Shown here: positions 1 to 64,000 of the stretch, in pieces | How the letters are laid out: each line of letters begins with the position of its first letter | How positions within the stretch are numbered: the first letter of the stretch is position 1 | Assembly (NCBI RefSeq): GCF_003713065.1 | Contig: NZ_CP033433.1 | Location: 1,461,001 to 1,525,000, forward strand | DNA: 64,000 nucleotides | Direction of reading: 5' to 3' | DNA from: Cohnella candidum | GTDB taxonomy: Bacteria > Bacillota > Bacilli > Paenibacillales > Paenibacillaceae | The notes under the pieces: generated by a model | Told to the model about the DNA's origin: nothing | The model's database searches: none | The model's input: only the letters and a program-made list of their open reading frames with translations | Made by a program: the position numbers and the translations under genes

Positions 1-1
1 C

Positions 2-1090
2 AAGCGCAAGCAGGCGGTGGCGGTCGAAATCTTCTCGGACGTGGAACCGGACCCTTCGGTGGATACGGTTCGCCGGGGAACCCGGATGATGGAGCAATTC
101 AAGCCGGACTGCATCATCGCCCTCGGAGGCGGCTCTCCGATGGACGCGGCGAAAGCCATGTGGCTGTTCTACGAATACCCGGACACGAGCTTCGACTCGC
201 TCAAACAGAAGTTCCTGGACATCCGCAAGCGGATCTACAAGTATCCGCGGCTCGGACAGAAAGCGAAGTTCGTCGCGATCCCGACGACTTCGGGAACCGG
301 CTCGGAAGTGACCTCGTTCGCGGTCATTACCGACAAGGAGAAAGGCAACACGAAATATCCGCTCGCGGATTACGAACTGACGCCGGACGTGGCGATCATC
401 GACCCGGATTACGTGTACAGCCTGCCCAAAACGGCGGTGGCGGACACGGGCATGGACGTCTTGACGCACGCCATTGAAGCCTACGTCTCGGTCATGGCGA
501 ACGATTTCACCGACGGCTTGGCGCTTAAGGCCATCCAGCTCGTATTCGAGAACCTGGAAGCTTCCTACGCGACGGCCGATCCGAAAGCGCGCGAGAAAAT
601 GCACAACGCGTCGACGATTGCGGGCATGGCGTTCGCGAACGCCTTCCTCGGAATCAACCACAGCTTGGCGCACAAATGGGGCGGGCAGTACCATACGGCG
701 CATGGACGCACCAACGCGATTCTGATGCCTCATGTCATCCGGTACAACGCGCAGAAACCGACGAAGTTCGCGTCGTTCCCGAAATACGACCATTTCGTCG
801 CCGACAAGCGATACGCCGATATCGCGAGACTGCTCGGGCTGCCGGCATCGACGACGGAAGAAGGCGTGGCCAGCCTGATCGACGCCATTCGCAAGCTCAA
901 CCGCGTCCTCGGCATTCCCGAGTCGTTCCGGGAGCTCGGATTCGACGAGAAGGATTTCGAAGCGAGGGTGGAGGAACTGGCCGATCGGGCGTTCGAGGAC
1001 CAATGCACGACCGCCAATCCGAGAATGCCGCTCGTCACCGAGCTGGCCGGCGTTTACCGCAACGCGTTTTACGGCAATTTCCAAGCATAA
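2..1090 (+). CDS. adhE: Bifunctional aldehyde-alcohol dehydrogenase AdhE, C-terminal part (5' end outside window)
   Basis: The frame is open from the first bases, so this is the 3' portion (362 residues) of a gene that begins outside the window. It encodes the iron-dependent alcohol dehydrogenase half, which reduces acetaldehyde to ethanol with NADH. Visible are the nucleotide-binding GGGSPMDAAK (about residues 42-51 of the fragment), GTGSEVT, and the metal-ligand segments GMDVLTHAIEAY, INHSLAHKWG and YHTAHGRTNA. The linker-like start and close match to the AdhE fusion family, rather than a stand-alone alcohol dehydrogenase, suggest that the acetyl-CoA-reducing aldehyde dehydrogenase half lies upstream; that part is inferred. 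It sits 33 bases before pflB, consistent with a fermentative operon. The stop is TAA. Confidence 0.9.
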   Translation, partial: KRKQAVAVEIFSDVEPDPSVDTVRRGTRMMEQFKPDCIIALGGGSPMDAAKAMWLFYEYPDTSFDSLKQKFLDIRKRIYKYPRLGQKAKFVAIPTTSGTGSEVTSFAVITDKEKGNTKYPLADYELTPDVAIIDPDYVYSLPKTAVADTGMDVLTHAIEAYVSVMANDFTDGLALKAIQLVFENLEASYATADPKAREKMHNASTIAGMAFANAFLGINHSLAHKWGGQYHTAHGRTNAILMPHVIRYNAQKPTKFASFPKYDHFVADKRYADIARLLGLPASTTEEGVASLIDAIRKLNRVLGIPESFRELGFDEKDFEARVEELADRAFEDQCTTANPRMPLVTELAGVYRNAFYGNFQA

Positions 1091-1123
1091 CCGCTCACGG
1101 TATAGATAGAGGAGGAACCGATC

Positions 1124-3400
1124 ATGGCAGCGACGGAGAAGGATCTGAAACAAATCGCCCCGAACGGTGAAATGGAAGGCTGGCGGGGGTTCCGTCAGGG
1201 ACGCTGGCAGCGGCACATCGACGTGAACGATTTCCTGGCGCTGAACCTGACGCCGTACGAAGGCGACGAGCGTTTCCTGGCCGAGCCGACGGAAGCGACG
1301 AAACGGCTTTGGGCCCGCGTGCTCGAATTGATGAAACAGGAACGGGAAAACGGCGGGGTGCTGGATGTGGATACGGAAACCGTGTCCACGATCACATCGC
1401 ATGGACCAGGGTATATCGCGCTTGAGCTGGAGCAAATCGTAGGCTTGCAGACGGACGCGCCGCTGAAGCGTTCCGTGCAGCCGTTCGGCGGCATCCGGAT
1501 GGTCATCGACTCCTGCGAAGCTTACGGCTACAAGCTGCCGGAGGAAATCGTCCGCACGTTCACGGATATCCGCAAGACGCACAACCAGGGCGTTTTCGAC
1601 GCCTACACTTCGGAAATGAAGCTGGCGCGCAAAGCCGGCATCGTGACCGGCTTGCCGGACGCCTACGGCAGAGGCCGCATCATCGGCGACTATCGCCGGG
1701 TGGCGCTGTACGGCGTCGACCGGCTGATCGAAGCCAAGAAAGCCGATCTGGAGCAGATGGAACAGGACGCCATGACGGAAGAGCTGATCCGCGGTCGCGA
1801 GGAACTGTCGGAGCAGATCCGCAGCTTGGGAGAGCTCAAGCAGATGGCGGCATCCTACGGGTTTGACGTCTCCGGGCCGGCACGCACGGCCAAAGAAGCG
1901 GTGCAGTGGCTGTACTTCGCCTATCTCGCGGCCATCAAGGAACAGAACGGCGCGGCGATGAGCCTCGGACGCGTCTCCAGCTTCCTCGATATTTACATCG
2001 AACGCGACATCCAAGAAGGCAAGCTGAACGAGACGCAGGCGCAGGAGCTGGTCGACCACCTGGTCATGAAGCTCCGGCTCGTGAAGTTCCTTCGTACGCC
2101 GGATTACAATGAATTGTTCAGCGGCGACCCGACGTGGGTCACCGAATCGATCGGCGGGATGGGCAACGACGGCAAAACGCGGGTGACGCGGAATTCCTTC
2201 CGGTTCCTCCACACGCTGTATAACCTGGGGCCGGCTCCTGAGCCGAACCTGACCGTGCTGTGGTCGAAGCAGCTGCCGCTGGGCTTCAAGGATTATTGCG
2301 CGAAGGTGTCCATCGACACCAGCTCGATCCAGTACGAGAACGACGACCTGATGCGCCCGATCTACGGAGACGACTACGGCATCGCCTGCTGCGTATCCGC
2401 CATGCGGATCGGCAAGCAGATGCAGTTCTTCGGGGCAAGGGCCAACTTGGCTAAAGCCTTGCTCTATGCCATTAACGGCGGCGTGGACGAGAAACTGGGC
2501 ATCCAGGTCGGACCCGCGTGCGCCCCGATCGAATCGGACGTCTTGGACTATGACGAAGTAATGAAGCGTTACGACGACATGCTCGAGTGGCTGGCGAAGC
2601 TGTACATGAACACCTTGAATGTCATTCACTACATGCATGACAAGTACAGCTACGAACGGCTCGAGATGGCTCTTCACGATACCGAAATTCTGAGAACGAT
2701 GGCGTGCGGCATTGCCGGACTTTCGGTCGTCGCCGACTCGCTCAGCGCGATCCGATACGCCACGGTCCGTCCGATCCGAAACGATAAAGGGCTTGCCGTC
2801 GACTTCGAAATCGAAGGCGAGTACCCGCAATACGGCAACAATGACGACCGGGTCGACCAGCTCGCGGTGAAATTGACGGAGGCTTTCATGGATAAACTCC
2901 GGAAGCACCGCACCTACCGCGGAGCGGTACCGACGCAGTCGGTGCTGACGATTACGTCCAACGTCGTGTATGGCAAGAAAACCGGCAGCACGCCGGACGG
3001 ACGCAAAGCAGGCGAACCGTTCGCGCCGGGCGCGAACCCGATGCACGGCAGGGACCGCAAAGGTGCCTTGGCCTCGCTCAACTCGGTTGCCAAATTGCCT
3101 TATCAAAGCAGTCTGGACGGCATCTCGAACACGTTCTCGTTGATCCCGAAGGCGCTGGGCCGGGAAGCCGACGTCCGGGTTCGCAATCTGGTCTCGCTGC
3201 TGGACGGTTACGCTGTCAAGGGCGGCCACCACTTGAACGTCAACGTGTTCAACCGCGAGCAGCTGCTTGACGCGATGGAGCACCCCGAGGAATATCCGCA
3301 GCTGACGATCCGCGTCTCCGGCTATGCGGTCAACTTCATCAAACTGACGCGCGAGCAGCAGCTGGACGTCATCAGCCGTACGTTCCACGGCACCATTTAA
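1124..3400 (+). CDS. pflB: Formate C-acetyltransferase (pyruvate formate-lyase)
   Basis: This 758-residue cytoplasmic glycyl-radical enzyme converts pyruvate and CoA to acetyl-CoA and formate under anoxia. The active-site cysteine pair is Cys422-Cys423 in the IACCVSAM segment. The radical-bearing glycine is Gly733 in RVSGYAV near the C-terminus. Both positions and the length fit classical PflB closely. The start follows a clear AGAGGAGGA ribosome site with 8-base spacing. It lies between adhE and the activase gene pflA (37-base gap), so acetyl-CoA made here can feed AdhE and, through phosphotransacetylase (not in this window), AckA. Glycyl radical enzymes are cleaved by oxygen, so expression is expected to be anaerobic; no promoter is visible immediately upstream. 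Confidence 0.97.
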
Positions 3401-3437
3401 TCTTAGGTTCACGAGTGAGAGAGAGGAGGAGGACACG

Positions 3438-4205
3438 ATGAATCATGCGGGGAGAATCCACTCTCTCGAAACGTTCGGGACCGTCGACGGTCCCGGAATC
3501 CGATTCGTGTTGTTTGTGCAGGGCTGCGCACTGCGATGCCAATATTGCCACAATCCCGATTCCTGGGATCCCGCCGCGGGACGGCTGGTTAGCGTAGAAG
3601 ACGTGCTGGCGGAAATCGAGCCTTACGTCGAGTATTACAAAAGTTCAGGCGGCGGGATCACGGTGACGGGCGGAGAGCCGACGCTGCAGGCGCCTTTCGT
3701 GGCGCAGCTGTTCAAAGCCTGCAAGGAAAGATGGGGGCTGCACACCGCGCTCGATTCGTCCGGCTTTTGTGAAACGTCTCATGCGAGGGAGCTTCTGGAC
3801 GTCACCGATCTTGTGTTGCTGGATTTGAAAATGATGAACGAGGCAGGCCACCGCGAACTGACGGGACAGCCGAACGAGAGAATACTTCAGTTTGCGCGTT
3901 ATCTGTCGGAGAGAGGTACGAAAATGTGGATCCGCCGCGTGCTCGTACCCGGCTGGACGGACGGAGCGGAGGAACTGCTGGCGTTAGGAACGTTCCTGGG
4001 CGAACTGAACGGCGTCGAGAAAGTGGAGATTCTGCCCTATCACCGGATGGGCGTCTACAAATGGAAGCAGCTTGGCATTCCTTATATGCTGGAAGGCATC
4101 CAGGAACCGTCGAAGCAAGACGTGGAACGCGCGCGGCAATGGATCGAGAAAGGCCGACTGGCTTCGGGCATTAACTTGGCGGCCGCGGGTCATTCCGCGC
4201 CTTAA
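3438..4205 (+). CDS. pflA: Pyruvate formate-lyase-activating enzyme (radical SAM)
   Basis: This 255-residue radical SAM activase abstracts hydrogen from the PflB glycine using a 4Fe-4S cluster and S-adenosylmethionine. The cluster motif CxxxCxxC is present as CALRCQYC near residue 30, followed by the glycine-rich GGITVTGGEPT segment that binds SAM. The N-terminal motif with GTVDGPGIR is typical of PflA. A GAGAGGAGGAGG ribosome site precedes the ATG. The gene is almost certainly cotranscribed with pflB. Its last four bases overlap the convergent germination gene end (4202), so the two transcripts collide here with no intervening terminator. Confidence 0.96.
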   Translation: MNHAGRIHSLETFGTVDGPGIRFVLFVQGCALRCQYCHNPDSWDPAAGRLVSVEDVLAEIEPYVEYYKSSGGGITVTGGEPTLQAPFVAQLFKACKERWGLHTALDSSGFCETSHARELLDVTDLVLLDLKMMNEAGHRELTGQPNERILQFARYLSERGTKMWIRRVLVPGWTDGAEELLALGTFLGELNGVEKVEILPYHRMGVYKWKQLGIPYMLEGIQEPSKQDVERARQWIEKGRLASGINLAAAGHSAP

Positions 4206-5341
4206 TACTTCAATTTGCCGGCATGGGAAACGTGAACCGTGACCTGAACTTGCCGGAGCGAACCGGGATGAAGACGAAAGCCGCCCTGACGGCGGATTCG
4301 TTGCCAGTCCCGGTTTTTACTTCGATATAACGTATTTTCCAGCCCAAAGAGGTCCGATTGGATCCGCAGTCCTTCCGCGAAGGTTTGCCGGATCTGGACT
4401 TCGATCTTCTCGGCCGCTTCACGATTCAATTCGGACTCGGGCATTTTTCGGGTAACTTCTCCGACATCCCCCTTGAGCGTGACTTTTACGTAAAAAACGG
4501 CATTCCCGTTTTCGATAGCCGGAACGATTCGTATTTCCGGTTTGCCGAGGGAAATCGAGACCTGCGACTTTCCTCCGGCTTCCACGGTCAGCGGAGTCCG
4601 GTTCGTTTTGGGTTCCATCCATCGAAGCCCCGGAATTTCGTCCTCACTTAACCACCCTCGGAATCGGTGCTGCTGAAACACGTAGACGCCGTCGATCATG
4701 GGAACGGGATGCGGCTTATGTTCGCGCTTCCAGTACCGGTCCGTGATGGCCAAAGACGGTAACAGCGTCGTCGAACCCGGCTCACTCGTGCTGATCGCGA
4801 ACTCCCGCATCATGATTGGAGCCACGAGGGATTCCTGTTTGTAGGATTCGACCGGTTGATGAAGGATGGAAAGGACCGGCGAGAGATTAAAGAAAGGCGT
4901 AACGGTAAAGAGCCGATCCAGAGGCTCCTTCGTTCCGAACAGCCATGGCGTATACCGCAATTCGTAGTAGCGGCGCAATAAGTCCATGGTGTCCAAGAGT
5001 CCATGTTCGATCACGTTCTTGCTCAATACGATCGCGTTCACCTGACCGTAAAAAATCCGCATTTGCGAAGACCGGTATAAGTCGTTAAACGCTTCTATCG
5101 GAGTTGCCCCTTGTCCTATACCGACCCAGACCGGCACCGGCTGCGACGATTTTCCCGACTCCATTTTCGCGACGGTCGTAAAGTCCAACATCTGTACGTA
5201 AATGCGATAACGTCCTCCGACGTAATCGAAGCCGAGCGCGGTCAAATAGTTGAAATCCTGGACGTCCTTCAGGTCCCAACAGCCTGTCAACAACAGAGGC
5301 AGCAACAGCCAGGCTGCCGCCGTTTTCCAACGCCTCGTCAT
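4202..5341 (-). CDS. GerC-family spore germination lipoprotein
   Basis: This 379-residue protein has a signal peptide ending in a lipobox (LLLTGC, lipidated Cys21) followed by WDLKDVQDFNYLTALGFDY, the hallmark N-terminus of Ger(x)C subunits. The C-terminal half matches the GerAC-like domain. As the C subunit of a GerA-type germinant receptor it is expected to be anchored on the outer face of the spore inner membrane, with the A and B subunits. Its ATG overlaps the stop of the upstream gerA-type gene by four bases, indicating translational coupling. It is the last gene of the leftward operon and runs tail to tail into pflA. The germinant cannot be read from sequence. Confidence 0.93.
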   Translation of the reverse strand: MTRRWKTAAAWLLLPLLLTGCWDLKDVQDFNYLTALGFDYVGGRYRIYVQMLDFTTVAKMESGKSSQPVPVWVGIGQGATPIEAFNDLYRSSQMRIFYGQVNAIVLSKNVIEHGLLDTMDLLRRYYELRYTPWLFGTKEPLDRLFTVTPFFNLSPVLSILHQPVESYKQESLVAPIMMREFAISTSEPGSTTLLPSLAITDRYWKREHKPHPVPMIDGVYVFQQHRFRGWLSEDEIPGLRWMEPKTNRTPLTVEAGGKSQVSISLGKPEIRIVPAIENGNAVFYVKVTLKGDVGEVTRKMPESELNREAAEKIEVQIRQTFAEGLRIQSDLFGLENTLYRSKNRDWQRIRRQGGFRLHPGSLRQVQVTVHVSHAGKLKY

Positions 5342-6798
5342 TGCGCATTTCCTCCGTTTCGGGTTTTATCGGTCGGGTGCAGGAAACCGGGGCGGGCACC
5401 GGACTTGAACCAAGGCTTTCGGATCAGCGCGCCGGCGACGTCTTTCCATGTTAACGGAGATAGAGGCGAGAGGTAGGGAATCCCGAACGATTTCAGGTTG
5501 GACAAATACAGGACGATCGCGATGACGGCCAAAATGAACCCATACATGCCGAGGACGGATGCGCAAGCCATGGTGAAAAGCCGGATTACGCTCACCGTCC
5601 CCACAAGCGATTGATTGACCAGCGTATAACTGGCGACGGCCGTGATGGCCGCCACGACGATCAAAGTCGTGGAAGCCAAGCCGGCCCGGATGGCCGCATC
5701 GCCCACGACGATTCCCCCGACGACGGCAACGGTCTGACCGACGGCTTTGGGCAAGCGTTCGCCCGCTTCCCGGAAAAGCTCGAACATACCTACCATCAGG
5801 AAAGACTCCAACGGTCCCGGCAAGGGCAGTCCGATCCTGGACAACACGATGGTGGCAAGCAGCGGAAAAGGAAGCTGCTCCATGTTGAATGACCCCAAGG
5901 CGATCCAGAAACCCGGCAGCAGCAAAGCGATCAGCAATCCGAGCAGCCTGAGCAGCATGCCGAGCGCCACGAAAAAATAAGGGAAGTATAGATCCTCGGG
6001 CGACTTCAACAGCAACGTCAGGTTGGCCGGACCGATGATCGCCGTCGGAGCCCCGTCCGCGAGAATGGCGAATCTTCCGTGGACAAGGCAGTCCGCAACG
6101 TAATCGGGACGGCCCGAGTAATCGAGCAGGGGAAACAACGACGGCGAATAATCGGACAATATCTTCTCCAATTGGCTCGTCCCGAAGACGGCGTCCATAT
6201 CGATGTGGCGCAATCTCGTTCGGGCTTCGTCCACCAGCCGAGGATCGATGATGTCCTCCATATAAAGCAATGCCGCCCGGCTTTGGCTTCTTCTGCCCAG
6301 CGTGAAAGATTCATGACAGAGCGAAGCGGTGCGCAGACGTCTCCTCACCAACGCCACGTTGGTCGTCACGTCTTCTACGAACCCGTCGCGGGGTCCTTTG
6401 ATGGAAATTTCGGCATTCGATTCCTCCGGTGACCGAACCGGCGGATTGGCGATATTCAGCGAGAACACGCGATTATCGTTTTCGAAGTATATGACAAGCT
6501 GGCCCGAGAACACTTTCAACACGATGTCCTGCGGCCGTTCGATCCGATCCAGCTCCAAGGTTTTATTGAATTCGCAATCGAATGGCGAGAGGCTCAGCAT
6601 GCTTTCCAGCCGGGGCAGCACGTATTGGTTCATCGATCGGGTATCCGCCAAACCTTCCGCGTACATCAAATACACGCGTTGTTCACCGGTTTCGTTCCCG
6701 AAAGCGTATTTTTCCATTTTAAAATCCGCGCTGTTGCGGAACAAATCCCGGATGGAGTCGGCCGTCCATTCGATGGCTTCAGTTGATTCAGTTCTCAT
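5338..6798 (-). CDS. GerA-family spore germination receptor subunit A
   Basis: 486 residues with the start placed at the ATG at 6798, preceded by GGAGAAAG. A longer open frame extends upstream, but it runs into the gerB coding region and lacks a ribosome site. The N-terminal soluble domain (about 1-270) is followed by several hydrophobic segments, including runs such as LLRLLGLLIALLLPGFWIAL and IVVAAITAVASYTLV, as in GerAA/GerKA. The protein is the A subunit of a nutrient germinant receptor, recently understood as a ligand-gated ion channel. It overlaps gerB by 11 bases and gerC by 4. Length and topology are normal for the family, so it is probably functional. Confidence 0.93.
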   Translation of the reverse strand: MRTESTEAIEWTADSIRDLFRNSADFKMEKYAFGNETGEQRVYLMYAEGLADTRSMNQYVLPRLESMLSLSPFDCEFNKTLELDRIERPQDIVLKVFSGQLVIYFENDNRVFSLNIANPPVRSPEESNAEISIKGPRDGFVEDVTTNVALVRRRLRTASLCHESFTLGRRSQSRAALLYMEDIIDPRLVDEARTRLRHIDMDAVFGTSQLEKILSDYSPSLFPLLDYSGRPDYVADCLVHGRFAILADGAPTAIIGPANLTLLLKSPEDLYFPYFFVALGMLLRLLGLLIALLLPGFWIALGSFNMEQLPFPLLATIVLSRIGLPLPGPLESFLMVGMFELFREAGERLPKAVGQTVAVVGGIVVGDAAIRAGLASTTLIVVAAITAVASYTLVNQSLVGTVSVIRLFTMACASVLGMYGFILAVIAIVLYLSNLKSFGIPYLSPLSPLTWKDVAGALIRKPWFKSGARPGFLHPTDKTRNGGNAQ

Positions 6799-7894
6799 AA
6801 GACTCTTTCTCCAAAGGTTTCCGAATCCATGCGAGCACGAACAATACCGCGAGAACGGCCGTCGCGCCCCACAGGGAGCAAGGCAAATAGACATGCTTCA
6901 AAAAAGCGAGGTATCTCATGTCGCTGATGGGCAGTTCGACAAGTATGACGGTCAAGGCGCACAGAGCGGCAAGCCATAGCAGATTCCCCTTTTTGCTCGC
7001 TTGGCGGAAAGTCAGTAAATCGAGGAGCAGATAAACCGTGAAAGAAATGCGGACGAATGCGCCCGACAGCCACTGGTAGATCGAGAGGAAATCCACGTGG
7101 CGAATGTATTTGCCGATCCGGACGAGCCTCCACTCTTCATAAGCGGGATAACGCAGCATGGCGGCTTCGGCAGGACCGAATTCGGCGATCGCTCCCGTGA
7201 CGGGGCCGAAGATGAGCAGGATGAGAAACAAGGCGAGAACGCATATGGACCAGAGCCGTACCTTCTTTTTCAACCGGTGTTGGATCAGCAGGAGCACGAT
7301 GAGCTCGGATAAGCCTCCGCCAATGTAGAGTCCCCCTCTCAGTACCGGGTCCCATCCTCTTACCAGTATGGGGCTTAAGAGGGAATACTGCTTGACGGGC
7401 AGGTTCGCGCTCATGACGAAATCGCCGAACACGATCACGAAAGGAAGCAGAATGCCTGAGGTGACGGCAATGGCCCGAAGGCCGTAATGAACCGCCATGC
7501 CGCATAAGAACATCAAGGACAAGGAAAGCGCGATTCGAGGGGTTCGCGGAAGGTAGGAGCTTTGCGTCCATAGGACGGTGTCTTTCAGCGTTAGAGAGCA
7601 CATGACGAACAGGTAGAGAATGAAGACGATGCGCAAAGTCCAGCCTGCCGCACGGCCGTATCTAGCCCGAAGCCAGGCAACGATCGGCTGTTGGTTCGTG
7701 ATTCTCATGATGCCGAAAAGGATGGCAGTCCATGCGAGATAAGGAACGATCACGGACAACACGCTGATCCATGCGTCTCTCCCGGCCTCTTTCAGAAGCG
7801 GGGGGAGGACCATGACATGGTTCATCAGCCCAATGGCCAAAATGATGACGGAAAAAACGGGAATGAGTCCGATCGCGTCCTGTTTGCTCTGCAT
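6788..7894 (-). CDS. GerB-family spore germination permease-like subunit
   Basis: 368 residues, almost entirely hydrophobic, with about ten membrane segments of the APC-like endospore germination permease fold. This is the B subunit that binds the germinant in GerA-type receptors. A GGAGG ribosome site lies 8 bases before the ATG. The gene opens the operon, so the order is B-A-C rather than the textbook A-B-C. It is divergent from ackA across a 174-base spacer. In spore formers such operons are read by the forespore factor sigma G; I found no convincing sigma G promoter here. The germinant specificity is unknown. Confidence 0.92.
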   Translation of the reverse strand: MQSKQDAIGLIPVFSVIILAIGLMNHVMVLPPLLKEAGRDAWISVLSVIVPYLAWTAILFGIMRITNQQPIVAWLRARYGRAAGWTLRIVFILYLFVMCSLTLKDTVLWTQSSYLPRTPRIALSLSLMFLCGMAVHYGLRAIAVTSGILLPFVIVFGDFVMSANLPVKQYSLLSPILVRGWDPVLRGGLYIGGGLSELIVLLLIQHRLKKKVRLWSICVLALFLILLIFGPVTGAIAEFGPAEAAMLRYPAYEEWRLVRIGKYIRHVDFLSIYQWLSGAFVRISFTVYLLLDLLTFRQASKKGNLLWLAALCALTVILVELPISDMRYLAFLKHVYLPCSLWGATAVLAVLFVLAWIRKPLEKESYEN

Positions 7895-7978
7895 GGGAAA
7901 CCTCCAGCCTTAACCGATACGAATCTTATGTGGAAAGATTGTCCTATCGGCTGGGAAAACATACCTTATGCGCATGTT

Positions 7979-7994
7979 TGTGATGAACTTCACA
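7979..7994. promoter_or_regulatory. Fnr/CRP-family box upstream of ackA
   Basis: The 16 bases read TGTGATGAACTTCACA, a perfect TGTGA-N6-TCACA inverted repeat matching the Bacillus Fnr consensus. A -10-like CATACT lies at 8016-8021, so a start near 8028 would put the box centre at about -41.5, the class II activator position. This fits anaerobic activation of ackA. It could alternatively serve the divergent ger operon or bind another CRP-family protein. Confidence 0.7.
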
Positions 7995-8068
7995 TTCTTT
8001 ATCCGCTGTTTCGTTCATACTGTCATCAAGCAAAGAATTGCGGCCAAGAATGAAAGGATGTCGCGTAT

Positions 8069-9229
8069 ATGAAAACGAACCCAAGCAGAAAAACGCTCGT
8101 GCTCAACTGCGGAAGCAGTTCGGTGAAATACAAGGTGTTCGAAATGCCTTCCGAACGGATCCTCGCGGAGGGAAACCTAAAACGGGGTGCGGAGCAGTCG
8201 TTCGAGGACATGCTCGAAGAGATCTTCCGGATCGCGGGACCGGACGTGGACATGACGGCGCACCGCGTCGTGCACGGAGCGGACTTGTTTCCGGCGTCGG
8301 TATTGGTGACGGAAGAGGTCATGCGCCGGATGGAATCCGTCTCGTATCTCGCTCCGCTGCACAATCCGATTAATTTGGAAGGCATCCGGCTCGCCCAACG
8401 CCATTATCCGTCAATACCGCACGCGGCGGTGTTCGATACGAGCTTCCATCAGACGATGCCCCCGACATCTTACTTGTACTCGATTCCTTACGAATATTAC
8501 GAGCGTCATAAAATCCGGAAATACGGATTTCATGGCACGAGTCACCGCTACGTGATGGGCAGGGCTTCCGAGCTTATGGGGATGCCCGCCGACAAGCTTC
8601 GGCTGATCAGCTGCCACATCGGCAACGGAGTGAGCGTGACCGCCATACGCAACGGGGAATCGTACGATACTTCGATGGGCTTGACGCCGCTGGCCGGCGT
8701 GACGATGGGAACGCGGAGCGGCAATATCGATCCGGCGGTTATCCCCTATTTGGAGAGGTTGGAAGGCATCGAAACCGATGAAGTGCTGCGCGTACTGAAT
8801 CACCAGAGCGGATTGCTCGGCATATCGGGCATCAGCAACGACATCCGGGATTTGCTGAAGATTGCTAAGGAAGGACATGAGCGTTCGCAGCTGGCTTTGG
8901 ACCTGTTCGTCTCCAAGCTGCATCAATATATCGGGTTGTATTTCGCCAGGCTGAATGGAGCGGACGGGATCATTTTCACCGCAGGCGTCGGGGAGAACAG
9001 TCCGGAAATCCGGGAGAAAATTTGCCAGGGACTCGAATTCGCCGGCGTGTATCTCGACAGGGAGGCGAATGCCGCAGGCAGCGGAGAACGGATGATTTCC
9101 AGCGCGTATTCGCCGTGCAAGGTGATGGTCATTCCGACGAACGAGGAAATCGTCATGGCGAGAGACGCGGTCGAACTGGTCGAGAATCAACCGGCTTGGG
9201 GCACCGGGCGAATCGCCATCACGGTCTGA
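8069..9229 (+). CDS. ackA: Acetate kinase
   Basis: 386 residues. It makes ATP from acetyl phosphate and ADP, releasing acetate, the energy-conserving end of PFL-based fermentation. Family signatures are the N-terminal LVLNCGSSSVKYKVF, the ISCHIGNGVS segment and MGLTPLAGVTMGTRSG. The ATG follows AAAGGATG. At 386 residues it is slightly shorter than the usual 395-400 but has all conserved blocks. It stands as its own unit behind the Fnr-type box, separated from pflBA by the ger operon. No phosphotransacetylase gene is nearby, so acetyl phosphate must come from a gene elsewhere. Confidence 0.96.
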   Translation: MKTNPSRKTLVLNCGSSSVKYKVFEMPSERILAEGNLKRGAEQSFEDMLEEIFRIAGPDVDMTAHRVVHGADLFPASVLVTEEVMRRMESVSYLAPLHNPINLEGIRLAQRHYPSIPHAAVFDTSFHQTMPPTSYLYSIPYEYYERHKIRKYGFHGTSHRYVMGRASELMGMPADKLRLISCHIGNGVSVTAIRNGESYDTSMGLTPLAGVTMGTRSGNIDPAVIPYLERLEGIETDEVLRVLNHQSGLLGISGISNDIRDLLKIAKEGHERSQLALDLFVSKLHQYIGLYFARLNGADGIIFTAGVGENSPEIREKICQGLEFAGVYLDREANAAGSGERMISSAYSPCKVMVIPTNEEIVMARDAVELVENQPAWGTGRIAITV

Positions 9230-9306
9230 AGGAAACGGATGCGTAAGCCGCATAATTCTGGAAGCCGACGGTGACAATAACCGAAACCGCGACACGGAGG
9301 CTTTCC

Positions 9307-9639
9307 ATGGAGAAGAAGCGCTTTTACGTATCGGTCCAGGCCCGTTCGATTCTGGAAGGGCAGGGCGATGCCGCTTACGAGTTCGAAATCGATGCGAGTG
9401 AAGAGGATATCGACAGGCTGAAAGCGATGTTCGATGAAATCGAAGCATTCGAGCAGGACGGTTGGTATCGGTCCCATGTTCCGTTCGTTCCCTACCATAA
9501 CGACCAAGCCAATGACGGTTACGATTACTACTTGAAGGAAGTCTACATGCTGCTTTATGAGACCGGTACCGAAGAGACGAAACGGCATCTTTCGACGATG
9601 ATGGACGGTTTTGCCACGATGGGGCAGCCTGAAGCGTAA
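9307..9639 (+). CDS. Conserved hypothetical protein, 110 residues
   Basis: A small acidic soluble protein starting MEKKRFYVSVQA, with a mid-section EIDASEEDIDRLKAMF and a tail with ETKRHLSTMM. I chose the ATG at 9307 because ACGGAGG ends six bases upstream; an ATG further upstream lacks a ribosome site. Similar short proteins are, to my recollection, common in Paenibacillus and related genera, sometimes loosely named hydrolase, but I see no catalytic motif and assign no function. It lies 77 bases after ackA in the same direction and is followed by a strong terminator, so it may share the ackA transcript. Confidence 0.75.
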   Translation: MEKKRFYVSVQARSILEGQGDAAYEFEIDASEEDIDRLKAMFDEIEAFEQDGWYRSHVPFVPYHNDQANDGYDYYLKEVYMLLYETGTEETKRHLSTMMDGFATMGQPEA

Positions 9640-9671
9640 ATGGGATCGTAAATCGCATACGGAGAAAACGA

Positions 9672-9710
9672 AGACCGACTGGAAATCAGTCGGTCTATTT
9701 GTTGTGTTGT
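9672..9710 (+). terminator. Intrinsic terminator after the 110-residue hypothetical gene
   Basis: A perfect 10-bp stem AGACCGACTG/CAGTCGGTCT with a 5-base loop is followed by a T-rich run (ATTTGTTGTGTTGTT). It closes the ackA-hypothetical unit. Confidence 0.85.
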
Positions 9711-9736
9711 TACGAAATAAAAAATCAATCTAAAAT

Positions 9737-9754
9737 ACAAATTTAGAAATTTGT
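9737..9754. promoter_or_regulatory. Operator-like inverted repeat upstream of the GHL10 gene
   Basis: ACAAATTT-AG-AAATTTGT is a perfect 8-bp inverted repeat in the AT-rich spacer about 100 bases before the secreted GHL10 protein. No terminator role is plausible because no T-run follows. A dimeric regulator site is the likeliest reading; the regulator is unknown. Confidence 0.4.
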
Positions 9755-9849
9755 TTCATTGTTTCGCATCCGGGTGAATAAGGGTTAGGGAGGGCTTCTA
9801 CATAAGTCGGCTGTGCCGCACTCATTTCAAACAAAGGAAGTGACGATTC

Positions 9850-12800
9850 GTGAAGAAAGGTTCAAGAGCATCATCCAAATGGCTGCACTTATTTATGGGT
9901 ATAGCCTTGTTTGCAGGTTCATCGCTTTTGTCTCCCGGTTTCGCTTTACCTTTCGCTTCTGCGGAGCCGGTCCGCACGGAGGTCGTGGAAACTTTCGAGA
10001 CGCCTGGAAATGTAACCGCTTCCTCGGTCAGGGCCAACTCGGTTTCCCTGGAGCAGGTCGCCAGGCCGGAACCCATTCCGTACGGCTATCATGCCGCCAA
10101 GCTCAAATACGATTTCACGGGCACCGTCGGCACTTCGGCTGCTTACCTGAATTTTAAAGATCCGTCAGGTACGGCAGGCCATAAGCTTCAAGGTACCCCC
10201 AAACGATTGGGCGTCTGGGTGTACGGCGATGCGGGCAACCACTGGCTCCGCGGTCAGGTGGAGGATGCCGCGGGTACGAAAACGGCAATCGACTTCACTT
10301 CCTCCACCGGGCTGAACTGGTCGGGTTGGAAATACGTGACGGCTGCCCTTCCGGCCAATATCGCCGGGCCGGTGAAGCTGAACCAGATCTACGTGACGGA
10401 AACGAAGGACAATAACAAAAACAAAGGCGCCCTCTATATCGACCAAGTCAGCGCGTTCTATGGCGACACGGACGTTTATGCGCTGGATATTGCCGGACTT
10501 CCGCCGATTCAAGCCGGCATGTCCGCGCAAGCGCAGGTGTTCGCGACGTATCAGGGAAGCGCGGAACCCGTTGCCGTGACGGCGGCATCCGGCGTCGTCT
10601 TCCGCAGCAGCGACGAACAAGTCGCGAAGGTGGATGCCGCCGGAACGGTGCAGGCCATCGCGCCGGGAACAGCCGTGATTACGGCAACTTTCGGCAACGC
10701 GCCGACCGCCTCATATCCGCTTGTCGTGACCGAAGCGGTTTCCGTACCGGACCGGCTGGAGTTGCAGGTCAAGAGCAAGCTTGAGCAAGGCTCGACGGAC
10801 CGCGTTAAAGCGTTTGCGGCCTTCACGGGCTTTGCGGATCCGGTGGCGTTGTTCGATGGGGTTGTTTATCAGAGCAGCAACCCGGGCGTCGCGACCGTCG
10901 ACGCGGCAGGAACGATCGTGACCGGCCAGGTTGGCGTGACGACGATATCGGCCGCCTTCCGCGGTGTCACGGCTTCCTACACGCTCGAGGTAACGAAGCC
11001 GGTACCGGTGCTGCAGAAGATCGAGTTGCCGGGCTTGAAATCGATGACCATCGGGGACGTACAGCAAGTGCGGGTGCTCGGTACCTATACATGGCTCCCG
11101 GAACCGTTTGCGATTACCTCGGGAGTCTCGTTCACCAGCAGCGTGCCGTCGGTCGCCTCCGTCGGCGCGGATGGAACGATCACGGCGCTCAAGGTCGGGA
11201 CGACGCGCATCACCGCCGTCTATCAAGGAAAAACCGCCGACTACTACCTCGCGGTCAACCAAGCGGCGGCCGTTCCGAAACGCGAGCTCCGCGCCGCCTG
11301 GATCGCGAGCGTGGACAACGTCGACTGGCCGCGCAAAGGCGTGGTCGACGCGGAACAGCAGAAACGCGATTTCGTCGCGCTGCTCGACACCCTGCAGCAG
11401 GCCGGGATGAACGCCGTCATCGTCCAGATCAAGCCGACGGCCGACGCGTTTTATCCCTCGCAGTATGGACCGTGGTCCGAATGGCTGACAGGCGTGCAAG
11501 GTAAAGACCCCGGTTATGATCCTTTGGCGTTCATGCTTGAAGAAGCGCACAAGCGGAACCTGGAGTTCCACGCCTGGTTCAATCCGTACCGGATCAGTCT
11601 TCAGGACGATATGAACAAGCTCGTGCCGGATCACCCGGCGCGTCAACATCCGGATTGGGTCGTCAGTTACGGAGGCAAGCTTTACTTCAACCCCGGCATC
11701 CCCGAAGCCCAACGGTTCATCGCCGACGGGATTCTGGAAGTCGTCCGGAACTACGACATCGACGCGGTCCATTTTGACGACTATTTCTATCCGTACCCGG
11801 TATCCGGCGTCGATTTCCCGGACGATGACGCTTACCGATTGTATGGGGCGGGATTCGCGAACAAGGCGGATTGGCGCCGCAACAACGTGAATACGTTCGT
11901 CCGTACGGTCAGCGAAGAGATTAAGCAATTGAAGCCCTACGTCAAATTCGGAATCAGCCCGTTCGGCATTTGGAAAAACAAATCCCAAGACCCCGCCGGC
12001 TCGGATACCAACGGTCTCAGCAGCTACGACGCCATCTATGCCGATACGAAGAAATGGGTGGAGGAAGGCTGGCTCGACTACATCGCTCCGCAGATTTATT
12101 GGTACATGGGTTACTCGCCGGCGGCGTACGACAAATTGGTGGAATGGTGGAGCGGCGTCGTCAAGAACACGAACGTTCAACTGTACAGCGGCAAAGCGGC
12201 TTACCGGATCGGCTCCGCCGAGTCGTGGCTGAACCCGGACGAAATGCCGAACCAATTGGCGTACGACCGGAATTTCGACGCGGTGAAGGGAAGCATTTTC
12301 TTCAGCGCGAACTCGCTGGAAGCGAACCTGCTCGGATTCACGGATCGTCTGCGCGCCCAGATCTACCGCTATCCCGCCCTGGTGCCGGCTTCGCCTAACT
12401 TGGATTCCGAAGCGCCGGCGGCTCCCGTTTTGACCAAAGGACTGAGGAAAGCAGCGGGAGTCGAACTGAAATGGCAGGATGGAGCATCCCGCGACACGGC
12501 CTATTACGCGGTGTACCGGTTCGGCGAAGGCGAACAAACGAACATCGGAGACGCGACGAAGCTGCTCGGTACGGTTCGCAAATCCGCGGATGCCGAGCAA
12601 TCGTACACGGACCGGACAGCCGAAGAAGGTAAAAGGTACACCTATGTCGTCACCGCGCTCGATCGGCTTCATAACGAAAGCCAGCCCAGCAATGGCGTCG
12701 AAGTCGTCAACACGCTTGACGTATCGCCGCCGGTAATTACGTTCATCGGTGCGCGGGAGTACACGGTCGCCGAGACGGTGTACGTTACCTGCACGGCAAC

Positions 12801-13170
12801 CGATGAAGGTTCCGGGCTTGCTTCGGATCCTTGCCGAGAACCGCTGGTGAACGAACCGGCCTCTCAGTTGCCGTTGGGCGACCATGAGGTTAGCGTCACC
12901 GAGGTCGACGAAACCGGCAACGTGACGACGGCCAAGGCGGTATACACCGTCGTCGTGACAACGGAAAGCTTGTCGGTTTTGACGAAGCGGTATATAGAAG
13001 CCTCGGGCAATCCGGGAACGGCGAATTCGCTGCTGGCGAAATTGGATAAAGGGAATTATGAAGCTTATATCCATGAAGTTGAGGCACTGAAAGGGAAGAA
13101 GCTCTCTGATGAGCAAGCGGATGCGCTCATTCGGTTCGCCGAATATTTAATTTCGCATACGGAGGCATAA
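9850..13170 (+). CDS. Secreted multidomain GHL10 (DUF187) glycosyl hydrolase-like protein
   Basis: 1106 residues starting at GTG with AAGGAAG eight bases upstream. A signal peptide (about 1-38) is followed by a carbohydrate-binding-like region (about 40-205) and three bacterial Ig-like Big_2 repeats (about 210-467, each with the SSxxxVAxVDAxGT pattern). The GHL10 TIM-barrel (about 476-840) begins RELRAAWIASVDNVDWP and contains WFNPYRIS and DAVHFDDYFYPY. A fibronectin III-like domain (about 858-955), another Ig-like domain and a C-terminal helical tail follow. GHL10 proteins are linked to cell-wall or surface polysaccharide processing, but substrates are poorly defined. It is a single gene between an AT-rich promoter region and a strong terminator. 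It lacks LPXTG or SLH anchors, so it is probably released or held by its Ig/CBM modules. Confidence 0.9.
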   Translation: MKKGSRASSKWLHLFMGIALFAGSSLLSPGFALPFASAEPVRTEVVETFETPGNVTASSVRANSVSLEQVARPEPIPYGYHAAKLKYDFTGTVGTSAAYLNFKDPSGTAGHKLQGTPKRLGVWVYGDAGNHWLRGQVEDAAGTKTAIDFTSSTGLNWSGWKYVTAALPANIAGPVKLNQIYVTETKDNNKNKGALYIDQVSAFYGDTDVYALDIAGLPPIQAGMSAQAQVFATYQGSAEPVAVTAASGVVFRSSDEQVAKVDAAGTVQAIAPGTAVITATFGNAPTASYPLVVTEAVSVPDRLELQVKSKLEQGSTDRVKAFAAFTGFADPVALFDGVVYQSSNPGVATVDAAGTIVTGQVGVTTISAAFRGVTASYTLEVTKPVPVLQKIELPGLKSMTIGDVQQVRVLGTYTWLPEPFAITSGVSFTSSVPSVASVGADGTITALKVGTTRITAVYQGKTADYYLAVNQAAAVPKRELRAAWIASVDNVDWPRKGVVDAEQQKRDFVALLDTLQQAGMNAVIVQIKPTADAFYPSQYGPWSEWLTGVQGKDPGYDPLAFMLEEAHKRNLEFHAWFNPYRISLQDDMNKLVPDHPARQHPDWVVSYGGKLYFNPGIPEAQRFIADGILEVVRNYDIDAVHFDDYFYPYPVSGVDFPDDDAYRLYGAGFANKADWRRNNVNTFVRTVSEEIKQLKPYVKFGISPFGIWKNKSQDPAGSDTNGLSSYDAIYADTKKWVEEGWLDYIAPQIYWYMGYSPAAYDKLVEWWSGVVKNTNVQLYSGKAAYRIGSAESWLNPDEMPNQLAYDRNFDAVKGSIFFSANSLEANLLGFTDRLRAQIYRYPALVPASPNLDSEAPAAPVLTKGLRKAAGVELKWQDGASRDTAYYAVYRFGEGEQTNIGDATKLLGTVRKSADAEQSYTDRTAEEGKRYTYVVTALDRLHNESQPSNGVEVVNTLDVSPPVITFIGAREYTVAETVYVTCTATDEGSGLASDPCREPLVNEPASQLPLGDHEVSVTEVDETGNVTTAKAVYTVVVTTESLSVLTKRYIEASGNPGTANSLLAKLDKGNYEAYIHEVEALKGKKLSDEQADALIRFAEYLISHTEA

Positions 13171-13172
13171 AC

Positions 13173-13206
13173 GAAGAAGAAGCCGCAAAGCTGCGGCTTC
13201 TTCTTT
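13173..13206. terminator. Bidirectional terminator between GHL10 gene and GNAT gene
   Basis: A 13-bp stem AGAAGAAGCCGCA/TGCGGCTTCTTCT with a 4-base loop has T-rich flanks on the right and A-rich on the left, so it can serve both convergent genes. Confidence 0.85.
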
Positions 13207-13207
13207 C

Positions 13208-13786
13208 TTATTTGATGAATTTGCAGACCGCCTGGATAAAGCCGCCGAAAACATCGTGACTGTATAGGAACCCGTGTTTCAAGTAAAAGTCCAGTGCCTC
13301 GCGGTTGCCGTTGGAAACGTAGATGAACACGCATTCGACGTCAGGGAAGCTTGCCATCCATTCCATAGACATGCGAAACAGCTTGGATCCGAGTCCCAGG
13401 TGACGGTAACCGTCGCGGATATACAAGTTGCTTAGGCATCCGACCCGTTCGGGGAGGTGTTCCCAATCCGGATAAAAGCCGAGAACGCCCGGCTGGTCCC
13501 GGTTCGGAGCCCATTCCGGAATGGTGAGCTTGCCGCGTTCGATGACGTCGATCGTCGAAAACGCGTACCCGATCGGGACCCCATCCGCTTTGGCGACGAT
13601 CACCTGTTTCTCCTTGGCCAACTCGTAACTGCGCTTCATCCGGGTATCGAAATTCATCGCATCGAATTTTTCGGGAGCCATCGTCGCTTTCGATTTTTGA
13701 AAGGCCATCAGTTCATTGCATAAATCCCGGCAGATCTCGATGTTTCCGTCTTGCAAGATTTCGATCGTGATCCCGCTCTTGTCCAT
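13208..13786 (-). CDS. GNAT-family N-acetyltransferase
   Basis: 192 residues with a GNAT fold. The acetyl-CoA pyrophosphate loop appears as YRHLGLGSKLF (R/Q-x-x-G-x-G type) at about residue 133, followed by the typical FYLKHGF motif near the C-terminus. I chose the ATG at 13786, which has GAGGTG upstream; a frame extension of six residues has no such signal. The acceptor substrate is not predictable. The gene is divergent from a MerR regulator whose palindromic operator lies in the shared 143-base spacer, so the MerR protein could also influence this gene, though that is only positional inference. Confidence 0.88.
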   Translation of the reverse strand: MDKSGITIEILQDGNIEICRDLCNELMAFQKSKATMAPEKFDAMNFDTRMKRSYELAKEKQVIVAKADGVPIGYAFSTIDVIERGKLTIPEWAPNRDQPGVLGFYPDWEHLPERVGCLSNLYIRDGYRHLGLGSKLFRMSMEWMASFPDVECVFIYVSNGNREALDFYLKHGFLYSHDVFGGFIQAVCKFIK

Positions 13787-13848
13787 TCCAGCACCTCGTC
13801 TCACCGTCTATTGTGCGGACGACGCGAATAAAAATCAATAGGCGATAA

Positions 13849-13868
13849 ATCTTACGTTAACGTAAGAT
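13849..13868. promoter_or_regulatory. Perfect 20-bp palindrome, probable MerR operator
   Basis: ATCTTACGTTAACGTAAGAT is an exact 20-bp palindrome ending 61 bases before the MerR-family start. Inverted repeats of this ACGTTAACGT type are typical of MerR-family regulators. A possible promoter overlapping its right half is TTAACG, 18 bases, TAGGAT (13857-13886). It probably controls the merR-MFS-EamA run. Confidence 0.65.
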
Positions 13869-13929
13869 GGGATCTTGTGGTAGGATAAGATTCAGCGGCA
13901 TCCAAGGGACCGGAGAGGAGGTTGACGTT

Positions 13930-14364
13930 TTGTCGGAAACGCCCCAATATGCCATGGAAGAGATCACGGAGCGGCTCGGCATCACGGCGAGGACGCTCCA
14001 TTATTATGAGGAAATCGGCCTGCTGCCCGGCGTGACGCGAACGGAAGGCGGCCACCGGGTTTACGACGAAGAAATGCTCGTTCGAATCGAGCATATTTTG
14101 AAGCTGAAACAGGTTCTCGGCGCGTCCTTGCAAGAGATTCGGGCCATTCTGCAAGCCGAGGAGGAGCTGGAGTCGATCAAAGCCTCCTATTACGGAGACA
14201 CCCGAACGGAGGAAGAACGCGACCGGCTGCTGGACGAGGCGACGGACCGGCTTCATACGATTCTGGCCCACATCGACGAGAAAATGGAGAAGTTGCAATC
14301 GATGCGCCAGCGCATCGTCGAAAGATTGGACCGGGCAAACCGGTTAAAGAAACGCTCAAAGTGA
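13930..14364 (+). CDS. MerR-family transcriptional regulator
   Basis: 144 residues. The N-terminal winged helix is visible in YAMEEITERLGITARTLHYY with EEIGLLPGVTRTEGGHRVYDEE, followed by a C-terminal dimerisation coiled coil rich in Glu and Arg. There is no cysteine cluster, so a small-molecule effector is likelier than a metal. The start is a TTG preceded by GGAGAGGAGG at 8-base spacing; an upstream in-frame ATG at 13867 overlaps the palindromic operator and is unlikely. It is followed after 24 bases by a DHA2-type exporter, a common pairing in which the regulator induces a drug pump. Confidence 0.9.
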   Translation: MSETPQYAMEEITERLGITARTLHYYEEIGLLPGVTRTEGGHRVYDEEMLVRIEHILKLKQVLGASLQEIRAILQAEEELESIKASYYGDTRTEEERDRLLDEATDRLHTILAHIDEKMEKLQSMRQRIVERLDRANRLKKRSK

Positions 14365-14388
14365 AAAGGACGGAGTGAACGGCAACAC

Positions 14389-15855
14389 ATGGACCAATCG
14401 AGAAAATGGTGGATATTATCCGTGACGAGCCTGGGCTCGCTATTGTCGGCGCTGAATTTCAGCACGCTGATCATCGCGCTGCCGGATTTGCTTAAAGGCC
14501 TGCATGCTTCGCTGCTGCAGGCGATGTGGGTCATGTTGTCCTACATGGTCGCGCAGACCGTCATGGTCCTGATGGCCGGTTCGTTGGCGGACCGGTTCGG
14601 CCGCAAACGCCTCTATATCGCCGGGATGCTGTCGTTTACGGTCGTTTCGTTCATTGCCGGGTTCGCGGACAACGCGCCGCTCTTGATCATTTTCCGAATC
14701 CTGCAGGGGATCGGGGGAGCCATGATCATGGCGAACAGTACGGCGATCGTCGCCGACGCTTTTCCCAAGGAAGAGCTCGGTCGCGCGCTGGGCGTCAACA
14801 TCATGGTCGTGGCCGTCGGCCAGATCATCGGGCCTGTTCTTGGCGGATGGCTGACGACGGCTTACGGGTGGGAGTGGACGTTCTGGTTTAACGTTCCCTT
14901 CGGCGTCATCGGCGTGTTTTGGAGCCTCAAAGCGATGGGCATGAAGGAAGCGAAGGCGGCAGCTCCGAAATCCGGCGGGCTGGACCGCGGTGGCATTATC
15001 GCTTACGTGGTGTCGGTTACCGGTCTGCTGCTCGCCTTGACCTGGGGACCCGTCCAAAGCTGGACATCGCCCGTGGTCTGGATTTCCGGTCTCTTGTTTA
15101 TCGCGACTTTCCCGCTTTTCCTGCGTTTTGAGAACCGCCATCCGAACGCGATCCTTCATCTGCCTTTATTCAAAAACCGTACCTTTACGTTCGGCATCGT
15201 TTCGGCGACGTTAAACGCCATTGCCCGGATGTCGGTCATGTTCATGCTCATTTTCTATTTCCAGGGGGCGCTCGAGAAAGACGCTCTCGTCGCCGGCATC
15301 ATGACGATTCCGCTCGCCGCGGGTATGCTGGTCGTGTCTCCGCTGGCCGGCAGCCTGGGGGACAAATACGGAGAGACGGCGCCGGCAACCGTCGGCTTAT
15401 TCCTGAACATCCTCGGCCTGATCGGCCTCGCGCTGGATACGGCGATATCGACGCCATTCTGGCATTTGGCGCTCTACATGACGATCATCAGCATCGGCTC
15501 CGGCCTGTTCAACTCGCCGAACTCGAGCAGCATCATGAACGCCGCCGGCGCGAAATACCGCGGGGAGGCTTCCGGCATCCGATCCCTGACGACCAACATG
15601 GGGATGATGCTGAGCATCGCCTTCTCGATGCCGATCGTCACGCACAGCATTCCGCATGAGGCGATGCTCGCCATTTTCTCGGGCACGCAGGTGGGCATGA
15701 ACGGGGACACCTCCTCGCTGGGCGGATTCATCTCCGGTTTGCACGCCGTCTTCTGGTTCATGGCCGCGCTGATGGCGCTCGCGACCGTCATGTCGTATTT
15801 GCGGGGCAGCCGCAGCCGGCAATCGGCAGGCTCTTCATTCCAACATCGATCATAA
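14389..15855 (+). CDS. MFS transporter, DHA2 (EmrB/QacA) drug:proton antiporter family
   Basis: 488 residues with about 14 hydrophobic segments. Motif A is visible as GSLADRFGRKRLYIAG at about residue 64, and the DHA-type motif C region as GQIIGPVLGGWL at about 144. Such proteins export cationic drugs or metabolites with proton exchange across the cytoplasmic membrane. A GGAGTG ribosome site lies somewhat far (about 12 bases) from the ATG. The gene lies directly behind the MerR regulator and 42 bases before an EamA exporter, suggesting one efflux operon. Substrate unknown. Confidence 0.92.
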   Translation: MDQSRKWWILSVTSLGSLLSALNFSTLIIALPDLLKGLHASLLQAMWVMLSYMVAQTVMVLMAGSLADRFGRKRLYIAGMLSFTVVSFIAGFADNAPLLIIFRILQGIGGAMIMANSTAIVADAFPKEELGRALGVNIMVVAVGQIIGPVLGGWLTTAYGWEWTFWFNVPFGVIGVFWSLKAMGMKEAKAAAPKSGGLDRGGIIAYVVSVTGLLLALTWGPVQSWTSPVVWISGLLFIATFPLFLRFENRHPNAILHLPLFKNRTFTFGIVSATLNAIARMSVMFMLIFYFQGALEKDALVAGIMTIPLAAGMLVVSPLAGSLGDKYGETAPATVGLFLNILGLIGLALDTAISTPFWHLALYMTIISIGSGLFNSPNSSSIMNAAGAKYRGEASGIRSLTTNMGMMLSIAFSMPIVTHSIPHEAMLAIFSGTQVGMNGDTSSLGGFISGLHAVFWFMAALMALATVMSYLRGSRSRQSAGSSFQHRS

Positions 15856-15897
15856 AGCCGTCGCACAACGGGAAAAGCAAGGGAGACTTCAAAGAAA

Positions 15898-16815
15898 ATG
15901 GCGGATCGGAATGTACTTTTGAAACTATGGGGAGTATCCTTGCTGTGGGGATGCAATTACGTCGCGAGCGCCTATATGCTTCGCGATTTTTCTCCGATAT
16001 TGCTGTCCTTCACCCGGTTGGTGGTCATGTCGCTGTTCTTGATCTCGGTGGCGGCGATCAACGGATCGATGAGGCGGCCAACCCGTCGGGAGTGGGGATT
16101 GCTGCTGTTCGCCGGAATTTTCGGCACGCTGTGCAATCAGCTGTTCTACTTCACGGGACTGCAGCATTCGACGGCCGGCAACGCCGCTTTGATTAACGCG
16201 CTGGCGCCTATCGCTACGGCGCTGCTTTCGCGCGCGTTTCTGAAAGAAACGATCACGCCTATGAAATTGGTCGGTACGGTGGTGGCGCTCCTCGGGGTGG
16301 TCAGCATCGTGCTGTACGGAGGAGGCAATTCGCTTGGCGTTTCCGCCGGCGACGTTTATTTGCTTTTGGCGATGCTGGGCATGTCGGTCAGCCTGCTGTT
16401 CATCCGGAAGCTGACGGGAGCCATGAGCTCTTATGAAGTCACGATCTATTCGACGGTCATCGGAACGCTGATGATGTCGCCGGCCGTCTCGTTAGAGGCG
16501 GTAAGCGGGAATTTCCATTGGAGTCACCATGCCGCGACATGGGTGCTGCTCGTTTGCGTGGCCGTCATCGGCCAAGGGTTGGCCGGATTTTGGTGGAACC
16601 AGGGCATCGCGGTTGCCGGGCCGTCTACCAGCGCCATGTTCATGAATATTCCGCCTTTCGTCGCGATCGTCGTCAGCTTCTTCGTCCTCGGAGACCCGAT
16701 CCGGGCGGCGCAAATCGGCGGAGGACTGCTCATTCTGGCCGGAGTCGCGATCTCGAACGCCAAGGGCCGTGGTCTATCCGGACCAAGAGCGCCGGCACGC
16801 GAATTGAACGGATAA
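15898..16815 (+). CDS. EamA/RhaT-family (DMT) transporter
   Basis: 305 residues with ten membrane segments in two EamA repeats. The first repeat contains the family region QHSTAGNAALINALAPIATALLS-like at about residues 90-110, and the second ends GGLLILAGVAISN. These drug/metabolite transporters usually export amino acids or metabolites. AAGGGAG lies upstream of the ATG. It follows the DHA2 gene with a 42-base gap and precedes the ArsR gene by 16 bases, so it may be part of one transcript. Substrate not predictable. Confidence 0.9.
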   Translation: MADRNVLLKLWGVSLLWGCNYVASAYMLRDFSPILLSFTRLVVMSLFLISVAAINGSMRRPTRREWGLLLFAGIFGTLCNQLFYFTGLQHSTAGNAALINALAPIATALLSRAFLKETITPMKLVGTVVALLGVVSIVLYGGGNSLGVSAGDVYLLLAMLGMSVSLLFIRKLTGAMSSYEVTIYSTVIGTLMMSPAVSLEAVSGNFHWSHHAATWVLLVCVAVIGQGLAGFWWNQGIAVAGPSTSAMFMNIPPFVAIVVSFFVLGDPIRAAQIGGGLLILAGVAISNAKGRGLSGPRAPARELNG

Positions 16816-16831
16816 GGAAAGGGGGGTGGGT

Positions 16832-17161
16832 ATGCAGCAGGTTCTCGAAAGGCGCGACGTGTTCGACGCGATCGCGGATCCGAACCGCCGGAAGCTGATC
16901 CGTCTGTTGGCGGACAAGGACGAAGCGCCCCTGCATGAGCTGACGGCCCAGTTCACCATGGGCCGGACGGCGGTGTCCAAGCATTTGGTGATCTTGAAGG
17001 AAGCCGGGCTCGTCACGGATCGCAAGCTCGGCAGGGAAACGAAATACCGCCTGAACCCCGCGCCTCTGAAAGAGGTCCAGGATTGGGTCGCCTTCTACGA
17101 GAAGTTCTGGAAGGAACGCTTGTTGCTGCTGGGCAAGCTGTTGGAGGATGACGAGTTATAA
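16832..17161 (+). CDS. ArsR-family (SdpR-like) helix-turn-helix regulator
   Basis: 109 residues with a winged helix (DVFDAIADPNRRKLIRLL, then the recognition region MGRTAVSKHLVILKEAGLV). There is no metal-binding ELCVCD-type motif, so it is closer to the SdpR/activator-like ArsR branch often paired with SRPBCC or transporter genes. I prefer the ATG at 16832 with AAAGGGGG seven bases upstream over the GTG at 16826. It closely follows the EamA gene and its stop abuts the MarR promoter region. Confidence 0.87.
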   Translation: MQQVLERRDVFDAIADPNRRKLIRLLADKDEAPLHELTAQFTMGRTAVSKHLVILKEAGLVTDRKLGRETKYRLNPAPLKEVQDWVAFYEKFWKERLLLLGKLLEDDEL

Positions 17162-17168
17162 GTGGAAT

Positions 17169-17200
17169 TAGTTGATCGATCAACTAAAATGGGTTATATT
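17169..17200 (+). promoter_or_regulatory. Promoter with 18-bp palindromic operator upstream of the MarR gene
   Basis: TAGTTGATCGATCAACTA (17169-17186) is a perfect palindrome. It contains the -35 box TTGATC (17172-17177), followed by 17 bases and the -10 box TATATT (17195-17200). A repressor bound here would block RNA polymerase, the classic MarR autoregulation layout. Its TAGTTG-N6-CAACTA pattern recurs near the rhodanese gene. Confidence 0.72.
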
Positions 17201-17230
17201 AGGTTCAAAATACCGGAAGGGACGCGGCCT

Positions 17231-17677
17231 ATGGATAGGGTAACGGAGCAAGAGCTTTCGGTTTGGAGGCTGTTCATTCAGACGCATTCGAAAATCATCG
17301 AGAAGATCGAGGGCGATTTGGCGGAGGAGAAAAGAGTGCCGCTGTCGACCTATGACGTTCTGATCGAGCTGTTCGAAGCGCCCGGCCGCAAGCTCCGCTT
17401 GGGGGATCTGACCAAGAAGGTCGTGCTGACGAAAAGCGGCTTAACCCGGCTGGTCGACCGCATGGAAAAGGAAGGGCTGCTCAAGAGGGAGAAGAGCGAG
17501 GAAGACAAACGCGGCGCTTACGCGGTATTGACCGAAGCCGGCGAAACGGAACTCCGCAGGGCATGGCCGGTTTACGCGAAAGGGATCAAAACCTACTTCG
17601 CGAAACCGCTCGAAGAAGCGGACCTTCAAGCTCTGAACAAAGCGTTGGAAGTCCTTCGCCAAACCGTCGAAGATTAA
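17231..17677 (+). CDS. MarR-family transcriptional regulator
   Basis: 148 residues with the MarR winged helix. The recognition region is LGDLTKKVVLTKSGLTRLVDRMEKEGLLKREKSEEDKRGAYAVLT, with the wing at EEDKRG (here described by position, about residues 60-105). The start at 17231 has GGAAGGGA at 8-base spacing; a frame extension to 17162 would run through the promoter and operator and is rejected. It likely represses itself and possibly the rhodanese gene, whose upstream region carries two similar sites. No cysteine typical of OhrR redox sensing is visible in the N-terminus, so the inducer is unknown. Confidence 0.9.
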   Translation: MDRVTEQELSVWRLFIQTHSKIIEKIEGDLAEEKRVPLSTYDVLIELFEAPGRKLRLGDLTKKVVLTKSGLTRLVDRMEKEGLLKREKSEEDKRGAYAVLTEAGETELRRAWPVYAKGIKTYFAKPLEEADLQALNKALEVLRQTVED

Positions 17678-17703
17678 AAACAGGAAGCATGTGGACATCA
17701 CAC

Positions 17704-17741
17704 AAAAGTCCTCTCAAGCCTTGGCTTGGGAGGACTTTTTC
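17704..17741. terminator. Bidirectional terminator between MarR and rhodanese genes
   Basis: AAAAGTCCTC followed by TCAAGC pairs with GCTTGGGAGGACTTTT around a CTTG loop and ends in TTTTT. A-rich and T-rich flanks make it usable from both sides of this convergent pair. Confidence 0.85.
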
Positions 17742-17748
17742 ATTGTGC

Positions 17749-18084
17749 TTAATTCCCGTTTTCCAGGGGCAACCCGGCTTCGAACCAATCCTGTTTGCCT
17801 TCCCGGTATTCCTTGACGTTGGAATATCCAAGCTCCATCAATCGTTTAGCGGCAATTTCGGAATTCGGACACGGAAGGCTGGCGCAATAGGTGATGATTT
17901 CGGCCGTTTTGTCGGGCAGAAGGACGGGGGCCAACCGGTCCACCTCGTCGTGAGGAAGATTGATCGCTCCGGGAAGGTGCGCATCTTCGAAGTAGTTCTT
18001 CGGCAGCGCCTCTACGAGTATGACCCGTTCGCCTTGCTCGAGTTTCGTTTGGATTTCCTTCCGGCTGATGCTTGTAACAACCAT
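17749..18084 (-). CDS. Rhodanese-like domain protein
   Basis: 111 residues, a single rhodanese domain. The active-site cysteine lies in the segment YCASLPCPNS (a C-A-S-x-x-C-P-x-S loop), with a second cysteine four residues on. Such proteins carry sulfane sulfur from thiosulfate, persulfides or polysulfides. I chose the ATG at 18084, preceded by AAGGAGGT; longer frames run into the operator-rich spacer. Two sites resembling the MarR operator lie upstream, and the marR gene is its convergent neighbour, so it may respond to the same signal, for example a reactive sulfur or electrophile stress. That link is inference. Confidence 0.88.
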   Translation of the reverse strand: MVVTSISRKEIQTKLEQGERVILVEALPKNYFEDAHLPGAINLPHDEVDRLAPVLLPDKTAEIITYCASLPCPNSEIAAKRLMELGYSNVKEYREGKQDWFEAGLPLENGN

Positions 18085-18109
18085 CGTTGTTACCTCCTTG
18101 TTTGAATTG

Positions 18110-18169
18110 TAGTTGACTGCGCAATTAACTTGATCAAAGAGTAACACTTTATTGTTGATTGCGCAACTA
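18110..18169. promoter_or_regulatory. Two MarR-like operator sites upstream of the rhodanese gene
   Basis: TAGTTG-ACTGCG-CAATTA (18110-18127) and TTGTTG-ATTGCG-CAACTA (18152-18169) share the TAGTTG-N6-CAACTA spacing of the perfect palindrome in front of marR. Their centres are 42 bases apart, four helical turns, so two dimers would bind the same face of the DNA. Confidence 0.55.
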
Positions 18170-18592
18170 CTTTTTCGTAAATTTCTGTGATGACCGGAAA
18201 AACCGATTAACTGCCCAGGAGACACCGTCTGAAACTGTGTGAAAAAGTTAGCTTAATTGGAGGAGTTATGCGGAATTTCCGGCTACCTGCTCCATGAAGT
18301 ACATTCAACTACCCTAGATGATCGGACTATCCGAATATCGTCACACAGAATTCGCGAATGTCGCGGTTTTTTTCTTACGTGAGGCGCGCTGCTGCGTTAT
18401 GAGAAGCCGGCTGGGTTAATATATTGTATTGCTCGCAATGTCTTACTTCATCGTAAAATGTCTCACGTGGGACTTTAGGTTTTAAGGACAATTGAACAGC
18501 AAGGGAGGTGGTACAGTTCCAACGACGAAAAACGCCGGTAAACTCGCAGTTAAAGCGTGGCGGCAGTACAAAAATGAGGAGGTTATTCGTTA
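18170..18592. other. Non-coding spacer before the GH64 gene
   Basis: No credible gene here. It holds a weak terminator-like hairpin (CGCGA-ATG-TCGCG then seven T residues, 18353-18373). It also holds two direct repeats AATGTCTTAC (18437-18446) and AATGTCTCAC (18457-18466) exactly 20 bases apart, the second overlapping a -10-like TAAAAT (18454-18459). The repeats may bind the regulator of the glucanase gene. The stretch around 18241-18300 resembles nothing I recognise. Confidence 0.4.
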
Positions 18593-20401
18593 ATGTCGAA
18601 AAAAGCGGCTCTGATGTGCCTCATCGTCAGCTTGTTCATGGCGTCGTTGTTTACCTTGAAAGTAAGCGCGGCGACCGATTATACGAACGGTGCGGAAACT
18701 TCCGGGACGACCGCGACGATCTGGTTCAAGTCGAACGTCAACACGTCTTGGGTAGACGTCCATTATCAGGTGAACTCGGGCGCGCAGCAAAACATCAGAA
18801 TGACCTATAACGCAAGCTTGGCGCGTTACGAGCAGAAAGTCACTCCGGTTTCCAACGGCCAAGTGATCACGTATTCTTTCACTTACAATAACGGGACTCC
18901 GGCCTATGATACGCCGTCTTTCAACTACACGGTCGGAAGCAGTACGGGAGGGGGCGCAACCGGCATCACGTCCGGCGCTACCTACAAACTGATCAATACG
19001 AACAGCGGAAAAGCGCTGGACGTTAACGCCGCGGGCACGGCGGACGGAACGAACGTGCAGATCTGGACGGATAACGGAACCGTCGCCCAGCAATGGAAAG
19101 TCACCGCGAATGCGGACGGCAGTTACACGCTCACGAATCCGAACAGCGGCAAAGCGCTCGATGTCAGCTCCTCGGGCACTGCGGACGGGACCAACGTACA
19201 GATCTGGACGCCGAACGGCTCCGGTGCGCAGAAGTGGCAAATCACCAAAAATGCGGACGGCAGTTACAAATTGATCAACACGAACAGCGGCAAAGCCTTG
19301 GATGTAAGCGGATCCGGTACGGCGGACGGCACGAACGTGCAAATTTGGACGGATAACGGATCTGGCGCGCAAAAATGGCAGTTCGTTCAGGTTACGGGCG
19401 GCGGAGGTGGAAGTACGGGTTCGATTTATTCCATCTCCGCGTCCTCGATTCCCGCACCGACCGGCAGCGGAGTCATGACCTTCAAGGTCATGAACGGTAC
19501 GAACGGCGCCTACGCGGACAACCAGATTTATTGGGGCGTAATCGGTAAAAATCCGGCAGCGAACGATCAGTGGAGCTATCTTGATCTTGCCGGGAATCTG
19601 CAGCCGATTTCCAACGCCTTGAACGACGCTCCGGGTCACCTGACCAAGAACGGGGTGAATTATGCGAACATCTATCACAAAGTCAGCGATGCCTCATGGG
19701 CCAGCCTGCCTAAAATCACGGCGGGGAGATTGTTTTTATGCCTCGGCACGCCTTGCTATATCAAAACGTTCGACACCGGATTCGCCGGGCCCAGTCTGAC
19801 GAATCCGACGGATCCGAACCGCGACGTGTATTTCGACTTCATCGAATTCACGGTCGACGCTGCCGGCTATCACGGCAATACGACGCGGGTCGACGGCTTC
19901 GGATTCCCGATCCAGCATCGTTTGATCAACAAGGCGGGCAATTTCGACCAAACGGTCGGGGAGCTCGAGTCCGAGACGAGGGCCGGCATTTTCACCAAGT
20001 ACAAAAACGAGGTTCCCTCGCAGTTCACTTCCTTGGCGACCGACCAAGCGCCTTATCGGATCGTCGCTCCGATTAACGGTTCCTTCGCTGCGGGAGGCCC
20101 GAACGCCAACTATTTCGCCGGCTACTCGAGCTTCTCGACGCAGGATATCCTGCGCTGCGACGGAAGCGTAACCAACGCGCAAACGTGCGCGGCCATCAAC
20201 CGCCACGTGTATACGGACAGCAACTGGAACATCGTCGGCAATTATTATAAAGCAGCCCCGGCGAACTACTACGCGAAGTTCTGGCATGACCACAGCATCA
20301 ACGGCTTGGCCTACGGCTTTGCTTATGATGACGTGAACGGCCAAGCGGCCTATCTGGAGATCGGCGATCCGAAAGGCGCGATCATCCGCGTCGGCTGGTA
20401 A
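18593..20401 (+). CDS. Secreted GH64 endo-beta-1,3-glucanase with CBM56-like and ricin-type lectin domains
   Basis: 602 residues. A signal peptide (1-27, ending VSA) precedes a CBM56-like beta-glucan-binding module (about 28-115). A ricin B/CBM13 lectin domain (about 127-265) follows, with three repeats of the GKALDV...TADGTNVQIW...QKW type. The C-terminal GH64 catalytic domain (about 275-602) resembles laminaripentaose-producing glucanase. The likely catalytic pair is Glu418 in FDFIEFT and Asp434 in TTRVDGFG; their 16-residue separation matches the Glu154/Asp170 spacing known for that enzyme. A GAGGAGG site precedes the ATG. The protein probably attacks fungal or plant beta-1,3-glucan outside the cell. 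It is a single gene closed by a strong terminator. Confidence 0.92.
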   Translation: MSKKAALMCLIVSLFMASLFTLKVSAATDYTNGAETSGTTATIWFKSNVNTSWVDVHYQVNSGAQQNIRMTYNASLARYEQKVTPVSNGQVITYSFTYNNGTPAYDTPSFNYTVGSSTGGGATGITSGATYKLINTNSGKALDVNAAGTADGTNVQIWTDNGTVAQQWKVTANADGSYTLTNPNSGKALDVSSSGTADGTNVQIWTPNGSGAQKWQITKNADGSYKLINTNSGKALDVSGSGTADGTNVQIWTDNGSGAQKWQFVQVTGGGGGSTGSIYSISASSIPAPTGSGVMTFKVMNGTNGAYADNQIYWGVIGKNPAANDQWSYLDLAGNLQPISNALNDAPGHLTKNGVNYANIYHKVSDASWASLPKITAGRLFLCLGTPCYIKTFDTGFAGPSLTNPTDPNRDVYFDFIEFTVDAAGYHGNTTRVDGFGFPIQHRLINKAGNFDQTVGELESETRAGIFTKYKNEVPSQFTSLATDQAPYRIVAPINGSFAAGGPNANYFAGYSSFSTQDILRCDGSVTNAQTCAAINRHVYTDSNWNIVGNYYKAAPANYYAKFWHDHSINGLAYGFAYDDVNGQAAYLEIGDPKGAIIRVGW

Positions 20402-20420
20402 GACGAATCATACCGCGAAG

Positions 20421-20447
20421 AGCCGCCCGAGAGGGCGGCTTTTCTTC
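20421..20447 (+). terminator. Terminator after the GH64 gene
   Basis: An 8-bp GC stem AGCCGCCC-GAGA-GGGCGGCT is followed by TTTTCTT. Confidence 0.85.
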
Positions 20448-20525
20448 ATGTCTGGCATGGAAACCCGAGGAATGGGGACGCTACTCAAACGAATCCGATT
20501 CGGAATGGCATGGAGGGAAGCACCG

Positions 20526-20870
20526 ATGAAATTTGTGTTGAAGTGGATCGTGAACGGGGCGATCGTCGTTTGTCTGCTGATGTATTACGCGCACGCGCGC
20601 TTTTGGGAGGCTGCCATTGCGGCTACGCTCCTTACGATAATCGCTTACTTCATCGGCGACCAGTTCATTCTGCGCAGAATGAACAATGCAGCCGCCACGG
20701 CCGCGGATGCGGTACTGGCAATCGTGTATTTGTGGATCGCCTCCTACGTTCGGGACTGGAACCTGGACGCGGGAGAGATACTTTGGATCGCCTTGATTCT
20801 CGGCATCGCGGAATGGTTAATGCACCGTTATCTTTTCGGTGTCGATTTCGAGGTTCAGGAAACCACCTAG
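20526..20870 (+). CDS. DUF2512 (YndM-like) membrane protein
   Basis: 114 residues with four hydrophobic segments, starting MKFVLKWIVNGAIVVCLLMYY. This matches the small DUF2512 family found in Bacillales. Function is unknown. The ATG at 20526 has GGAGGGA eight bases upstream; earlier in-frame ATGs overlap the preceding terminator. It stands alone between the glucanase terminator and the promoter of the ABC-F leader. Confidence 0.85.
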   Translation: MKFVLKWIVNGAIVVCLLMYYAHARFWEAAIAATLLTIIAYFIGDQFILRRMNNAAATAADAVLAIVYLWIASYVRDWNLDAGEILWIALILGIAEWLMHRYLFGVDFEVQETT

Positions 20871-20880
20871 TCCTCGCACC

Positions 20881-20909
20881 TTGCGTTTCCGGCCGGGATC
20901 GCATAAGAT
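20881..20909 (+). promoter_or_regulatory. Sigma A-type promoter of the ABC-F leader transcript
   Basis: TTGCGT (20881-20886), a 17-base spacer and TAAGAT (20904-20909) give a start near 20916. That leaves a leader of roughly 220 bases before the ABC-F gene. Confidence 0.6.
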
Positions 20910-20946
20910 AAACGCAATGATGATGGAAAGGGTGACCTTTAGTCCG

Positions 20947-20958
20947 ATGCGTAACTAA
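20947..20958 (+). CDS. Three-codon upstream ORF (Met-Arg-Asn) in the ABC-F leader
   Basis: ATG CGT AAC TAA follows the purine-rich GGAAAGGGTG. Very short translated ORFs in the leaders of antibiotic-resistance ABC-F genes act as ribosome-stalling sensors in ribosome-mediated attenuation; from memory Listeria lmo0919 and Bacillus vmlR are controlled this way. The downstream hairpins support that reading. Translation itself is inferred. Confidence 0.55.
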   Translation: MRN

Positions 20959-20971
20959 TCCTGTTTCGTGG

Positions 20972-20998
20972 AAATCGTGTATGACATGGCGATTTTTT
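20972..20998 (+). terminator. Early terminator-like hairpin in the ABC-F leader
   Basis: AAATCG and TGT pair with ACA and CGATTT across an ATG loop with a 3-base bulge, and the 3' arm runs into TTTTTT. It lies 14 bases after the upstream ORF stop, close enough for a stalled ribosome to affect it. Confidence 0.45.
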
Positions 20999-21099
20999 CC
21001 GGACGGGATACGTGCGCGAATTTTCGGGACTGGGCAGCTTTCCTTTCGGCCTTTTATGGCACAGGGAGTTCGCTTGTTTCTGTTCTAACGCGTCTTACG

Positions 21100-21135
21100 C
21101 CTCCTGTCCGGAAACCCCGGATAAGGAGGTTTTTT
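21100..21135 (+). promoter_or_regulatory. Attenuator hairpin sequestering the ABC-F ribosome site
   Basis: CCTCCT (21100-21105) pairs with AGGAGG (21124-21129), and TCCGG (21107-21111) pairs with CCGGA (21117-21121), followed by six T residues. It is both an intrinsic terminator and a mask for the AAGGAGG ribosome site. CAGGGAG at 21062-21068 could pair with CTCCTG (21101-21106) as an antiterminator. Confidence 0.7.
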
Positions 21136-21137
21136 CA

Positions 21138-22733
21138 TTGATCCTATTGGAAGCAAACGGAATTGAATTGTCGGTGGGAGACCGGAAGCTATTCTCCGCG
21201 GAGCGGCTGATCGTCCGGCAAGGAGACCGGATCGGACTCGTCGGAGCGAACGGCGCCGGAAAGACGACGCTGATGCAGGTATTGGCCGGTCGGCTGCAGC
21301 CGGATCAAGGAAGCGTGAACGCCGCCGTGCCGTGCGTCTTCGTTCCGCAAATGAAGCAGCACTCATCGCCTCTCAGCGGAGGCGAAGCGACTTGGAAACA
21401 GGTGGAGGCCGCTTTGCAGGAGAGCCCCGATATTCTGTTGGCGGACGAACCCACGATACACTTGGACATGGCGCACATCCGGGAGCTGGAGAAAAGACTA
21501 CGGCAACACGGCGGCGGCATGGTCATCATTTCGCATGACCGCGCGTTTCTGGACGGGATATGCACGCGGATTTGGTCCTTGGATAACGCGAGGGTGTCTG
21601 TGTACGAGGGGAATTACGCCGAATACGAGAAAATGAGGGACCTCGAAAAGCGGCAGCATGCTTTACGTTACGAAGCGTACACGGAGAAAAAGCGCCAGCT
21701 GGAAGAGGCTATCTCCGCGAAGACGCAGAAAGCCGCTGGCATGCTGAAGCCGCCCAAACGGATGAGCACCTCAGAATCCCGTTTGTACAAGGCCGGCAAA
21801 GGCGTATCGCAAAAAGGAGTACACCAAACGATCAAAGCGCTGGAAACGCGCGTGGAGAAGCTGGAAAAGGTGGAGAAACCCCGCGAGCTGCCGACAATCA
21901 AGCTGGGGATTCCCGGCGGCCGCGAATTCGTCAGCCCGACGGCCTTGCGGGTGGAGCGCTTGTCCGCTTCGTTCGGCGACCGAACGCTGTGGCGGGATGT
22001 CGGCTTCGCCCTCAAGAAAGGGAGCAAGACGGCGTTGATCGGAGCAAACGGTTCCGGCAAAACGACGCTCGTGAAACGGATCCTCGAGAGCGGGGAAGGC
22101 GTATTCCCGGCTCCCGGGGCGAAGATCGGCTACTTCAGCCAAAACCTGGACGTACTGAAGCCCGAGCGAAGCGTGCTCGAGAACGTCTCGGAGACCGCCG
22201 CCCATCCGGACGCCACGGTCCGGTTGGTTCTGGCGCGCTTGCTGTTCAGGGGAGACGACGTGTATAAGCCGGTCGGCGTCTTAAGCGGAGGAGAGCGGGT
22301 GAAGGCGGCTTTCGCCAAAATCTTTCTCGGCGAGATCAACATGCTGCTGATGGATGAACCGACGAGTTTCCTCGACATCCCGTCGATCGAGGCGTTGGAG
22401 GAGCTTCTCGCGGCATATGAAGGCACGCTGCTGTTCGTTTCCCACGACAGAAGGTTCGTCGAACGGGTGGCCGGCCAAGTGCTGGACGTGCGGAACGGAA
22501 CCGTCGCCTTTTTCGAGGGGCCGTTGACCGACTACCTATCCCGTTCGTCGCCTGCCGGACAGGGCAGGCCGGTGCTCGAGGAGGAGCTTTTGGCCCTGGA
22601 AATGGCCATGAGCGAAGTACTCGGCAAACTCGGTGCCCCGGGGTTAAAGGCTGCCGAAGCGGAAGAACTGGATGCCCGGTTCCGGATGCTGGTTCAACGA
22701 AGGAATGAACTCAAGAAAGCATTGCCGATGTAG
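21138..22733 (+). CDS. ABC-F family ATPase, probable antibiotic-resistance (ribosome protection) type
   Basis: 531 residues, two ATP-binding cassettes and no membrane segments. Walker A motifs are GANGAGKTT (about 36-44) and GANGSGKTT (about 302-310). Signatures LSGGE and Walker B DEPT-x-x-LD/DEPTSFLD occur in both halves, with His switch SHDR. A charged linker (about 160-265) would reach the ribosomal peptidyl-transferase region. The first cassette is unusually short between Walker A and signature, as in Vga/VmlR-type proteins. Family members displace pleuromutilins, lincosamides and streptogramins from ribosomes. The TTG start at 21138 uses the AAGGAGG within the attenuator; an upstream in-frame start at 21012 has no ribosome site. 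Exact drug spectrum cannot be read. Confidence 0.88.
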   Translation: MILLEANGIELSVGDRKLFSAERLIVRQGDRIGLVGANGAGKTTLMQVLAGRLQPDQGSVNAAVPCVFVPQMKQHSSPLSGGEATWKQVEAALQESPDILLADEPTIHLDMAHIRELEKRLRQHGGGMVIISHDRAFLDGICTRIWSLDNARVSVYEGNYAEYEKMRDLEKRQHALRYEAYTEKKRQLEEAISAKTQKAAGMLKPPKRMSTSESRLYKAGKGVSQKGVHQTIKALETRVEKLEKVEKPRELPTIKLGIPGGREFVSPTALRVERLSASFGDRTLWRDVGFALKKGSKTALIGANGSGKTTLVKRILESGEGVFPAPGAKIGYFSQNLDVLKPERSVLENVSETAAHPDATVRLVLARLLFRGDDVYKPVGVLSGGERVKAAFAKIFLGEINMLLMDEPTSFLDIPSIEALEELLAAYEGTLLFVSHDRRFVERVAGQVLDVRNGTVAFFEGPLTDYLSRSSPAGQGRPVLEEELLALEMAMSEVLGKLGAPGLKAAEAEELDARFRMLVQRRNELKKALPM

Positions 22734-22784
22734 AATGGGTATAATACGGGAGTGCAGAATAATCAGGAAAGAATGGGAGATGCG

Positions 22785-24239
22785 ATGACCGAACCGGGAT
22801 GGAATTTCGACAACAGCTACGCCCGATTGCCGGATTCCTTTTACGCGAGCTTAAATCCTTCGGCCGTGCGATCACCGGCGTTGGTCGTGCTGAATGAGCC
22901 ATTGGCGAAGTCCTTGGGACTGAACGCCGAAGCGCTCCGAAGCGAGGAGAGCATAGCCGTTTTCGCGGGGAACCGGGTGCCCGAAGGCGCATCGCCGCTT
23001 GCGCAAGCGTACGCGGCGCATCAGTTCGGCCATTTCACGATGCTCGGGGACGGTCGCGCGATCCTGCTCGGCGAGCAGATCACGCCGCAAGGCCGGCGCT
23101 TCGACGTCCAGCTCAAGGGATCGGGCAGGACGCCGTATTCCCGCGGAGGAGACGGACGCGCGGCGCTGGGACCGATGCTGAGAGAATACATCATCAGCGA
23201 AGCGATGCATGCGCTGGGCATTCCGACGACCCGCAGCCTGGCGGTCGTGACGACAGGCGAGGCCGTGTACCGCGAAACCGAGCTGCCGGGAGCGGTGCTG
23301 ACGCGCGTGGCGGCAAGCCATATTCGCGTGGGCACTTTCCAATACGCGGCGAATTTTCGGTCGAAGGATGAACTCCGGCTTTTGGCGGATTATACGATTC
23401 AAAGACATGATCCCGGCGCTAAAGACGAGGAGAATCCGTACCTCGCCCTGCTTAGGGGAGTGATCCGGCGTCAGGCGGCGCTGATCGCGAAATGGCAGCT
23501 CGTCGGTTTCATCCACGGGGTCATGAACACGGATAACATGGCGCTGAGCGGAGAGACGATCGATTACGGTCCTTGCGCGTTCATGGATACGTACGACCCG
23601 TCGACGGTATTCAGTTCCATCGACAGGAACGAGCGTTACGCTTACGGCAATCAACCCGGGATCGCGGCTTGGAACCTCGCGAGGTTCGCGGAAACCCTTG
23701 TTCCTCTGCTTCATGGAGAGGAAGACGAAGCGGTCAAGCTGGCACAGGCGGCGATTGAAGAGTTTCCGGCGTCGTATCGGAACGAATGGCTCTCCGGCAT
23801 TCGAGCTAAACTCGGACTGTCCAACGAAGAGGACCAGGATGATTCCCTGGCCATCGACCTGCTCGAGCTGATGCAGAAGTACCAGGCGGACTACACCCGC
23901 ACCTTTGCCGCACTTACTTTGGATACAGTCGATAATGCCATTCTCTTCGAAACGGAAGATTTCGCGGCGTGGAAGCGGAGATGGCAGGACAGACGCGGCA
24001 GGCAGGCGGAATCCGAAAGCGATTCGCGGGAACGAATGAAGAGAAGCAATCCGGCCGTCATCCCCCGCAACCACCGCGTGGAAGAAGCGCTGGAAGCAGC
24101 GGTAGAAGGAGATCTTAGCGTCATGGGACGGCTGCTTAAGGCACTGGCGGACCCTTATTCCCATTCGCCTGAGCAAGCGGAATATGCCGAGCTGCCGAAA
24201 CCGACGTCCCGTCCTTATCGCACGTTCTGCGGAACGTGA
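22785..24239 (+). CDS. selO: SelO-family protein adenylyltransferase (YdiU)
   Basis: 484 residues, a pseudokinase-fold enzyme that transfers AMP to Ser/Thr/Tyr of target proteins, linked to redox stress in bacteria. The conserved blocks are [11 protein letters not shown] at the N-terminus, [40 protein letters not shown], and the catalytic region [21 protein letters not shown] chose the ATG at 22785 with GGGAGA six bases upstream, because a TATAAT at 22740-22745 implies a start of transcription after an earlier GTG at 22752. A terminator follows the stop. At about 484 residues it is a typical Firmicute length; Cys-rich tails of eukaryotic SelO are absent. Confidence 0.93.
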
Positions 24240-24255
24240 CATCTTGAACGAACGA

Positions 24256-24292
24256 ACGACCCTCTGCTCACTCAAGCAAAGGGTCGTTTTTT
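24256..24292 (+). terminator. Terminator after selO
   Basis: ACGACCCT pairs with AGGGTCGT, with an inner TGCT/AGCA helix, followed by TTTTTT. Confidence 0.85.
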
Positions 24293-24406
24293 CGCGCGGC
24301 GGAGATAATCGATGGATAACGGCGTTAAAAATAAGAGTCGGATGCATGTAAGCGTTATTTCCATCAGCCAGGCTTTACGGTCACCGTTGGCATTCTTTAA
24401 CGGCGA

Positions 24407-24435
24407 TTGGCTTACGGTCAGACGCGCTGTATGAT
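24407..24435 (+). promoter_or_regulatory. Sigma A-type promoter of kimA
   Basis: TTGGCT (24407-24412), 17 bases, TATGAT (24430-24435). The implied start near 24442 lies just before the riboswitch. The stretch from 24293 to 24406 shows no gene. Confidence 0.6.
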
Positions 24436-24458
24436 CAATGCGTTGGCGATATGCGACA

Positions 24459-24594
24459 ACACGCTGAGTTTCCGGAAGGAAAACGGGGGAACCATCCGCG
24501 GCGGGCGACCGGCGCAAGGGGTGAATCCGCGGCAACACGCCGCGGTAGGGCGAATCTCTGCGCCCGAATCCGACAGCTAACCCCGTAAGCGTCA
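24459..24594 (+). ncRNA. c-di-AMP riboswitch (ydaO-yuaA type)
   Basis: The conserved core is readable in order: ACGCTGAG, ACGGGGGAACC, AAGGGGTGAATCC, GCAAC, GTAGGGCGAATC, CGCCCGAATCCGACAGCTAA and CCCCGTAAGCGT. The outer ACGCT/AGCGT arms form the closing stem. This matches the ydaO class, which binds c-di-AMP and turns expression off. A terminator at 24623 forms the expression platform, and the gene controlled is the potassium importer kimA, a known target. c-di-AMP rises with potassium, giving negative feedback. Confidence 0.95.
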
Positions 24595-24622
24595 TCGGAG
24601 AGTGAAACGGCTGAGGTCCATG

Positions 24623-24653
24623 AGCCGCGGAGCGCATCTCCGCGGCTTTTTTG
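24623..24653 (+). terminator. Riboswitch-controlled terminator of kimA
   Basis: A perfect 10-bp stem AGCCGCGGAG/CTCCGCGGCT with a 5-base loop is followed by TTTTT. It is the OFF-state expression platform of the c-di-AMP riboswitch and lies 77 bases before the start codon. Confidence 0.88.
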
Positions 24654-24729
24654 TATTGTAAGAAACGGCAAGGCAGAAAATACTTAGGGAACGCACGGAG
24701 AGATCAGACAGAATGGACGGTGAGTCGGC

Positions 24730-26556
24730 GTGGTCAGCAAACTAAAACGTATCCTGCTCGGGCGTCCGCTGAAATCGACGGAATTAGGGGAACAGAAACT
24801 TCGCAAAACCAAAGCGTTAGCCATTTTATCATCCGATGCCTTGTCGTCCGTCGCGTACGGCCCGGAACAAATTTTGCTCGTTCTGGTCACGGTCAGCGCC
24901 GCGGCCTTCTGGTATTCGATCCCGATCGGGATCGGCGTGTTGGTCTTGCTGCTCGCGCTCATCTTGTCTTATCGCCAAATCATTTACGCATACTCTCGGG
25001 GCGGCGGTGCTTACGTCGTATCGAAAGAAAACCTCGGCCTGTCCTACGGATTGGTCGCCGGCGGGTCCTTGCTGGTGGATTATATCCTCACCGTGGCGGT
25101 AAGCGTATCGGCAGGCACCGACGCGATCACTTCGGCGTTCCCCAGCTTGCATGAGCATAAAGTATCGATTGCCGTCGTGTTCGTCATCTTCATTACGATT
25201 CTGAATTTAAGGGGCGTTACGGAGTCCGCTTCGGTTCTGGCTTATCCCGTTTATTTGTTCGTGCTGGCGCTTTTCATCCTGATCGCGGTCGGGCTGTACG
25301 ATATCGCGACGGGCAAGATCCCGCCGGAATCGCATACCGCGATCGGTACGCCGGTGGCCGGGATCAGCCTGTTCCTGCTGCTGCGCGCGTTCGCTTCCGG
25401 AAGCTCGGCCTTGACGGGTGTCGAGGCTATATCCAACGCGATACCGAACTTCAAGGATCCCGCGCCGCGCAATGCGTCCAGAACGCTGATGGCGATGGGA
25501 TTGCTGCTGGCCGTTCTGTTTTCCGGGATCGTCTTCCTCGCCTACTACTACGGCGTAACTCCGAAAGCGCAAGTGACGGTTGTCTCGCAAATCGCGGAGA
25601 TGACGTTCGGACGCCATTTTATGTACTACTTCATTCAAGGCACGACGGCATTGATTCTTATCCTGGCCGCGAATACGGGTTATTCCGCGTTTCCGCTGCT
25701 CGCCGTGAACCTCGCCAAGGATAAATTCATCCCCCGCATGTTCACGGTAAGGGGCGACCGGCTGGGCTATTCCAACGGCATCATCATTCTCGGCATTTTA
25801 TCGATCCTGCTGATCGTCGTTTTCGGCGGGGAAACCGAGCAGCTCATTCCGCTGTATGCGGTCGGCGTGTTCATTCCGTTTACGCTCTCCCAGACCGGCA
25901 TGATCGTCAAATGGTTCCGCCAAAAGCCGCCGGGATGGCTGCCGAAGCTTCTGATCAACTTAACGGGCGCCCTGATCAGCTTCATCGTGTCGATGATGTT
26001 CTTCATCACGAAGTTTTCGCAGGTGTGGCCCGTGCTCGTGTTCCTGCCGGCGATCATTTATTTGTTCCATCGGATCAAAAAGCATTACGAAGACGTCGGA
26101 GAGCAGTTGAGACTGGCCACCTGCGAACCGGTGGCGCCGATCCAAGGGAACGTCATTATCGTGCCGGTATCCGGCATCACGCACGTCGTCGAGCATTCCT
26201 TGAACTATGCGCAGTCCTTGAAGGCCGAACAGATCATCGCCGTTTACGTTCCTTTCGAAAGGGACGAGGAGATGCGGTTCGAGGAAAAATGGTCCAAATG
26301 GAAGCCGGAGGTCCGGTTGGTGACGCTGCATTCCCCTTATCGGAGCATCATCCAGCCGCTCATGCGCTTCATCGATTCCGTTCAGCGCAAGGCGAACGAT
26401 GCGCATTATCAGGTGACGGTGATCATCCCTCAGTTCATCCCTAAGAAGGGCTGGCACAACATCCTGCATAACCAGACGAGCTTGATGATCCGCACGCGGC
26501 TGTTGTTCCGCAAAGACGTCATCGTGACGACGGTGCCTTATCATTTGAAGAAATAG
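24730..26556 (+). CDS. kimA: High-affinity potassium importer KimA (APC family, YdaO)
   Basis: 608 residues, matching Bacillus KimA in length. About twelve membrane segments (residues 30-460) precede a cytosolic USP-like domain (about 470-608). The family N-terminus is clear: LGEQKLRKTKALAILSSDAL and SSVAYGPEQILL. KimA takes up potassium with protons and is inhibited by c-di-AMP binding to its cytosolic dimer, in addition to the riboswitch upstream. The start is GTG with a modest GGACGGTGAG site. Annotation pipelines often call it an amino-acid permease; the riboswitch and the N-terminal match make potassium transport more likely. Confidence 0.92.
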   Translation: MVSKLKRILLGRPLKSTELGEQKLRKTKALAILSSDALSSVAYGPEQILLVLVTVSAAAFWYSIPIGIGVLVLLLALILSYRQIIYAYSRGGGAYVVSKENLGLSYGLVAGGSLLVDYILTVAVSVSAGTDAITSAFPSLHEHKVSIAVVFVIFITILNLRGVTESASVLAYPVYLFVLALFILIAVGLYDIATGKIPPESHTAIGTPVAGISLFLLLRAFASGSSALTGVEAISNAIPNFKDPAPRNASRTLMAMGLLLAVLFSGIVFLAYYYGVTPKAQVTVVSQIAEMTFGRHFMYYFIQGTTALILILAANTGYSAFPLLAVNLAKDKFIPRMFTVRGDRLGYSNGIIILGILSILLIVVFGGETEQLIPLYAVGVFIPFTLSQTGMIVKWFRQKPPGWLPKLLINLTGALISFIVSMMFFITKFSQVWPVLVFLPAIIYLFHRIKKHYEDVGEQLRLATCEPVAPIQGNVIIVPVSGITHVVEHSLNYAQSLKAEQIIAVYVPFERDEEMRFEEKWSKWKPEVRLVTLHSPYRSIIQPLMRFIDSVQRKANDAHYQVTVIIPQFIPKKGWHNILHNQTSLMIRTRLLFRKDVIVTTVPYHLKK

Positions 26557-26580
26557 CGGGAGGCCGCGGCGCCTCAGTGT

Positions 26581-26613
26581 GCGAAAGGAATCGGCGGATT
26601 CCTTTCGCTTTTT
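26581..26613 (+). terminator. Terminator after kimA
   Basis: A perfect 12-bp stem GCGAAAGGAATC/GATTCCTTTCGC with loop GGCG and five T residues. Confidence 0.92.
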
Positions 26614-26718
26614 ATATTTATTGGAGGAATCAGACAACCGCACACGCCTTCGGAACAAGCTTCGCATCAAATACCACAGAAGTCCGATGGACGAATCCAA
26701 ACCGAAGGGGATGCCGCC

Positions 26719-27816
26719 ATGTCCATGTACCGTCCGACCGGTTACTATGAAACGGCGTCGGAATGGGCCAAGCTGACGTATACGCATCATGAGATCGTGT
26801 TTCCGGCTCACCGGGACATTTCCCGCATGCCGCGCACCATTGACGGAGGCTTGCATTGGAAGCACGACAACGAAGTCCGGCAAATGCCTCCGGCGGGAAG
26901 CGTGACCGTGATCCCAGGCGGCCGGTTGTGGGGTAAAAACGGAACCGTCGTCACTCCCGACGACAAAGTGGTATGGGACTTATCCATCGAGTATAGGCAC
27001 GACCCGTACACGCTGCCGATTTTCCACGAACAGATCGGACAGCCGGAACGCTTGGACGGCAACGTTGCGGATCTGACTTTCTGCGCAAGCGATACGTATT
27101 ACCACTGGATGCTGGATGTGCTTCCGAGAGTCGAGTTGTTGTCGAAATACAAGGGTCCGGGTATCGACGTTTACGTCTGCAACCTGGATTGGAAATGCTC
27201 CTTTCAATGGGATACGCTGACCCGGCTCGGTGTCACGACGAGCAAAATCATCGAAACTTACCCGGGGATTCATCTCCAAGCCCGAAATTTGATCGCGCCT
27301 TCATCGGTAGGCTATACGGGTCATGCTCCGGCTTGGGCCTGCGAATTTTTGAGAAGCCGTTTTCTATATGCCGACGGAACTAGCCGGCCGGCACGTATGG
27401 AGAGAATTTATTTAAGCCGGCAAAAAGCGCGTTGGAGAAAAGTGGAGAACGAAGAGGAAGTCATCGGGTTGCTGCGAAGATACGGCTTCGAGATCCTCAC
27501 GGACGAATTGGACCGGATGAGCGTCTCGGAGCAGGCTGCCTTGTTCCACGCCGCGGATTATATCGTAGGGCCGCACGGCAGCGGGCTCACCAATGTCCTT
27601 TTCTGTCATCCGGACGCCAAAGTGCTGGAGTTCCACTCGCCGAATTACGTGAATCCCCTGTATTGGGTGCTCGGAAACCACGTCGGAGTCGATTATTTTT
27701 ATCTGATCGGGGAAGGGCCGAGGCCCCCGGACGGGGTGGACCCGAAAGAGGATTGGGAGAACATACGGGTCGATCTCGGGAAATTGGAGAGAAGCCTGCA
27801 GCTCATGGGGTGTTAA
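26719..27816 (+). CDS. GT61-family (DUF563) glycosyltransferase
   Basis: 365 residues. The C-terminal half carries the DUF563 signature region: ERIYLSRQKARWRKVENEEE and AALFHAADYIVGPHGSGLTN, ending with the hydrophobic VLFCHPDAKVLEF. A mid-region YYHWMLDVLPRVELL is also typical. GT61 enzymes add sugars (xylose, GlcNAc or others) to glycans; donor and acceptor are not predictable. No signal peptide is seen, so the enzyme is probably cytosolic and acts on a lipid-linked or surface-glycan precursor. AAGGGGAT precedes the ATG. It converges on two GT2 genes, suggesting a small glycan island. Confidence 0.88.
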   Translation: MSMYRPTGYYETASEWAKLTYTHHEIVFPAHRDISRMPRTIDGGLHWKHDNEVRQMPPAGSVTVIPGGRLWGKNGTVVTPDDKVVWDLSIEYRHDPYTLPIFHEQIGQPERLDGNVADLTFCASDTYYHWMLDVLPRVELLSKYKGPGIDVYVCNLDWKCSFQWDTLTRLGVTTSKIIETYPGIHLQARNLIAPSSVGYTGHAPAWACEFLRSRFLYADGTSRPARMERIYLSRQKARWRKVENEEEVIGLLRRYGFEILTDELDRMSVSEQAALFHAADYIVGPHGSGLTNVLFCHPDAKVLEFHSPNYVNPLYWVLGNHVGVDYFYLIGEGPRPPDGVDPKEDWENIRVDLGKLERSLQLMGC

Positions 27817-27874
27817 ACAAAACGCAGCGCCAGCGTCCGTCGAGTCGACAGGTACGCCGGCGTTGCTTTTGTTT
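27815..27874. terminator. Long bidirectional hairpin terminator between GT61 and GT2 genes
   Basis: AAACAAAAC-GCAGCGCCAGCGT pairs with ACGCCGGCGTTGC-TTTTGTTT with one mismatch and one wobble. A-rich and T-rich outer arms serve both convergent transcripts. Confidence 0.75.
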
Positions 27875-27876
27875 GC

Positions 27877-29067
27877 TTACATGGGAAGACGTTTACGGTC
27901 TTGGAGTTCCATCACGGAAACGAGCTGCGGGTAACGGCCCAGTCGCTTCAGATCCGAATGGTCGGATTCGAACGCGACGTCGTATTCGCTGAAATGATCA
28001 TCGATTGCTTTCCTTTGCGCAAGCCGCTCGCAGAAGCGATGGAAGCTCGCTTTGTAGGTCATATACTTGTCGGGAAAATCATCGCGCAGGCGGTAATATT
28101 CGTCCAACGCCTGGTTGATTTCGACATAGTTCTTCAGTCCGATTTCGTACAACACGAGCATGGCGATACCGTAATCCCGATGCTTTTCGAAAAACCTCAA
28201 ATGATTCGTCTTGTGTTCCCGACTGCGTGTATTCGGATTGACCGGGTGTTCCTGGTGATACGAAACGATATTCTCGCCTGCGATGAATTTATAGCCATTC
28301 AGGAAATAGCGGTATCCGAGCTCCCAATCCTCGAAGCCATATCCTTTAAAGCTCTCATCGAATAAGCCGACGGTGTCGAAGCTTTCTTTCTTCACGGACA
28401 CGTTGCCGGATAAGAAGCTGATCCAGGGGAAATGGAAGCCGCGGAGTTCAGGTCCGTATCGGGAAACGAGATGTTCTAAGTAATAGCTTTTGCTGAAGGC
28501 AGCTCTCGTATAACGATGGTTGTCAATCGATCTCCTTCCGACCAATTGCAGCGGTTTTTTTCTTCTTTTCAGGTAGCGGCTTAAGCCGACCGAACTCCTG
28601 AACCGTTTGCGGATGAGCGGCATTTTGCGGACGATGGGGTAACAATGCTTGAACTGCCATCTGTTAAACGAAGGATGGAGGATGGAGTAAAGCCCGTGAA
28701 ACCTGCCGAAAACTCCGGATACGACCGCCATGTCCTCTTTTTCGTGATAGGACCAGTGCTTTTGGATGAAATCTTCCTCCACGAGGATCTCGGCGTCGAG
28801 AAAGATCAGCACCCGGCCTCGCGCCAATTGAATGCCTTTATTCCGGGACGCGGCGCGGCCGGTATTTTTTATGTTACGAATATATCGAAAAGGATACGGC
28901 GGTTTGTATTTGCGCAATCTTCGCCACGTTCCGTCGGTGGAACCGTCGTCAATGACGATGACCTCGAACCTCGAGTGATCGAATGTTTGCTTCTCTAGCG
29001 CGTACAAGCTGAGTCGGAGATGTCTTTTTTTATTGTAAGTCGGAATAATGATGCTCACGTCTATCAA
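27877..29067 (-). CDS. Glycosyltransferase family 2 protein
   Basis: 396 residues. The GT-A fold nucleotide-binding start DVSIIIPTYNKKRHLRLSLY and DDGSTDGTW are clear; the usual metal-binding DxD appears as LDAEIL (Asp-Ala-Glu). A C-terminal GT7-like segment (GYGFEDWELGYRYFLNGYKF) follows at about residues 240-260. The start is TTG, with GGGGGTGAG upstream and only six bases after the stop of the preceding, related GT2 gene. The two proteins are clear paralogues (same DAE motif and FEDWE segment), so one probably arose by duplication. Sugar donor unknown. Confidence 0.9.
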   Translation of the reverse strand: MIDVSIIIPTYNKKRHLRLSLYALEKQTFDHSRFEVIVIDDGSTDGTWRRLRKYKPPYPFRYIRNIKNTGRAASRNKGIQLARGRVLIFLDAEILVEEDFIQKHWSYHEKEDMAVVSGVFGRFHGLYSILHPSFNRWQFKHCYPIVRKMPLIRKRFRSSVGLSRYLKRRKKPLQLVGRRSIDNHRYTRAAFSKSYYLEHLVSRYGPELRGFHFPWISFLSGNVSVKKESFDTVGLFDESFKGYGFEDWELGYRYFLNGYKFIAGENIVSYHQEHPVNPNTRSREHKTNHLRFFEKHRDYGIAMLVLYEIGLKNYVEINQALDEYYRLRDDFPDKYMTYKASFHRFCERLAQRKAIDDHFSEYDVAFESDHSDLKRLGRYPQLVSVMELQDRKRLPM

Positions 29068-29073
29068 CGAATC

Positions 29074-30312
29074 TCACCCCCTGTATGCAAGCAGTTCATC
29101 CATCCCGGCCGTGAACTGTGGATACTGTCCGCCGTTCCGCCACGCTTCCAACTTGGAGGAGAAAATCCGGAACATTTTCGCGTCATGCTGTTGAAGTGTT
29201 TCGGACAGATTTTCGATCCTCGATTGGTCCACCAGCCTCTGGGCCACCGAATCGAACAAAACCAAGCAAGCACTTTGCATGGTTTGACCGATTTCGGGGT
29301 CGTCGGCGGACAATGCCTTGAAGTCGGTCATGATCCCATTGACGGAGACGAAGTCCCTAAGGCCCAGCAATAACATCGTATGGACGCCTACCGCGAAATC
29401 GCGGTGCCTATTCAAAAACCTTTGATAGTTTTTCAGATTGTCCATGCGGATCGAAGAGTACGGTTTGACGGGATGCTCTTGGTGGTAGATCGGAGCGCGT
29501 GCGTCGTCCAAAAATTTCGCGCCCGCTTGGTGCAAGCGGTAGCCGAACTCCCAATCTTCGAATCCCCAGCCTTCGAAGCCTTCGTAGAAAGGTCCGACCT
29601 CATCGAACAGGCTCTTTCGCACGGAAATGCAATGCGTGACGACACAGTACCAGGGGAAGTGGTAGCCCTCATATCGCTGGCCGAATCGACGAATCACTTC
29701 GCCGCGAAGAGGGTCGGGAAAAGCGTACTTCCGGTATGTGCGCCGCTTGATTCCCCATTCCGTTAAAAGCCGCATCGGCTTCTTCGTTTTCCGGACCCTG
29801 GCGGAAATCTTCGCGACATTCAGCCGTGCTTTCGCTGATTTCAAACGGAATTTTCGCCGCAGGGAGGGCCGCTTGCGGATCAACGAGTAGAAACGCGCGA
29901 ATTGCCCATGGTTGAAGGCAGGCTGCAAAACGGAGAACAATCCGTGATGGCGCAAACAGCCGGTCACGACGAGACGATCTTCCCGGGTGTGATAACGATG
30001 GTGCATTTCCACCAGCTTGGGATGCACCAGCATTTCGGCATCCATGACGATGATGATCTTTCCGCGGGCGGCTCGGATTCCGATATTTTTCACCTCGGAC
30101 CTGCCGACATTTCTTTCCGTGCGAATATAGTGGAAGGGGTAAGGAGTTCGGAGACCGCGTAATTTCGGAGTACGGTCCGTCGAAGCGTCGTCCACGAAAA
30201 TAACTTCCATTTTGGACGGATCGAAGGTTTGATGCTTCAGTGACTGCAGGGAGTACAAGTTTTGAGGATATTTATTATAAGAATTCATGATGATGCTGAC
30301 TTCCACGCTCAA
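29074..30312 (-). CDS. Glycosyltransferase family 2 protein (paralogue of the next gene)
   Basis: 412 residues from the TTG at 30312, chosen because GGAGGG lies six bases upstream; a TTG two codons earlier directly abuts that site. It has SVEVSIIMNSYNKYPQNLYS, the nucleotide-binding DDASTDRTP, and the DAEMLVHP motif in place of DxD. The C-terminal acceptor-region segment GWGFEDWEFGYRLHQAG is shared with its downstream paralogue. It is first of a two-gene leftward operon, divergent from a sugar epimerase. A -10-like CATACACTA lies 47 bases upstream on this strand, which would fit a late mother-cell sigma factor. Confidence 0.9.
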   Translation of the reverse strand: MSVEVSIIMNSYNKYPQNLYSLQSLKHQTFDPSKMEVIFVDDASTDRTPKLRGLRTPYPFHYIRTERNVGRSEVKNIGIRAARGKIIIVMDAEMLVHPKLVEMHHRYHTREDRLVVTGCLRHHGLFSVLQPAFNHGQFARFYSLIRKRPSLRRKFRLKSAKARLNVAKISARVRKTKKPMRLLTEWGIKRRTYRKYAFPDPLRGEVIRRFGQRYEGYHFPWYCVVTHCISVRKSLFDEVGPFYEGFEGWGFEDWEFGYRLHQAGAKFLDDARAPIYHQEHPVKPYSSIRMDNLKNYQRFLNRHRDFAVGVHTMLLLGLRDFVSVNGIMTDFKALSADDPEIGQTMQSACLVLFDSVAQRLVDQSRIENLSETLQQHDAKMFRIFSSKLEAWRNGGQYPQFTAGMDELLAYRG

Positions 30313-30358
30313 ATTCAACCCTCCTATTGACAGCGAGAATACGGGACAATCGCTAAGG

Positions 30359-30367
30359 TAGTGTATG
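30359..30367 (-). promoter_or_regulatory. Possible sigma E/sigma K-type -10 element before the GT2 operon
   Basis: Reading leftwards the bases are CATACACTA, matching the sigma K -10 pattern CATA-N3-TA and the sigma E pattern CATACAHT. No good matching -35 element is visible, so the call is tentative. Confidence 0.3.
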
Positions 30368-30428
30368 AACTCCCGACAACTTGGACACGGCCATTATCCT
30401 GCAGGGATGGAATAAGGAGGGAAGGAAG

Positions 30429-31502
30429 TTGTCCGTTGCGCTGATTACAGGGTCATCCGGTTTGATCGGCTCGGAATGCGTTGAATATTTCGCGGCGCTC
30501 GGGATGGATATCGCAGGCATCGATAACGACATGCGAAAAACCTTCTTCGGGGAAGAAGGCTCGACCGAATGGAATCGGAAGAGGCTTGAAGCGGGTTTAG
30601 GCCATAAATTCATCCACCATACGGCGGATATTCGGGACGAGGCGGAGATCGATCGGATATTCGGAACGTACGGCAACAACATCAGCCTGATCATCCATAC
30701 CGCCGCTCAGCCTTCGCATGACTGGGCCGCCAAGGATCCGCAGCTCGACTTCGGCGTGAATGCCGTCGGCACGTTGAATTTGCTGGAGGCGATGAGGAAG
30801 CATTGCCCCGAGGCCGTGTTTATATTCACCTCGACGAACAAAGTGTACGGCGACACGCCGAACCGGCTGCCCCTGACCGAGCTGCCGCAGCGATGGGAGA
30901 TTGAGCCCGGACATCTTTATGCGGAAGGCATATCGGAAACGATGAGCGTGGACCAGACGATGCATTCCTTGTTCGGGGCTTCCAAGCTTGCGGCGGATTT
31001 GCTCGTTCAGGAATACGGCCGGTATTTCCAAATGAAAACCGCATGCTTCCGCTGCGGGGTGCTGACCGGCTTCCGGCAAGCCGGCGTGGAGCTGCATGGA
31101 TTCATCAACTATCTGGTCAAATGCGCGGCAACCGGAAAGCCGTACACCATCTTCGGATACAAAGGGAAACAGGTGCGAGACGTTATCCATTCGGCCGACA
31201 TAGCCGCCGTCTTCCACGCTTTCTTCGCCCAGCCGAGACGCGGCGGGGAAGTGTATAACTTGGGCGGCGGTCGCGATTCGAACGTCTCCATTCTCGAGGC
31301 GATCGAGCTTGCCGAAAAAATCGCCGGCCGTCCGATGAAAGTGACCTATTCGGAGTCGAACCGGCAAGGCGACCATATTTGGTACGTCTCCGATCTCGGC
31401 AAATTCAAGTCGCATTATCCGGGTTGGAAGATGAAGCGGAGCGTCGCCGACATCATGGAAGAGATTCATGACCAAAACAAAGACCATTGGCAGGAAAGCT
31501 GA
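30429..31502 (+). CDS. NAD-dependent sugar epimerase/dehydratase (extended SDR, RfbE-like)
   Basis: 357 residues. The Rossmann motif [11 protein letters not shown] starts at about residue 7, and conserved SDR blocks TSTNKVYG and GGGRDSN-SILEAI are present. It resembles CDP-paratose/tyvelose 2-epimerase-like enzymes acting on nucleotide sugars. The catalytic YxxxK position reads FGASK, with Phe in place of Tyr, a variant I believe is typical of this subgroup. The TTG start at 30429 follows AAGGAGGGAAGG; an upstream ATG has no such site. It is divergent from the GT2 operon and closed by a terminator, and probably supplies a modified sugar nucleotide for the glycan genes nearby. Confidence 0.85.
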
Positions 31503-31512
31503 GGTTAGATTC

Positions 31513-31560
31513 GAAAGGGCAGAGGGAAACGAAGGTTCCCGGCTGCTCTTTCTGTTTTTC
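31513..31560 (+). terminator. Terminator between the epimerase and the PKS operon
   Basis: GAAAGGGCAG and GGGAA pair with TTCCC and CTGCTCTTTC across a 7-base loop (one wobble), followed by TGTTTTTCC. It separates the glycan genes from the polyketide operon. Confidence 0.75.
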
Positions 31561-31630
31561 CGCGGCATGTATGGCCGGCCTCATTCGTACAATGGAGGTA
31601 GCACTTCTTGTCCGAGAGAGGAGAGCTTAC

Positions 31631-32719
31631 GTGGAACAGTCAGCGATCTGGGGAATCGGCACCGCCGTCCCGGCCTATCGGTTGGACCAACGGGATGCCT
31701 CGTTCCGATTGAAAGAAGCTTTAAAAGAAGATCCCGATCTCGCCAGATGGACGAACCGGATATTCACCCAGTGCGGCGTGGAATCGAGATATACATGCGA
31801 GCCGGACTTGTTGGAGCCTGCGGACCGGTGCCGGTACATTTCCGTTTCCTCCCCGGGTCTAGTGCCGACGACGGAAGAGCGGATGGCGGTCTACCGGAAA
31901 GAAGCGTTTCCTCTCGCACTGGCAGCGGCGAAGCGGGCGCTGTCGGACGGCGGCGTGAGACCCGGCGAGATCACCCACTTGATATCGGTCAGCTGCACGG
32001 GAATGTACCTGCCCGGCTTGGACGCCGAGCTGGCGTGGGAGCTCGATCTCCGTGCCGAAGTCAAACGTATTCCGTTCACTTTCCTGGGCTGCGCGGCCGG
32101 ATTAACGGCGATCCGGGAAGCCGCGCGCATCGTAGGTCATGAACCGGATGCCAAAGTGCTCGTCGTTGCCGTAGAGTTGTGCAGCATCCATATTCAGCCC
32201 TCCTTCGATCGAGAGGATCTTTTCTCTGCGGCTTTATTCGGCGACGGCGCATCGGCGTGCGTCGTCGCGGCATCGGATGGTGGTCAGAGAGGCATGTTCG
32301 AACTGCTTCAATCTACGGTTATGATGCTGCCGAACTCCTCGGAACTCATGCAGTGGTCCATCGGCAATACGGGGTTTCGGTTGCGGCTGTCTCCGAAAAT
32401 ACCGGGGCTGATCGCCGAGCATATTCGCTCTGCCTATCGGGCGTTTTGGGGAGAGGGCGGGCTTCCTTCGCTGTGGGCGATTCACCCGGGAGGCCGGGGG
32501 ATCATCGATTCCGTCCAGAAAGCGATGTCGCTGTCCGATTCACAGGCCGAAGCGAGCCGGACCGTCTTGCGGGATTACGGCAACATGTCTTCCGCGACGA
32601 TTCTGTTCGTACTGGATGAAATTCGGCGGCGAGGAATTCAGGTCCGCGAGGAAGGAATCGCGATCGCGTTCGGCCCGGGTGTTGCGGCGGAATTCATTCG
32701 TTTCCGGTACAGGCCGTGA
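31631..32719 (+). CDS. Type III polyketide synthase (chalcone/stilbene synthase superfamily)
   Basis: 362 residues. It condenses an acyl starter with malonyl-CoA extenders, without an ACP, to give pyrones or resorcinols. The catalytic triad is complete: Cys154 in FLGCAAG, His285 in WAIHPGGRG and Asn318 in YGNMSSAT. The 33-residue His-Asn spacing equals that of plant chalcone synthase. The GTG at 31631 has GAGAGGAG seven bases upstream; an ATG at 31592 coincides with a -10-like TACAAT and is unlikely. Bacterial relatives (BpsA, SrsA) use long-chain fatty acyl starters. It opens a five-gene operon, overlapping the methyltransferase by four bases. Confidence 0.94.
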   Translation: MEQSAIWGIGTAVPAYRLDQRDASFRLKEALKEDPDLARWTNRIFTQCGVESRYTCEPDLLEPADRCRYISVSSPGLVPTTEERMAVYRKEAFPLALAAAKRALSDGGVRPGEITHLISVSCTGMYLPGLDAELAWELDLRAEVKRIPFTFLGCAAGLTAIREAARIVGHEPDAKVLVVAVELCSIHIQPSFDREDLFSAALFGDGASACVVAASDGGQRGMFELLQSTVMMLPNSSELMQWSIGNTGFRLRLSPKIPGLIAEHIRSAYRAFWGEGGLPSLWAIHPGGRGIIDSVQKAMSLSDSQAEASRTVLRDYGNMSSATILFVLDEIRRRGIQVREEGIAIAFGPGVAAEFIRFRYRP

Positions 32720-33453
32720 GCGGGTTTCTGGCGATTCGTTCAACGGAGCCGGAGCGGATGGACGACTTTACGCAAGCAGGGCCTGAGCTGCAGGAAGCGC
32801 TTCGTCATCTCCGGAGATTAAACCGGTGGCTCGGCGCGTCCGGTCCCGTTCTTTACGGAGTGAAACGGTTATGGAAGGCAGCTGGAGCGCCGCGGAATTT
32901 GACGGTGTTGGACGTCGGCTCAGGATCAGGGGACGTCAACCGCGCGGTCTTAAAATGGGCGGAACGGGAGCGCGTGAAACTGAAAGTGATCCTGACGGAC
33001 GTGACGGATGAGGCCCGGATCGAAGCGGAAAGGCTGTTTCGGAACGACCCGCGCGTCTCATTCGTCCGTAAAGATGTCTTCGAGCTGCCGGCCGGCCTGG
33101 CGGATATCGTGACCGCTTCCCAGTTTGCGCACCATTTCGATGCGGATGCTCTGCCGGCATTGGTGCAGAGGTGCATGGACATTTCCCGTTACGGGGCGGT
33201 CATCGGCGACATCCATCGTCATTGGATCGCTTGGACGGCCGTATGGCTGTTCACCCGGATCGTGTCCGCGAACCGATACATCCGGCATGACGGTCCGTTG
33301 TCCGTGGCGAAAGGGTTCCGCAGAGAGGATTTCCTCAAGATCGCCGGGCAGCTGGGTCTCACGGATATGGATTGCCGGTGGAGACCGCTGTTCCGTTATG
33401 CCGTCGCATTCCCTCGTCGAAGGGAGGAACCGGTCGATGGTCAGGGAAACTGA
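32716..33453 (+). CDS. Class I SAM-dependent methyltransferase
   Basis: 245 residues. The SAM-binding motif I is VLDVGSGSGDVN at about residue 60, preceded by a helical N-terminus with RHLRRLNRWLGASG. It probably O- or C-methylates the polyketide product. The GTG start overlaps the PKS stop (GTGA), indicating translational coupling; an ATG at 32758 with GGAG upstream is a possible alternative that would shorten the N-terminus by 14 residues. Unlike BpsB or other ICMT-type enzymes paired with type III PKSs, this is a soluble Rossmann-fold enzyme. The 3' end overlaps the FAD oxidoreductase gene by 17 bases. Confidence 0.88.
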   Translation: MSGFLAIRSTEPERMDDFTQAGPELQEALRHLRRLNRWLGASGPVLYGVKRLWKAAGAPRNLTVLDVGSGSGDVNRAVLKWAERERVKLKVILTDVTDEARIEAERLFRNDPRVSFVRKDVFELPAGLADIVTASQFAHHFDADALPALVQRCMDISRYGAVIGDIHRHWIAWTAVWLFTRIVSANRYIRHDGPLSVAKGFRREDFLKIAGQLGLTDMDCRWRPLFRYAVAFPRRREEPVDGQGN

Positions 33454-34597
33454 CGCGATCGTGATCGGCGCCGGCTTGGCCGGCAGCAGCATGGCGTTCG
33501 CATTGGCGAACGAAGGCTGGGACGTCGTGCTGCTGGATAAAGACAAGTTCCCCCGGCACAAGGCATGCGGGGAATTTCTGTCGCCAGAATCCCTCGCGAC
33601 GCTTCGCTCGCTTGGATTGGACAAAACCGTACAGGCTCTGGAACCCGCGGTGATCACTCAGGTTCGCATCCATACGGAACGAGGGGCTTCTCTCCAAATT
33701 CCGCTGCCGGGTCCCGCTTGGGGAGTGAGCCGGCATGCGTTGGACGCGGAGCTGCAAACCGCGGCGAAGGAGCATGGCGTCACCGTGTTCACGGGAAGTC
33801 CGGTTTCCATGATTGCGGAGGATGGAGACGGTTATCGCGTGGAACTGGGCGGCAAGCGGGGAGGCGATCGCTTCCGTTCCCGGATCGTGATCGGAGCATG
33901 GGGCAGGCAGCCGTTCCCGGAGACTCGTACTTCGCGGAGCGAAGTGAACGCCGCCAAATCGTACGTGGGCATCAAATCCCACTATACGGCGAGGGCGGAG
34001 GATTCCCCGTTCGTCGATCTTTATTTTTTTCGAGGCGGTTATGTCGGCATTGCGCCGGTCGAGGGAAAACGGTTCAATGTGGCCGCGCTCTTGACAAGCC
34101 ATGCGTTAAGAAACCTGGGATCCTCCGCCGCGATCCAGCGAATCGTCGATATGGCGGCAAGGAACGTTCCGGTGATCGGAGAAAGGCTGAAAGGCGCGGA
34201 GCCGATTGCCGGCACGCAGGCCGCTGTCTATCCGGTGAAGGTTCGCCGGGTGCCTCGCGCGTGGAACGGGTTTCCGTGCGTCGGGGACGCCATTGCCGTC
34301 ATTCCGCCTTTCTGCGGGGACGGCATGTCGATGGCGCTGCGTTCGGTGGAGCTCTGCGCGCCCCTGGCGGATGCCTGCTTGAAAGGGAATTGCACGTTGG
34401 AAGAGTGGCGGCAATCCTACTCCCGATTGGTGCGGCAGCAGTTTAGCGGCGCCCTGAGATGGGGCGGCATGCTTGAACGCGCGATGACCCATTCCGTCTT
34501 CTCGTCTTGGCTGCTGCGGTTCGGCATGTTGGCGCCAAAGGCCGCCGAGTTCGCCGTGCGGGCTACGAGATTGAAAACGAAGGGAGAATGGGGATGA
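33437..34597 (+). CDS. FAD-dependent oxidoreductase (geranylgeranyl reductase/monooxygenase-like)
   Basis: 386 residues. The FAD-binding GxGxxG motif is GAGLAGSSMAF at about residue 10, followed by LLDKDKFPRHKACGEFLSPES, a segment typical of geranylgeranyl reductase-like and flavin hydroxylases. The second FAD motif reads CVGDAIAVIPPFCGDGMSMAL at about residues 275-295, with its usual GD. In the phenolic-lipid pathway of Streptomyces a flavoprotein hydroxylase oxidises the ring to a quinone; a similar role here is inference, and double-bond reduction is an alternative. AGGGAGGA precedes the ATG at 33437. A much longer open frame upstream is in the methyltransferase gene and is rejected. It overlaps the KAS gene by four bases. 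Confidence 0.88.
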   Translation: MVRETDAIVIGAGLAGSSMAFALANEGWDVVLLDKDKFPRHKACGEFLSPESLATLRSLGLDKTVQALEPAVITQVRIHTERGASLQIPLPGPAWGVSRHALDAELQTAAKEHGVTVFTGSPVSMIAEDGDGYRVELGGKRGGDRFRSRIVIGAWGRQPFPETRTSRSEVNAAKSYVGIKSHYTARAEDSPFVDLYFFRGGYVGIAPVEGKRFNVAALLTSHALRNLGSSAAIQRIVDMAARNVPVIGERLKGAEPIAGTQAAVYPVKVRRVPRAWNGFPCVGDAIAVIPPFCGDGMSMALRSVELCAPLADACLKGNCTLEEWRQSYSRLVRQQFSGALRWGGMLERAMTHSVFSSWLLRFGMLAPKAAEFAVRATRLKTKGEWG

Positions 34598-35829
34598 GAA
34601 ACCGCGTCGTGATTACCGGCATGGGCTGCGTCACTCCGCTCGGGTTGGACAAAGAGACTTCTTGGCGCAGCGCGGCGAGCGGCATTTGCGGCATTCGGCG
34701 GCTCGCGCCAGAGCGTGCGGAGCAGCTGCCGGTGCGGCTGGCCGCGGAAATTCCGGATTTCGACCCGCACGTTTATATGGACGCGAAGGAAGCGAGACGG
34801 ACGGACCGATTCATCCAGCTCGCGATCGCGGCAGCCGAAGAAGCGATACGGGACAGCGGACTGGCGATTGGCCGCAACGCGGATCCTGAGCGCACGGGGG
34901 TGTGGATCGGAAGCGGTGCGGGGGGCATCCGAACGTTCGAAAAAGGCATGCTGGAGGTGCTTCAACGCGGATACCGCCGAATGTCGCCTTTCGCGCTGCC
35001 GATGTTCCTTCCCAACATGGCGGCGAGCCGGGTTGCGATCCGCCATGGCATCCGCGGCCCCGCGAATTGCTCCGTCACGGCTTGCGCCTCAGGCACTAAC
35101 TCGATCGGGGAAGCGTTCCGAGCCATTCAACGCGGCGAAGCGGACGTTATGCTCGCGGGAGGAGCGGAAGCGCCAATATGCTCGATTGGTCTGGCTTCTT
35201 TTGCCGCCATGGGAGCTTTGTCGGCGAGCGATGATCCTGCCGAAGGATGCCGTCCGTTCGACAAAGGCAGGAACGGATTCGTCATGGGAGAAGGCGCGGG
35301 CGTTCTCGTCCTGGAGTCTCTGCTGCATGCGAGGGAGCGAGGGGCCGACATCTACGCGGAATTGCTCGGTTTCGGATCGTGCGGGGATGGCTTCCATGTC
35401 GCGGCGCCGCGTCCGGACGGCAGCGATTGGAGCCGGGCCATGTCGCTGGCGCTTGAGGACGCCGGTCTTGCGCCGAAGGACATTGCCTACATCAACGCGC
35501 ACGGAACCGGCACGCCGCAAGGCGATCTCGTCGAGACCCGAGCCATTAAACAGGCGTTCGGCGTATGGGCTTACGACGTCAGCGTCAGTTCCACGAAATC
35601 GGCGAGCGGCCATTTGCTGGGCGCATCCGGCGCGGTGGAAGCGATCTTCTCCGTCTTGGCGCTTCGGGATCAGATCATTCCGCCGACGATCCACTTCCGG
35701 GAATATGACGATGAGCTGGATTTGCACTATACGCCGAATCTCCCGAGACGCAAGACGATCCGGGCGGCCATGTCCAATACGTTCGCCTTCGGCGGCCATA
35801 ATGCCGTTCTCGTGTTCGGATCGTTATGA
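34594..35829 (+). CDS. Beta-ketoacyl-[acyl carrier protein] synthase, FabF-like
   Basis: 411 residues. The Cys-His-His triad is intact: Cys164 in TACASGTNS, His303 in NAHGTGT and His340 in SGHLLGASGA, with Lys335, at numbers almost identical to E. coli FabF (163/303/340). It therefore should elongate ACP-bound acyl chains. No ACP gene lies in the operon, so it must use the housekeeping ACP or another carrier. The ATG at 34594 overlaps the preceding stop (ATGA) with AAGGGAGA upstream. A role in tailoring the acyl starter for the type III PKS, or in condensing its product, is inference from co-location. Confidence 0.92.
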   Translation: MRNRVVITGMGCVTPLGLDKETSWRSAASGICGIRRLAPERAEQLPVRLAAEIPDFDPHVYMDAKEARRTDRFIQLAIAAAEEAIRDSGLAIGRNADPERTGVWIGSGAGGIRTFEKGMLEVLQRGYRRMSPFALPMFLPNMAASRVAIRHGIRGPANCSVTACASGTNSIGEAFRAIQRGEADVMLAGGAEAPICSIGLASFAAMGALSASDDPAEGCRPFDKGRNGFVMGEGAGVLVLESLLHARERGADIYAELLGFGSCGDGFHVAAPRPDGSDWSRAMSLALEDAGLAPKDIAYINAHGTGTPQGDLVETRAIKQAFGVWAYDVSVSSTKSASGHLLGASGAVEAIFSVLALRDQIIPPTIHFREYDDELDLHYTPNLPRRKTIRAAMSNTFAFGGHNAVLVFGSL

Positions 35830-37895
35830 AGGGTCGATCCATCGCGTTGTTCTCGATCCGGCATCGCCGGCGGATCGTCGGCTGCTGGCTGGTGTTAGCG
35901 GGATTGTGCTCCTGGTTTGCCGCTCATCTTCCGGACGTGCTGGGCGATCACGGTCTTGTAACGAATGGGCAATACGCGGAAGTCCAAAAGCGGTTGTCCC
36001 GCGAGTTTCATATGCCGGACGAGCCTGTCATCCTGCTGTTCGATCGCGGAAGCGATGAGAGGAGACAGGGGTTTCACGATGACCTGCGGAACTTTCTAGC
36101 GCGCGTCGAACGGATCGATGGCGTAGATGTGGCGGCTTCGCCGCTGAAGCGCAAAGGAATGGAGAAGGATAACGCCGCTTACGCGTTGGTTTCGCTTAAC
36201 GGTTCTCTCCGAGAAAGACGGAAAGAAATCGAAGAGATCAGGCGTGAGATTACGGTTTCGCATTCGATGAAAATCAGGATGACGGGTAAGCCTGTCGTTC
36301 AGGAAGACGTGAACCGATCCAGCAAGCGGGACATGAAGGCGGCGGAGTCGGTCGGACTTCCGGTCGCCTTTGCGCTGTTGGCGTGGACCTTCGGCGGGGT
36401 CGGGGCTGCGCTGATTCCCCTCTTGGCGGGCGGCTTGTCCGTGCTGATCGCCATGGGAATCATGTACGGCATCGGCGCTATGGGATTGCTGTCGTTGTCC
36501 GTCTTTGTTCATAACGTGATTCCGATGGCGGGAATGGCGGTATCGATCGATTTCGCCCTGTTGATGGTCAGCCGTTATCGCGAGGAGAGGAAGGAGCTTA
36601 GGCCAAGCGAAGCCGTCATTCGAACCGTGAAGACCTCCGGCCGAGCGGTCGCAACTTCCGTGCTTTGCGTCATTCTGGCTTTGGCTGGCACGCTCGCGAT
36701 ACGGATGCCGATATTCCAAAGCGTCGCATTGGCGGCGATCGTCGTGCTCCTCGTCTCGGCGTTCGTGAATATGACGCTTGTTCCCGCGCTCTTATACCTT
36801 TTCGATGTTCGGATAACTTTTCGGCAAACCCGCTCACGATCCGAAGCTCATCGCGGATGGGATGTCTTGATTCGCGGCGTGTTGGGGAGGCCGTTCTTCG
36901 GAATGGTGCTTTCGCTGATCGTTCTAACCCTCTTGCTGATTCCCGTCCGCGGCCTGAACTTGGACATCCCCGGACCCGACTCATTACCTAAAGGCACGGA
37001 TTCGCGAGAGGCAGCGGCGACGTTCGATGCGTTATTTAAGCCTCCGGGAGTAACTCAAGTGTTACTTCTCGTGGATGAGAAGGCGGATCCGTCCGGAAGG
37101 CGGGCAGGGGCTGACTCGGACAAGCTCCGGCTGATTTTGGAACGGGACGAGAGAGTTGCGAAGGTAGAAGCCGTGCGCTCTCCGCTGCGGAAAGAAGTGA
37201 CCTTATTAACGGTCTGGCTGAACGGCAACGACGCTTCGGACGCTGTTATGCGCTGGGTGAGAGACTTAGAGTTAAAATTAACAACGTTAAATGTATCGAT
37301 CGGGGGCGAGGCGAAATATCGTCAAGAAGTCCACGATGAGATATTTAATCGGATTAAATATGTACTGATTTTCGTAGGAGCGTCTAATTTCATCGTATTG
37401 GCCTGGGCCTTCCGTTCCCTGGTGATTCCCGTTAAAGCGATCGCGATGAATGGGCTCAGCATCGGCGCGTCATACGGCATTCTCGCTTGGCTGTTCCCAA
37501 CGGGGCGGTTGGGACTGCAGCCGACCGACATCGCCATCATGATCCCCGTCTTTATTTTCGGACTGGCTTTCGGGATCAGCATGGATTACGGGATTTTCCT
37601 GTTGTCGCGGATTAACGAGAGTTACCGGGGAACAGGGGACAACGACCGGGCGATTCGGGAAGGAATGTCCTCTTCAAGCCGGATCATCACATCCGCTGCG
37701 GCGATCATGATCGCGGTTACCTTGCCGTTCGCTTTGGCCGACGTGAGCGGAGTGAAGCAATTGGGCATCGGAATCGCCGGCGCACTGTTTATTGACGCTA
37801 CGGTTATCCGCCTGATTCTCGTTCCTTCGCTGATGAAGCTGTTCGGAAAATGGAATTGGTGGATGCCGTTCTCCGGTCGAACTTTCCCTCATTGA
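35826..37895 (+). CDS. MMPL/RND-family lipid transporter
   Basis: 689 residues with about 12 membrane segments in two repeats, each preceded by a large extracytoplasmic domain (about 35-175 and 380-500). The proton-relay Asp-Tyr/Asp-Phe motifs appear as SIDFALLMVSRYREE in the first half and SMDYGIFLLSRINES in the second. MMPL proteins export lipids and polyketide-lipid conjugates. The ATG overlaps the KAS stop by four bases (ATGA), so it is translated from the same operon. It most likely moves the polyketide lipid into or across the membrane. The protein has no extra N-terminal domain; GC and codon use match its neighbours. Confidence 0.92.
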   Translation: MKGRSIALFSIRHRRRIVGCWLVLAGLCSWFAAHLPDVLGDHGLVTNGQYAEVQKRLSREFHMPDEPVILLFDRGSDERRQGFHDDLRNFLARVERIDGVDVAASPLKRKGMEKDNAAYALVSLNGSLRERRKEIEEIRREITVSHSMKIRMTGKPVVQEDVNRSSKRDMKAAESVGLPVAFALLAWTFGGVGAALIPLLAGGLSVLIAMGIMYGIGAMGLLSLSVFVHNVIPMAGMAVSIDFALLMVSRYREERKELRPSEAVIRTVKTSGRAVATSVLCVILALAGTLAIRMPIFQSVALAAIVVLLVSAFVNMTLVPALLYLFDVRITFRQTRSRSEAHRGWDVLIRGVLGRPFFGMVLSLIVLTLLLIPVRGLNLDIPGPDSLPKGTDSREAAATFDALFKPPGVTQVLLLVDEKADPSGRRAGADSDKLRLILERDERVAKVEAVRSPLRKEVTLLTVWLNGNDASDAVMRWVRDLELKLTTLNVSIGGEAKYRQEVHDEIFNRIKYVLIFVGASNFIVLAWAFRSLVIPVKAIAMNGLSIGASYGILAWLFPTGRLGLQPTDIAIMIPVFIFGLAFGISMDYGIFLLSRINESYRGTGDNDRAIREGMSSSSRIITSAAAIMIAVTLPFALADVSGVKQLGIGIAGALFIDATVIRLILVPSLMKLFGKWNWWMPFSGRTFPH

Positions 37896-37921
37896 CCGCG
37901 AAAGACGCCGGTTCGTATAAT
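37892..37921 (+). promoter_or_regulatory. Strong sigma A-type promoter of the MDR oxidoreductase
   Basis: TTGACC (37892-37897), 18 bases, TATAAT (37916-37921). The -35 overlaps the MMPL stop codon, so the next gene has its own promoter and the PKS operon ends here without an evident terminator. Confidence 0.7.
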
Positions 37922-37961
37922 CTTACGCAAAGGCTGGAATGATCTGCGAGGAGACAACGAG

Positions 37962-38936
37962 ATGCTGGCGATGGTATGCGCGAAATACAGAACGTTGGAT
38001 GATGCCCTCAAGCTGAGAGAGGTGGACAAGCCCGTTCCCAAGGACGATGAAGTACTCATCAAGGTTTACGCTTCCTCGATCAATTCATGGGATTGGGATC
38101 TCATTAGAGGCAAGCCGTTAATCACAAGGCTCGGGGGACTGACGAAACCGCCGTATCCGATTCTCGGGGCGGACGTTGCGGGACGCGTGGAAGCGGTTGG
38201 CCGCAAGGTTAAAAGGCTCCGGCCTGGCGACGAAGTGCTCGGGGACGTATCGGGCTGCGGATGGGGCGGGTTCGCGGAGTATGTTTGCGCGCGCGAACAC
38301 GTCCTGTCGCCGAAACCGGCCGGGATGACCTTTGAGCAGGCGGCGTCGATCCCGCAGGCGTCCGTGCTCGCGCTGCAAGGCCTTCGCGACAAAGGCCGCA
38401 TTCGCCGGGGGATGCAGGTTTTAATCAATGGCGCAGGTGGAGGCGTTGGAACGTTTGCCGTGCAAATCGCCCGATATTTCGGAGCGGAAGTGACCGGAGT
38501 GGACAGGGGCGACAAATTGGAACTGATTCGTTCCCTCGGTGCCCGCCGCGCGGTAGATTATCGCAAGGAAGACATCACGATTGGGGAGCGGCGTTATGAC
38601 CTCATCCTCGACGTGGCGGGATACCGGTCCGTTTTCGATTGGAAACGCGTCTTGAATCCCCGGGGAATCTACGTGATGCTCGGAGGGTCGATGGGACGAA
38701 TCGGCCAAACGATACTGGCCGGACCGTGGATATCGTTGTCGGGCGGCGGAAGAATGGGGGTCCTGTTCCACAAGCCGAAACGGGAGGATCAGCAATTCGT
38801 GACGGAACTTTGCGAGTCGGGCCGAATCCAGCCGGTGATCGACAGGACTTATCCGCTGACCGGCGTCGCCGAAGCGCTGCGGTATCTCGGGGAAGGTCAT
38901 GTCAAAGGCAAAGTCGTCATCCGCATGGACGTTTAG
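37962..38936 (+). CDS. MDR-family NAD(P)-dependent oxidoreductase (quinone oxidoreductase-like)
   Basis: 324 residues. The alcohol dehydrogenase-like N-terminal half has the GADVAGRVEAVG segment at about residue 67, and the Rossmann motif is GAGGGVGTFAVQIARYFGAEV at about 153. No zinc-ligand cysteine cluster is present, so it belongs to the quinone oxidoreductase/enoyl reductase branch. Substrate unknown; electrophile detoxification is common for such proteins. GAGGAGAC precedes the ATG. Its stop overlaps the convergent TetR gene by four bases. Confidence 0.88.
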   Translation: MLAMVCAKYRTLDDALKLREVDKPVPKDDEVLIKVYASSINSWDWDLIRGKPLITRLGGLTKPPYPILGADVAGRVEAVGRKVKRLRPGDEVLGDVSGCGWGGFAEYVCAREHVLSPKPAGMTFEQAASIPQASVLALQGLRDKGRIRRGMQVLINGAGGGVGTFAVQIARYFGAEVTGVDRGDKLELIRSLGARRAVDYRKEDITIGERRYDLILDVAGYRSVFDWKRVLNPRGIYVMLGGSMGRIGQTILAGPWISLSGGGRMGVLFHKPKREDQQFVTELCESGRIQPVIDRTYPLTGVAEALRYLGEGHVKGKVVIRMDV

Positions 38937-39532
38937 TGCGCGTTCAAGCAGCATTGCTGCAGATAAGCGGTAAAACTGGCGATATTCATCAGCATGTGCC
39001 GGTTGCTGCCTTCCAGCTTGCTGAGCAGGATGCCGCCTTCGAGCAGGGAAAAAGCGAAAGAGGCGAGCGCGTCCGCGTCTACGTCCTTCTTGAATTCCCC
39101 GGTACGAATCCCATCCTGAATAATGCTTTTCAAGGAGTCCAGAGTGGCGTTCAAGCCTCTCTGGGCTCTTTGGCGTAAAACGGGATGCGTATCGTCGCTT
39201 TCGACGGCCGTATTTTGCAAGGGACATCCGCCGGTGAACGGCGGGTCTTCGACGACGTTCTCATAGACGCGGAAATACGCCAGCAATCGACCTGCTGCGG
39301 TCGTCTCCCGGCCGATCGCATCGGCGAATTTACCGCCCACGATCCTCGCGGCGTAATTGTAGGCTTCAAGGGCGATCTCGTCCTTATTGCCGAAATGGCG
39401 GTAGATGCCGCCTTTTTGAATCCCGGTCGCGGCGATAATGTCGTTCAGCGACGAGCCGGCAAATCCTTGCCGGTTGAAAAGCTCCGCCGATTTCATGATG
39501 ATGCGTTCCCGGGTTTGCTCTCCTTTTTTCAT
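38933..39532 (-). CDS. TetR/AcrR-family transcriptional regulator
   Basis: 199 residues. The N-terminal helix-turn-helix is RIIMKSAELFNRQGFAGSSL through GIQKGGIYRHFGNKDEIALE. The ligand domain contains GGCPLQNTAVESDDTHPVLR, with a cysteine that may sense electrophiles, as in the YxaF/AcrR-like subgroup carrying this motif. It is convergent with the oxidoreductase (4-base overlap) and divergent from an MFS exporter. A partly palindromic site with a plausible repressor position lies before the MFS gene. Confidence 0.9.
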   Translation of the reverse strand: MKKGEQTRERIIMKSAELFNRQGFAGSSLNDIIAATGIQKGGIYRHFGNKDEIALEAYNYAARIVGGKFADAIGRETTAAGRLLAYFRVYENVVEDPPFTGGCPLQNTAVESDDTHPVLRQRAQRGLNATLDSLKSIIQDGIRTGEFKKDVDADALASFAFSLLEGGILLSKLEGSNRHMLMNIASFTAYLQQCCLNAH

Positions 39533-39568
39533 GTGCCCTCCAGGCGAACGAGTATTCGAATTACGTCC

Positions 39569-39574
39569 ATTATA
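39569..39574 (-). promoter_or_regulatory. -10 box of the TetR gene
   Basis: Leftward TGGTATAAT, an extended -10 with TATAAT, 37 bases before the tetR start. The -35 is poor, compatible with an extended -10 promoter. Confidence 0.45.
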
Positions 39575-39626
39575 CCAACTTCACGGAAAAAGCTCTTGCG
39601 CTCCTTCGGAACTATGATACCATAAA

Positions 39627-39644
39627 AGGGACCAATCGGTATCT
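39627..39644. promoter_or_regulatory. Candidate TetR operator before the MFS gene
   Basis: AGGGACCAATCGGTATCT is imperfectly palindromic around ACC-AATC-GGT. It lies just downstream of a TTGCGC-16-TACCAT promoter-like pair (39596-39623), where a repressor would block transcription. Confidence 0.4.
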
Positions 39645-39670
39645 TTTTTTGAACAGAAAGGCGGCGCCTG

Positions 39671-40909
39671 ATGGATTCTAAACGTGTATATGAACGTCAT
39701 TATGCTTGGATCGGACTTGGGGCATTATGGATCATCGGCTTCATCGGAGCGATTTCCCGTTTTATCATGGCGTCCTACCAGGTGCAAATGTCGGAGGACT
39801 TGGACGTGGGACGCGGCTTTATCTCGGCGGCTTGGTCCACGAACTTGTTTATCGCGGCGCTGTGCGCGCCGATCGGCGGAAAACTCGTCGACCGGTACGG
39901 GCCAAGGAAGGTGATGCTTCTTGCCAGCCTGTTCGGCATTTCGGGCACGGGCCTTGTTTATCTGGGCCACCAACCCGTGTTTTTCTTTACGGGCTACGGA
40001 ATCTTATCCGGATTGGCCGGTCTTAGCGCGTCGACGGCTTACGTGCTGATCTTTCAATGGTTCGGACGGCACAAAGCGAAGGCCGCCGGCATTCTAAGCA
40101 GCGCTTCCTCGGTCGGTCTTGCCGTTTGCACGCCGGTTTTTCTCTCCAATGAAAACTTGACCTGGGAATACGCGTTTATGATTTCGGCGTTGATGGGATT
40201 GATCTTGACGATCCCGCTCATTCTGTTCGTCATTCGTCCCGATAAGGGGAACGTACCAACGGATGGTAAGTCAGAAACCGGCGTTCACGCGGAGAAAACG
40301 GATGAGTCGTCCGTCGCTCCGACGCTCAGAGAGCGTCTCCGCTGGCCATTGTTCATCGTGGCGTTCGCGTTGTTTACGTGCGGGCTCAACATGGGAACCG
40401 TCGAAATGAACCTGGTAGCGATCCATCAGCAGTCGGACGTTTCACCGGGAACGATCGCGCAGGCAATGGGCATTCTCGGCGTCATGGAAATCGTCGGCTC
40501 GCTCGCGTTCGGCTTCTTGATGGACGTAGCGGATAAACGGCTGTCAATGATGCTGCTCTATGGCATCCGGATTCTCGGCTTTTGGATTTTGCTGATTCAC
40601 GCGCCGTGGTCTCCCGCCGTCTTCGCCGTCGCCTTCGGCATTACCTATCTGGGCGCGGTTCCCGGAGGAATGCTCATTGCCGGTCAGTACGCGAACCGCA
40701 AAGGGAGTCTGGTCGGCAATCTCATGCTGTTCCATCAAGCCGGCGGCATACTCGGGGCGTTGATCGGGGGTCTGGCGTACGATGCGTTCGGCAGCTATCA
40801 AGTCTTGATCGGCCTTGACGCCGTACTTTGCGGAATGGCGGCCGCCGGTTACGCCGTCTTGAAGCTTCGCCAATACTCACGCAAAGGGGAGATGAACGTT
40901 GCGGCTTAA
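39671..40909 (+). CDS. MFS transporter
   Basis: 412 residues with 12 membrane segments. Motif A is GGKLVDRYGPRKVMLLASL at about residue 74. It resembles monocarboxylate/oxalate-type or drug MFS carriers; substrate is not predictable. A GAAAGGCGG site precedes the ATG. It is divergent from a TetR gene, so likely derepressed by the TetR ligand, and overlaps the following peroxiredoxin-like gene by 11 bases, forming an operon. Confidence 0.9.
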   Translation: MDSKRVYERHYAWIGLGALWIIGFIGAISRFIMASYQVQMSEDLDVGRGFISAAWSTNLFIAALCAPIGGKLVDRYGPRKVMLLASLFGISGTGLVYLGHQPVFFFTGYGILSGLAGLSASTAYVLIFQWFGRHKAKAAGILSSASSVGLAVCTPVFLSNENLTWEYAFMISALMGLILTIPLILFVIRPDKGNVPTDGKSETGVHAEKTDESSVAPTLRERLRWPLFIVAFALFTCGLNMGTVEMNLVAIHQQSDVSPGTIAQAMGILGVMEIVGSLAFGFLMDVADKRLSMMLLYGIRILGFWILLIHAPWSPAVFAVAFGITYLGAVPGGMLIAGQYANRKGSLVGNLMLFHQAGGILGALIGGLAYDAFGSYQVLIGLDAVLCGMAAAGYAVLKLRQYSRKGEMNVAA

Positions 40910-41552
40910 AGATCAGTTGGAACAAGCGAAAGCCGGCTTTCTCTCGATCGCTCCGGAGGAGGCTCGGGACTCCATTCTCCTTCACATCGGGGAACTTCAG
41001 CGTTCCGGCATCGCCTTCGGCTTGAGGGAAGGGGAGGAAGCTCCGGATTTCGTATTGTCCGATCCTCTTGGAGAGGAAGTAACGCTGTATCGGGAGCTTG
41101 CGAAGGGACCCGTCGTACTTACGTTTTACCGCGGCGGCTGGTGCCCGTTCTGCAGCCTGCAACTGAGAGCGTACCAACAAATCCTGCCGGAAATCCGTAA
41201 GCTTGGCGGGCAATTGATCGCGGTTACTCCCCAAAGACCGGACCACACATTGTCACAATTGGAGAAAGAAGCTTTGGCATTTCGGGTGCTCAGCGATCCG
41301 CACGGGCATGTCGCAGATCGGTACGGGCTTCTGTACGAGTTGCCGGAATACCTGAGGCTTACCTTTGCGAATACGCTCAAAAGGGACCTGGCAGCCGTAA
41401 ACGATACCGACCGATGGGTACTGCCGGTTCCAGGGACATTCATCGTCGATTCGGGCGGAATCGTCCGGCGTGCCCGCGTAGACCCGGATTTCATGCAGCG
41501 GATGGAACCTGAAGAAATCCTGGATGGATTAAAGGAATTGCGGGGCGATTAA
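40899..41552 (+). CDS. Peroxiredoxin-like AhpC/TSA-family thiol protein
   Basis: 217 residues with a thioredoxin fold. The active-site loop is FYRGGWCPFCSLQLRAYQ at about residues 75-92, with a WCPFC CxxC in place of the single peroxidatic Cys of classical AhpC. This is typical of the peroxiredoxin-like/redoxin branch. It probably reduces peroxides or disulfides. The TTG start at 40899 follows AAAGGGGAG and overlaps the MFS stop, so the two are coupled. Physiological electron donor unknown. Confidence 0.88.
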   Translation: MRLKDQLEQAKAGFLSIAPEEARDSILLHIGELQRSGIAFGLREGEEAPDFVLSDPLGEEVTLYRELAKGPVVLTFYRGGWCPFCSLQLRAYQQILPEIRKLGGQLIAVTPQRPDHTLSQLEKEALAFRVLSDPHGHVADRYGLLYELPEYLRLTFANTLKRDLAAVNDTDRWVLPVPGTFIVDSGGIVRRARVDPDFMQRMEPEEILDGLKELRGD

Positions 41553-41590
41553 AGAATTCATTCAAAAACGATTCGAGGGCAGGTGCTCCT

Positions 41591-42385
41591 ATGAAAATCC
41601 TGATCACCGGTGCGACGGGCAGCGTCGGTTCCGGTGCGGCGGAGGCTTTGTCGACCGAACATGAGGTCCGGCTTTCGGACGTTCAAGCTTTGGACTCGGC
41701 ACTTCCTTATTATCAAGCGGACGTTCGGGTGCCCGGAGCGCTTGATTCCGCTGCGGAAGGCGTGGACGTCATCCTCCACACTCCCGCCTTTCACGGCATC
41801 CGCATGGGCAAGCATTCTGAGCAGGAGTTTTACGATCTGAACGTCACGGGAACGTTCCAAATGTTCCAATCCGCGGTGCTGCGGAAGGTACGTCGCGTCG
41901 TCTGGCTGTCGAGCATGTCCTTTTACGGCAACGACTTCTACGCTTACACGAAAAAGGTCGGAGAGCAGCTATGCGCCTTCTACCATGAACGGCACGACAT
42001 CGAAGTGATCATGCTGCGGCCCGCGGATTTTACTCCGTTTCGCGATCTGCTGCACTACGGAGAAAGAATGCTCCACGGCGGTGTGGACAGGCGGGACGTT
42101 ATTCAAGCCGTCGTTAGCGCCGTTACATGTCCCGTGAAGTTCGGCGCCTATCATATCGTCCGTCAGGATCCGTTTACGGATGAGGAAGCGGCTTCGTACG
42201 CGGAAGCACCGGCAGACATTTGGGAGAAAGCTTATCCCGGCGCCAGGGATTTCATCCGCGAGCATGGTTTCCGGATGCCCGAGCAAATTCATGCATCGGA
42301 TTTGTCCAAGGAACGAACGGAACTCGGCTATGAGCCCCGGTATAACTTCGGAACGTTCATGAAAGAGTATGGGGGGAACCGATAG
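41591..42385 (+). CDS. NAD-dependent epimerase/dehydratase (extended SDR)
   Basis: 264 residues. The Rossmann motif is GATGSVGSGAAEAL at residue 7, with the SDR SSMSF and YAYTKKVGE catalytic region (Tyr-x-x-x-Lys) at about 115-130. It is somewhat shorter than most sugar-nucleotide epimerases, so an atypical substrate is possible. A GAGGGCAGGTG site precedes the ATG; the gene lies 38 bases after the peroxiredoxin-like gene and may share its transcript. Confidence 0.83.
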   Translation: MKILITGATGSVGSGAAEALSTEHEVRLSDVQALDSALPYYQADVRVPGALDSAAEGVDVILHTPAFHGIRMGKHSEQEFYDLNVTGTFQMFQSAVLRKVRRVVWLSSMSFYGNDFYAYTKKVGEQLCAFYHERHDIEVIMLRPADFTPFRDLLHYGERMLHGGVDRRDVIQAVVSAVTCPVKFGAYHIVRQDPFTDEEAASYAEAPADIWEKAYPGARDFIREHGFRMPEQIHASDLSKERTELGYEPRYNFGTFMKEYGGNR

Positions 42386-42408
42386 GAGCAGAGCCCGCGT
42401 CCATGAAA

Positions 42409-42439
42409 TTGAAACTCGGTGTCTTGTTTTCCGTATAAT
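42409..42439 (+). promoter_or_regulatory. Promoter of the CDF transporter gene
   Basis: TTGAAA (42409-42414), 19 bases, TATAAT (42434-42439). The implied transcription start near 42446 favours the translation start at 42488 over earlier ones. Confidence 0.5.
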
Positions 42440-42487
42440 CGGGTTAAGGAATACGAGAAATTCAAGATGGAGGAATCATTTCACTTT

Positions 42488-43480
42488 ATGGACCCGGCAA
42501 GCAAACGAATTCCGTTCTGGACATTGATCAAAAAAGGAAACATGTCGTCGGCGACGGCGGCGGTCGGCAACGCGCTGCTGGCGGGGGCGAAGGCTTTCGC
42601 GGCAGCTTTCACGGGAAACGGGACGATGTTCGCATCGGCCATGCATTCCGGCGCCGACGCCTTGAATCAAGGCTTCGTTTTCGTCGGCAGCGTATTGGCG
42701 GAACAGAAGGCGACGCGCAGGTTCCCGACCGGCTTCGGCCGCGTCATCAACATTTTCTGCATGATCGCGGTGCTCGTCGTCACGATCATGGCCTATGAAA
42801 CGATTCTCAAGGGAATTCATCTGATCCAGCATCCCGGCGGGAAACCGTCCGGTTTTTGGCTGAATATCGCGGTGCTTTTGCTGACCCTCGTGGTGGACGG
42901 TTTTGTTTTAATCAAAGCGATGAAGGAAATCGCGTTCGAATCGCGTTCCGGCGCGAAGGGCTTGTCCGTCGTTCCCGCGGCATTCCGCCATGTCGGCAGG
43001 GCCGCTCCGCCTACGCGTCTCGTTTTCTACGAGGATCTGGTCGCGACTTCGGGCGCCGTTCTCGCTGTGCTGGCGGTTATCATTACCTCGTTTACGGATT
43101 TCGCCGTCATGGACGGCATGACGACCGTCGTCATCGGATGTTTGATGATTTTGGTCGCTTTCCGGGTAGGGTACGACAACATGGCCGGTTTGATCGGCGT
43201 CGCCGCGCCGCTGGAAGTCGAGGAAAAGGTGGCCAAGATCATTTTCTCGAACGACCAGGTGACCGACATTTACAAAATGCGCGTGCTGCAGGAAGGCCGG
43301 TATTATCACGTGGAAGGGATGATCGAGCTGCGTCCCGGCCTGTCCCTCGCCGATGCCGACGATATCAAATTCAAGGTCATCGACAAACTGTTGCTCGATC
43401 CGGACATTGCGGACGTAACGATCAGCATTCTCGAAGACAACGGCGTCCGGAATTGGCGTGCAGGCGAGACCCTAGAATAG
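42488..43480 (+). CDS. Cation diffusion facilitator family transporter
   Basis: 330 residues with about six membrane segments. The first metal-site motif is seen as SAMHSGADALNQ (His and Asp), and the second membrane site as YEDLVATSGA. A C-terminal cytosolic domain (about 250-330) matches the CDF dimerisation fold. It exports divalent metal ions such as zinc, manganese or iron with proton exchange. The start is uncertain: ATG 42488 has GGAGG 14 bases upstream, and ATG 42467 has a weaker site. It is a single gene closed by a bidirectional terminator. Confidence 0.87.
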   Translation: MDPASKRIPFWTLIKKGNMSSATAAVGNALLAGAKAFAAAFTGNGTMFASAMHSGADALNQGFVFVGSVLAEQKATRRFPTGFGRVINIFCMIAVLVVTIMAYETILKGIHLIQHPGGKPSGFWLNIAVLLLTLVVDGFVLIKAMKEIAFESRSGAKGLSVVPAAFRHVGRAAPPTRLVFYEDLVATSGAVLAVLAVIITSFTDFAVMDGMTTVVIGCLMILVAFRVGYDNMAGLIGVAAPLEVEEKVAKIIFSNDQVTDIYKMRVLQEGRYYHVEGMIELRPGLSLADADDIKFKVIDKLLLDPDIADVTISILEDNGVRNWRAGETLE

Positions 43481-43490
43481 CGGTCCAAAC

Positions 43491-43533
43491 GAATAAGGAG
43501 CAGTTTGCCACAGGCAACTGCTCCTTATTGTTT
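43491..43533. terminator. Bidirectional terminator between CDF and HxlR genes
   Basis: A 17-bp stem, AATAAGGAGCAGTT(T)GCC with GGCAACTGCTCCTTATT, one bulge, loop ACA, then TTTC. Confidence 0.85.
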
Positions 43534-43547
43534 CATACTTGTCGTCG

Positions 43548-43868
43548 TCAAGCCCATTCTCTGGCCCACATTTTCATTTCGTGGATGATTTTATGGAGCG
43601 CTTGACCTTTGACCGTTAAACCGTACTCCACGGTCGGAGGGACGGTCGCAAAAGCTTCCCGAACGAGTATGTCATGAACCTCAAGGTGACGCAGCGTATC
43701 CGTGAGCGCTTTCGAACTGACGCCGTGAATGGCGGATTTGAGTTCGCCGAAGCGCTTTTTGCCGTGCGTCAGCTCCCGAATGACCAAGAAGGTCCACTTG
43801 CCGCCTATGACGTTCAGTGCCTTTTCGATGGAACATTCGTAAGTTTGAGTTTGCAATTCCGCTTCCAT
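43548..43868 (-). CDS. HxlR-family transcriptional regulator
   Basis: 106 residues. A cysteine near the N-terminus (ECSIEKALNVIGGKWTF) is followed by the MarR-like winged helix LTHGKKRFGELKSAIHGVSSKAL. In HypR/YodB-type members this conserved cysteine senses disulfide or quinone stress, so a thiol-redox switch is plausible. GAGGAG precedes the ATG at 43868. It is divergent from an aldo-keto reductase, a common target of such regulators; the shared spacer holds GGTAAC repeats. Confidence 0.88.
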   Translation of the reverse strand: MEAELQTQTYECSIEKALNVIGGKWTFLVIRELTHGKKRFGELKSAIHGVSSKALTDTLRHLEVHDILVREAFATVPPTVEYGLTVKGQALHKIIHEMKMWAREWA

Positions 43869-43907
43869 TCGATCTGATCTCCTCGAAAACGATTGGCTAT
43901 TATTCTC

Positions 43908-43937
43908 ATTATACAGAGCGATGACAACATATATCAA
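43908..43937 (-). promoter_or_regulatory. Sigma A promoter of the HxlR gene
   Basis: On the leftward strand: TTGATA (43932-43937), 18 bases, TATAAT (43908-43913). Confidence 0.6.
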
Positions 43938-43948
43938 TGACGCCCAAT

Positions 43949-43977
43949 GGTAACTTCAAGGTAACAAAGGCAAGTTA
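43949..43977. promoter_or_regulatory. Repeats likely bound by HxlR between hxlR and the aldo-keto reductase
   Basis: GGTAAC at 43949-43954 and 43960-43965 lie 11 bases apart in direct orientation, with AAGTTA (43972-43977) forming an inverted partner to TAACTT (43951-43956). HxlR/DUF24 regulators use TTACC/GGTAA-type half sites. Confidence 0.45.
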
Positions 43978-44062
43978 AATTGCGTACTTCCGGGTCATTC
44001 GTTTTTATTCTATGCTTGAAAGGCAAGGACTATCTTCCAGGATTCGAAAGGGGATACCGATC

Positions 44063-44968
44063 ATGCAGAAAACGAAATTCGGACGGACGGGCCTTCCGGT
44101 TACGCGTCTTGGATTCGGAGCCATGGAGATTCGGGGACCGCGGATTTGGAGCGGACGTCCCGTCACGGATGCCGAAGCCGAATCGATTCTCAATGCCGTA
44201 CTCGACGCCGGGATTAATTTCATTGACACCGCTTACGACTACGGCTTGAGCGAAGAGTATATCGGACGTTACATCCGCCATCGCCGGGATGAATACTTTC
44301 TGGCGACGAAATGCGGGTGCACGGTCGTGAATGCCGGCGATCACGACGATACGCCGCACGTATGGACCAAAGAAAACCTGTTGCATAACATCGAAACGAG
44401 CTTGCGCCGGATGAATACGGATTATATCGATTTATGGCAGCTTCATAACCCGTCGGTCGAGCAGGTAAAAGATGGACAGCTGATCGAGGTGCTGAAGGAA
44501 GTACAAGCATCCGGCAAAGTCCGCTGGATCGGCATCTCCTCGACGCTGCCGCACATTTCGGAATTCATAAGCACGGGAGTATTCGATTCGTTCCAAATTC
44601 CGTACTCGGCACTGGAAAGGGATCACGAGACGATCATTTCGGACGCGGCATCGGCCGGGGCCGGTACGATCATACGAGGCGGAGTCGGCCGCGGGGAACC
44701 CGGAGCCGGCCTCGGCAGCCAAGACAGGTGGGCGACTTGGGAGAAAGCGGGTTTGGACGAATTGTTGGACGAAGGTGAAAGCCGGACCGCGTTCATCCTC
44801 CGGTATACGCTGAGCCATCCGGATATGCATTCGACGATCGTCGGCACGAAGAACCCGGAGCATCTCGCCGAGAACGTCAAGGTTGCCGAGAAAGGGCCGT
44901 TGAAACCTGAAGTTTACGAGGAAGCGAAACGCCGTCTGCTGGAGGCCGGACAAGGCCCGAAATCATAA
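44063..44968 (+). CDS. Aldo/keto reductase
   Basis: 301 residues, a TIM barrel using NADPH. The catalytic residues are Asp55 and Tyr60 in FIDTAYDYG, Lys83 in FLATKCG, and the His in LWQLHNP. It reduces aldehydes or ketones; substrate unknown. GAAAGGGGA lies upstream of the ATG at 44063; a frame extension of 17 residues lacks a ribosome site. Divergent placement next to hxlR suggests induction by electrophiles such as methylglyoxal or quinones, by analogy. Confidence 0.9.
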   Translation: MQKTKFGRTGLPVTRLGFGAMEIRGPRIWSGRPVTDAEAESILNAVLDAGINFIDTAYDYGLSEEYIGRYIRHRRDEYFLATKCGCTVVNAGDHDDTPHVWTKENLLHNIETSLRRMNTDYIDLWQLHNPSVEQVKDGQLIEVLKEVQASGKVRWIGISSTLPHISEFISTGVFDSFQIPYSALERDHETIISDAASAGAGTIIRGGVGRGEPGAGLGSQDRWATWEKAGLDELLDEGESRTAFILRYTLSHPDMHSTIVGTKNPEHLAENVKVAEKGPLKPEVYEEAKRRLLEAGQGPKS

Positions 44969-44977
44969 GATTATCCT

Positions 44978-45013
44978 GAGAAGTCTCCCTGCGCGGAGGC
45001 GTCTCTTTTTTTT
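44978..45013 (+). terminator. Terminator after the aldo-keto reductase
   Basis: GAGA, G and CTCC pair with GGAG, C and TCTC with internal mismatches, followed by eight T residues. Confidence 0.7.
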
Positions 45014-45057
45014 GAGCAAACGACGAGCCGAACACAGGAATCTACCAAATCGGTGAC

Positions 45058-45131
45058 GAAAAAGCGTTTACAGAAGAGGATGCGACCTCTAGTATTTGGG
45101 GTGTGATCGAGAGGGCTTGACCATCAAGCCC
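45058..45131 (+). promoter_or_regulatory. Promoter, cre-like site and operator of the mannosidase-galactosidase operon
   Basis: Promoter TTTACA (45067-45072), 17 bases, TAGTAT (45090-45095). A partial cre-like sequence AAAAAGCGTTTACA overlaps the -35. A perfect 8-bp inverted repeat GGGCTTGA-CCA-TCAAGCCC (45113-45131) lies at about +12 to +30, the usual place for a sugar-responsive repressor. No regulator gene is adjacent. Confidence 0.5.
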
Positions 45132-45157
45132 ATCAGCTTACTTCTGGGGGCGACAGC

Positions 45158-50950
<5,793 letters not shown>

Positions 50951-50952
<2 letters not shown>

Positions 50953-50992
50953 GAGGAAGGCGGCTCCTACCAAACGGGGGCCGCTTCTCTTA
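50951..50992 (+). terminator. Probable terminator after the GH2 gene
   Basis: AAGAG, GAAGG and CGGC pair imperfectly with GCCGC and TTCTCTT, followed by a weak TTATT. Confidence 0.5.
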
Positions 50993-51091
50993 TTCGCCGG
51001 CTGTCAATTTTTACAATATAAAGATTTCGGAAACTTCATCCCGGGCTGTCTTATAATAGTCTCATCAAGTCACTATCACCGAGGTGAACCC

Positions 51092-52864
51092 ATGCGGCGC
51101 TTGGTCTCGGCTTTCCGGACGTCGATACGGCAGAACAAGCTGTTCTACTCTTTGAAAAACAGGGTAACGGCCGTTTTTCTGCTCAGTTCCATGATTACGT
51201 TCATTCTTGTAAGCGCTGCCTCTTACTATACGATCTATTCAATTCTTTACAATAAAATCGAGAAAAGCATCCAATTGACGCTGGATCAGGTGTCCCGGGA
51301 TACCGATTCCGCCATGGACAACCTGCTGTCCGTATCGAGCCAGCTCAGCTATGGCGGCATCGTGTCTAACGATTTGGCGAACTTCCTGTCCACGGACAGC
51401 TATTCGAGCAAACGCACGCACTACGACAATATCAACTCTTACTTGAACCTGATCGATTACACGAACCCGACGGCGGGTTTCCATTTTTATTACCGGAAAG
51501 ATTCGAAGGACATCCTGTTCGGCAATGCCAACCTGAACCGGGATTTTAGCCTGGACGGCCTTCCCGTGCTGACCCAGAAGACGCTTTTCACCTTTTACGG
51601 CCCTTACAAGTCGTTCTCGGGCGGCCAGAGCGACCTGGTCATTTCCATGTCGCGCCCGGTCGACATCCAAGGGGACTACAGCCTGAAGCTCTACCTGGAA
51701 TCGAACCTGAGCGTGCTGCCGCGGATTCTGAAAACGGAGCAGCTCGGCATGCCGGTCAGTTACGCGATCGTCAGCGATGCCGGTCAGGTGGTGTACAGCG
51801 AGCTGCCGGACGTTTTGACGCAAGGAGCGGCTTATGCCGGAGGGCTAAAGTCGACTCCGGATGCTTATTTGTTCGAAAGCGGCAGCCACTATGGCTGGAA
51901 GCTGCTTGCGGCGTTCAATAAAAGCGCGTTTAATCTGGAAATCCGGAACTGGGCGCTGAGAATGGGCTTGCTCGGCATCGGGGTGATGCTTATCAGCCTC
52001 ATGCTCGGCTATGTAGTCTGGCGCGCGGTGTACGTGCCGATCCGCGTGTTCAAGAAGGAAATCAACCTGATGGCTTCCAGTCAGTTCGACACGGTGACCG
52101 AGCGGACGAACGTAGCCGAATTCGACAAGGTGCTCAAGGAATTCCACCAGATGAAAGACCGGATCCAGTCGCTGCTCGTGGAAGTGAAGCAGAAGGAAAC
52201 GGATAAACGGCAGCTGGAGGTCGACAAGCTGCTGTCCCAGATCAATCCCCATTTTCTATACAACACCCTGAACACGGTGCAATGGATCGCCAGGGCCGAA
52301 AGACAACCGAAGATCGTCAAGCTCGTCGCGGAACTGACGCGCCTTCTGCGATACAACCTCGGGAAGGAAGGCTCCGTCGTCACGGTCGCGCGGGAGCTGT
52401 CGGCCTTGAAGGATTACGTTTCCTTGCAGCTCGTGCGCAACGACCACCAGTTCGAGGTACTCTTTGAAGTGGACGAGGGTGTCGATAACGTGGCCATCCC
52501 GCGGTTCATTCTGCAGCCGCTCGTGGAAAACGCGATTTATCACGGCTTGAACGAAGGAGAGGGAACGATCGTCGTCAAGGTCGCGAAGGAAGGACCGAAC
52601 CTCGTCACCGTCCAAGTTCAGGACGACGGCGCCGGCTTGTCGGAAGACCGGCTGCGGCTGATGCTTGAAGGTGGACGGGAGGGGCGGACCGACGTCGGGC
52701 TCGGCATCGGGCTCAGTTACGTGAACAAAATGCTGGAGGTTCATTACGGGGAAGGCTGCAAACTGTCGATCGACAGCTTGCCGGGTGCCGGAACGACGTA
52801 TAGCTTCGCCATTCCGAACAGGGAGGTTCAACACCATGAGGATTTGGAACAACAGCGGGCATGA
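51092..52864 (+). CDS. YesM-family sensor histidine kinase
   Basis: 590 residues. A membrane segment (about 26-48), a large extracellular sensor (about 49-290), a second segment (about 293-314) and a HAMP linker precede the His_kinase/HATPase region. The phosphorylated His387 lies in INPHFLYNTLN, and the ATPase N box reads LVENAIYHGLNEG. This architecture senses carbohydrates and phosphorylates YesN-type regulators, such as the one at 54775. GAGGTG lies seven bases before the ATG, and a TATAAT at 51052-51057 marks the promoter. It overlaps the following glycosidase-like gene by 29 bases. Confidence 0.93.
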   Translation: MRRLVSAFRTSIRQNKLFYSLKNRVTAVFLLSSMITFILVSAASYYTIYSILYNKIEKSIQLTLDQVSRDTDSAMDNLLSVSSQLSYGGIVSNDLANFLSTDSYSSKRTHYDNINSYLNLIDYTNPTAGFHFYYRKDSKDILFGNANLNRDFSLDGLPVLTQKTLFTFYGPYKSFSGGQSDLVISMSRPVDIQGDYSLKLYLESNLSVLPRILKTEQLGMPVSYAIVSDAGQVVYSELPDVLTQGAAYAGGLKSTPDAYLFESGSHYGWKLLAAFNKSAFNLEIRNWALRMGLLGIGVMLISLMLGYVVWRAVYVPIRVFKKEINLMASSQFDTVTERTNVAEFDKVLKEFHQMKDRIQSLLVEVKQKETDKRQLEVDKLLSQINPHFLYNTLNTVQWIARAERQPKIVKLVAELTRLLRYNLGKEGSVVTVARELSALKDYVSLQLVRNDHQFEVLFEVDEGVDNVAIPRFILQPLVENAIYHGLNEGEGTIVVKVAKEGPNLVTVQVQDDGAGLSEDRLRLMLEGGREGRTDVGLGIGLSYVNKMLEVHYGEGCKLSIDSLPGAGTTYSFAIPNREVQHHEDLEQQRA

Positions 52865-54773
52865 CGAAGGCAGCCGCCACGCCATCGGCAACGGACACAT
52901 GCTCGTTTACGGCATCGGACCGAACCTGGAGTACGTGTACGGACCTCCATACAGCAGCCCGCCTTTCATCTCCATGAACATTGAATCGGCAGGGGCTGAG
53001 CTGTCTTGCGAGACGGAGAGGGTGACGGGCAGCGCGGTTTGGAAGCATCGAGTCCGGAAGTCCGACCGCAAGCAAGCGGCGATCATAACGGATTACATGC
53101 TGCCGGATCGGAATTTGTTCGTGCGGGACATCGAAGCGGAGACCGGACTCCGTTTCCGGCTCGAACCGCTGCCGGGGATCCGCAAGGTGAATGCCGGCGG
53201 AAGTTATTTCGGGGAAATTCCCGGCGCCGTTTCGTTTCTGTTCAGCTATGCGAAAGGCCCGACGTTTCTGGCTTACGATCCGGTCACCGAGGAAGGCGAG
53301 CTTCTCGTCACGGTGGTCGGAGGAGAATGGAGGGAAGACGACCGGGAAGGCGTTCCCGTCCTTCGGGTGTTACCGGGAAAGTCCCGAATCGTCTTCGCTG
53401 CGGGCTTCCGATTTCCGGACTTGATACGCGATACCGCCGAGGCTTTGTTGGAAGTCGAAGACGACTCACTCGAGCGGACGATGGCGTTCTGGCATCAATA
53501 TACGTCCAGGCGGACGAATTTCGACTCGCTCATTCCGGATGCGCATCCAAGGAAAGCGGAAATGCTCGCGGCGATCGACAGCGTATCCGTTCTGCTGAAA
53601 TGCCAACAGTCCTCGGAGGGCGGCGGCGTGCCCGGACATCGATACAGCCCGATGGCTTATGTGCGGGATCTCGCGGGCGTTCTTCGCGGCTACCTCGCTT
53701 TGGGTTACCGCGAAGAGGCCCGGGCGATCTTGCAGTTCTGGAAGCGAAAGTGGGAACGCTTCGGCAATCTCGAGAACGCGGAAGGCGTCGGCGACGATTC
53801 CGTCCGTCTCAGCGGAGGCAATAACGAAGTGGAAGTCCCCGCGCTGATGCTGCTGTGCTGCTTCGAATATGACCGAGCGACGGGAGACGAACATTTGCTT
53901 CGGGACCTATGGCCCGCGATGGAATGGGCGTTCTCGGTCCAGTTGGGGCATCTCGCCGGCGGCATGCTCGAATTCAGCAGCGACGAAACCTACATCGCGG
54001 GAGGCGTGTTTCCTCGCCGCCTCATCTTCCAAGGTTCCGCGGAAGCGACCCTGATGTTCGTGACGGGCGGCGCGAGGCTGCTCGAGTGGGCGCAAAGGCG
54101 CGGCCTTCTGGCCGGCCCGAAATTGGCGTTCTACCGGGAGAAGCTGGAGGAAGCGGAGCGGCTGTTCAAACGCAACTTCGTGCCGGACGGCGTGCTTTAT
54201 GCGAATCAGCCGGCCAGGGCGCGGATCGCGGGAAAACCCAAGTTTTTGTTCGGTTTCTGCGACGCCCACGGCGGCTTGGACGGCCGGTTGGTGAATCGCT
54301 GGCTGGAGCTTCAGGAGCAAGGATATTACTTATGCGCGGAATGCCGGGGCCGCAAGATGCCGGAGCCCGCGGTCGACGAGAACAAGCTTTACGAGTTGAA
54401 CTCCGTCAACCTGATTCCGCTGTACATCGGAAGCGAGCTGTTTACGCGGGAAGAGGCGGCTGCCGTCGTCAAGCCGGGGTTTGACCGGTTTGCCGAAGAG
54501 GGTAAGATTCCTTCCGATATCGGAGGCACCCGCTCACTCGGGTACGATTGCGGACTGATGCTCTACAACGCCGCGAAACTCGGCGATCCGATTCAAGAGA
54601 AGCTGCTGGACAAGGTGCTGAGCCTGCTGGATCCGGCGGGAGCTTGGGCTGAATATTACGATGACGATAAACCCGCGGATTGCTGCCGCGCGAGACCTTG
54701 GGAAAGCGCCATGAACATCGAAGGAATCGCGGCATATATCCGATCTTTGAACTGTGAAAGTGAGGTCGGCTGA
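52836..54773 (+). CDS. Putative (alpha/alpha)6-barrel glycosidase-like protein between kinase and regulator genes
   Basis: 645 residues, no signal peptide. The N-terminus (about 1-210) looks like a beta-sandwich with IGNGHMLVYGIGPNLEYVYGPP, followed by a helical region (about 235-640) with repeated aromatic/acid segments such as YSPMAYVRDLAGVLRGYLAL and LEFSSDETYIAGGVFPRRL. This resembles six-hairpin glycosidases (for example GH63/GH65/GH127-like folds), but I cannot assign a family. GGGAGG precedes the ATG at 52836, which overlaps the kinase 3' end. It stops one base before the regulator start, so all three genes form one unit. It may hydrolyse the sugar sensed by the kinase; this is inferred. 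Confidence 0.7.
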   Translation: MRIWNNSGHDEGSRHAIGNGHMLVYGIGPNLEYVYGPPYSSPPFISMNIESAGAELSCETERVTGSAVWKHRVRKSDRKQAAIITDYMLPDRNLFVRDIEAETGLRFRLEPLPGIRKVNAGGSYFGEIPGAVSFLFSYAKGPTFLAYDPVTEEGELLVTVVGGEWREDDREGVPVLRVLPGKSRIVFAAGFRFPDLIRDTAEALLEVEDDSLERTMAFWHQYTSRRTNFDSLIPDAHPRKAEMLAAIDSVSVLLKCQQSSEGGGVPGHRYSPMAYVRDLAGVLRGYLALGYREEARAILQFWKRKWERFGNLENAEGVGDDSVRLSGGNNEVEVPALMLLCCFEYDRATGDEHLLRDLWPAMEWAFSVQLGHLAGGMLEFSSDETYIAGGVFPRRLIFQGSAEATLMFVTGGARLLEWAQRRGLLAGPKLAFYREKLEEAERLFKRNFVPDGVLYANQPARARIAGKPKFLFGFCDAHGGLDGRLVNRWLELQEQGYYLCAECRGRKMPEPAVDENKLYELNSVNLIPLYIGSELFTREEAAAVVKPGFDRFAEEGKIPSDIGGTRSLGYDCGLMLYNAAKLGDPIQEKLLDKVLSLLDPAGAWAEYYDDDKPADCCRARPWESAMNIEGIAAYIRSLNCESEVG

Positions 54774-54774
54774 G

Positions 54775-56181
54775 ATGAACAAAGTGCTGGTCGTGGACGA
54801 CGAGAAGCTGGTCCGTCAAGGAATTATCACCACTTTCCCTTGGGAGAAGCACGGCTTTCAGGTGACTTGTGACGCCGGCAGCGGAGAGAAAGCGCTGGAG
54901 CTTCTGGAGCGGGAGGAAATCGATCTTCTGGTGACCGACCTTGCGATGAACGGCATGTCGGGGCTGGAACTGATCAAGCGGGTGAAAGAGTCGCGCCGGG
55001 ATCTGCCCGTCGTGATCCTGACCTGCCATGACAATTTCCGATACATCCAGGAAGCGATGCGTCTCGGCGTGCTCGATTACATCGTGAAGACGGAGATCGA
55101 GGACGAGATCGTGGACGAAACGCTGACGCGAATCGCCGGGAAGCTGGCGGAAGAGCGTTCTCCTTACGAGCCGGCGAAATCGGGGGCGGATTCGAAACGT
55201 CAGACAAGCGACGGGCTGTTGTTGTGCGGCCCGTCCAGATCGAGCAGGCCTGCCGAACTGCTGTGGAAAGATGAATGGGAGGGCTGGGTCGGCCGGATGA
55301 CGGAAATCGACGCGGCAACGTGGCTGCTTCGCGTGACGCCTGCCGAAGCGGATCGGCTGACGGCCAAGTTCGCGGCCATGCCGGAAACCGGCGGATGGCT
55401 TTGCATCCACGTGACCGGGATCGGAGAGGCGAACGAAGCGGAAGCGGCGGCGAAGCTCAAGCAGTATCGGAAGCGCGTTTTGTTCTATGCTTCGGGGGGG
55501 AGGCTCCAGACACGGGGTTGGTCCGACGTTGCGGCAGTGACTAACCCGTCGGATGAGGTCGCCGTGTCCGCCGCAGCGCTCCGTGCGGATTGGCTTTCCG
55601 CGGATTGGGTGTACGATGATAGCGACTTCGAAAGGCTTCTCGCAACGACAGCCGGGAGCGGCATGGAAGCGGAAGAGCTGCGGAACATGCTTTACCCCGT
55701 CGCCTTGGAATGGGAACGTTTGCTGGATAACGGGACCTTGAACGAGTTTCACGGTTTGGCGGGGTCGGGGCTGTTTTGGAAGGAATGGGAGTCCGGGCTG
55801 CGCAGCTTCCGGCAATCCATCCGGCAAACGGTCGGCCGCAACGCGACGCGCCAAACGTCCGAAGCCGTGTTCCGCGCGATCGAGCTGATGCGGGAGGCGA
55901 TCGACTCGGAGTCCGGCGAGGCGGAGATCGCCAGAGCCGTTGGCATGAGCCGCGGCCATTTCAGCAAATCGTTCAAGAAAGTGACCGGCAAATCCTACGG
56001 GGAATACCTCCGGCTCATCAAGCTGGAGCGCGCCAAGGAAATGATCCTCCGCACCGACGAGCCCATCACGCGCGTGGCGGAGCTGTGCGGGTTCAGCGAT
56101 TACCGGCATTTCAGCCGCGTTTTCCGCGATTATACCGGCAAGCTGCCGACCGAATACCGCAAAGCGGGCGCCCTGGACTGA
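54775..56181 (+). CDS. AraC-family response regulator (YesN type)
   Basis: 468 residues. Receiver domain (about 1-120) has DDEKLVRQG, the phosphorylated Asp55 in VTDLAMNG and conserved Lys in VKTEIEDE. A long middle domain (about 125-360) follows. The C-terminal AraC DNA-binding pair of helix-turn-helix motifs is EIARAVGMSRGHFSKSFKK and RVAELCGFSDYRHFSRVFRD. It should be phosphorylated by the kinase at 51092 and activate the transporter genes downstream. GTGAGGT precedes the ATG at 54775. An upstream in-frame ATG overlaps the glycosidase-like gene and is rejected. The three phased repeats just downstream are its likely site. Confidence 0.93.
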   Translation: MNKVLVVDDEKLVRQGIITTFPWEKHGFQVTCDAGSGEKALELLEREEIDLLVTDLAMNGMSGLELIKRVKESRRDLPVVILTCHDNFRYIQEAMRLGVLDYIVKTEIEDEIVDETLTRIAGKLAEERSPYEPAKSGADSKRQTSDGLLLCGPSRSSRPAELLWKDEWEGWVGRMTEIDAATWLLRVTPAEADRLTAKFAAMPETGGWLCIHVTGIGEANEAEAAAKLKQYRKRVLFYASGGRLQTRGWSDVAAVTNPSDEVAVSAAALRADWLSADWVYDDSDFERLLATTAGSGMEAEELRNMLYPVALEWERLLDNGTLNEFHGLAGSGLFWKEWESGLRSFRQSIRQTVGRNATRQTSEAVFRAIELMREAIDSESGEAEIARAVGMSRGHFSKSFKKVTGKSYGEYLRLIKLERAKEMILRTDEPITRVAELCGFSDYRHFSRVFRDYTGKLPTEYRKAGALD

Positions 56182-56194
56182 ATATGGGCGTGCA

Positions 56195-56234
56195 AGTGTG
56201 AAAAAAGTGTGCGGACAGTGTGAAAGCGGTTCCA
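56195..56234 (+). promoter_or_regulatory. Phased activator repeats and cre-like site of the sugar ABC operon
   Basis: Three AGTGTG copies start at 56195, 56206 and 56217, exactly 11 bases apart, so each is on the same DNA face. This is a good layout for AraC-type regulator dimers. A TGAAAGCGGTTCCA at 56221-56234 fits the catabolite-repression consensus TGNAANCGNNNNCA and overlaps the third repeat. The only -10-like box is TACAAT (56301-56306), with no clear -35, as expected for an activated promoter. Confidence 0.6.
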
Positions 56235-56357
56235 GTAAACGGTTACAAAAACCGAACGAATCGAACGCTCCAGCGCCTATAACCCGAAACGCTCATTTCT
56301 TACAATAGGGGTGTAAGGGTTTTCAAACAAATCACAGTCATCGAAGGGGTTGTTCGC

Positions 56358-58085
56358 ATGCGCAAGACCCATTGGAAGAAACCCGCCTCGGTCGCGATGT
56401 CGGCCATGCTGCTCGTGTTGGCCGCGTGTTCGAGCGGAGGCAATTCCGCACAAAACTCGGCATCGCCGGCAGCAAGCTCGGCGAGCCCATCGGCCAGCGC
56501 GCCCGCTTCCCAAGCCGCCAAAGATCCTTGGGGGCCGCTTCCGGAAAAAACGACCGTCAACATTTTCAAAGTCGAACCGGAAGGCGGACCGGACTTCCTG
56601 GCGCTGCCGCAAGGCGAGACGATCACCGACAACCGGTACATCAAAGCCATCGACGAGAAGTTCAATCTGGACGTGAAATTCCCGGTCGTGGTGAAGGGCG
56701 ACGCGGCAGGCGCGGAGAAGGGCCGCCTGATGATCGCGAGCAACGACATCTCGGACGTCATGATCGTCGGCTACAAAGATTACCTGCAGATGATCGACAA
56801 CGACATGCTGGCCGACATCACGGACGCCTACAATGATTATGCCAGCCCGCAGCTGAAGGAAGTCCTCCAGACGGACGAAGGCAAGGCGCTCCAACTGGCT
56901 ACCGTCGACGGCAAGCTGTACGGCATTCCGACGATGGGCACCACGCACAACTCGGACCCGTTGATCTGGCTCCGCAAAGACTGGATGGACAAACTCGGCC
57001 TGCAAGCCCCGAAAACGGTCGACGACCTGGTTACGATCCTGCAAGCCTTCAAGGACAAAGATCCGGACGGCGACAAGAAGAACGACACGATCGGCTTGCC
57101 CGGCGTGGACAAATTCGTCAAAACCTCGGCCGACGGCGCACCTGCTTTCTATAGCTACGACGCCATTTTCAGCGCCTTCAAGTCCTACACCGGCACTTGG
57201 GTCAAAGGCTCGGACGGCACGATCCAATACGGCTCGATCCAGCCGCAGACGAAGGACGCATTGTCGAAGCTCAGCGAAATGTATAAGGACGGCGTCATCC
57301 CGAAAGATTTCGCCATCATGAAGCATGAGCAGGCTTCCGAGAAAGTCGTCTCCGGCCAAGCCGGCGCCTTCTTCGGTCCTTGGTGGGCCGGCTGGGACCC
57401 GCTGAACGCGATGATCAAAAACGACCCGACCGCAGATTGGCGCGCTTACGCGCTGCAGAACTCGGACGGCAAATCGACTTCGCTGCAGGAAATGCCGATC
57501 GGCTCCATCGCCGTCGTCAAGAAAGGCTTCAAGTATCCGGAAGCGATGGTCAAAATGGTGAACTACGGCTACGCGGTACAATTGGACGATCCGGAAACGG
57601 CGGGCGGGGATCCCTATAAAGGCCTGACCATGCCGAACTGGCAGACGCTGCCGGTGCCGATGGCGCTGTGGCGCGCGGATTCGGTCATCTTGGACCACAA
57701 CGGCATCCTGGCCGCTTCCAAAGGCGAAGAGCTGCCGAAGGTCGGCGCCGCGACGCTGCAAAACTATAAAACGCAAGGCGAGTATTGGGCGAAAGGCGTC
57801 GACTGGCTGCGTAAAAACCCGGACTTCTATGGAGAGCCGATCTCCCGGATCTACGGCGTCGACCCGATCATCGAAAACAACATCGAACCGGTATACAGCG
57901 AGTACTACGGCGTGACCCGTACGATGGAACAGAAGATGACCAACCTGGATAAACTCGAAATCGATTCGTTCATCAAGATCATCACCGGCGAGAAACCGAT
58001 CGAATACTTCGACGAGTTCGTCTCCCAATGGAAGAAGCTCGGCGGCGACCAAATCACCAAGGAAGTCAACGACGCCGTGAAGTAA
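56358..58085 (+). CDS. Extracellular solute-binding lipoprotein of a sugar ABC importer
   Basis: 575 residues. The signal peptide ends in VLAAC with lipidated Cys24, followed by an Ala/Ser-rich linker (about 25-55). The bilobed body has the long family-1-like layout and recurring DPDGDKKNDTIG, a calcium-loop-like segment typical of LipO/large SBPs. It captures an oligosaccharide, probably an alpha-galactoside given the downstream GH36. GAAGGGG precedes the ATG. A strong hairpin follows, and the two permease genes come next. No ATPase gene is present, so it likely uses a shared MsmX-type ATPase. Confidence 0.92.
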   Translation: MRKTHWKKPASVAMSAMLLVLAACSSGGNSAQNSASPAASSASPSASAPASQAAKDPWGPLPEKTTVNIFKVEPEGGPDFLALPQGETITDNRYIKAIDEKFNLDVKFPVVVKGDAAGAEKGRLMIASNDISDVMIVGYKDYLQMIDNDMLADITDAYNDYASPQLKEVLQTDEGKALQLATVDGKLYGIPTMGTTHNSDPLIWLRKDWMDKLGLQAPKTVDDLVTILQAFKDKDPDGDKKNDTIGLPGVDKFVKTSADGAPAFYSYDAIFSAFKSYTGTWVKGSDGTIQYGSIQPQTKDALSKLSEMYKDGVIPKDFAIMKHEQASEKVVSGQAGAFFGPWWAGWDPLNAMIKNDPTADWRAYALQNSDGKSTSLQEMPIGSIAVVKKGFKYPEAMVKMVNYGYAVQLDDPETAGGDPYKGLTMPNWQTLPVPMALWRADSVILDHNGILAASKGEELPKVGAATLQNYKTQGEYWAKGVDWLRKNPDFYGEPISRIYGVDPIIENNIEPVYSEYYGVTRTMEQKMTNLDKLEIDSFIKIITGEKPIEYFDEFVSQWKKLGGDQITKEVNDAVK

Positions 58086-58120
58086 CCGCATCCCGCATCG
58101 AACATAAGGGCAACGGAGAG

Positions 58121-58162
58121 AAGCGCTGCGCCGGATCGCATTCGACGGCGCGGCGCTTTCTT
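58121..58162 (+). terminator. Hairpin between the binding-protein and permease genes
   Basis: A 13-bp stem AAGCGCTGCGCCG/CGGCGCGGCGCTT (one wobble) with a 12-base loop and TTTC tail. Partial terminators or 3'-stabilising hairpins like this let a binding protein be made in excess over its permeases. Confidence 0.65.
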
Positions 58163-58194
58163 TATCCCCGAGGCCAGCGAAAGAGGGTTCGTTC

Positions 58195-59082
58195 ATGAAG
58201 GGCAAAATCGCGTTCCACTACCATGTCATGCTGCTCCCCGCGATCGTCATCCTGGGCCTGTTCAGCGTCTACCCGTTGTTCGGGCTGCTGATCGCCTTCG
58301 AGGACTTCAAACCTGGCCGGGGCATCTGGCACTCTCCGTTCGTAGGCTGGGACAATTTCCAATACGTCTTCATGCTGCCGGATATCAAGCAGATTTTCTG
58401 CAATACGATCTCTATCGCCGTCCTGAAAATCATCTTCACGCAAGTTTTCGCAATCGTCTTCGCCTTGCTGCTGAATGAAGTGAAAAACATGTTTTTCAAA
58501 AAAGCGGTGCAGACGATCGTTTATCTTCCGCACTTCATCTCGTGGGTGCTGCTCGGCGGCATCATCATCAACATCCTGTCGCTGGACGGGATCGTGAACA
58601 CGACGCTGCAGGCTCTCGGAATCCAGCCGATCTTCTTCCTCGGCAGCAACAACTGGTTCCCCGGCGTCATGGTCGGGACGCACGTATGGCAAGAATTCGG
58701 CTTTTCCGCGATCGTATATCTCGCGGCGCTGACCGGCATCAATCCGAGCTTGTACGAAGCCGCGGCGATCGACGGCGCGGGACGGTTCCAGAGGCTGCTG
58801 CACATCAGCTTGCCTGGCATCGCCGCGACGATCATCCTGCTGCTGACGCTCGACCTGCAGAACGTGCTGAACGCGGGCTTCGAGCAGATTCTGAACCTGT
58901 ATAACCCGATGGTGTACCAATCGGGCGACATCATCGACACCTACGTCTACCGCGCCGGTCTTCGGGAGCTCCAATACGAGCTGGGTACGGCCGTCGGTTT
59001 GCTCAAATCCGCCGTCAGCTTCGTTTTGATCACGATTTCCTATTTCCTGGCGTCCAAATTCGCCAACTACCGGATTTTTTAA
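58195..59082 (+). CDS. ABC transporter permease (LplB-like)
   Basis: 295 residues with six membrane segments. The EAA motif that contacts the ATPase is visible as EAAAIDGAGRFQRLLHISLP at about residues 186-205. The protein forms the membrane channel with its partner at 59096. AAAGAGGG precedes the ATG. No ATPase is encoded nearby. It lies on the same transcript as the binding protein. Confidence 0.93.
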   Translation: MKGKIAFHYHVMLLPAIVILGLFSVYPLFGLLIAFEDFKPGRGIWHSPFVGWDNFQYVFMLPDIKQIFCNTISIAVLKIIFTQVFAIVFALLLNEVKNMFFKKAVQTIVYLPHFISWVLLGGIIINILSLDGIVNTTLQALGIQPIFFLGSNNWFPGVMVGTHVWQEFGFSAIVYLAALTGINPSLYEAAAIDGAGRFQRLLHISLPGIAATIILLLTLDLQNVLNAGFEQILNLYNPMVYQSGDIIDTYVYRAGLRELQYELGTAVGLLKSAVSFVLITISYFLASKFANYRIF

Positions 59083-59095
59083 GGAGGGACCGGCA

Positions 59096-59986
59096 ATGGT
59101 CAAAAGCTACCGGTCTTCCGACCGGATCATCGATATCGTCATCGTCGCGGTCCTTAGCCTGCTCGGTTTGAGCACCTTGCTGCCGCTGATCCACATCGTG
59201 GCCGTCTCGTTCAGCGATAAAGCGTCCGTCGCAGGCGGCATGGTCACGTTCTACCCGATCCATGCCACGGTGGTCGCCTATAAAGCCGTCATCTCGGATC
59301 ACGCGTTCTTCCGCGCGTTCGGCGTATCGATCGAGCGGGTGCTGCTCGGCGGAGCGCTGCAGTTCGTGCTCACGATTCTGACCGCTTACGCCTTGTCTAG
59401 GCCGACGTCGGAATTCCGCACCCGCAACGTGTACATGTGGCTGCTCGTGTTCACGATGATTTTCAGCGGCGGCATGATTCCGTTCTACATGACGATCCGC
59501 AATCTCCACATGCTCGATACGATGTGGGCGCTCGTCCTGCCGTCCGCCGTTCCGGTGTTCAACGTCGTGGTGCTCATGAACTTCTTCAAAAGCCTGCCGA
59601 AGGAGCTTGATGAGGCCGCGCTGATCGACGGCGCCGGACCGTGGTACAGAATGATCGCCTTGTACGTACCGCTTTCCCTGCCGTCTATCGCCACGGTGAC
59701 CTTGTTCAGCTTGGTCGGCCACTGGAACGCGTTTTTCGACGGCATGCTGCTCATGAACAGCCCGGATAAATATCCGCTCCAAACCTACCTGAACCAGATC
59801 ATCGTGCAGGCATCGCAGCCGCAGTCCCATTTGACGCCCGACCAAATCAAGCAGCTCGCGAAGCTGTCCGACCGGACCGTGAACTCGGCGAAAATCCTCG
59901 TCAGCCTGGTGCCGATCCTGCTGGTTTATCCGTTCCTGCAACGTTATTTCGTGACGGGCATTACGCTCGGATCTGTCAAGGAGTAA
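59096..59986 (+). CDS. Carbohydrate ABC transporter permease
   Basis: 296 residues with six membrane segments. The EAA motif appears as DEAALIDGAGPWYRMIALYVPL at about residues 178-199 in the MalG/YtcP-like style. AAGGAGGG precedes the ATG, 13 bases after the partner permease. With that partner and the lipoprotein it forms a sugar importer. Confidence 0.93.
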   Translation: MVKSYRSSDRIIDIVIVAVLSLLGLSTLLPLIHIVAVSFSDKASVAGGMVTFYPIHATVVAYKAVISDHAFFRAFGVSIERVLLGGALQFVLTILTAYALSRPTSEFRTRNVYMWLLVFTMIFSGGMIPFYMTIRNLHMLDTMWALVLPSAVPVFNVVVLMNFFKSLPKELDEAALIDGAGPWYRMIALYVPLSLPSIATVTLFSLVGHWNAFFDGMLLMNSPDKYPLQTYLNQIIVQASQPQSHLTPDQIKQLAKLSDRTVNSAKILVSLVPILLVYPFLQRYFVTGITLGSVKE

Positions 59987-60039
59987 ATGAGACAAGAGAG
60001 AGAAGAGAGACTGTATTCGGAAAGGGAGGGCTTTGGGAA

Positions 60040-62007
60040 ATGAACGGATTCGTCGTCACCGTGGACGGTAAAAGCGGATCGAACGAAGATGGATTTTACC
60101 GGGCGAAAGTGACGGAAGCGGAAGGGGAGCAAGGAACCTCCGTGCGTACCGAGTCATTCGTCTCGAACGACGGGGTGTTGGACGTGGAGTCGGTGACGAC
60201 GCAATACCCGGGCTCCGCGGTCGTGCAGCGGCAGGTGTTCGTAACGAACCGCTCCGGGAGAGACGTACGGATCACCAGAAGCGATCCTTTTCACGTCACG
60301 CTGGCGAAGGCTGACTATACGCTCGATTATTTCAAATCGACAAACGGACTGGAGTTCACGCCGAAATCCTTCCCCCTGAGGGGAACCCAGGTGCTGCAAT
60401 CGACGGCCGGCCGCTCTTCCAAAGGCAGGCACCCGTGGTTCACGCTCCGCGACGGGCAAGGCGGCGTGCTTGCGGCTGCCGTGGCTTGGTCCGGCAACTG
60501 GATATTCCGTTTCGAGCCGTTGCAAGGCCAAGGCTACCGCATCACCGGAGGCATGAACGATTGGGCTTTCGCCAAGGTGCTTCGTCCGGGGGAAACGATG
60601 GAAAGCGTTCCCGTCTTGTATGCGGTCGTTTCGGAGGGCGGGCTGGATGCGATTTCGGTCGAGTTCGGCCGGTGGGGCAAACGGTTCTGGTATCCCGAAA
60701 ACGAGCTGTCCCGCAGCGTGCCCGTCGCGTGGAACCATTGGTGGCCCTACGAGGACAACCTCATAAACGAAGATATCTTCAAAGCCAACGCGGACAAAGC
60801 CGCGGAACTCGGCATCGAGGTGTGTACGCTGGATGCCGGCTGGTTCGGCGAGCCGGACCCGAACTGCAACGACCATCTCGGCTGGAGCGAAACGGTGGAT
60901 TGGGTCCTCAAACGCGGGGATTGGCACAAAATCAACACGCTGCGGTTTCCTTCCGGCATCGCGGCGTTGTCCGATTACGTGCATGCCAAGGGAATGAAGT
61001 TCGGCATTTGGTGCGAGATCGAAGCGCTTGGCGTCAAGGCCGACGTAAATACGACCCGGCCGGAGTTGCCCGCGAAACGCGACGGTTCCCCGCTCGGCTA
61101 TATTTGCCTCGGCAATCCGGAAGCCCAAGATTGGGCGTTCGGCGTTCTCGAAAGATTGATCGTCGAGTATAAGGCCGAATGGCTCAAGCTCGATTTCAAC
61201 CTCGATCCTTGCGCCGGCTGCAACCGCACGGATCACGGACACGGGGAAGGCGACGGGCTTTACGAACACTACAAAGGTTATTACGAGCTGCTGAAGAGGC
61301 TGCGCGCCAAGTACCCGGAGGTGTATCTCGAAAATTGCTCTTCCGGCGGGCTGCGCATCGATCTCGGCTTGGCCCGGCACACGCACGGGGCATTCCTGAG
61401 CGATCCCGATTTCACGCGGCACCATCTGCAGCTGTTCTGGGGAGCGACGATGATGCTGCATCCGTCCGCGTGTTTCCATTTCACGTGGTCGCAGAACGTC
61501 GTGCATTACGCCAGCAACGTGGACAAAGATCCGATCAAGCCGGACATGGCGCGGCATAAGTTCGACCATATCATTCGCGCGAATATGCTGAACGGGTTCG
61601 GCGTCTCCTATCGGCTGCCGGAGCTGCCGGATTGGGCGGAAGCCCGCCTCGGGGAACTGATCGCGTTCTTCAAAGGGACGATGAGGCGATTCGTCGGGCA
61701 AGCCGACATGCACCGTTTGACGGACCAGACGGAGAGATGGGGCGGCGGCGATTCCTGGAACGCCTATCTGTACGTCATGGAAGGCGCCGAAGAGGCGATG
61801 CTGTGCGCGTTCCGGCTGGCCGGCGGGGAAGCCGAGCGGCGGATCCGCTTGACTGGGTTGGATGCGTCGGCGACCTATGCAATCAGCTGGACGGACAGCG
61901 GGCGCGTCATGGAGGAAAGCGGCCGCGCGCTGATGGAGGAAGGGCTGCTTTTCGAGGGGTTGGAGGAAGAATCGTCGGACGTGCTGCTGCTTCGCAAGAA
62001 GGGCTGA
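60040..62007 (+). CDS. GH36-family alpha-galactosidase
   Basis: 655 residues, cytosolic. An N-terminal beta-sandwich (about 1-230) is followed by the TIM barrel. The nucleophile is Asp385 in WLKLDFN and the acid/base is probably Asp455 in FLSDPDF. The 70-residue spacing and the variant SDPD (usual SDNTD-like) suggest a less-studied GH36 subgroup, so substrates other than simple melibiose or raffinose are possible. GAAAGGGAGG precedes the ATG. It directly follows the permeases, so the imported sugar is probably an alpha-galactoside. Confidence 0.87.
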   Translation: MNGFVVTVDGKSGSNEDGFYRAKVTEAEGEQGTSVRTESFVSNDGVLDVESVTTQYPGSAVVQRQVFVTNRSGRDVRITRSDPFHVTLAKADYTLDYFKSTNGLEFTPKSFPLRGTQVLQSTAGRSSKGRHPWFTLRDGQGGVLAAAVAWSGNWIFRFEPLQGQGYRITGGMNDWAFAKVLRPGETMESVPVLYAVVSEGGLDAISVEFGRWGKRFWYPENELSRSVPVAWNHWWPYEDNLINEDIFKANADKAAELGIEVCTLDAGWFGEPDPNCNDHLGWSETVDWVLKRGDWHKINTLRFPSGIAALSDYVHAKGMKFGIWCEIEALGVKADVNTTRPELPAKRDGSPLGYICLGNPEAQDWAFGVLERLIVEYKAEWLKLDFNLDPCAGCNRTDHGHGEGDGLYEHYKGYYELLKRLRAKYPEVYLENCSSGGLRIDLGLARHTHGAFLSDPDFTRHHLQLFWGATMMLHPSACFHFTWSQNVVHYASNVDKDPIKPDMARHKFDHIIRANMLNGFGVSYRLPELPDWAEARLGELIAFFKGTMRRFVGQADMHRLTDQTERWGGGDSWNAYLYVMEGAEEAMLCAFRLAGGEAERRIRLTGLDASATYAISWTDSGRVMEESGRALMEEGLLFEGLEEESSDVLLLRKKG

Positions 62008-62054
62008 CACGGAACACGAACACGGCAGACGAACGGGCAGAGGAGAGAAACCGC

Positions 62055-63173
62055 ATGAAAATTACCGAAGTGGAAGCCATTTACCTGAAAATTCCCGACC
62101 TGGACGCGACCAAATGCGACGGCACCCAAGATACGCTGCTGATCCGGATCCATACCGATGAAGGCATCACCGGCGTCGGAGAAGTGGATTCCGTGCCGCT
62201 CGTCGCGAAGGCGGCGATCGACGCGCCTCCTTCTCATTCGATCGCGACGGGACTGCGCAGCCTGCTGATCGGCGAAAATCCGCTGGAGGTCGAGCGGCTC
62301 TGGGAGAAGATGTACAAGGGCACGATCTATTTCGGCCGTACCGGCCCCGCCGTGCACGCGATCAGCGGCATCGACATGGCGCTGTGGGACATCATCGGCA
62401 AACGCGCGGGCGTTCCGGTGTCCGAAGCGGTGGGCGGAACGTATCACAAGAAGCTGAAAGCCTACGCCAGCTCGCTCATGCCGGACACGATCGAGGAAGC
62501 GGCGGCTCTTGCCGAGCGCTATGCCGGCCAAGGCTATAAGGCGATGAAGTTCGGCTGGGGACCGATCGGCCGCAGCGCGCGATTCGACGAGGAGCAAATC
62601 CGCGTCATCCGCGAAACGGTAGGGCCGGATATCGACGTCATGATCGACGCCGGCTTGGCTTGGGATTTGAAAGGCGCTCTTCGCATGGCGGAAGTATACG
62701 AGAAATACGGCGTGTTCTGGCTGGAGGAGCCGCTGCATCCGGATAACCTTGCGGGGTACCGGGAGCTGGCCGACCGGACCAGCCTCTATATTGCGGGCGG
62801 AGAACAGGAGAGCGGTTGCTTGGCGTTCCGCCGATTGCTGGACGAAGGGCATCTGGACATCATCCAGCCCGACCTCGGCCGCTGCGGCGGCATCACGGAA
62901 GGCCGCCGGATCGCCCACCTGGCGCACGAGAGACATAAGAAAGTGGTGCCGCATGCGTTCAAAACCGGCGTCCTGGTGGCGGCCAGCACGCATTTCGCCG
63001 CTTCGATCCCCGAAGGCTTCCTGATCGAGCATACGGTTTCCGTTTCTCCGCTGACCCGGGATCTGGTGCCGGAACCGATCGTGTTCAAGGACGGATACGT
63101 GCATGTGCCGGACCGTCCGGGCTTGGGCGTAACGGTAGATGAAGAGGTCATCGAAAAATACCGCGTGAAGTAA
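62055..63173 (+). CDS. Enolase-superfamily (mandelate racemase/muconate lactonizing) enzyme
   Basis: 372 residues. The magnesium ligands are Asp198 in MIDAGL, Glu224/Glu225 in WLEEPL and Glu250 in GGEQES. A Lys165 in KAMKFGWG and His300 in PHAFKTG are candidate acid/base residues; the usual KxK is here K-x-G. Many relatives dehydrate sugar acids such as galactonate or racemise them. Located between an alpha-galactosidase and a dehydrogenase, it could act on galactonate or a related acid; this is inferred. GAGAGGAG precedes the ATG at 62055. Confidence 0.85.
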   Translation: MKITEVEAIYLKIPDLDATKCDGTQDTLLIRIHTDEGITGVGEVDSVPLVAKAAIDAPPSHSIATGLRSLLIGENPLEVERLWEKMYKGTIYFGRTGPAVHAISGIDMALWDIIGKRAGVPVSEAVGGTYHKKLKAYASSLMPDTIEEAAALAERYAGQGYKAMKFGWGPIGRSARFDEEQIRVIRETVGPDIDVMIDAGLAWDLKGALRMAEVYEKYGVFWLEEPLHPDNLAGYRELADRTSLYIAGGEQESGCLAFRRLLDEGHLDIIQPDLGRCGGITEGRRIAHLAHERHKKVVPHAFKTGVLVAASTHFAASIPEGFLIEHTVSVSPLTRDLVPEPIVFKDGYVHVPDRPGLGVTVDEEVIEKYRVK

Positions 63174-63207
63174 TCGGAAGAACGGACGGTCGGAAGGAGG
63201 CAACGCG

Positions 63208-63996
63208 ATGGAACGCGGATTACGCAGGTTCGAAGGCAAGACGGCCGTCGTGACCGGCGGCGCGACGGGAGTCGGTTTCGCCACGGCGCGACGGCTGGCG
63301 GAGGAAGGTGCGTCCGTCGTCATCGCCGGCCGGCGCTCGGACGTCGGCCGCGAAGCGGAGGAAACGCTGAAGAAGGCAGGTCTTGCGGCGGTGTTCGTGC
63401 AGGCGGACGTGGCGGACGAAGCGCAAGTGAGGTTTCTGATGGACGAGGCGGTTCGCGCCTTCGGACGCATCGACGTCTTGGTGAACAACGCGGCGGCTTT
63501 CACGCCGGGCAGGTTCATGGAGACGTCCTGGCAGGATTGGCGGAAGGTGTTCGACGTCATTCTGAACGGCGCTTATTTCTGCACGAAGGAAGCCGCCCGC
63601 CGTATGATCGAGCAAGGCGGCGGCGGGCGGATCGTTAACGTATCGTCGATCAACTCGACGCGGGCGCTCGAGGAATCCTCCCATTACAACGCCGCCAAAG
63701 GCGCGCTGGATCAACTCACCCGCAATACATCCTTGGAGTTGATCGATCATGGCATCCGCGTCAACTCCGTCGCGCTGGGCTTCATCGACACGCCCATGTC
63801 GATCGTCGACGGGGTGAAGGAGCATGAAACGGATTGGTTCCGGGACATCTATGTCGCCCGGAAGAAAATCCCGCTCCAGCGGACGGGACAACCGGAGGAA
63901 GCGGCGGGCGCGATCGCGTTTCTGGCTTCCGAAGACGCATCGTACATGTGCGGGGCGGTCGTCGCGGTCGACGGCGGTTTATCCATCACGTTCTAA
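63208..63996 (+). CDS. SDR-family NAD(P)-dependent dehydrogenase
   Basis: 262 residues. The cofactor motif TGGATGVGFATA starts at about residue 12, and NNAA lies at about 93. The catalytic Ser in NVSSINS and Tyr160/Lys164 in YNAAK follow. The gene ends four bases before the window edge with TAA. GGAAGGAGG precedes the ATG. It resembles glucose/galactose dehydrogenase-like and 3-ketoacyl reductase-like SDRs; with the enolase-superfamily enzyme, sugar oxidation is plausible but unproven. More genes may continue the operon beyond the window. Confidence 0.9.
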   Translation: MERGLRRFEGKTAVVTGGATGVGFATARRLAEEGASVVIAGRRSDVGREAEETLKKAGLAAVFVQADVADEAQVRFLMDEAVRAFGRIDVLVNNAAAFTPGRFMETSWQDWRKVFDVILNGAYFCTKEAARRMIEQGGGGRIVNVSSINSTRALEESSHYNAAKGALDQLTRNTSLELIDHGIRVNSVALGFIDTPMSIVDGVKEHETDWFRDIYVARKKIPLQRTGQPEEAAGAIAFLASEDASYMCGAVVAVDGGLSITF

Positions 63997-64000
63997 GGAG

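Follow-up and report, generated by a model that had tools for sequence, protein, structure and literature searches.

The five-gene operon at positions 31631–37895 of the window (the whole 64,000-nucleotide stretch of Cohnella candidum DNA analysed here) probably directs, as judged from sequence, the synthesis of a long-chain alkylresorcinol that would be methylated, oxidised and exported, probably during sporulation, with a dedicated ketosynthase (KAS) setting the starter chain.

Operon architecture and the added ketosynthase

All five genes lie on the forward strand, and their families were assigned by Pfam/NCBIfam profile matches. They encode a HidC/SrsA-like type III polyketide synthase (PKS; 31631–32719, GTG start, 362 aa, Chal_sti_synt N and C domains), a HidA-like class I SAM-dependent methyltransferase (MT) of the NF004851 family (32716–33453, GTG start, 245 aa, Methyltransf_25), a HidB-like FAD-dependent oxidoreductase/monooxygenase-like protein (33437–34597, ATG start, 386 aa, FAD_binding_3/geranylgeranyl-reductase superfamily), an operon-specific FabF-type KAS (34594–35829, ATG start, 411 aa, TIGR03150) and an MMPL-family exporter of the RND superfamily (35826–37895, ATG start, 689 aa), whose best solved relative is MmpL3. 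The initial annotation had described five overlapping genes, and both the coordinates and the overlaps of 4, 17, 4 and 4 bases were confirmed; moreover, the operon and its gene order recur in relatives, where the genes are not scattered. Tight overlap at every junction holds for the window but not for relatives: with starts estimated by script, the PKS–MT overlap was kept in 17/17 operons compared, whereas the FAD–KAS overlap was found in the window only, the other nine KAS operons having gaps of 13–39 bp.

Neither an ACP nor a thioesterase gene was present in the operon according to open reading frames and profiles, as had been claimed, so that an operon-encoded partner of either kind is ruled out. 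In the whole genome, the profile search gave a single PP-binding (ACP) match, adjoining a different FabF. A Rieske-FAD gene adjoins the operons of many relatives; it is outside the window's operon, and two copies (59% and 53%) occur elsewhere in the genome.

The window KAS scored 564 bits against TIGR03150 FabF (cut-off 493.75), and its triad Cys164-His303-His340, already reported as intact, was present in the window and in 10/10 aligned operon KAS. Matches of at least 65% identity were found in at least 11 genomes, a lower bound given that the searches scored up to seven or four first-look candidates per genome, and all 11 lay within the five-gene operon; hence the KAS–operon link is exclusive in the genomes searched. 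One of these operons (G323) was located only after the rule had been formed. Operon KAS formed a single clade separate from housekeeping FabF (support 100/98).

Compared with 14 housekeeping FabF, operon KAS carry V/A for I at position 109 and A for F at position 134. Val109 is shared by the G046 enzyme and some second copies of FabF, in which position 134 is L/V or T. At the gate hinge, operon KAS have Ala (AFGG in 10/10, and also in G323) instead of the Gly of housekeeping FabF (14/14), which is also found in five second FabF copies; thus, the GFGG gate is not seen in operon KAS, and the hinge Ala alone is private to them within the compared set. Phe115 in place of Trp was dropped as a KAS marker, for Phe also occurs in FabF structures that we take, from their entry codes, to be Listeria-type and S. 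aureus-type, which KAS loop 2 likewise resembles. The FabF gate has been described (PMC7138838), and G399A hardly altered E. coli FabF in crosslinking (PMC7138838).

The KAS was absent from 26/36 informative loci of a first set and from 80/80 loci of a second set (L163 and L177 run into contig ends), and the PKS was kept in all of them. Since PKS loci are mostly without KAS, making the basic product does not require this enzyme, and any role given to it is conjectural; likewise, its presence in at least 11 genomes, while KAS-less PKS-MT-FAD is common among relatives, places it outside the core. Its distribution on the PKS tree takes three changes to explain and is compatible with gain, loss or transfer. 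Within the PKS clade that includes the window, loci L108 and L112 lack the KAS, and their MMPL genes start 44 and 28 bp after FAD. A KAS hidden elsewhere in the two near relatives lacking it in the operon (G001 and G013) was ruled out, the best match reaching only 50–52%. The nearest non-operon relative, the G046 enzyme (54%), is encoded singly downstream of a gene that looks SDR-like by eye, a setting that gives no clue to function.

Polyketide synthase, tailoring enzymes and exporter

The PKS triad Cys154-His285-Asn318 was invariant in 116/116 aligned PKS (a set that includes two duplicate records), and the loss of catalytic residues in homologues, named by the initial annotation as evidence that would speak against it, was thus seen neither here nor in the KAS. 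The 72 PKS sampled from the window's order formed one clade (SH-aLRT 99) nesting with hid-like enzymes, in a tree built by a quick method with SH-aLRT support only and with cyanobacterial hid-like loci as stand-ins for HidC of LEGE 06113. The proposed phylogenetic comparison with BpsA therefore places the window enzyme outside the BpsA-like, ICMT-linked clade. Trp282, which may be the counterpart of ArsB Trp281, sits three residues before the catalytic His; W occupies this position in 114/116 PKS and in 17/20 other outside rows, and F/Y in four BpsA-like rows. Leu127 (115/116) replaces the Ala of most outside enzymes (20/24), so the tunnel may differ. ArsB Trp281 is discussed in PMC9927152.

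The best NCBIfam match of the window MT was NF004851, with a score under its cut-off. In the window, a Cyanobium locus (L044) and a Synechococcales locus (L036), the top family was NF004851 for the MT and TIGR02032 for the FAD protein, all six scores being under the curated cut-offs; the window proteins are about 28–32% identical to those of the cyanobacterial loci. The soluble class I methyltransferase noted earlier is indeed of class I (Methyltransf_25), but it is no departure from known systems, because these two hid-like loci share both the MT and the FAD families. The best solved relatives of the FAD profile are flavin halogenases, and for this reason ring hydroxylation by this enzyme is not certain; WxWxIP, presumably the motif of flavin-dependent halogenases, occurred in 0/96 FAD proteins.

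The exporter matched the MMPL domain PF03176 with 254 bits, and two transmembrane aspartates (Asp242 and Asp587) were invariant in 66/66 aligned copies. Among loci of the window's order, an MMPL gene adjoins the PKS in 25/37 of the first set and in 41/80 of the second set (at least 42% identity to the nearest reference copy), 17 of these 41 being without MT and FAD. No shared alternative exporter was seen by eye among the clustered neighbours behind FAD in MMPL-less loci.

Upstream signals and proposed product

A SigE-like promoter (GCATGTA, spacer 14; CGTACAAT) lies at 31565–31593 on the forward strand and agrees with 11/14 positions of the SigE consensus. Between it and the PKS start, a CTTGTCC box (31607–31613, forward strand) was exact in 11/12 upstream regions (ten KAS operons, L108 and L112) and in 23/114 PKS upstreams overall, against 0.024 expected per 200 bp at the whole-loci rate; its reverse complement, GGACAAG, resembles a SpoIIID box. 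SigE-like sites of at least 11/14 were found in 41/114 PKS upstreams versus 50/380 controls (Fisher 2e-7), and of at least 12/14 in 13/114 versus 4/380, while SigA-like sites were rarer than in controls. The excess persisted after thinning of the PKS set at 75% identity (25–30 of 56–57). In a first scan against five shuffles, the excess was slight for SigG (71 vs 44–59), trifling for SigK (99 vs 89–95 of 116) and absent for SigA, SigF and SigH.

The window's own score of 11/14 is a level reached by 13% of controls, 7/12 loci of the KAS group score 9–10, and 0/17 PKS-MMPL loci without MT/FAD reach 11. Elsewhere in this genome, spoIVA and spoIIIAA scored 13/14 with spacer 13 and spoIID gave no match; the spacer of the PKS sites is mostly 14, versus 13 at these known SigE sites. 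Probable sporulation control of the operon is a point beyond the initial annotation.

In the proposed pathway, the KAS would draw on the ACP and standard fatty-acid enzymes of the cell, lengthening or altering an acyl-ACP and so setting the side chain. The type III PKS would then join the acyl group with three malonyl units and close a resorcinol ring by aldol condensation; the methyltransferase and FAD enzyme may methylate and hydroxylate or oxidise this ring to a methoxy-phenol, hydroquinone or quinone, and the MMPL protein would presumably carry the lipid away from the cytoplasmic leaflet. SigE probably drives transcription in the mother cell, in which case the forming spore or its immediate surroundings would be the likeliest site of deposition.

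The gene order PKS-MT-oxidoreductase is the same as in pkqABC, whose quinone is reported to be an alternate electron carrier in mycobacteria and at a Streptomyces spore stage (PMC9927152). A trio making a respiratory quinone, with the MMPL protein only flipping or balancing this membrane carrier, would also suit the SigE-like promoter, given the spore-stage expression of pkq (PMC9927152). We regard it as unlikely, since over half of the loci sampled have an exporter beside the PKS, even where MT and FAD are missing (17/80), which argues for export more than for a membrane-kept quinone. An alkyl-alpha-pyrone made by a BpsAB-like operon as a sporulation signal is quite unlikely: the window PKS is distant from the BpsA-like clade (branch 3.03 in the PKS tree) and has Trp282 instead of F/Y, and BpsA-like loci carry an ICMT methyltransferase after the PKS (one protein scanned) and gave no MT, FAD, KAS or MMPL matches. 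In its favour, type III PKS often yield pyrone by-products. In addition, bpsA is induced in sporulation, which its alkylpyrones delay (PMC5686519). Of the product classes named in the initial annotation, phenolic lipid or quinone is retained, as are the addition of a KAS and of a lipid-type exporter; given the position of the PKS among hid-like enzymes, a pyrone is less likely to be the main product.

The operon product might instead inhibit fatty-acid synthesis, the KAS serving as a self-protecting second FabF target. In line with this, the biosynthetic operon carries a FabF duplicate that retains its catalytic residues but differs in its pocket and gate, and two further FabF copies lie elsewhere in the genome. 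Nevertheless, it is very unlikely: most relatives, including L108 and L112, keep PKS-MT-FAD(-MMPL) without this KAS, so there is no general need for protection, and we know of no such inhibitor.

Returning to the exported alkylresorcinol, a tentative extension from the sequence data is that the endospores of many Paenibacillaceae may be coated or impregnated with an MMPL-exported phenolic lipid or quinone made under SigE control in the mother cell; in one lineage, the added KAS might provide an atypical side chain, either longer or unsaturated. MMPL transport would there be across the mother-cell membrane, perhaps the outer forespore membrane. Phenolic lipids belong to Azotobacter cysts (PMC5916927; PMC5686519) and occur as quinones in Streptomyces spores (PMC9927152); if true, this reading would give an endospore counterpart of the cyst lipids, and a SigE-linked, exporter-coupled operon across Paenibacillaceae would make a phenolic-lipid role in endospores directly testable. 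Furthermore, an operon-only KAS offers a clean case for studying how bacteria control chain length in type III PKS products when no ACP is dedicated to the task.

Comparison with known systems

The parallel of the first three genes to srsA-srsB-srsC was upheld, the order PKS, methyltransferase, FAD oxidoreductase being that described for srsABC of Streptomyces griseus and pkqABC of Mycobacterium smegmatis and Streptomyces sp. MNU77. SrsB, however, is presumably an ICMT-type membrane methyltransferase, as the initial annotation also held, whereas the window MT is class I (Methyltransf_25). The srs/pkq trios yield methylated alkylquinones (PMC9927152; PMC8730385), and KAS and MMPL are absent from the published descriptions consulted, whereas both are in the window. 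In one literature collection, no work was found on a type III PKS with a methyltransferase and MMPL in Paenibacillus, on hierridin with type III PKS in Firmicutes, or, judged by titles and abstract openings, on type III PKS paired with MMPL; the Paenibacillus literature on type III PKS and alkylresorcinols includes a report of antiSMASH hits.

Like the window, the hid operon (hidABC of Cyanobium and other cyanobacteria; MT-FAD-PKS in Planctomycetota) combines a type III PKS, a class I MT and a FAD protein, with the published order hidC>hidA>hidB (PMC8086630), and planctomycete PKS from such trios gave alkylresorcinols on expression (PMC10896814). A hierridin-like operon would be expected to yield an alkylresorcinol that is O-methylated and ring-hydroxylated. 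In contrast, none of 74 non-Paenibacillus loci (some of them short) had a KAS or MMPL match, and the SigE-type promoter is a further difference. BpsAB of Bacillus subtilis is similar in being a sporulation-associated Firmicute type III PKS with a methyltransferase (PMC5686519), but BpsA-like relatives in the window's order fall into a separate PKS clade, where the methyltransferase is of the ICMT type (L136) and there is no FAD, KAS or MMPL match; the window operon is not the BpsAB system. The hinge Ala of the operon KAS is shared with the type II polyene ketosynthases ApeO and Iga11 (at E. coli FabF Gly399; PMC7138838), although the window enzyme is of the FabF family, above the TIGR03150 cut-off, and has no partner CLF, ACP, KR or DH in the operon. 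In brief, the PKS-MT-FAD trio is not new in kind, corresponding to the hid operon of cyanobacteria and planctomycetes and, in function, to srsABC/pkqABC; what is new relative to the known trios is the SigE-type promoter signal (weak in the window itself), the MMPL gene beside the PKS and the dedicated, operon-only KAS.

Structure of the operon and its neighbors

Inspection of the window sequence, together with Pfam and NCBIfam scans of the five encoded proteins, confirmed the five genes at 31631..37895 with the coordinates and overlaps (4, 17, 4 and 4 bases) of the initial annotation; the parts of this operon are real and conserved. They encode a type III polyketide synthase (PKS), a class I methyltransferase (MT), an FAD oxidoreductase (FAD), a FabF-type ketosynthase (KAS) and an MMPL exporter. 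The PKS starts with GTG at 31631, behind a purine-rich ribosome-binding site, and its key residues are intact in the alignment (Cys154-His285-Asn318), as are the SAM motif of MT, the Rossmann motif of FAD, the Cys164-His303-His340 triad previously read in KAS, and the transmembrane aspartates Asp242 and Asp587 of MMPL, a protein of 689 aa whose best solved relative is MmpL3. MMPL is probably the last gene, since a near-consensus sigma-A-like site (TTGACC-18-TATAAT, 37892-37921, 11/12) overlaps its stop, ahead of the next gene, a zinc-type dehydrogenase at 37962; this site is a hint only, because shuffles would yield 2.0 such sites over 31200-38200, where one was observed.

In many relatives, an FAD-Rieske oxidoreductase gene (DAO and Rieske domains in the scanned L109 copy; L numbers denote loci around PKS copies, and G numbers genomes) adjoins the operon, either behind MMPL (L103, L106, L107, L109, L110, L111, L028 (=L214), L201) or before PKS (L120, L122, L023, L024, L179); the window's genome has two copies, both elsewhere than the operon. 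A gene of ~660 aa, LTA-synthase-like by eye, lies beside the PKS group at L115, L116, L121, L123, L126 and L131.

Distribution and phylogeny of the PKS group

PKS at least 52% identical to that of the window were found in 30/60 relatives, and some PKS match, weak FabH-like ones included, in 150/245 genomes of the family Paenibacillaceae. Neighborhoods were compared in 37 loci (the window, 30 from relatives and six from Paenibacillus) and in 80 further loci of the family, with two genomes common to both sets (L188=L026, L214=L028). The gene order put forward in the initial annotation recurred in its PKS-MT-FAD part, with MT and FAD matches downstream of PKS at 36/37 loci (the exception, L027, is cut by a contig end) and the trio at 59/80, whereas KAS belonged to the operon at 10/37 and 0/80 loci. 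At L125 and L130 the MT/FAD matches are spread over several frames. Furthermore, MMPL follows PKS directly, without MT and FAD, at 17/80 loci (L144-L146, L148-L151, L153, L154, L156-L159, L162, L164, L166, L169), PKS and MT stand alone at 3/80 (among them L163, at a contig end), and at the remaining one, L213, the trio is preceded by a weak MMPL relative in reverse orientation. In at least three of the 17 PKS-MMPL genomes (G253, G115, G157), another PKS copy is accompanied by MT and FAD. MMPL lies behind the PKS group at 25/37 and 41/80 loci, the latter count leaving out L191 and L213, whose MMPL matches have identities of 24% and 25%, that of L213 being reversed; L177 reaches a contig end. 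At L160, a transposase-like ORF (by eye) separates FAD from MMPL, 3201 to ~4290 from the PKS start. Among 74 loci outside Paenibacillus, some of them short, MT and FAD adjoin PKS in many, and none had KAS or MMPL at E <= 1e-4.

In a tree of 96 PKS enzymes (quick method, SH-aLRT, no bootstrap), 72 from the window's order, Paenibacillales, grouped as a single clade (SH-aLRT 99). The BpsA-like enzymes, from other families of the order, lay far off. Behind one BpsA-like PKS (L136, one protein scanned) lies an ICMT-type methyltransferase; at L133, L134, L135, L136 and L137 such a PKS is followed by a short gene and then by a ~515-560-aa protein resembling, by eye, methylmalonyl-CoA mutase, which might supply methylmalonyl-CoA. 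Three residues before the catalytic His, Trp is present in 114/116 PKS of the compared loci and in 17/20 other outside rows, against F or Y in 4/4 BpsA-like rows; it is a candidate counterpart of ArsB Trp 281, which is reported to be tied to resorcinol over pyrone formation (PMC9927152). Position 127, Leu in 115/116 and Ala in 20/24 outside rows, argues against simple transfer of knowledge from outside enzymes.

Ketosynthase and exporter

MMPL is kept beside PKS more widely than KAS, and adjoins PKS even where MT and FAD are missing. This retention is the best evidence that a PKS-derived lipid would be the exported substance.

Three such KAS are encoded in the window's genome, namely the operon copy, a FabF (1046087-1047307) adjoining the genome's only ACP match (1045787-1045990), and a third. 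The ten operon copies grouped as a single clade (100/98) in a 32-member KAS tree, apart from the others. Searches of overlapping sets (60 relatives, 245 family genomes, 392 order genomes) recovered KAS at >=65% identity in at least 11 genomes, the window's included, with the five-gene order around it in 11/11. G323, a genome from another family found after the KAS-operon rule was formed, has KAS in this order; one further, sub-cut-off match (G046, 54%, in the order search) lies outside any such operon. Mapped onto the PKS tree, the presence of KAS requires three changes, with P. eucommiae (G375, whose L246 matches L025) apart and L108 and L112 without KAS, so gain, loss or transfer may each explain its history.

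Operon KAS and 14 housekeeping FabF differ, by our own criterion, at 35 alignment columns, three of which are notable. Position 109, taken as I108 of E. coli FabF by counting from the active Cys, is Val or Ala in operon copies and Ile in housekeeping FabF; position 134 is Ala (Ser in G323) versus Phe, and the hinge of the GFGG gate is Ala versus Gly. Positions 109 and 134 vary too in second FabF copies and G046, the hinge Ala alone being private to operon KAS; moreover, Asp265 is replaced by Glu in 8/10. I108 is reported as a gate and pocket residue and Asp265 as a link between the two gate loops; Iga11 and ApeO, both polyene ketosynthases, carry the same Gly-to-Ala change as operon KAS, and E. 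coli FabF G399A crosslinked much like wild type (PMC7138838). Owing to these pocket and gate changes, the operon KAS seems to be a functional FabF whose acyl site is roomier and differently gated, and the simplest reading is that it would supply an unusual starter chain.

Probable upstream control and relation to known systems

The 160 bp upstream of PKS were scored with sigma-factor consensus sequences. SigE alone clearly exceeded the shuffles, with 12/14 sites in 13/116 regions and in 0-2 of those from five shuffles. The controls were 380 further upstream regions of the same loci (computed ORF starts, spacer 12-15 allowed): SigE-like sites at >=11/14 precede 41/114 PKS versus 50/380 controls (Fisher, 1.9e-7) and at >=12/14 13/114 versus 4/380 (3e-6), whereas SigA-like sites at 9/12 were rarer than in controls (20/114 versus 134/380). 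The SigE excess holds after thinning PKS to 56-57 under 75% identity (25-30 loci; controls not thinned). The spacer is exactly 14 in 38/41 sites; spoIVA and spoIIIAA, established SigE targets, have 13/14 sites with spacer 13 in the window's genome, and spoIID had no SigE-like site in the upstream scan. The window's own site, GCATGTA-14-CGTACAAT (11/14), lies 66 bp before the PKS start. G323 scores 13, and scores of 9-10 were obtained at 7/12 KAS-group loci (the ten KAS operons plus L108 and L112) and 17/17 PKS-MMPL loci. A CTTGTCC box, resembling a SpoIIID site, follows the SigE-like site at 11/12 KAS-group loci. Mother-cell control of the operon is likely, as judged from its upstream sequence; timing, like the product and the role of KAS, is predicted. 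In this context, the bpsAB operon of B. subtilis, distinct from the window's, is also sporulation-associated: its rise during sporulation and a delay of sporulation by its pyrones are reported (PMC5686519). A Streptomyces PKS-MT-oxidoreductase operon is reported as turned on in spores (PMC9927152).

The core pathway, PKS-MT-FAD, is already known. The cyanobacterial hierridin trio hidABC is published in two orders, one of them, hidC>hidA>hidB, being that of the window (PMC8086630). From a Planctomycetota three-gene operon, the PKS is described as yielding pentadecyl-/heptadecylresorcinols in Corynebacterium glutamicum; co-expression of the neighboring Gimesia maris MT and FAD genes added a single methyl group (PMC10896814). 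The initial annotation regarded the soluble class I methyltransferase as a departure, which was not borne out: it is ordinary for the hid-like branch, because the best NCBIfam families, NF004851 (MT) and TIGR02032 (FAD), are common to the window and two cyanobacterial loci, all scores lying below the curated cut-offs. The solved relatives nearest to the FAD family profile (33437-34597 and homologues) are flavin-dependent halogenases, of interest since how hierridin C becomes chlorinated is reported to be unknown (PMC8086630); the WxWxIP motif was absent from 96/96 FAD proteins of the fetched loci. In brief, we count this variant as new because KAS, MMPL and, likely, mother-cell control are added to a known core.
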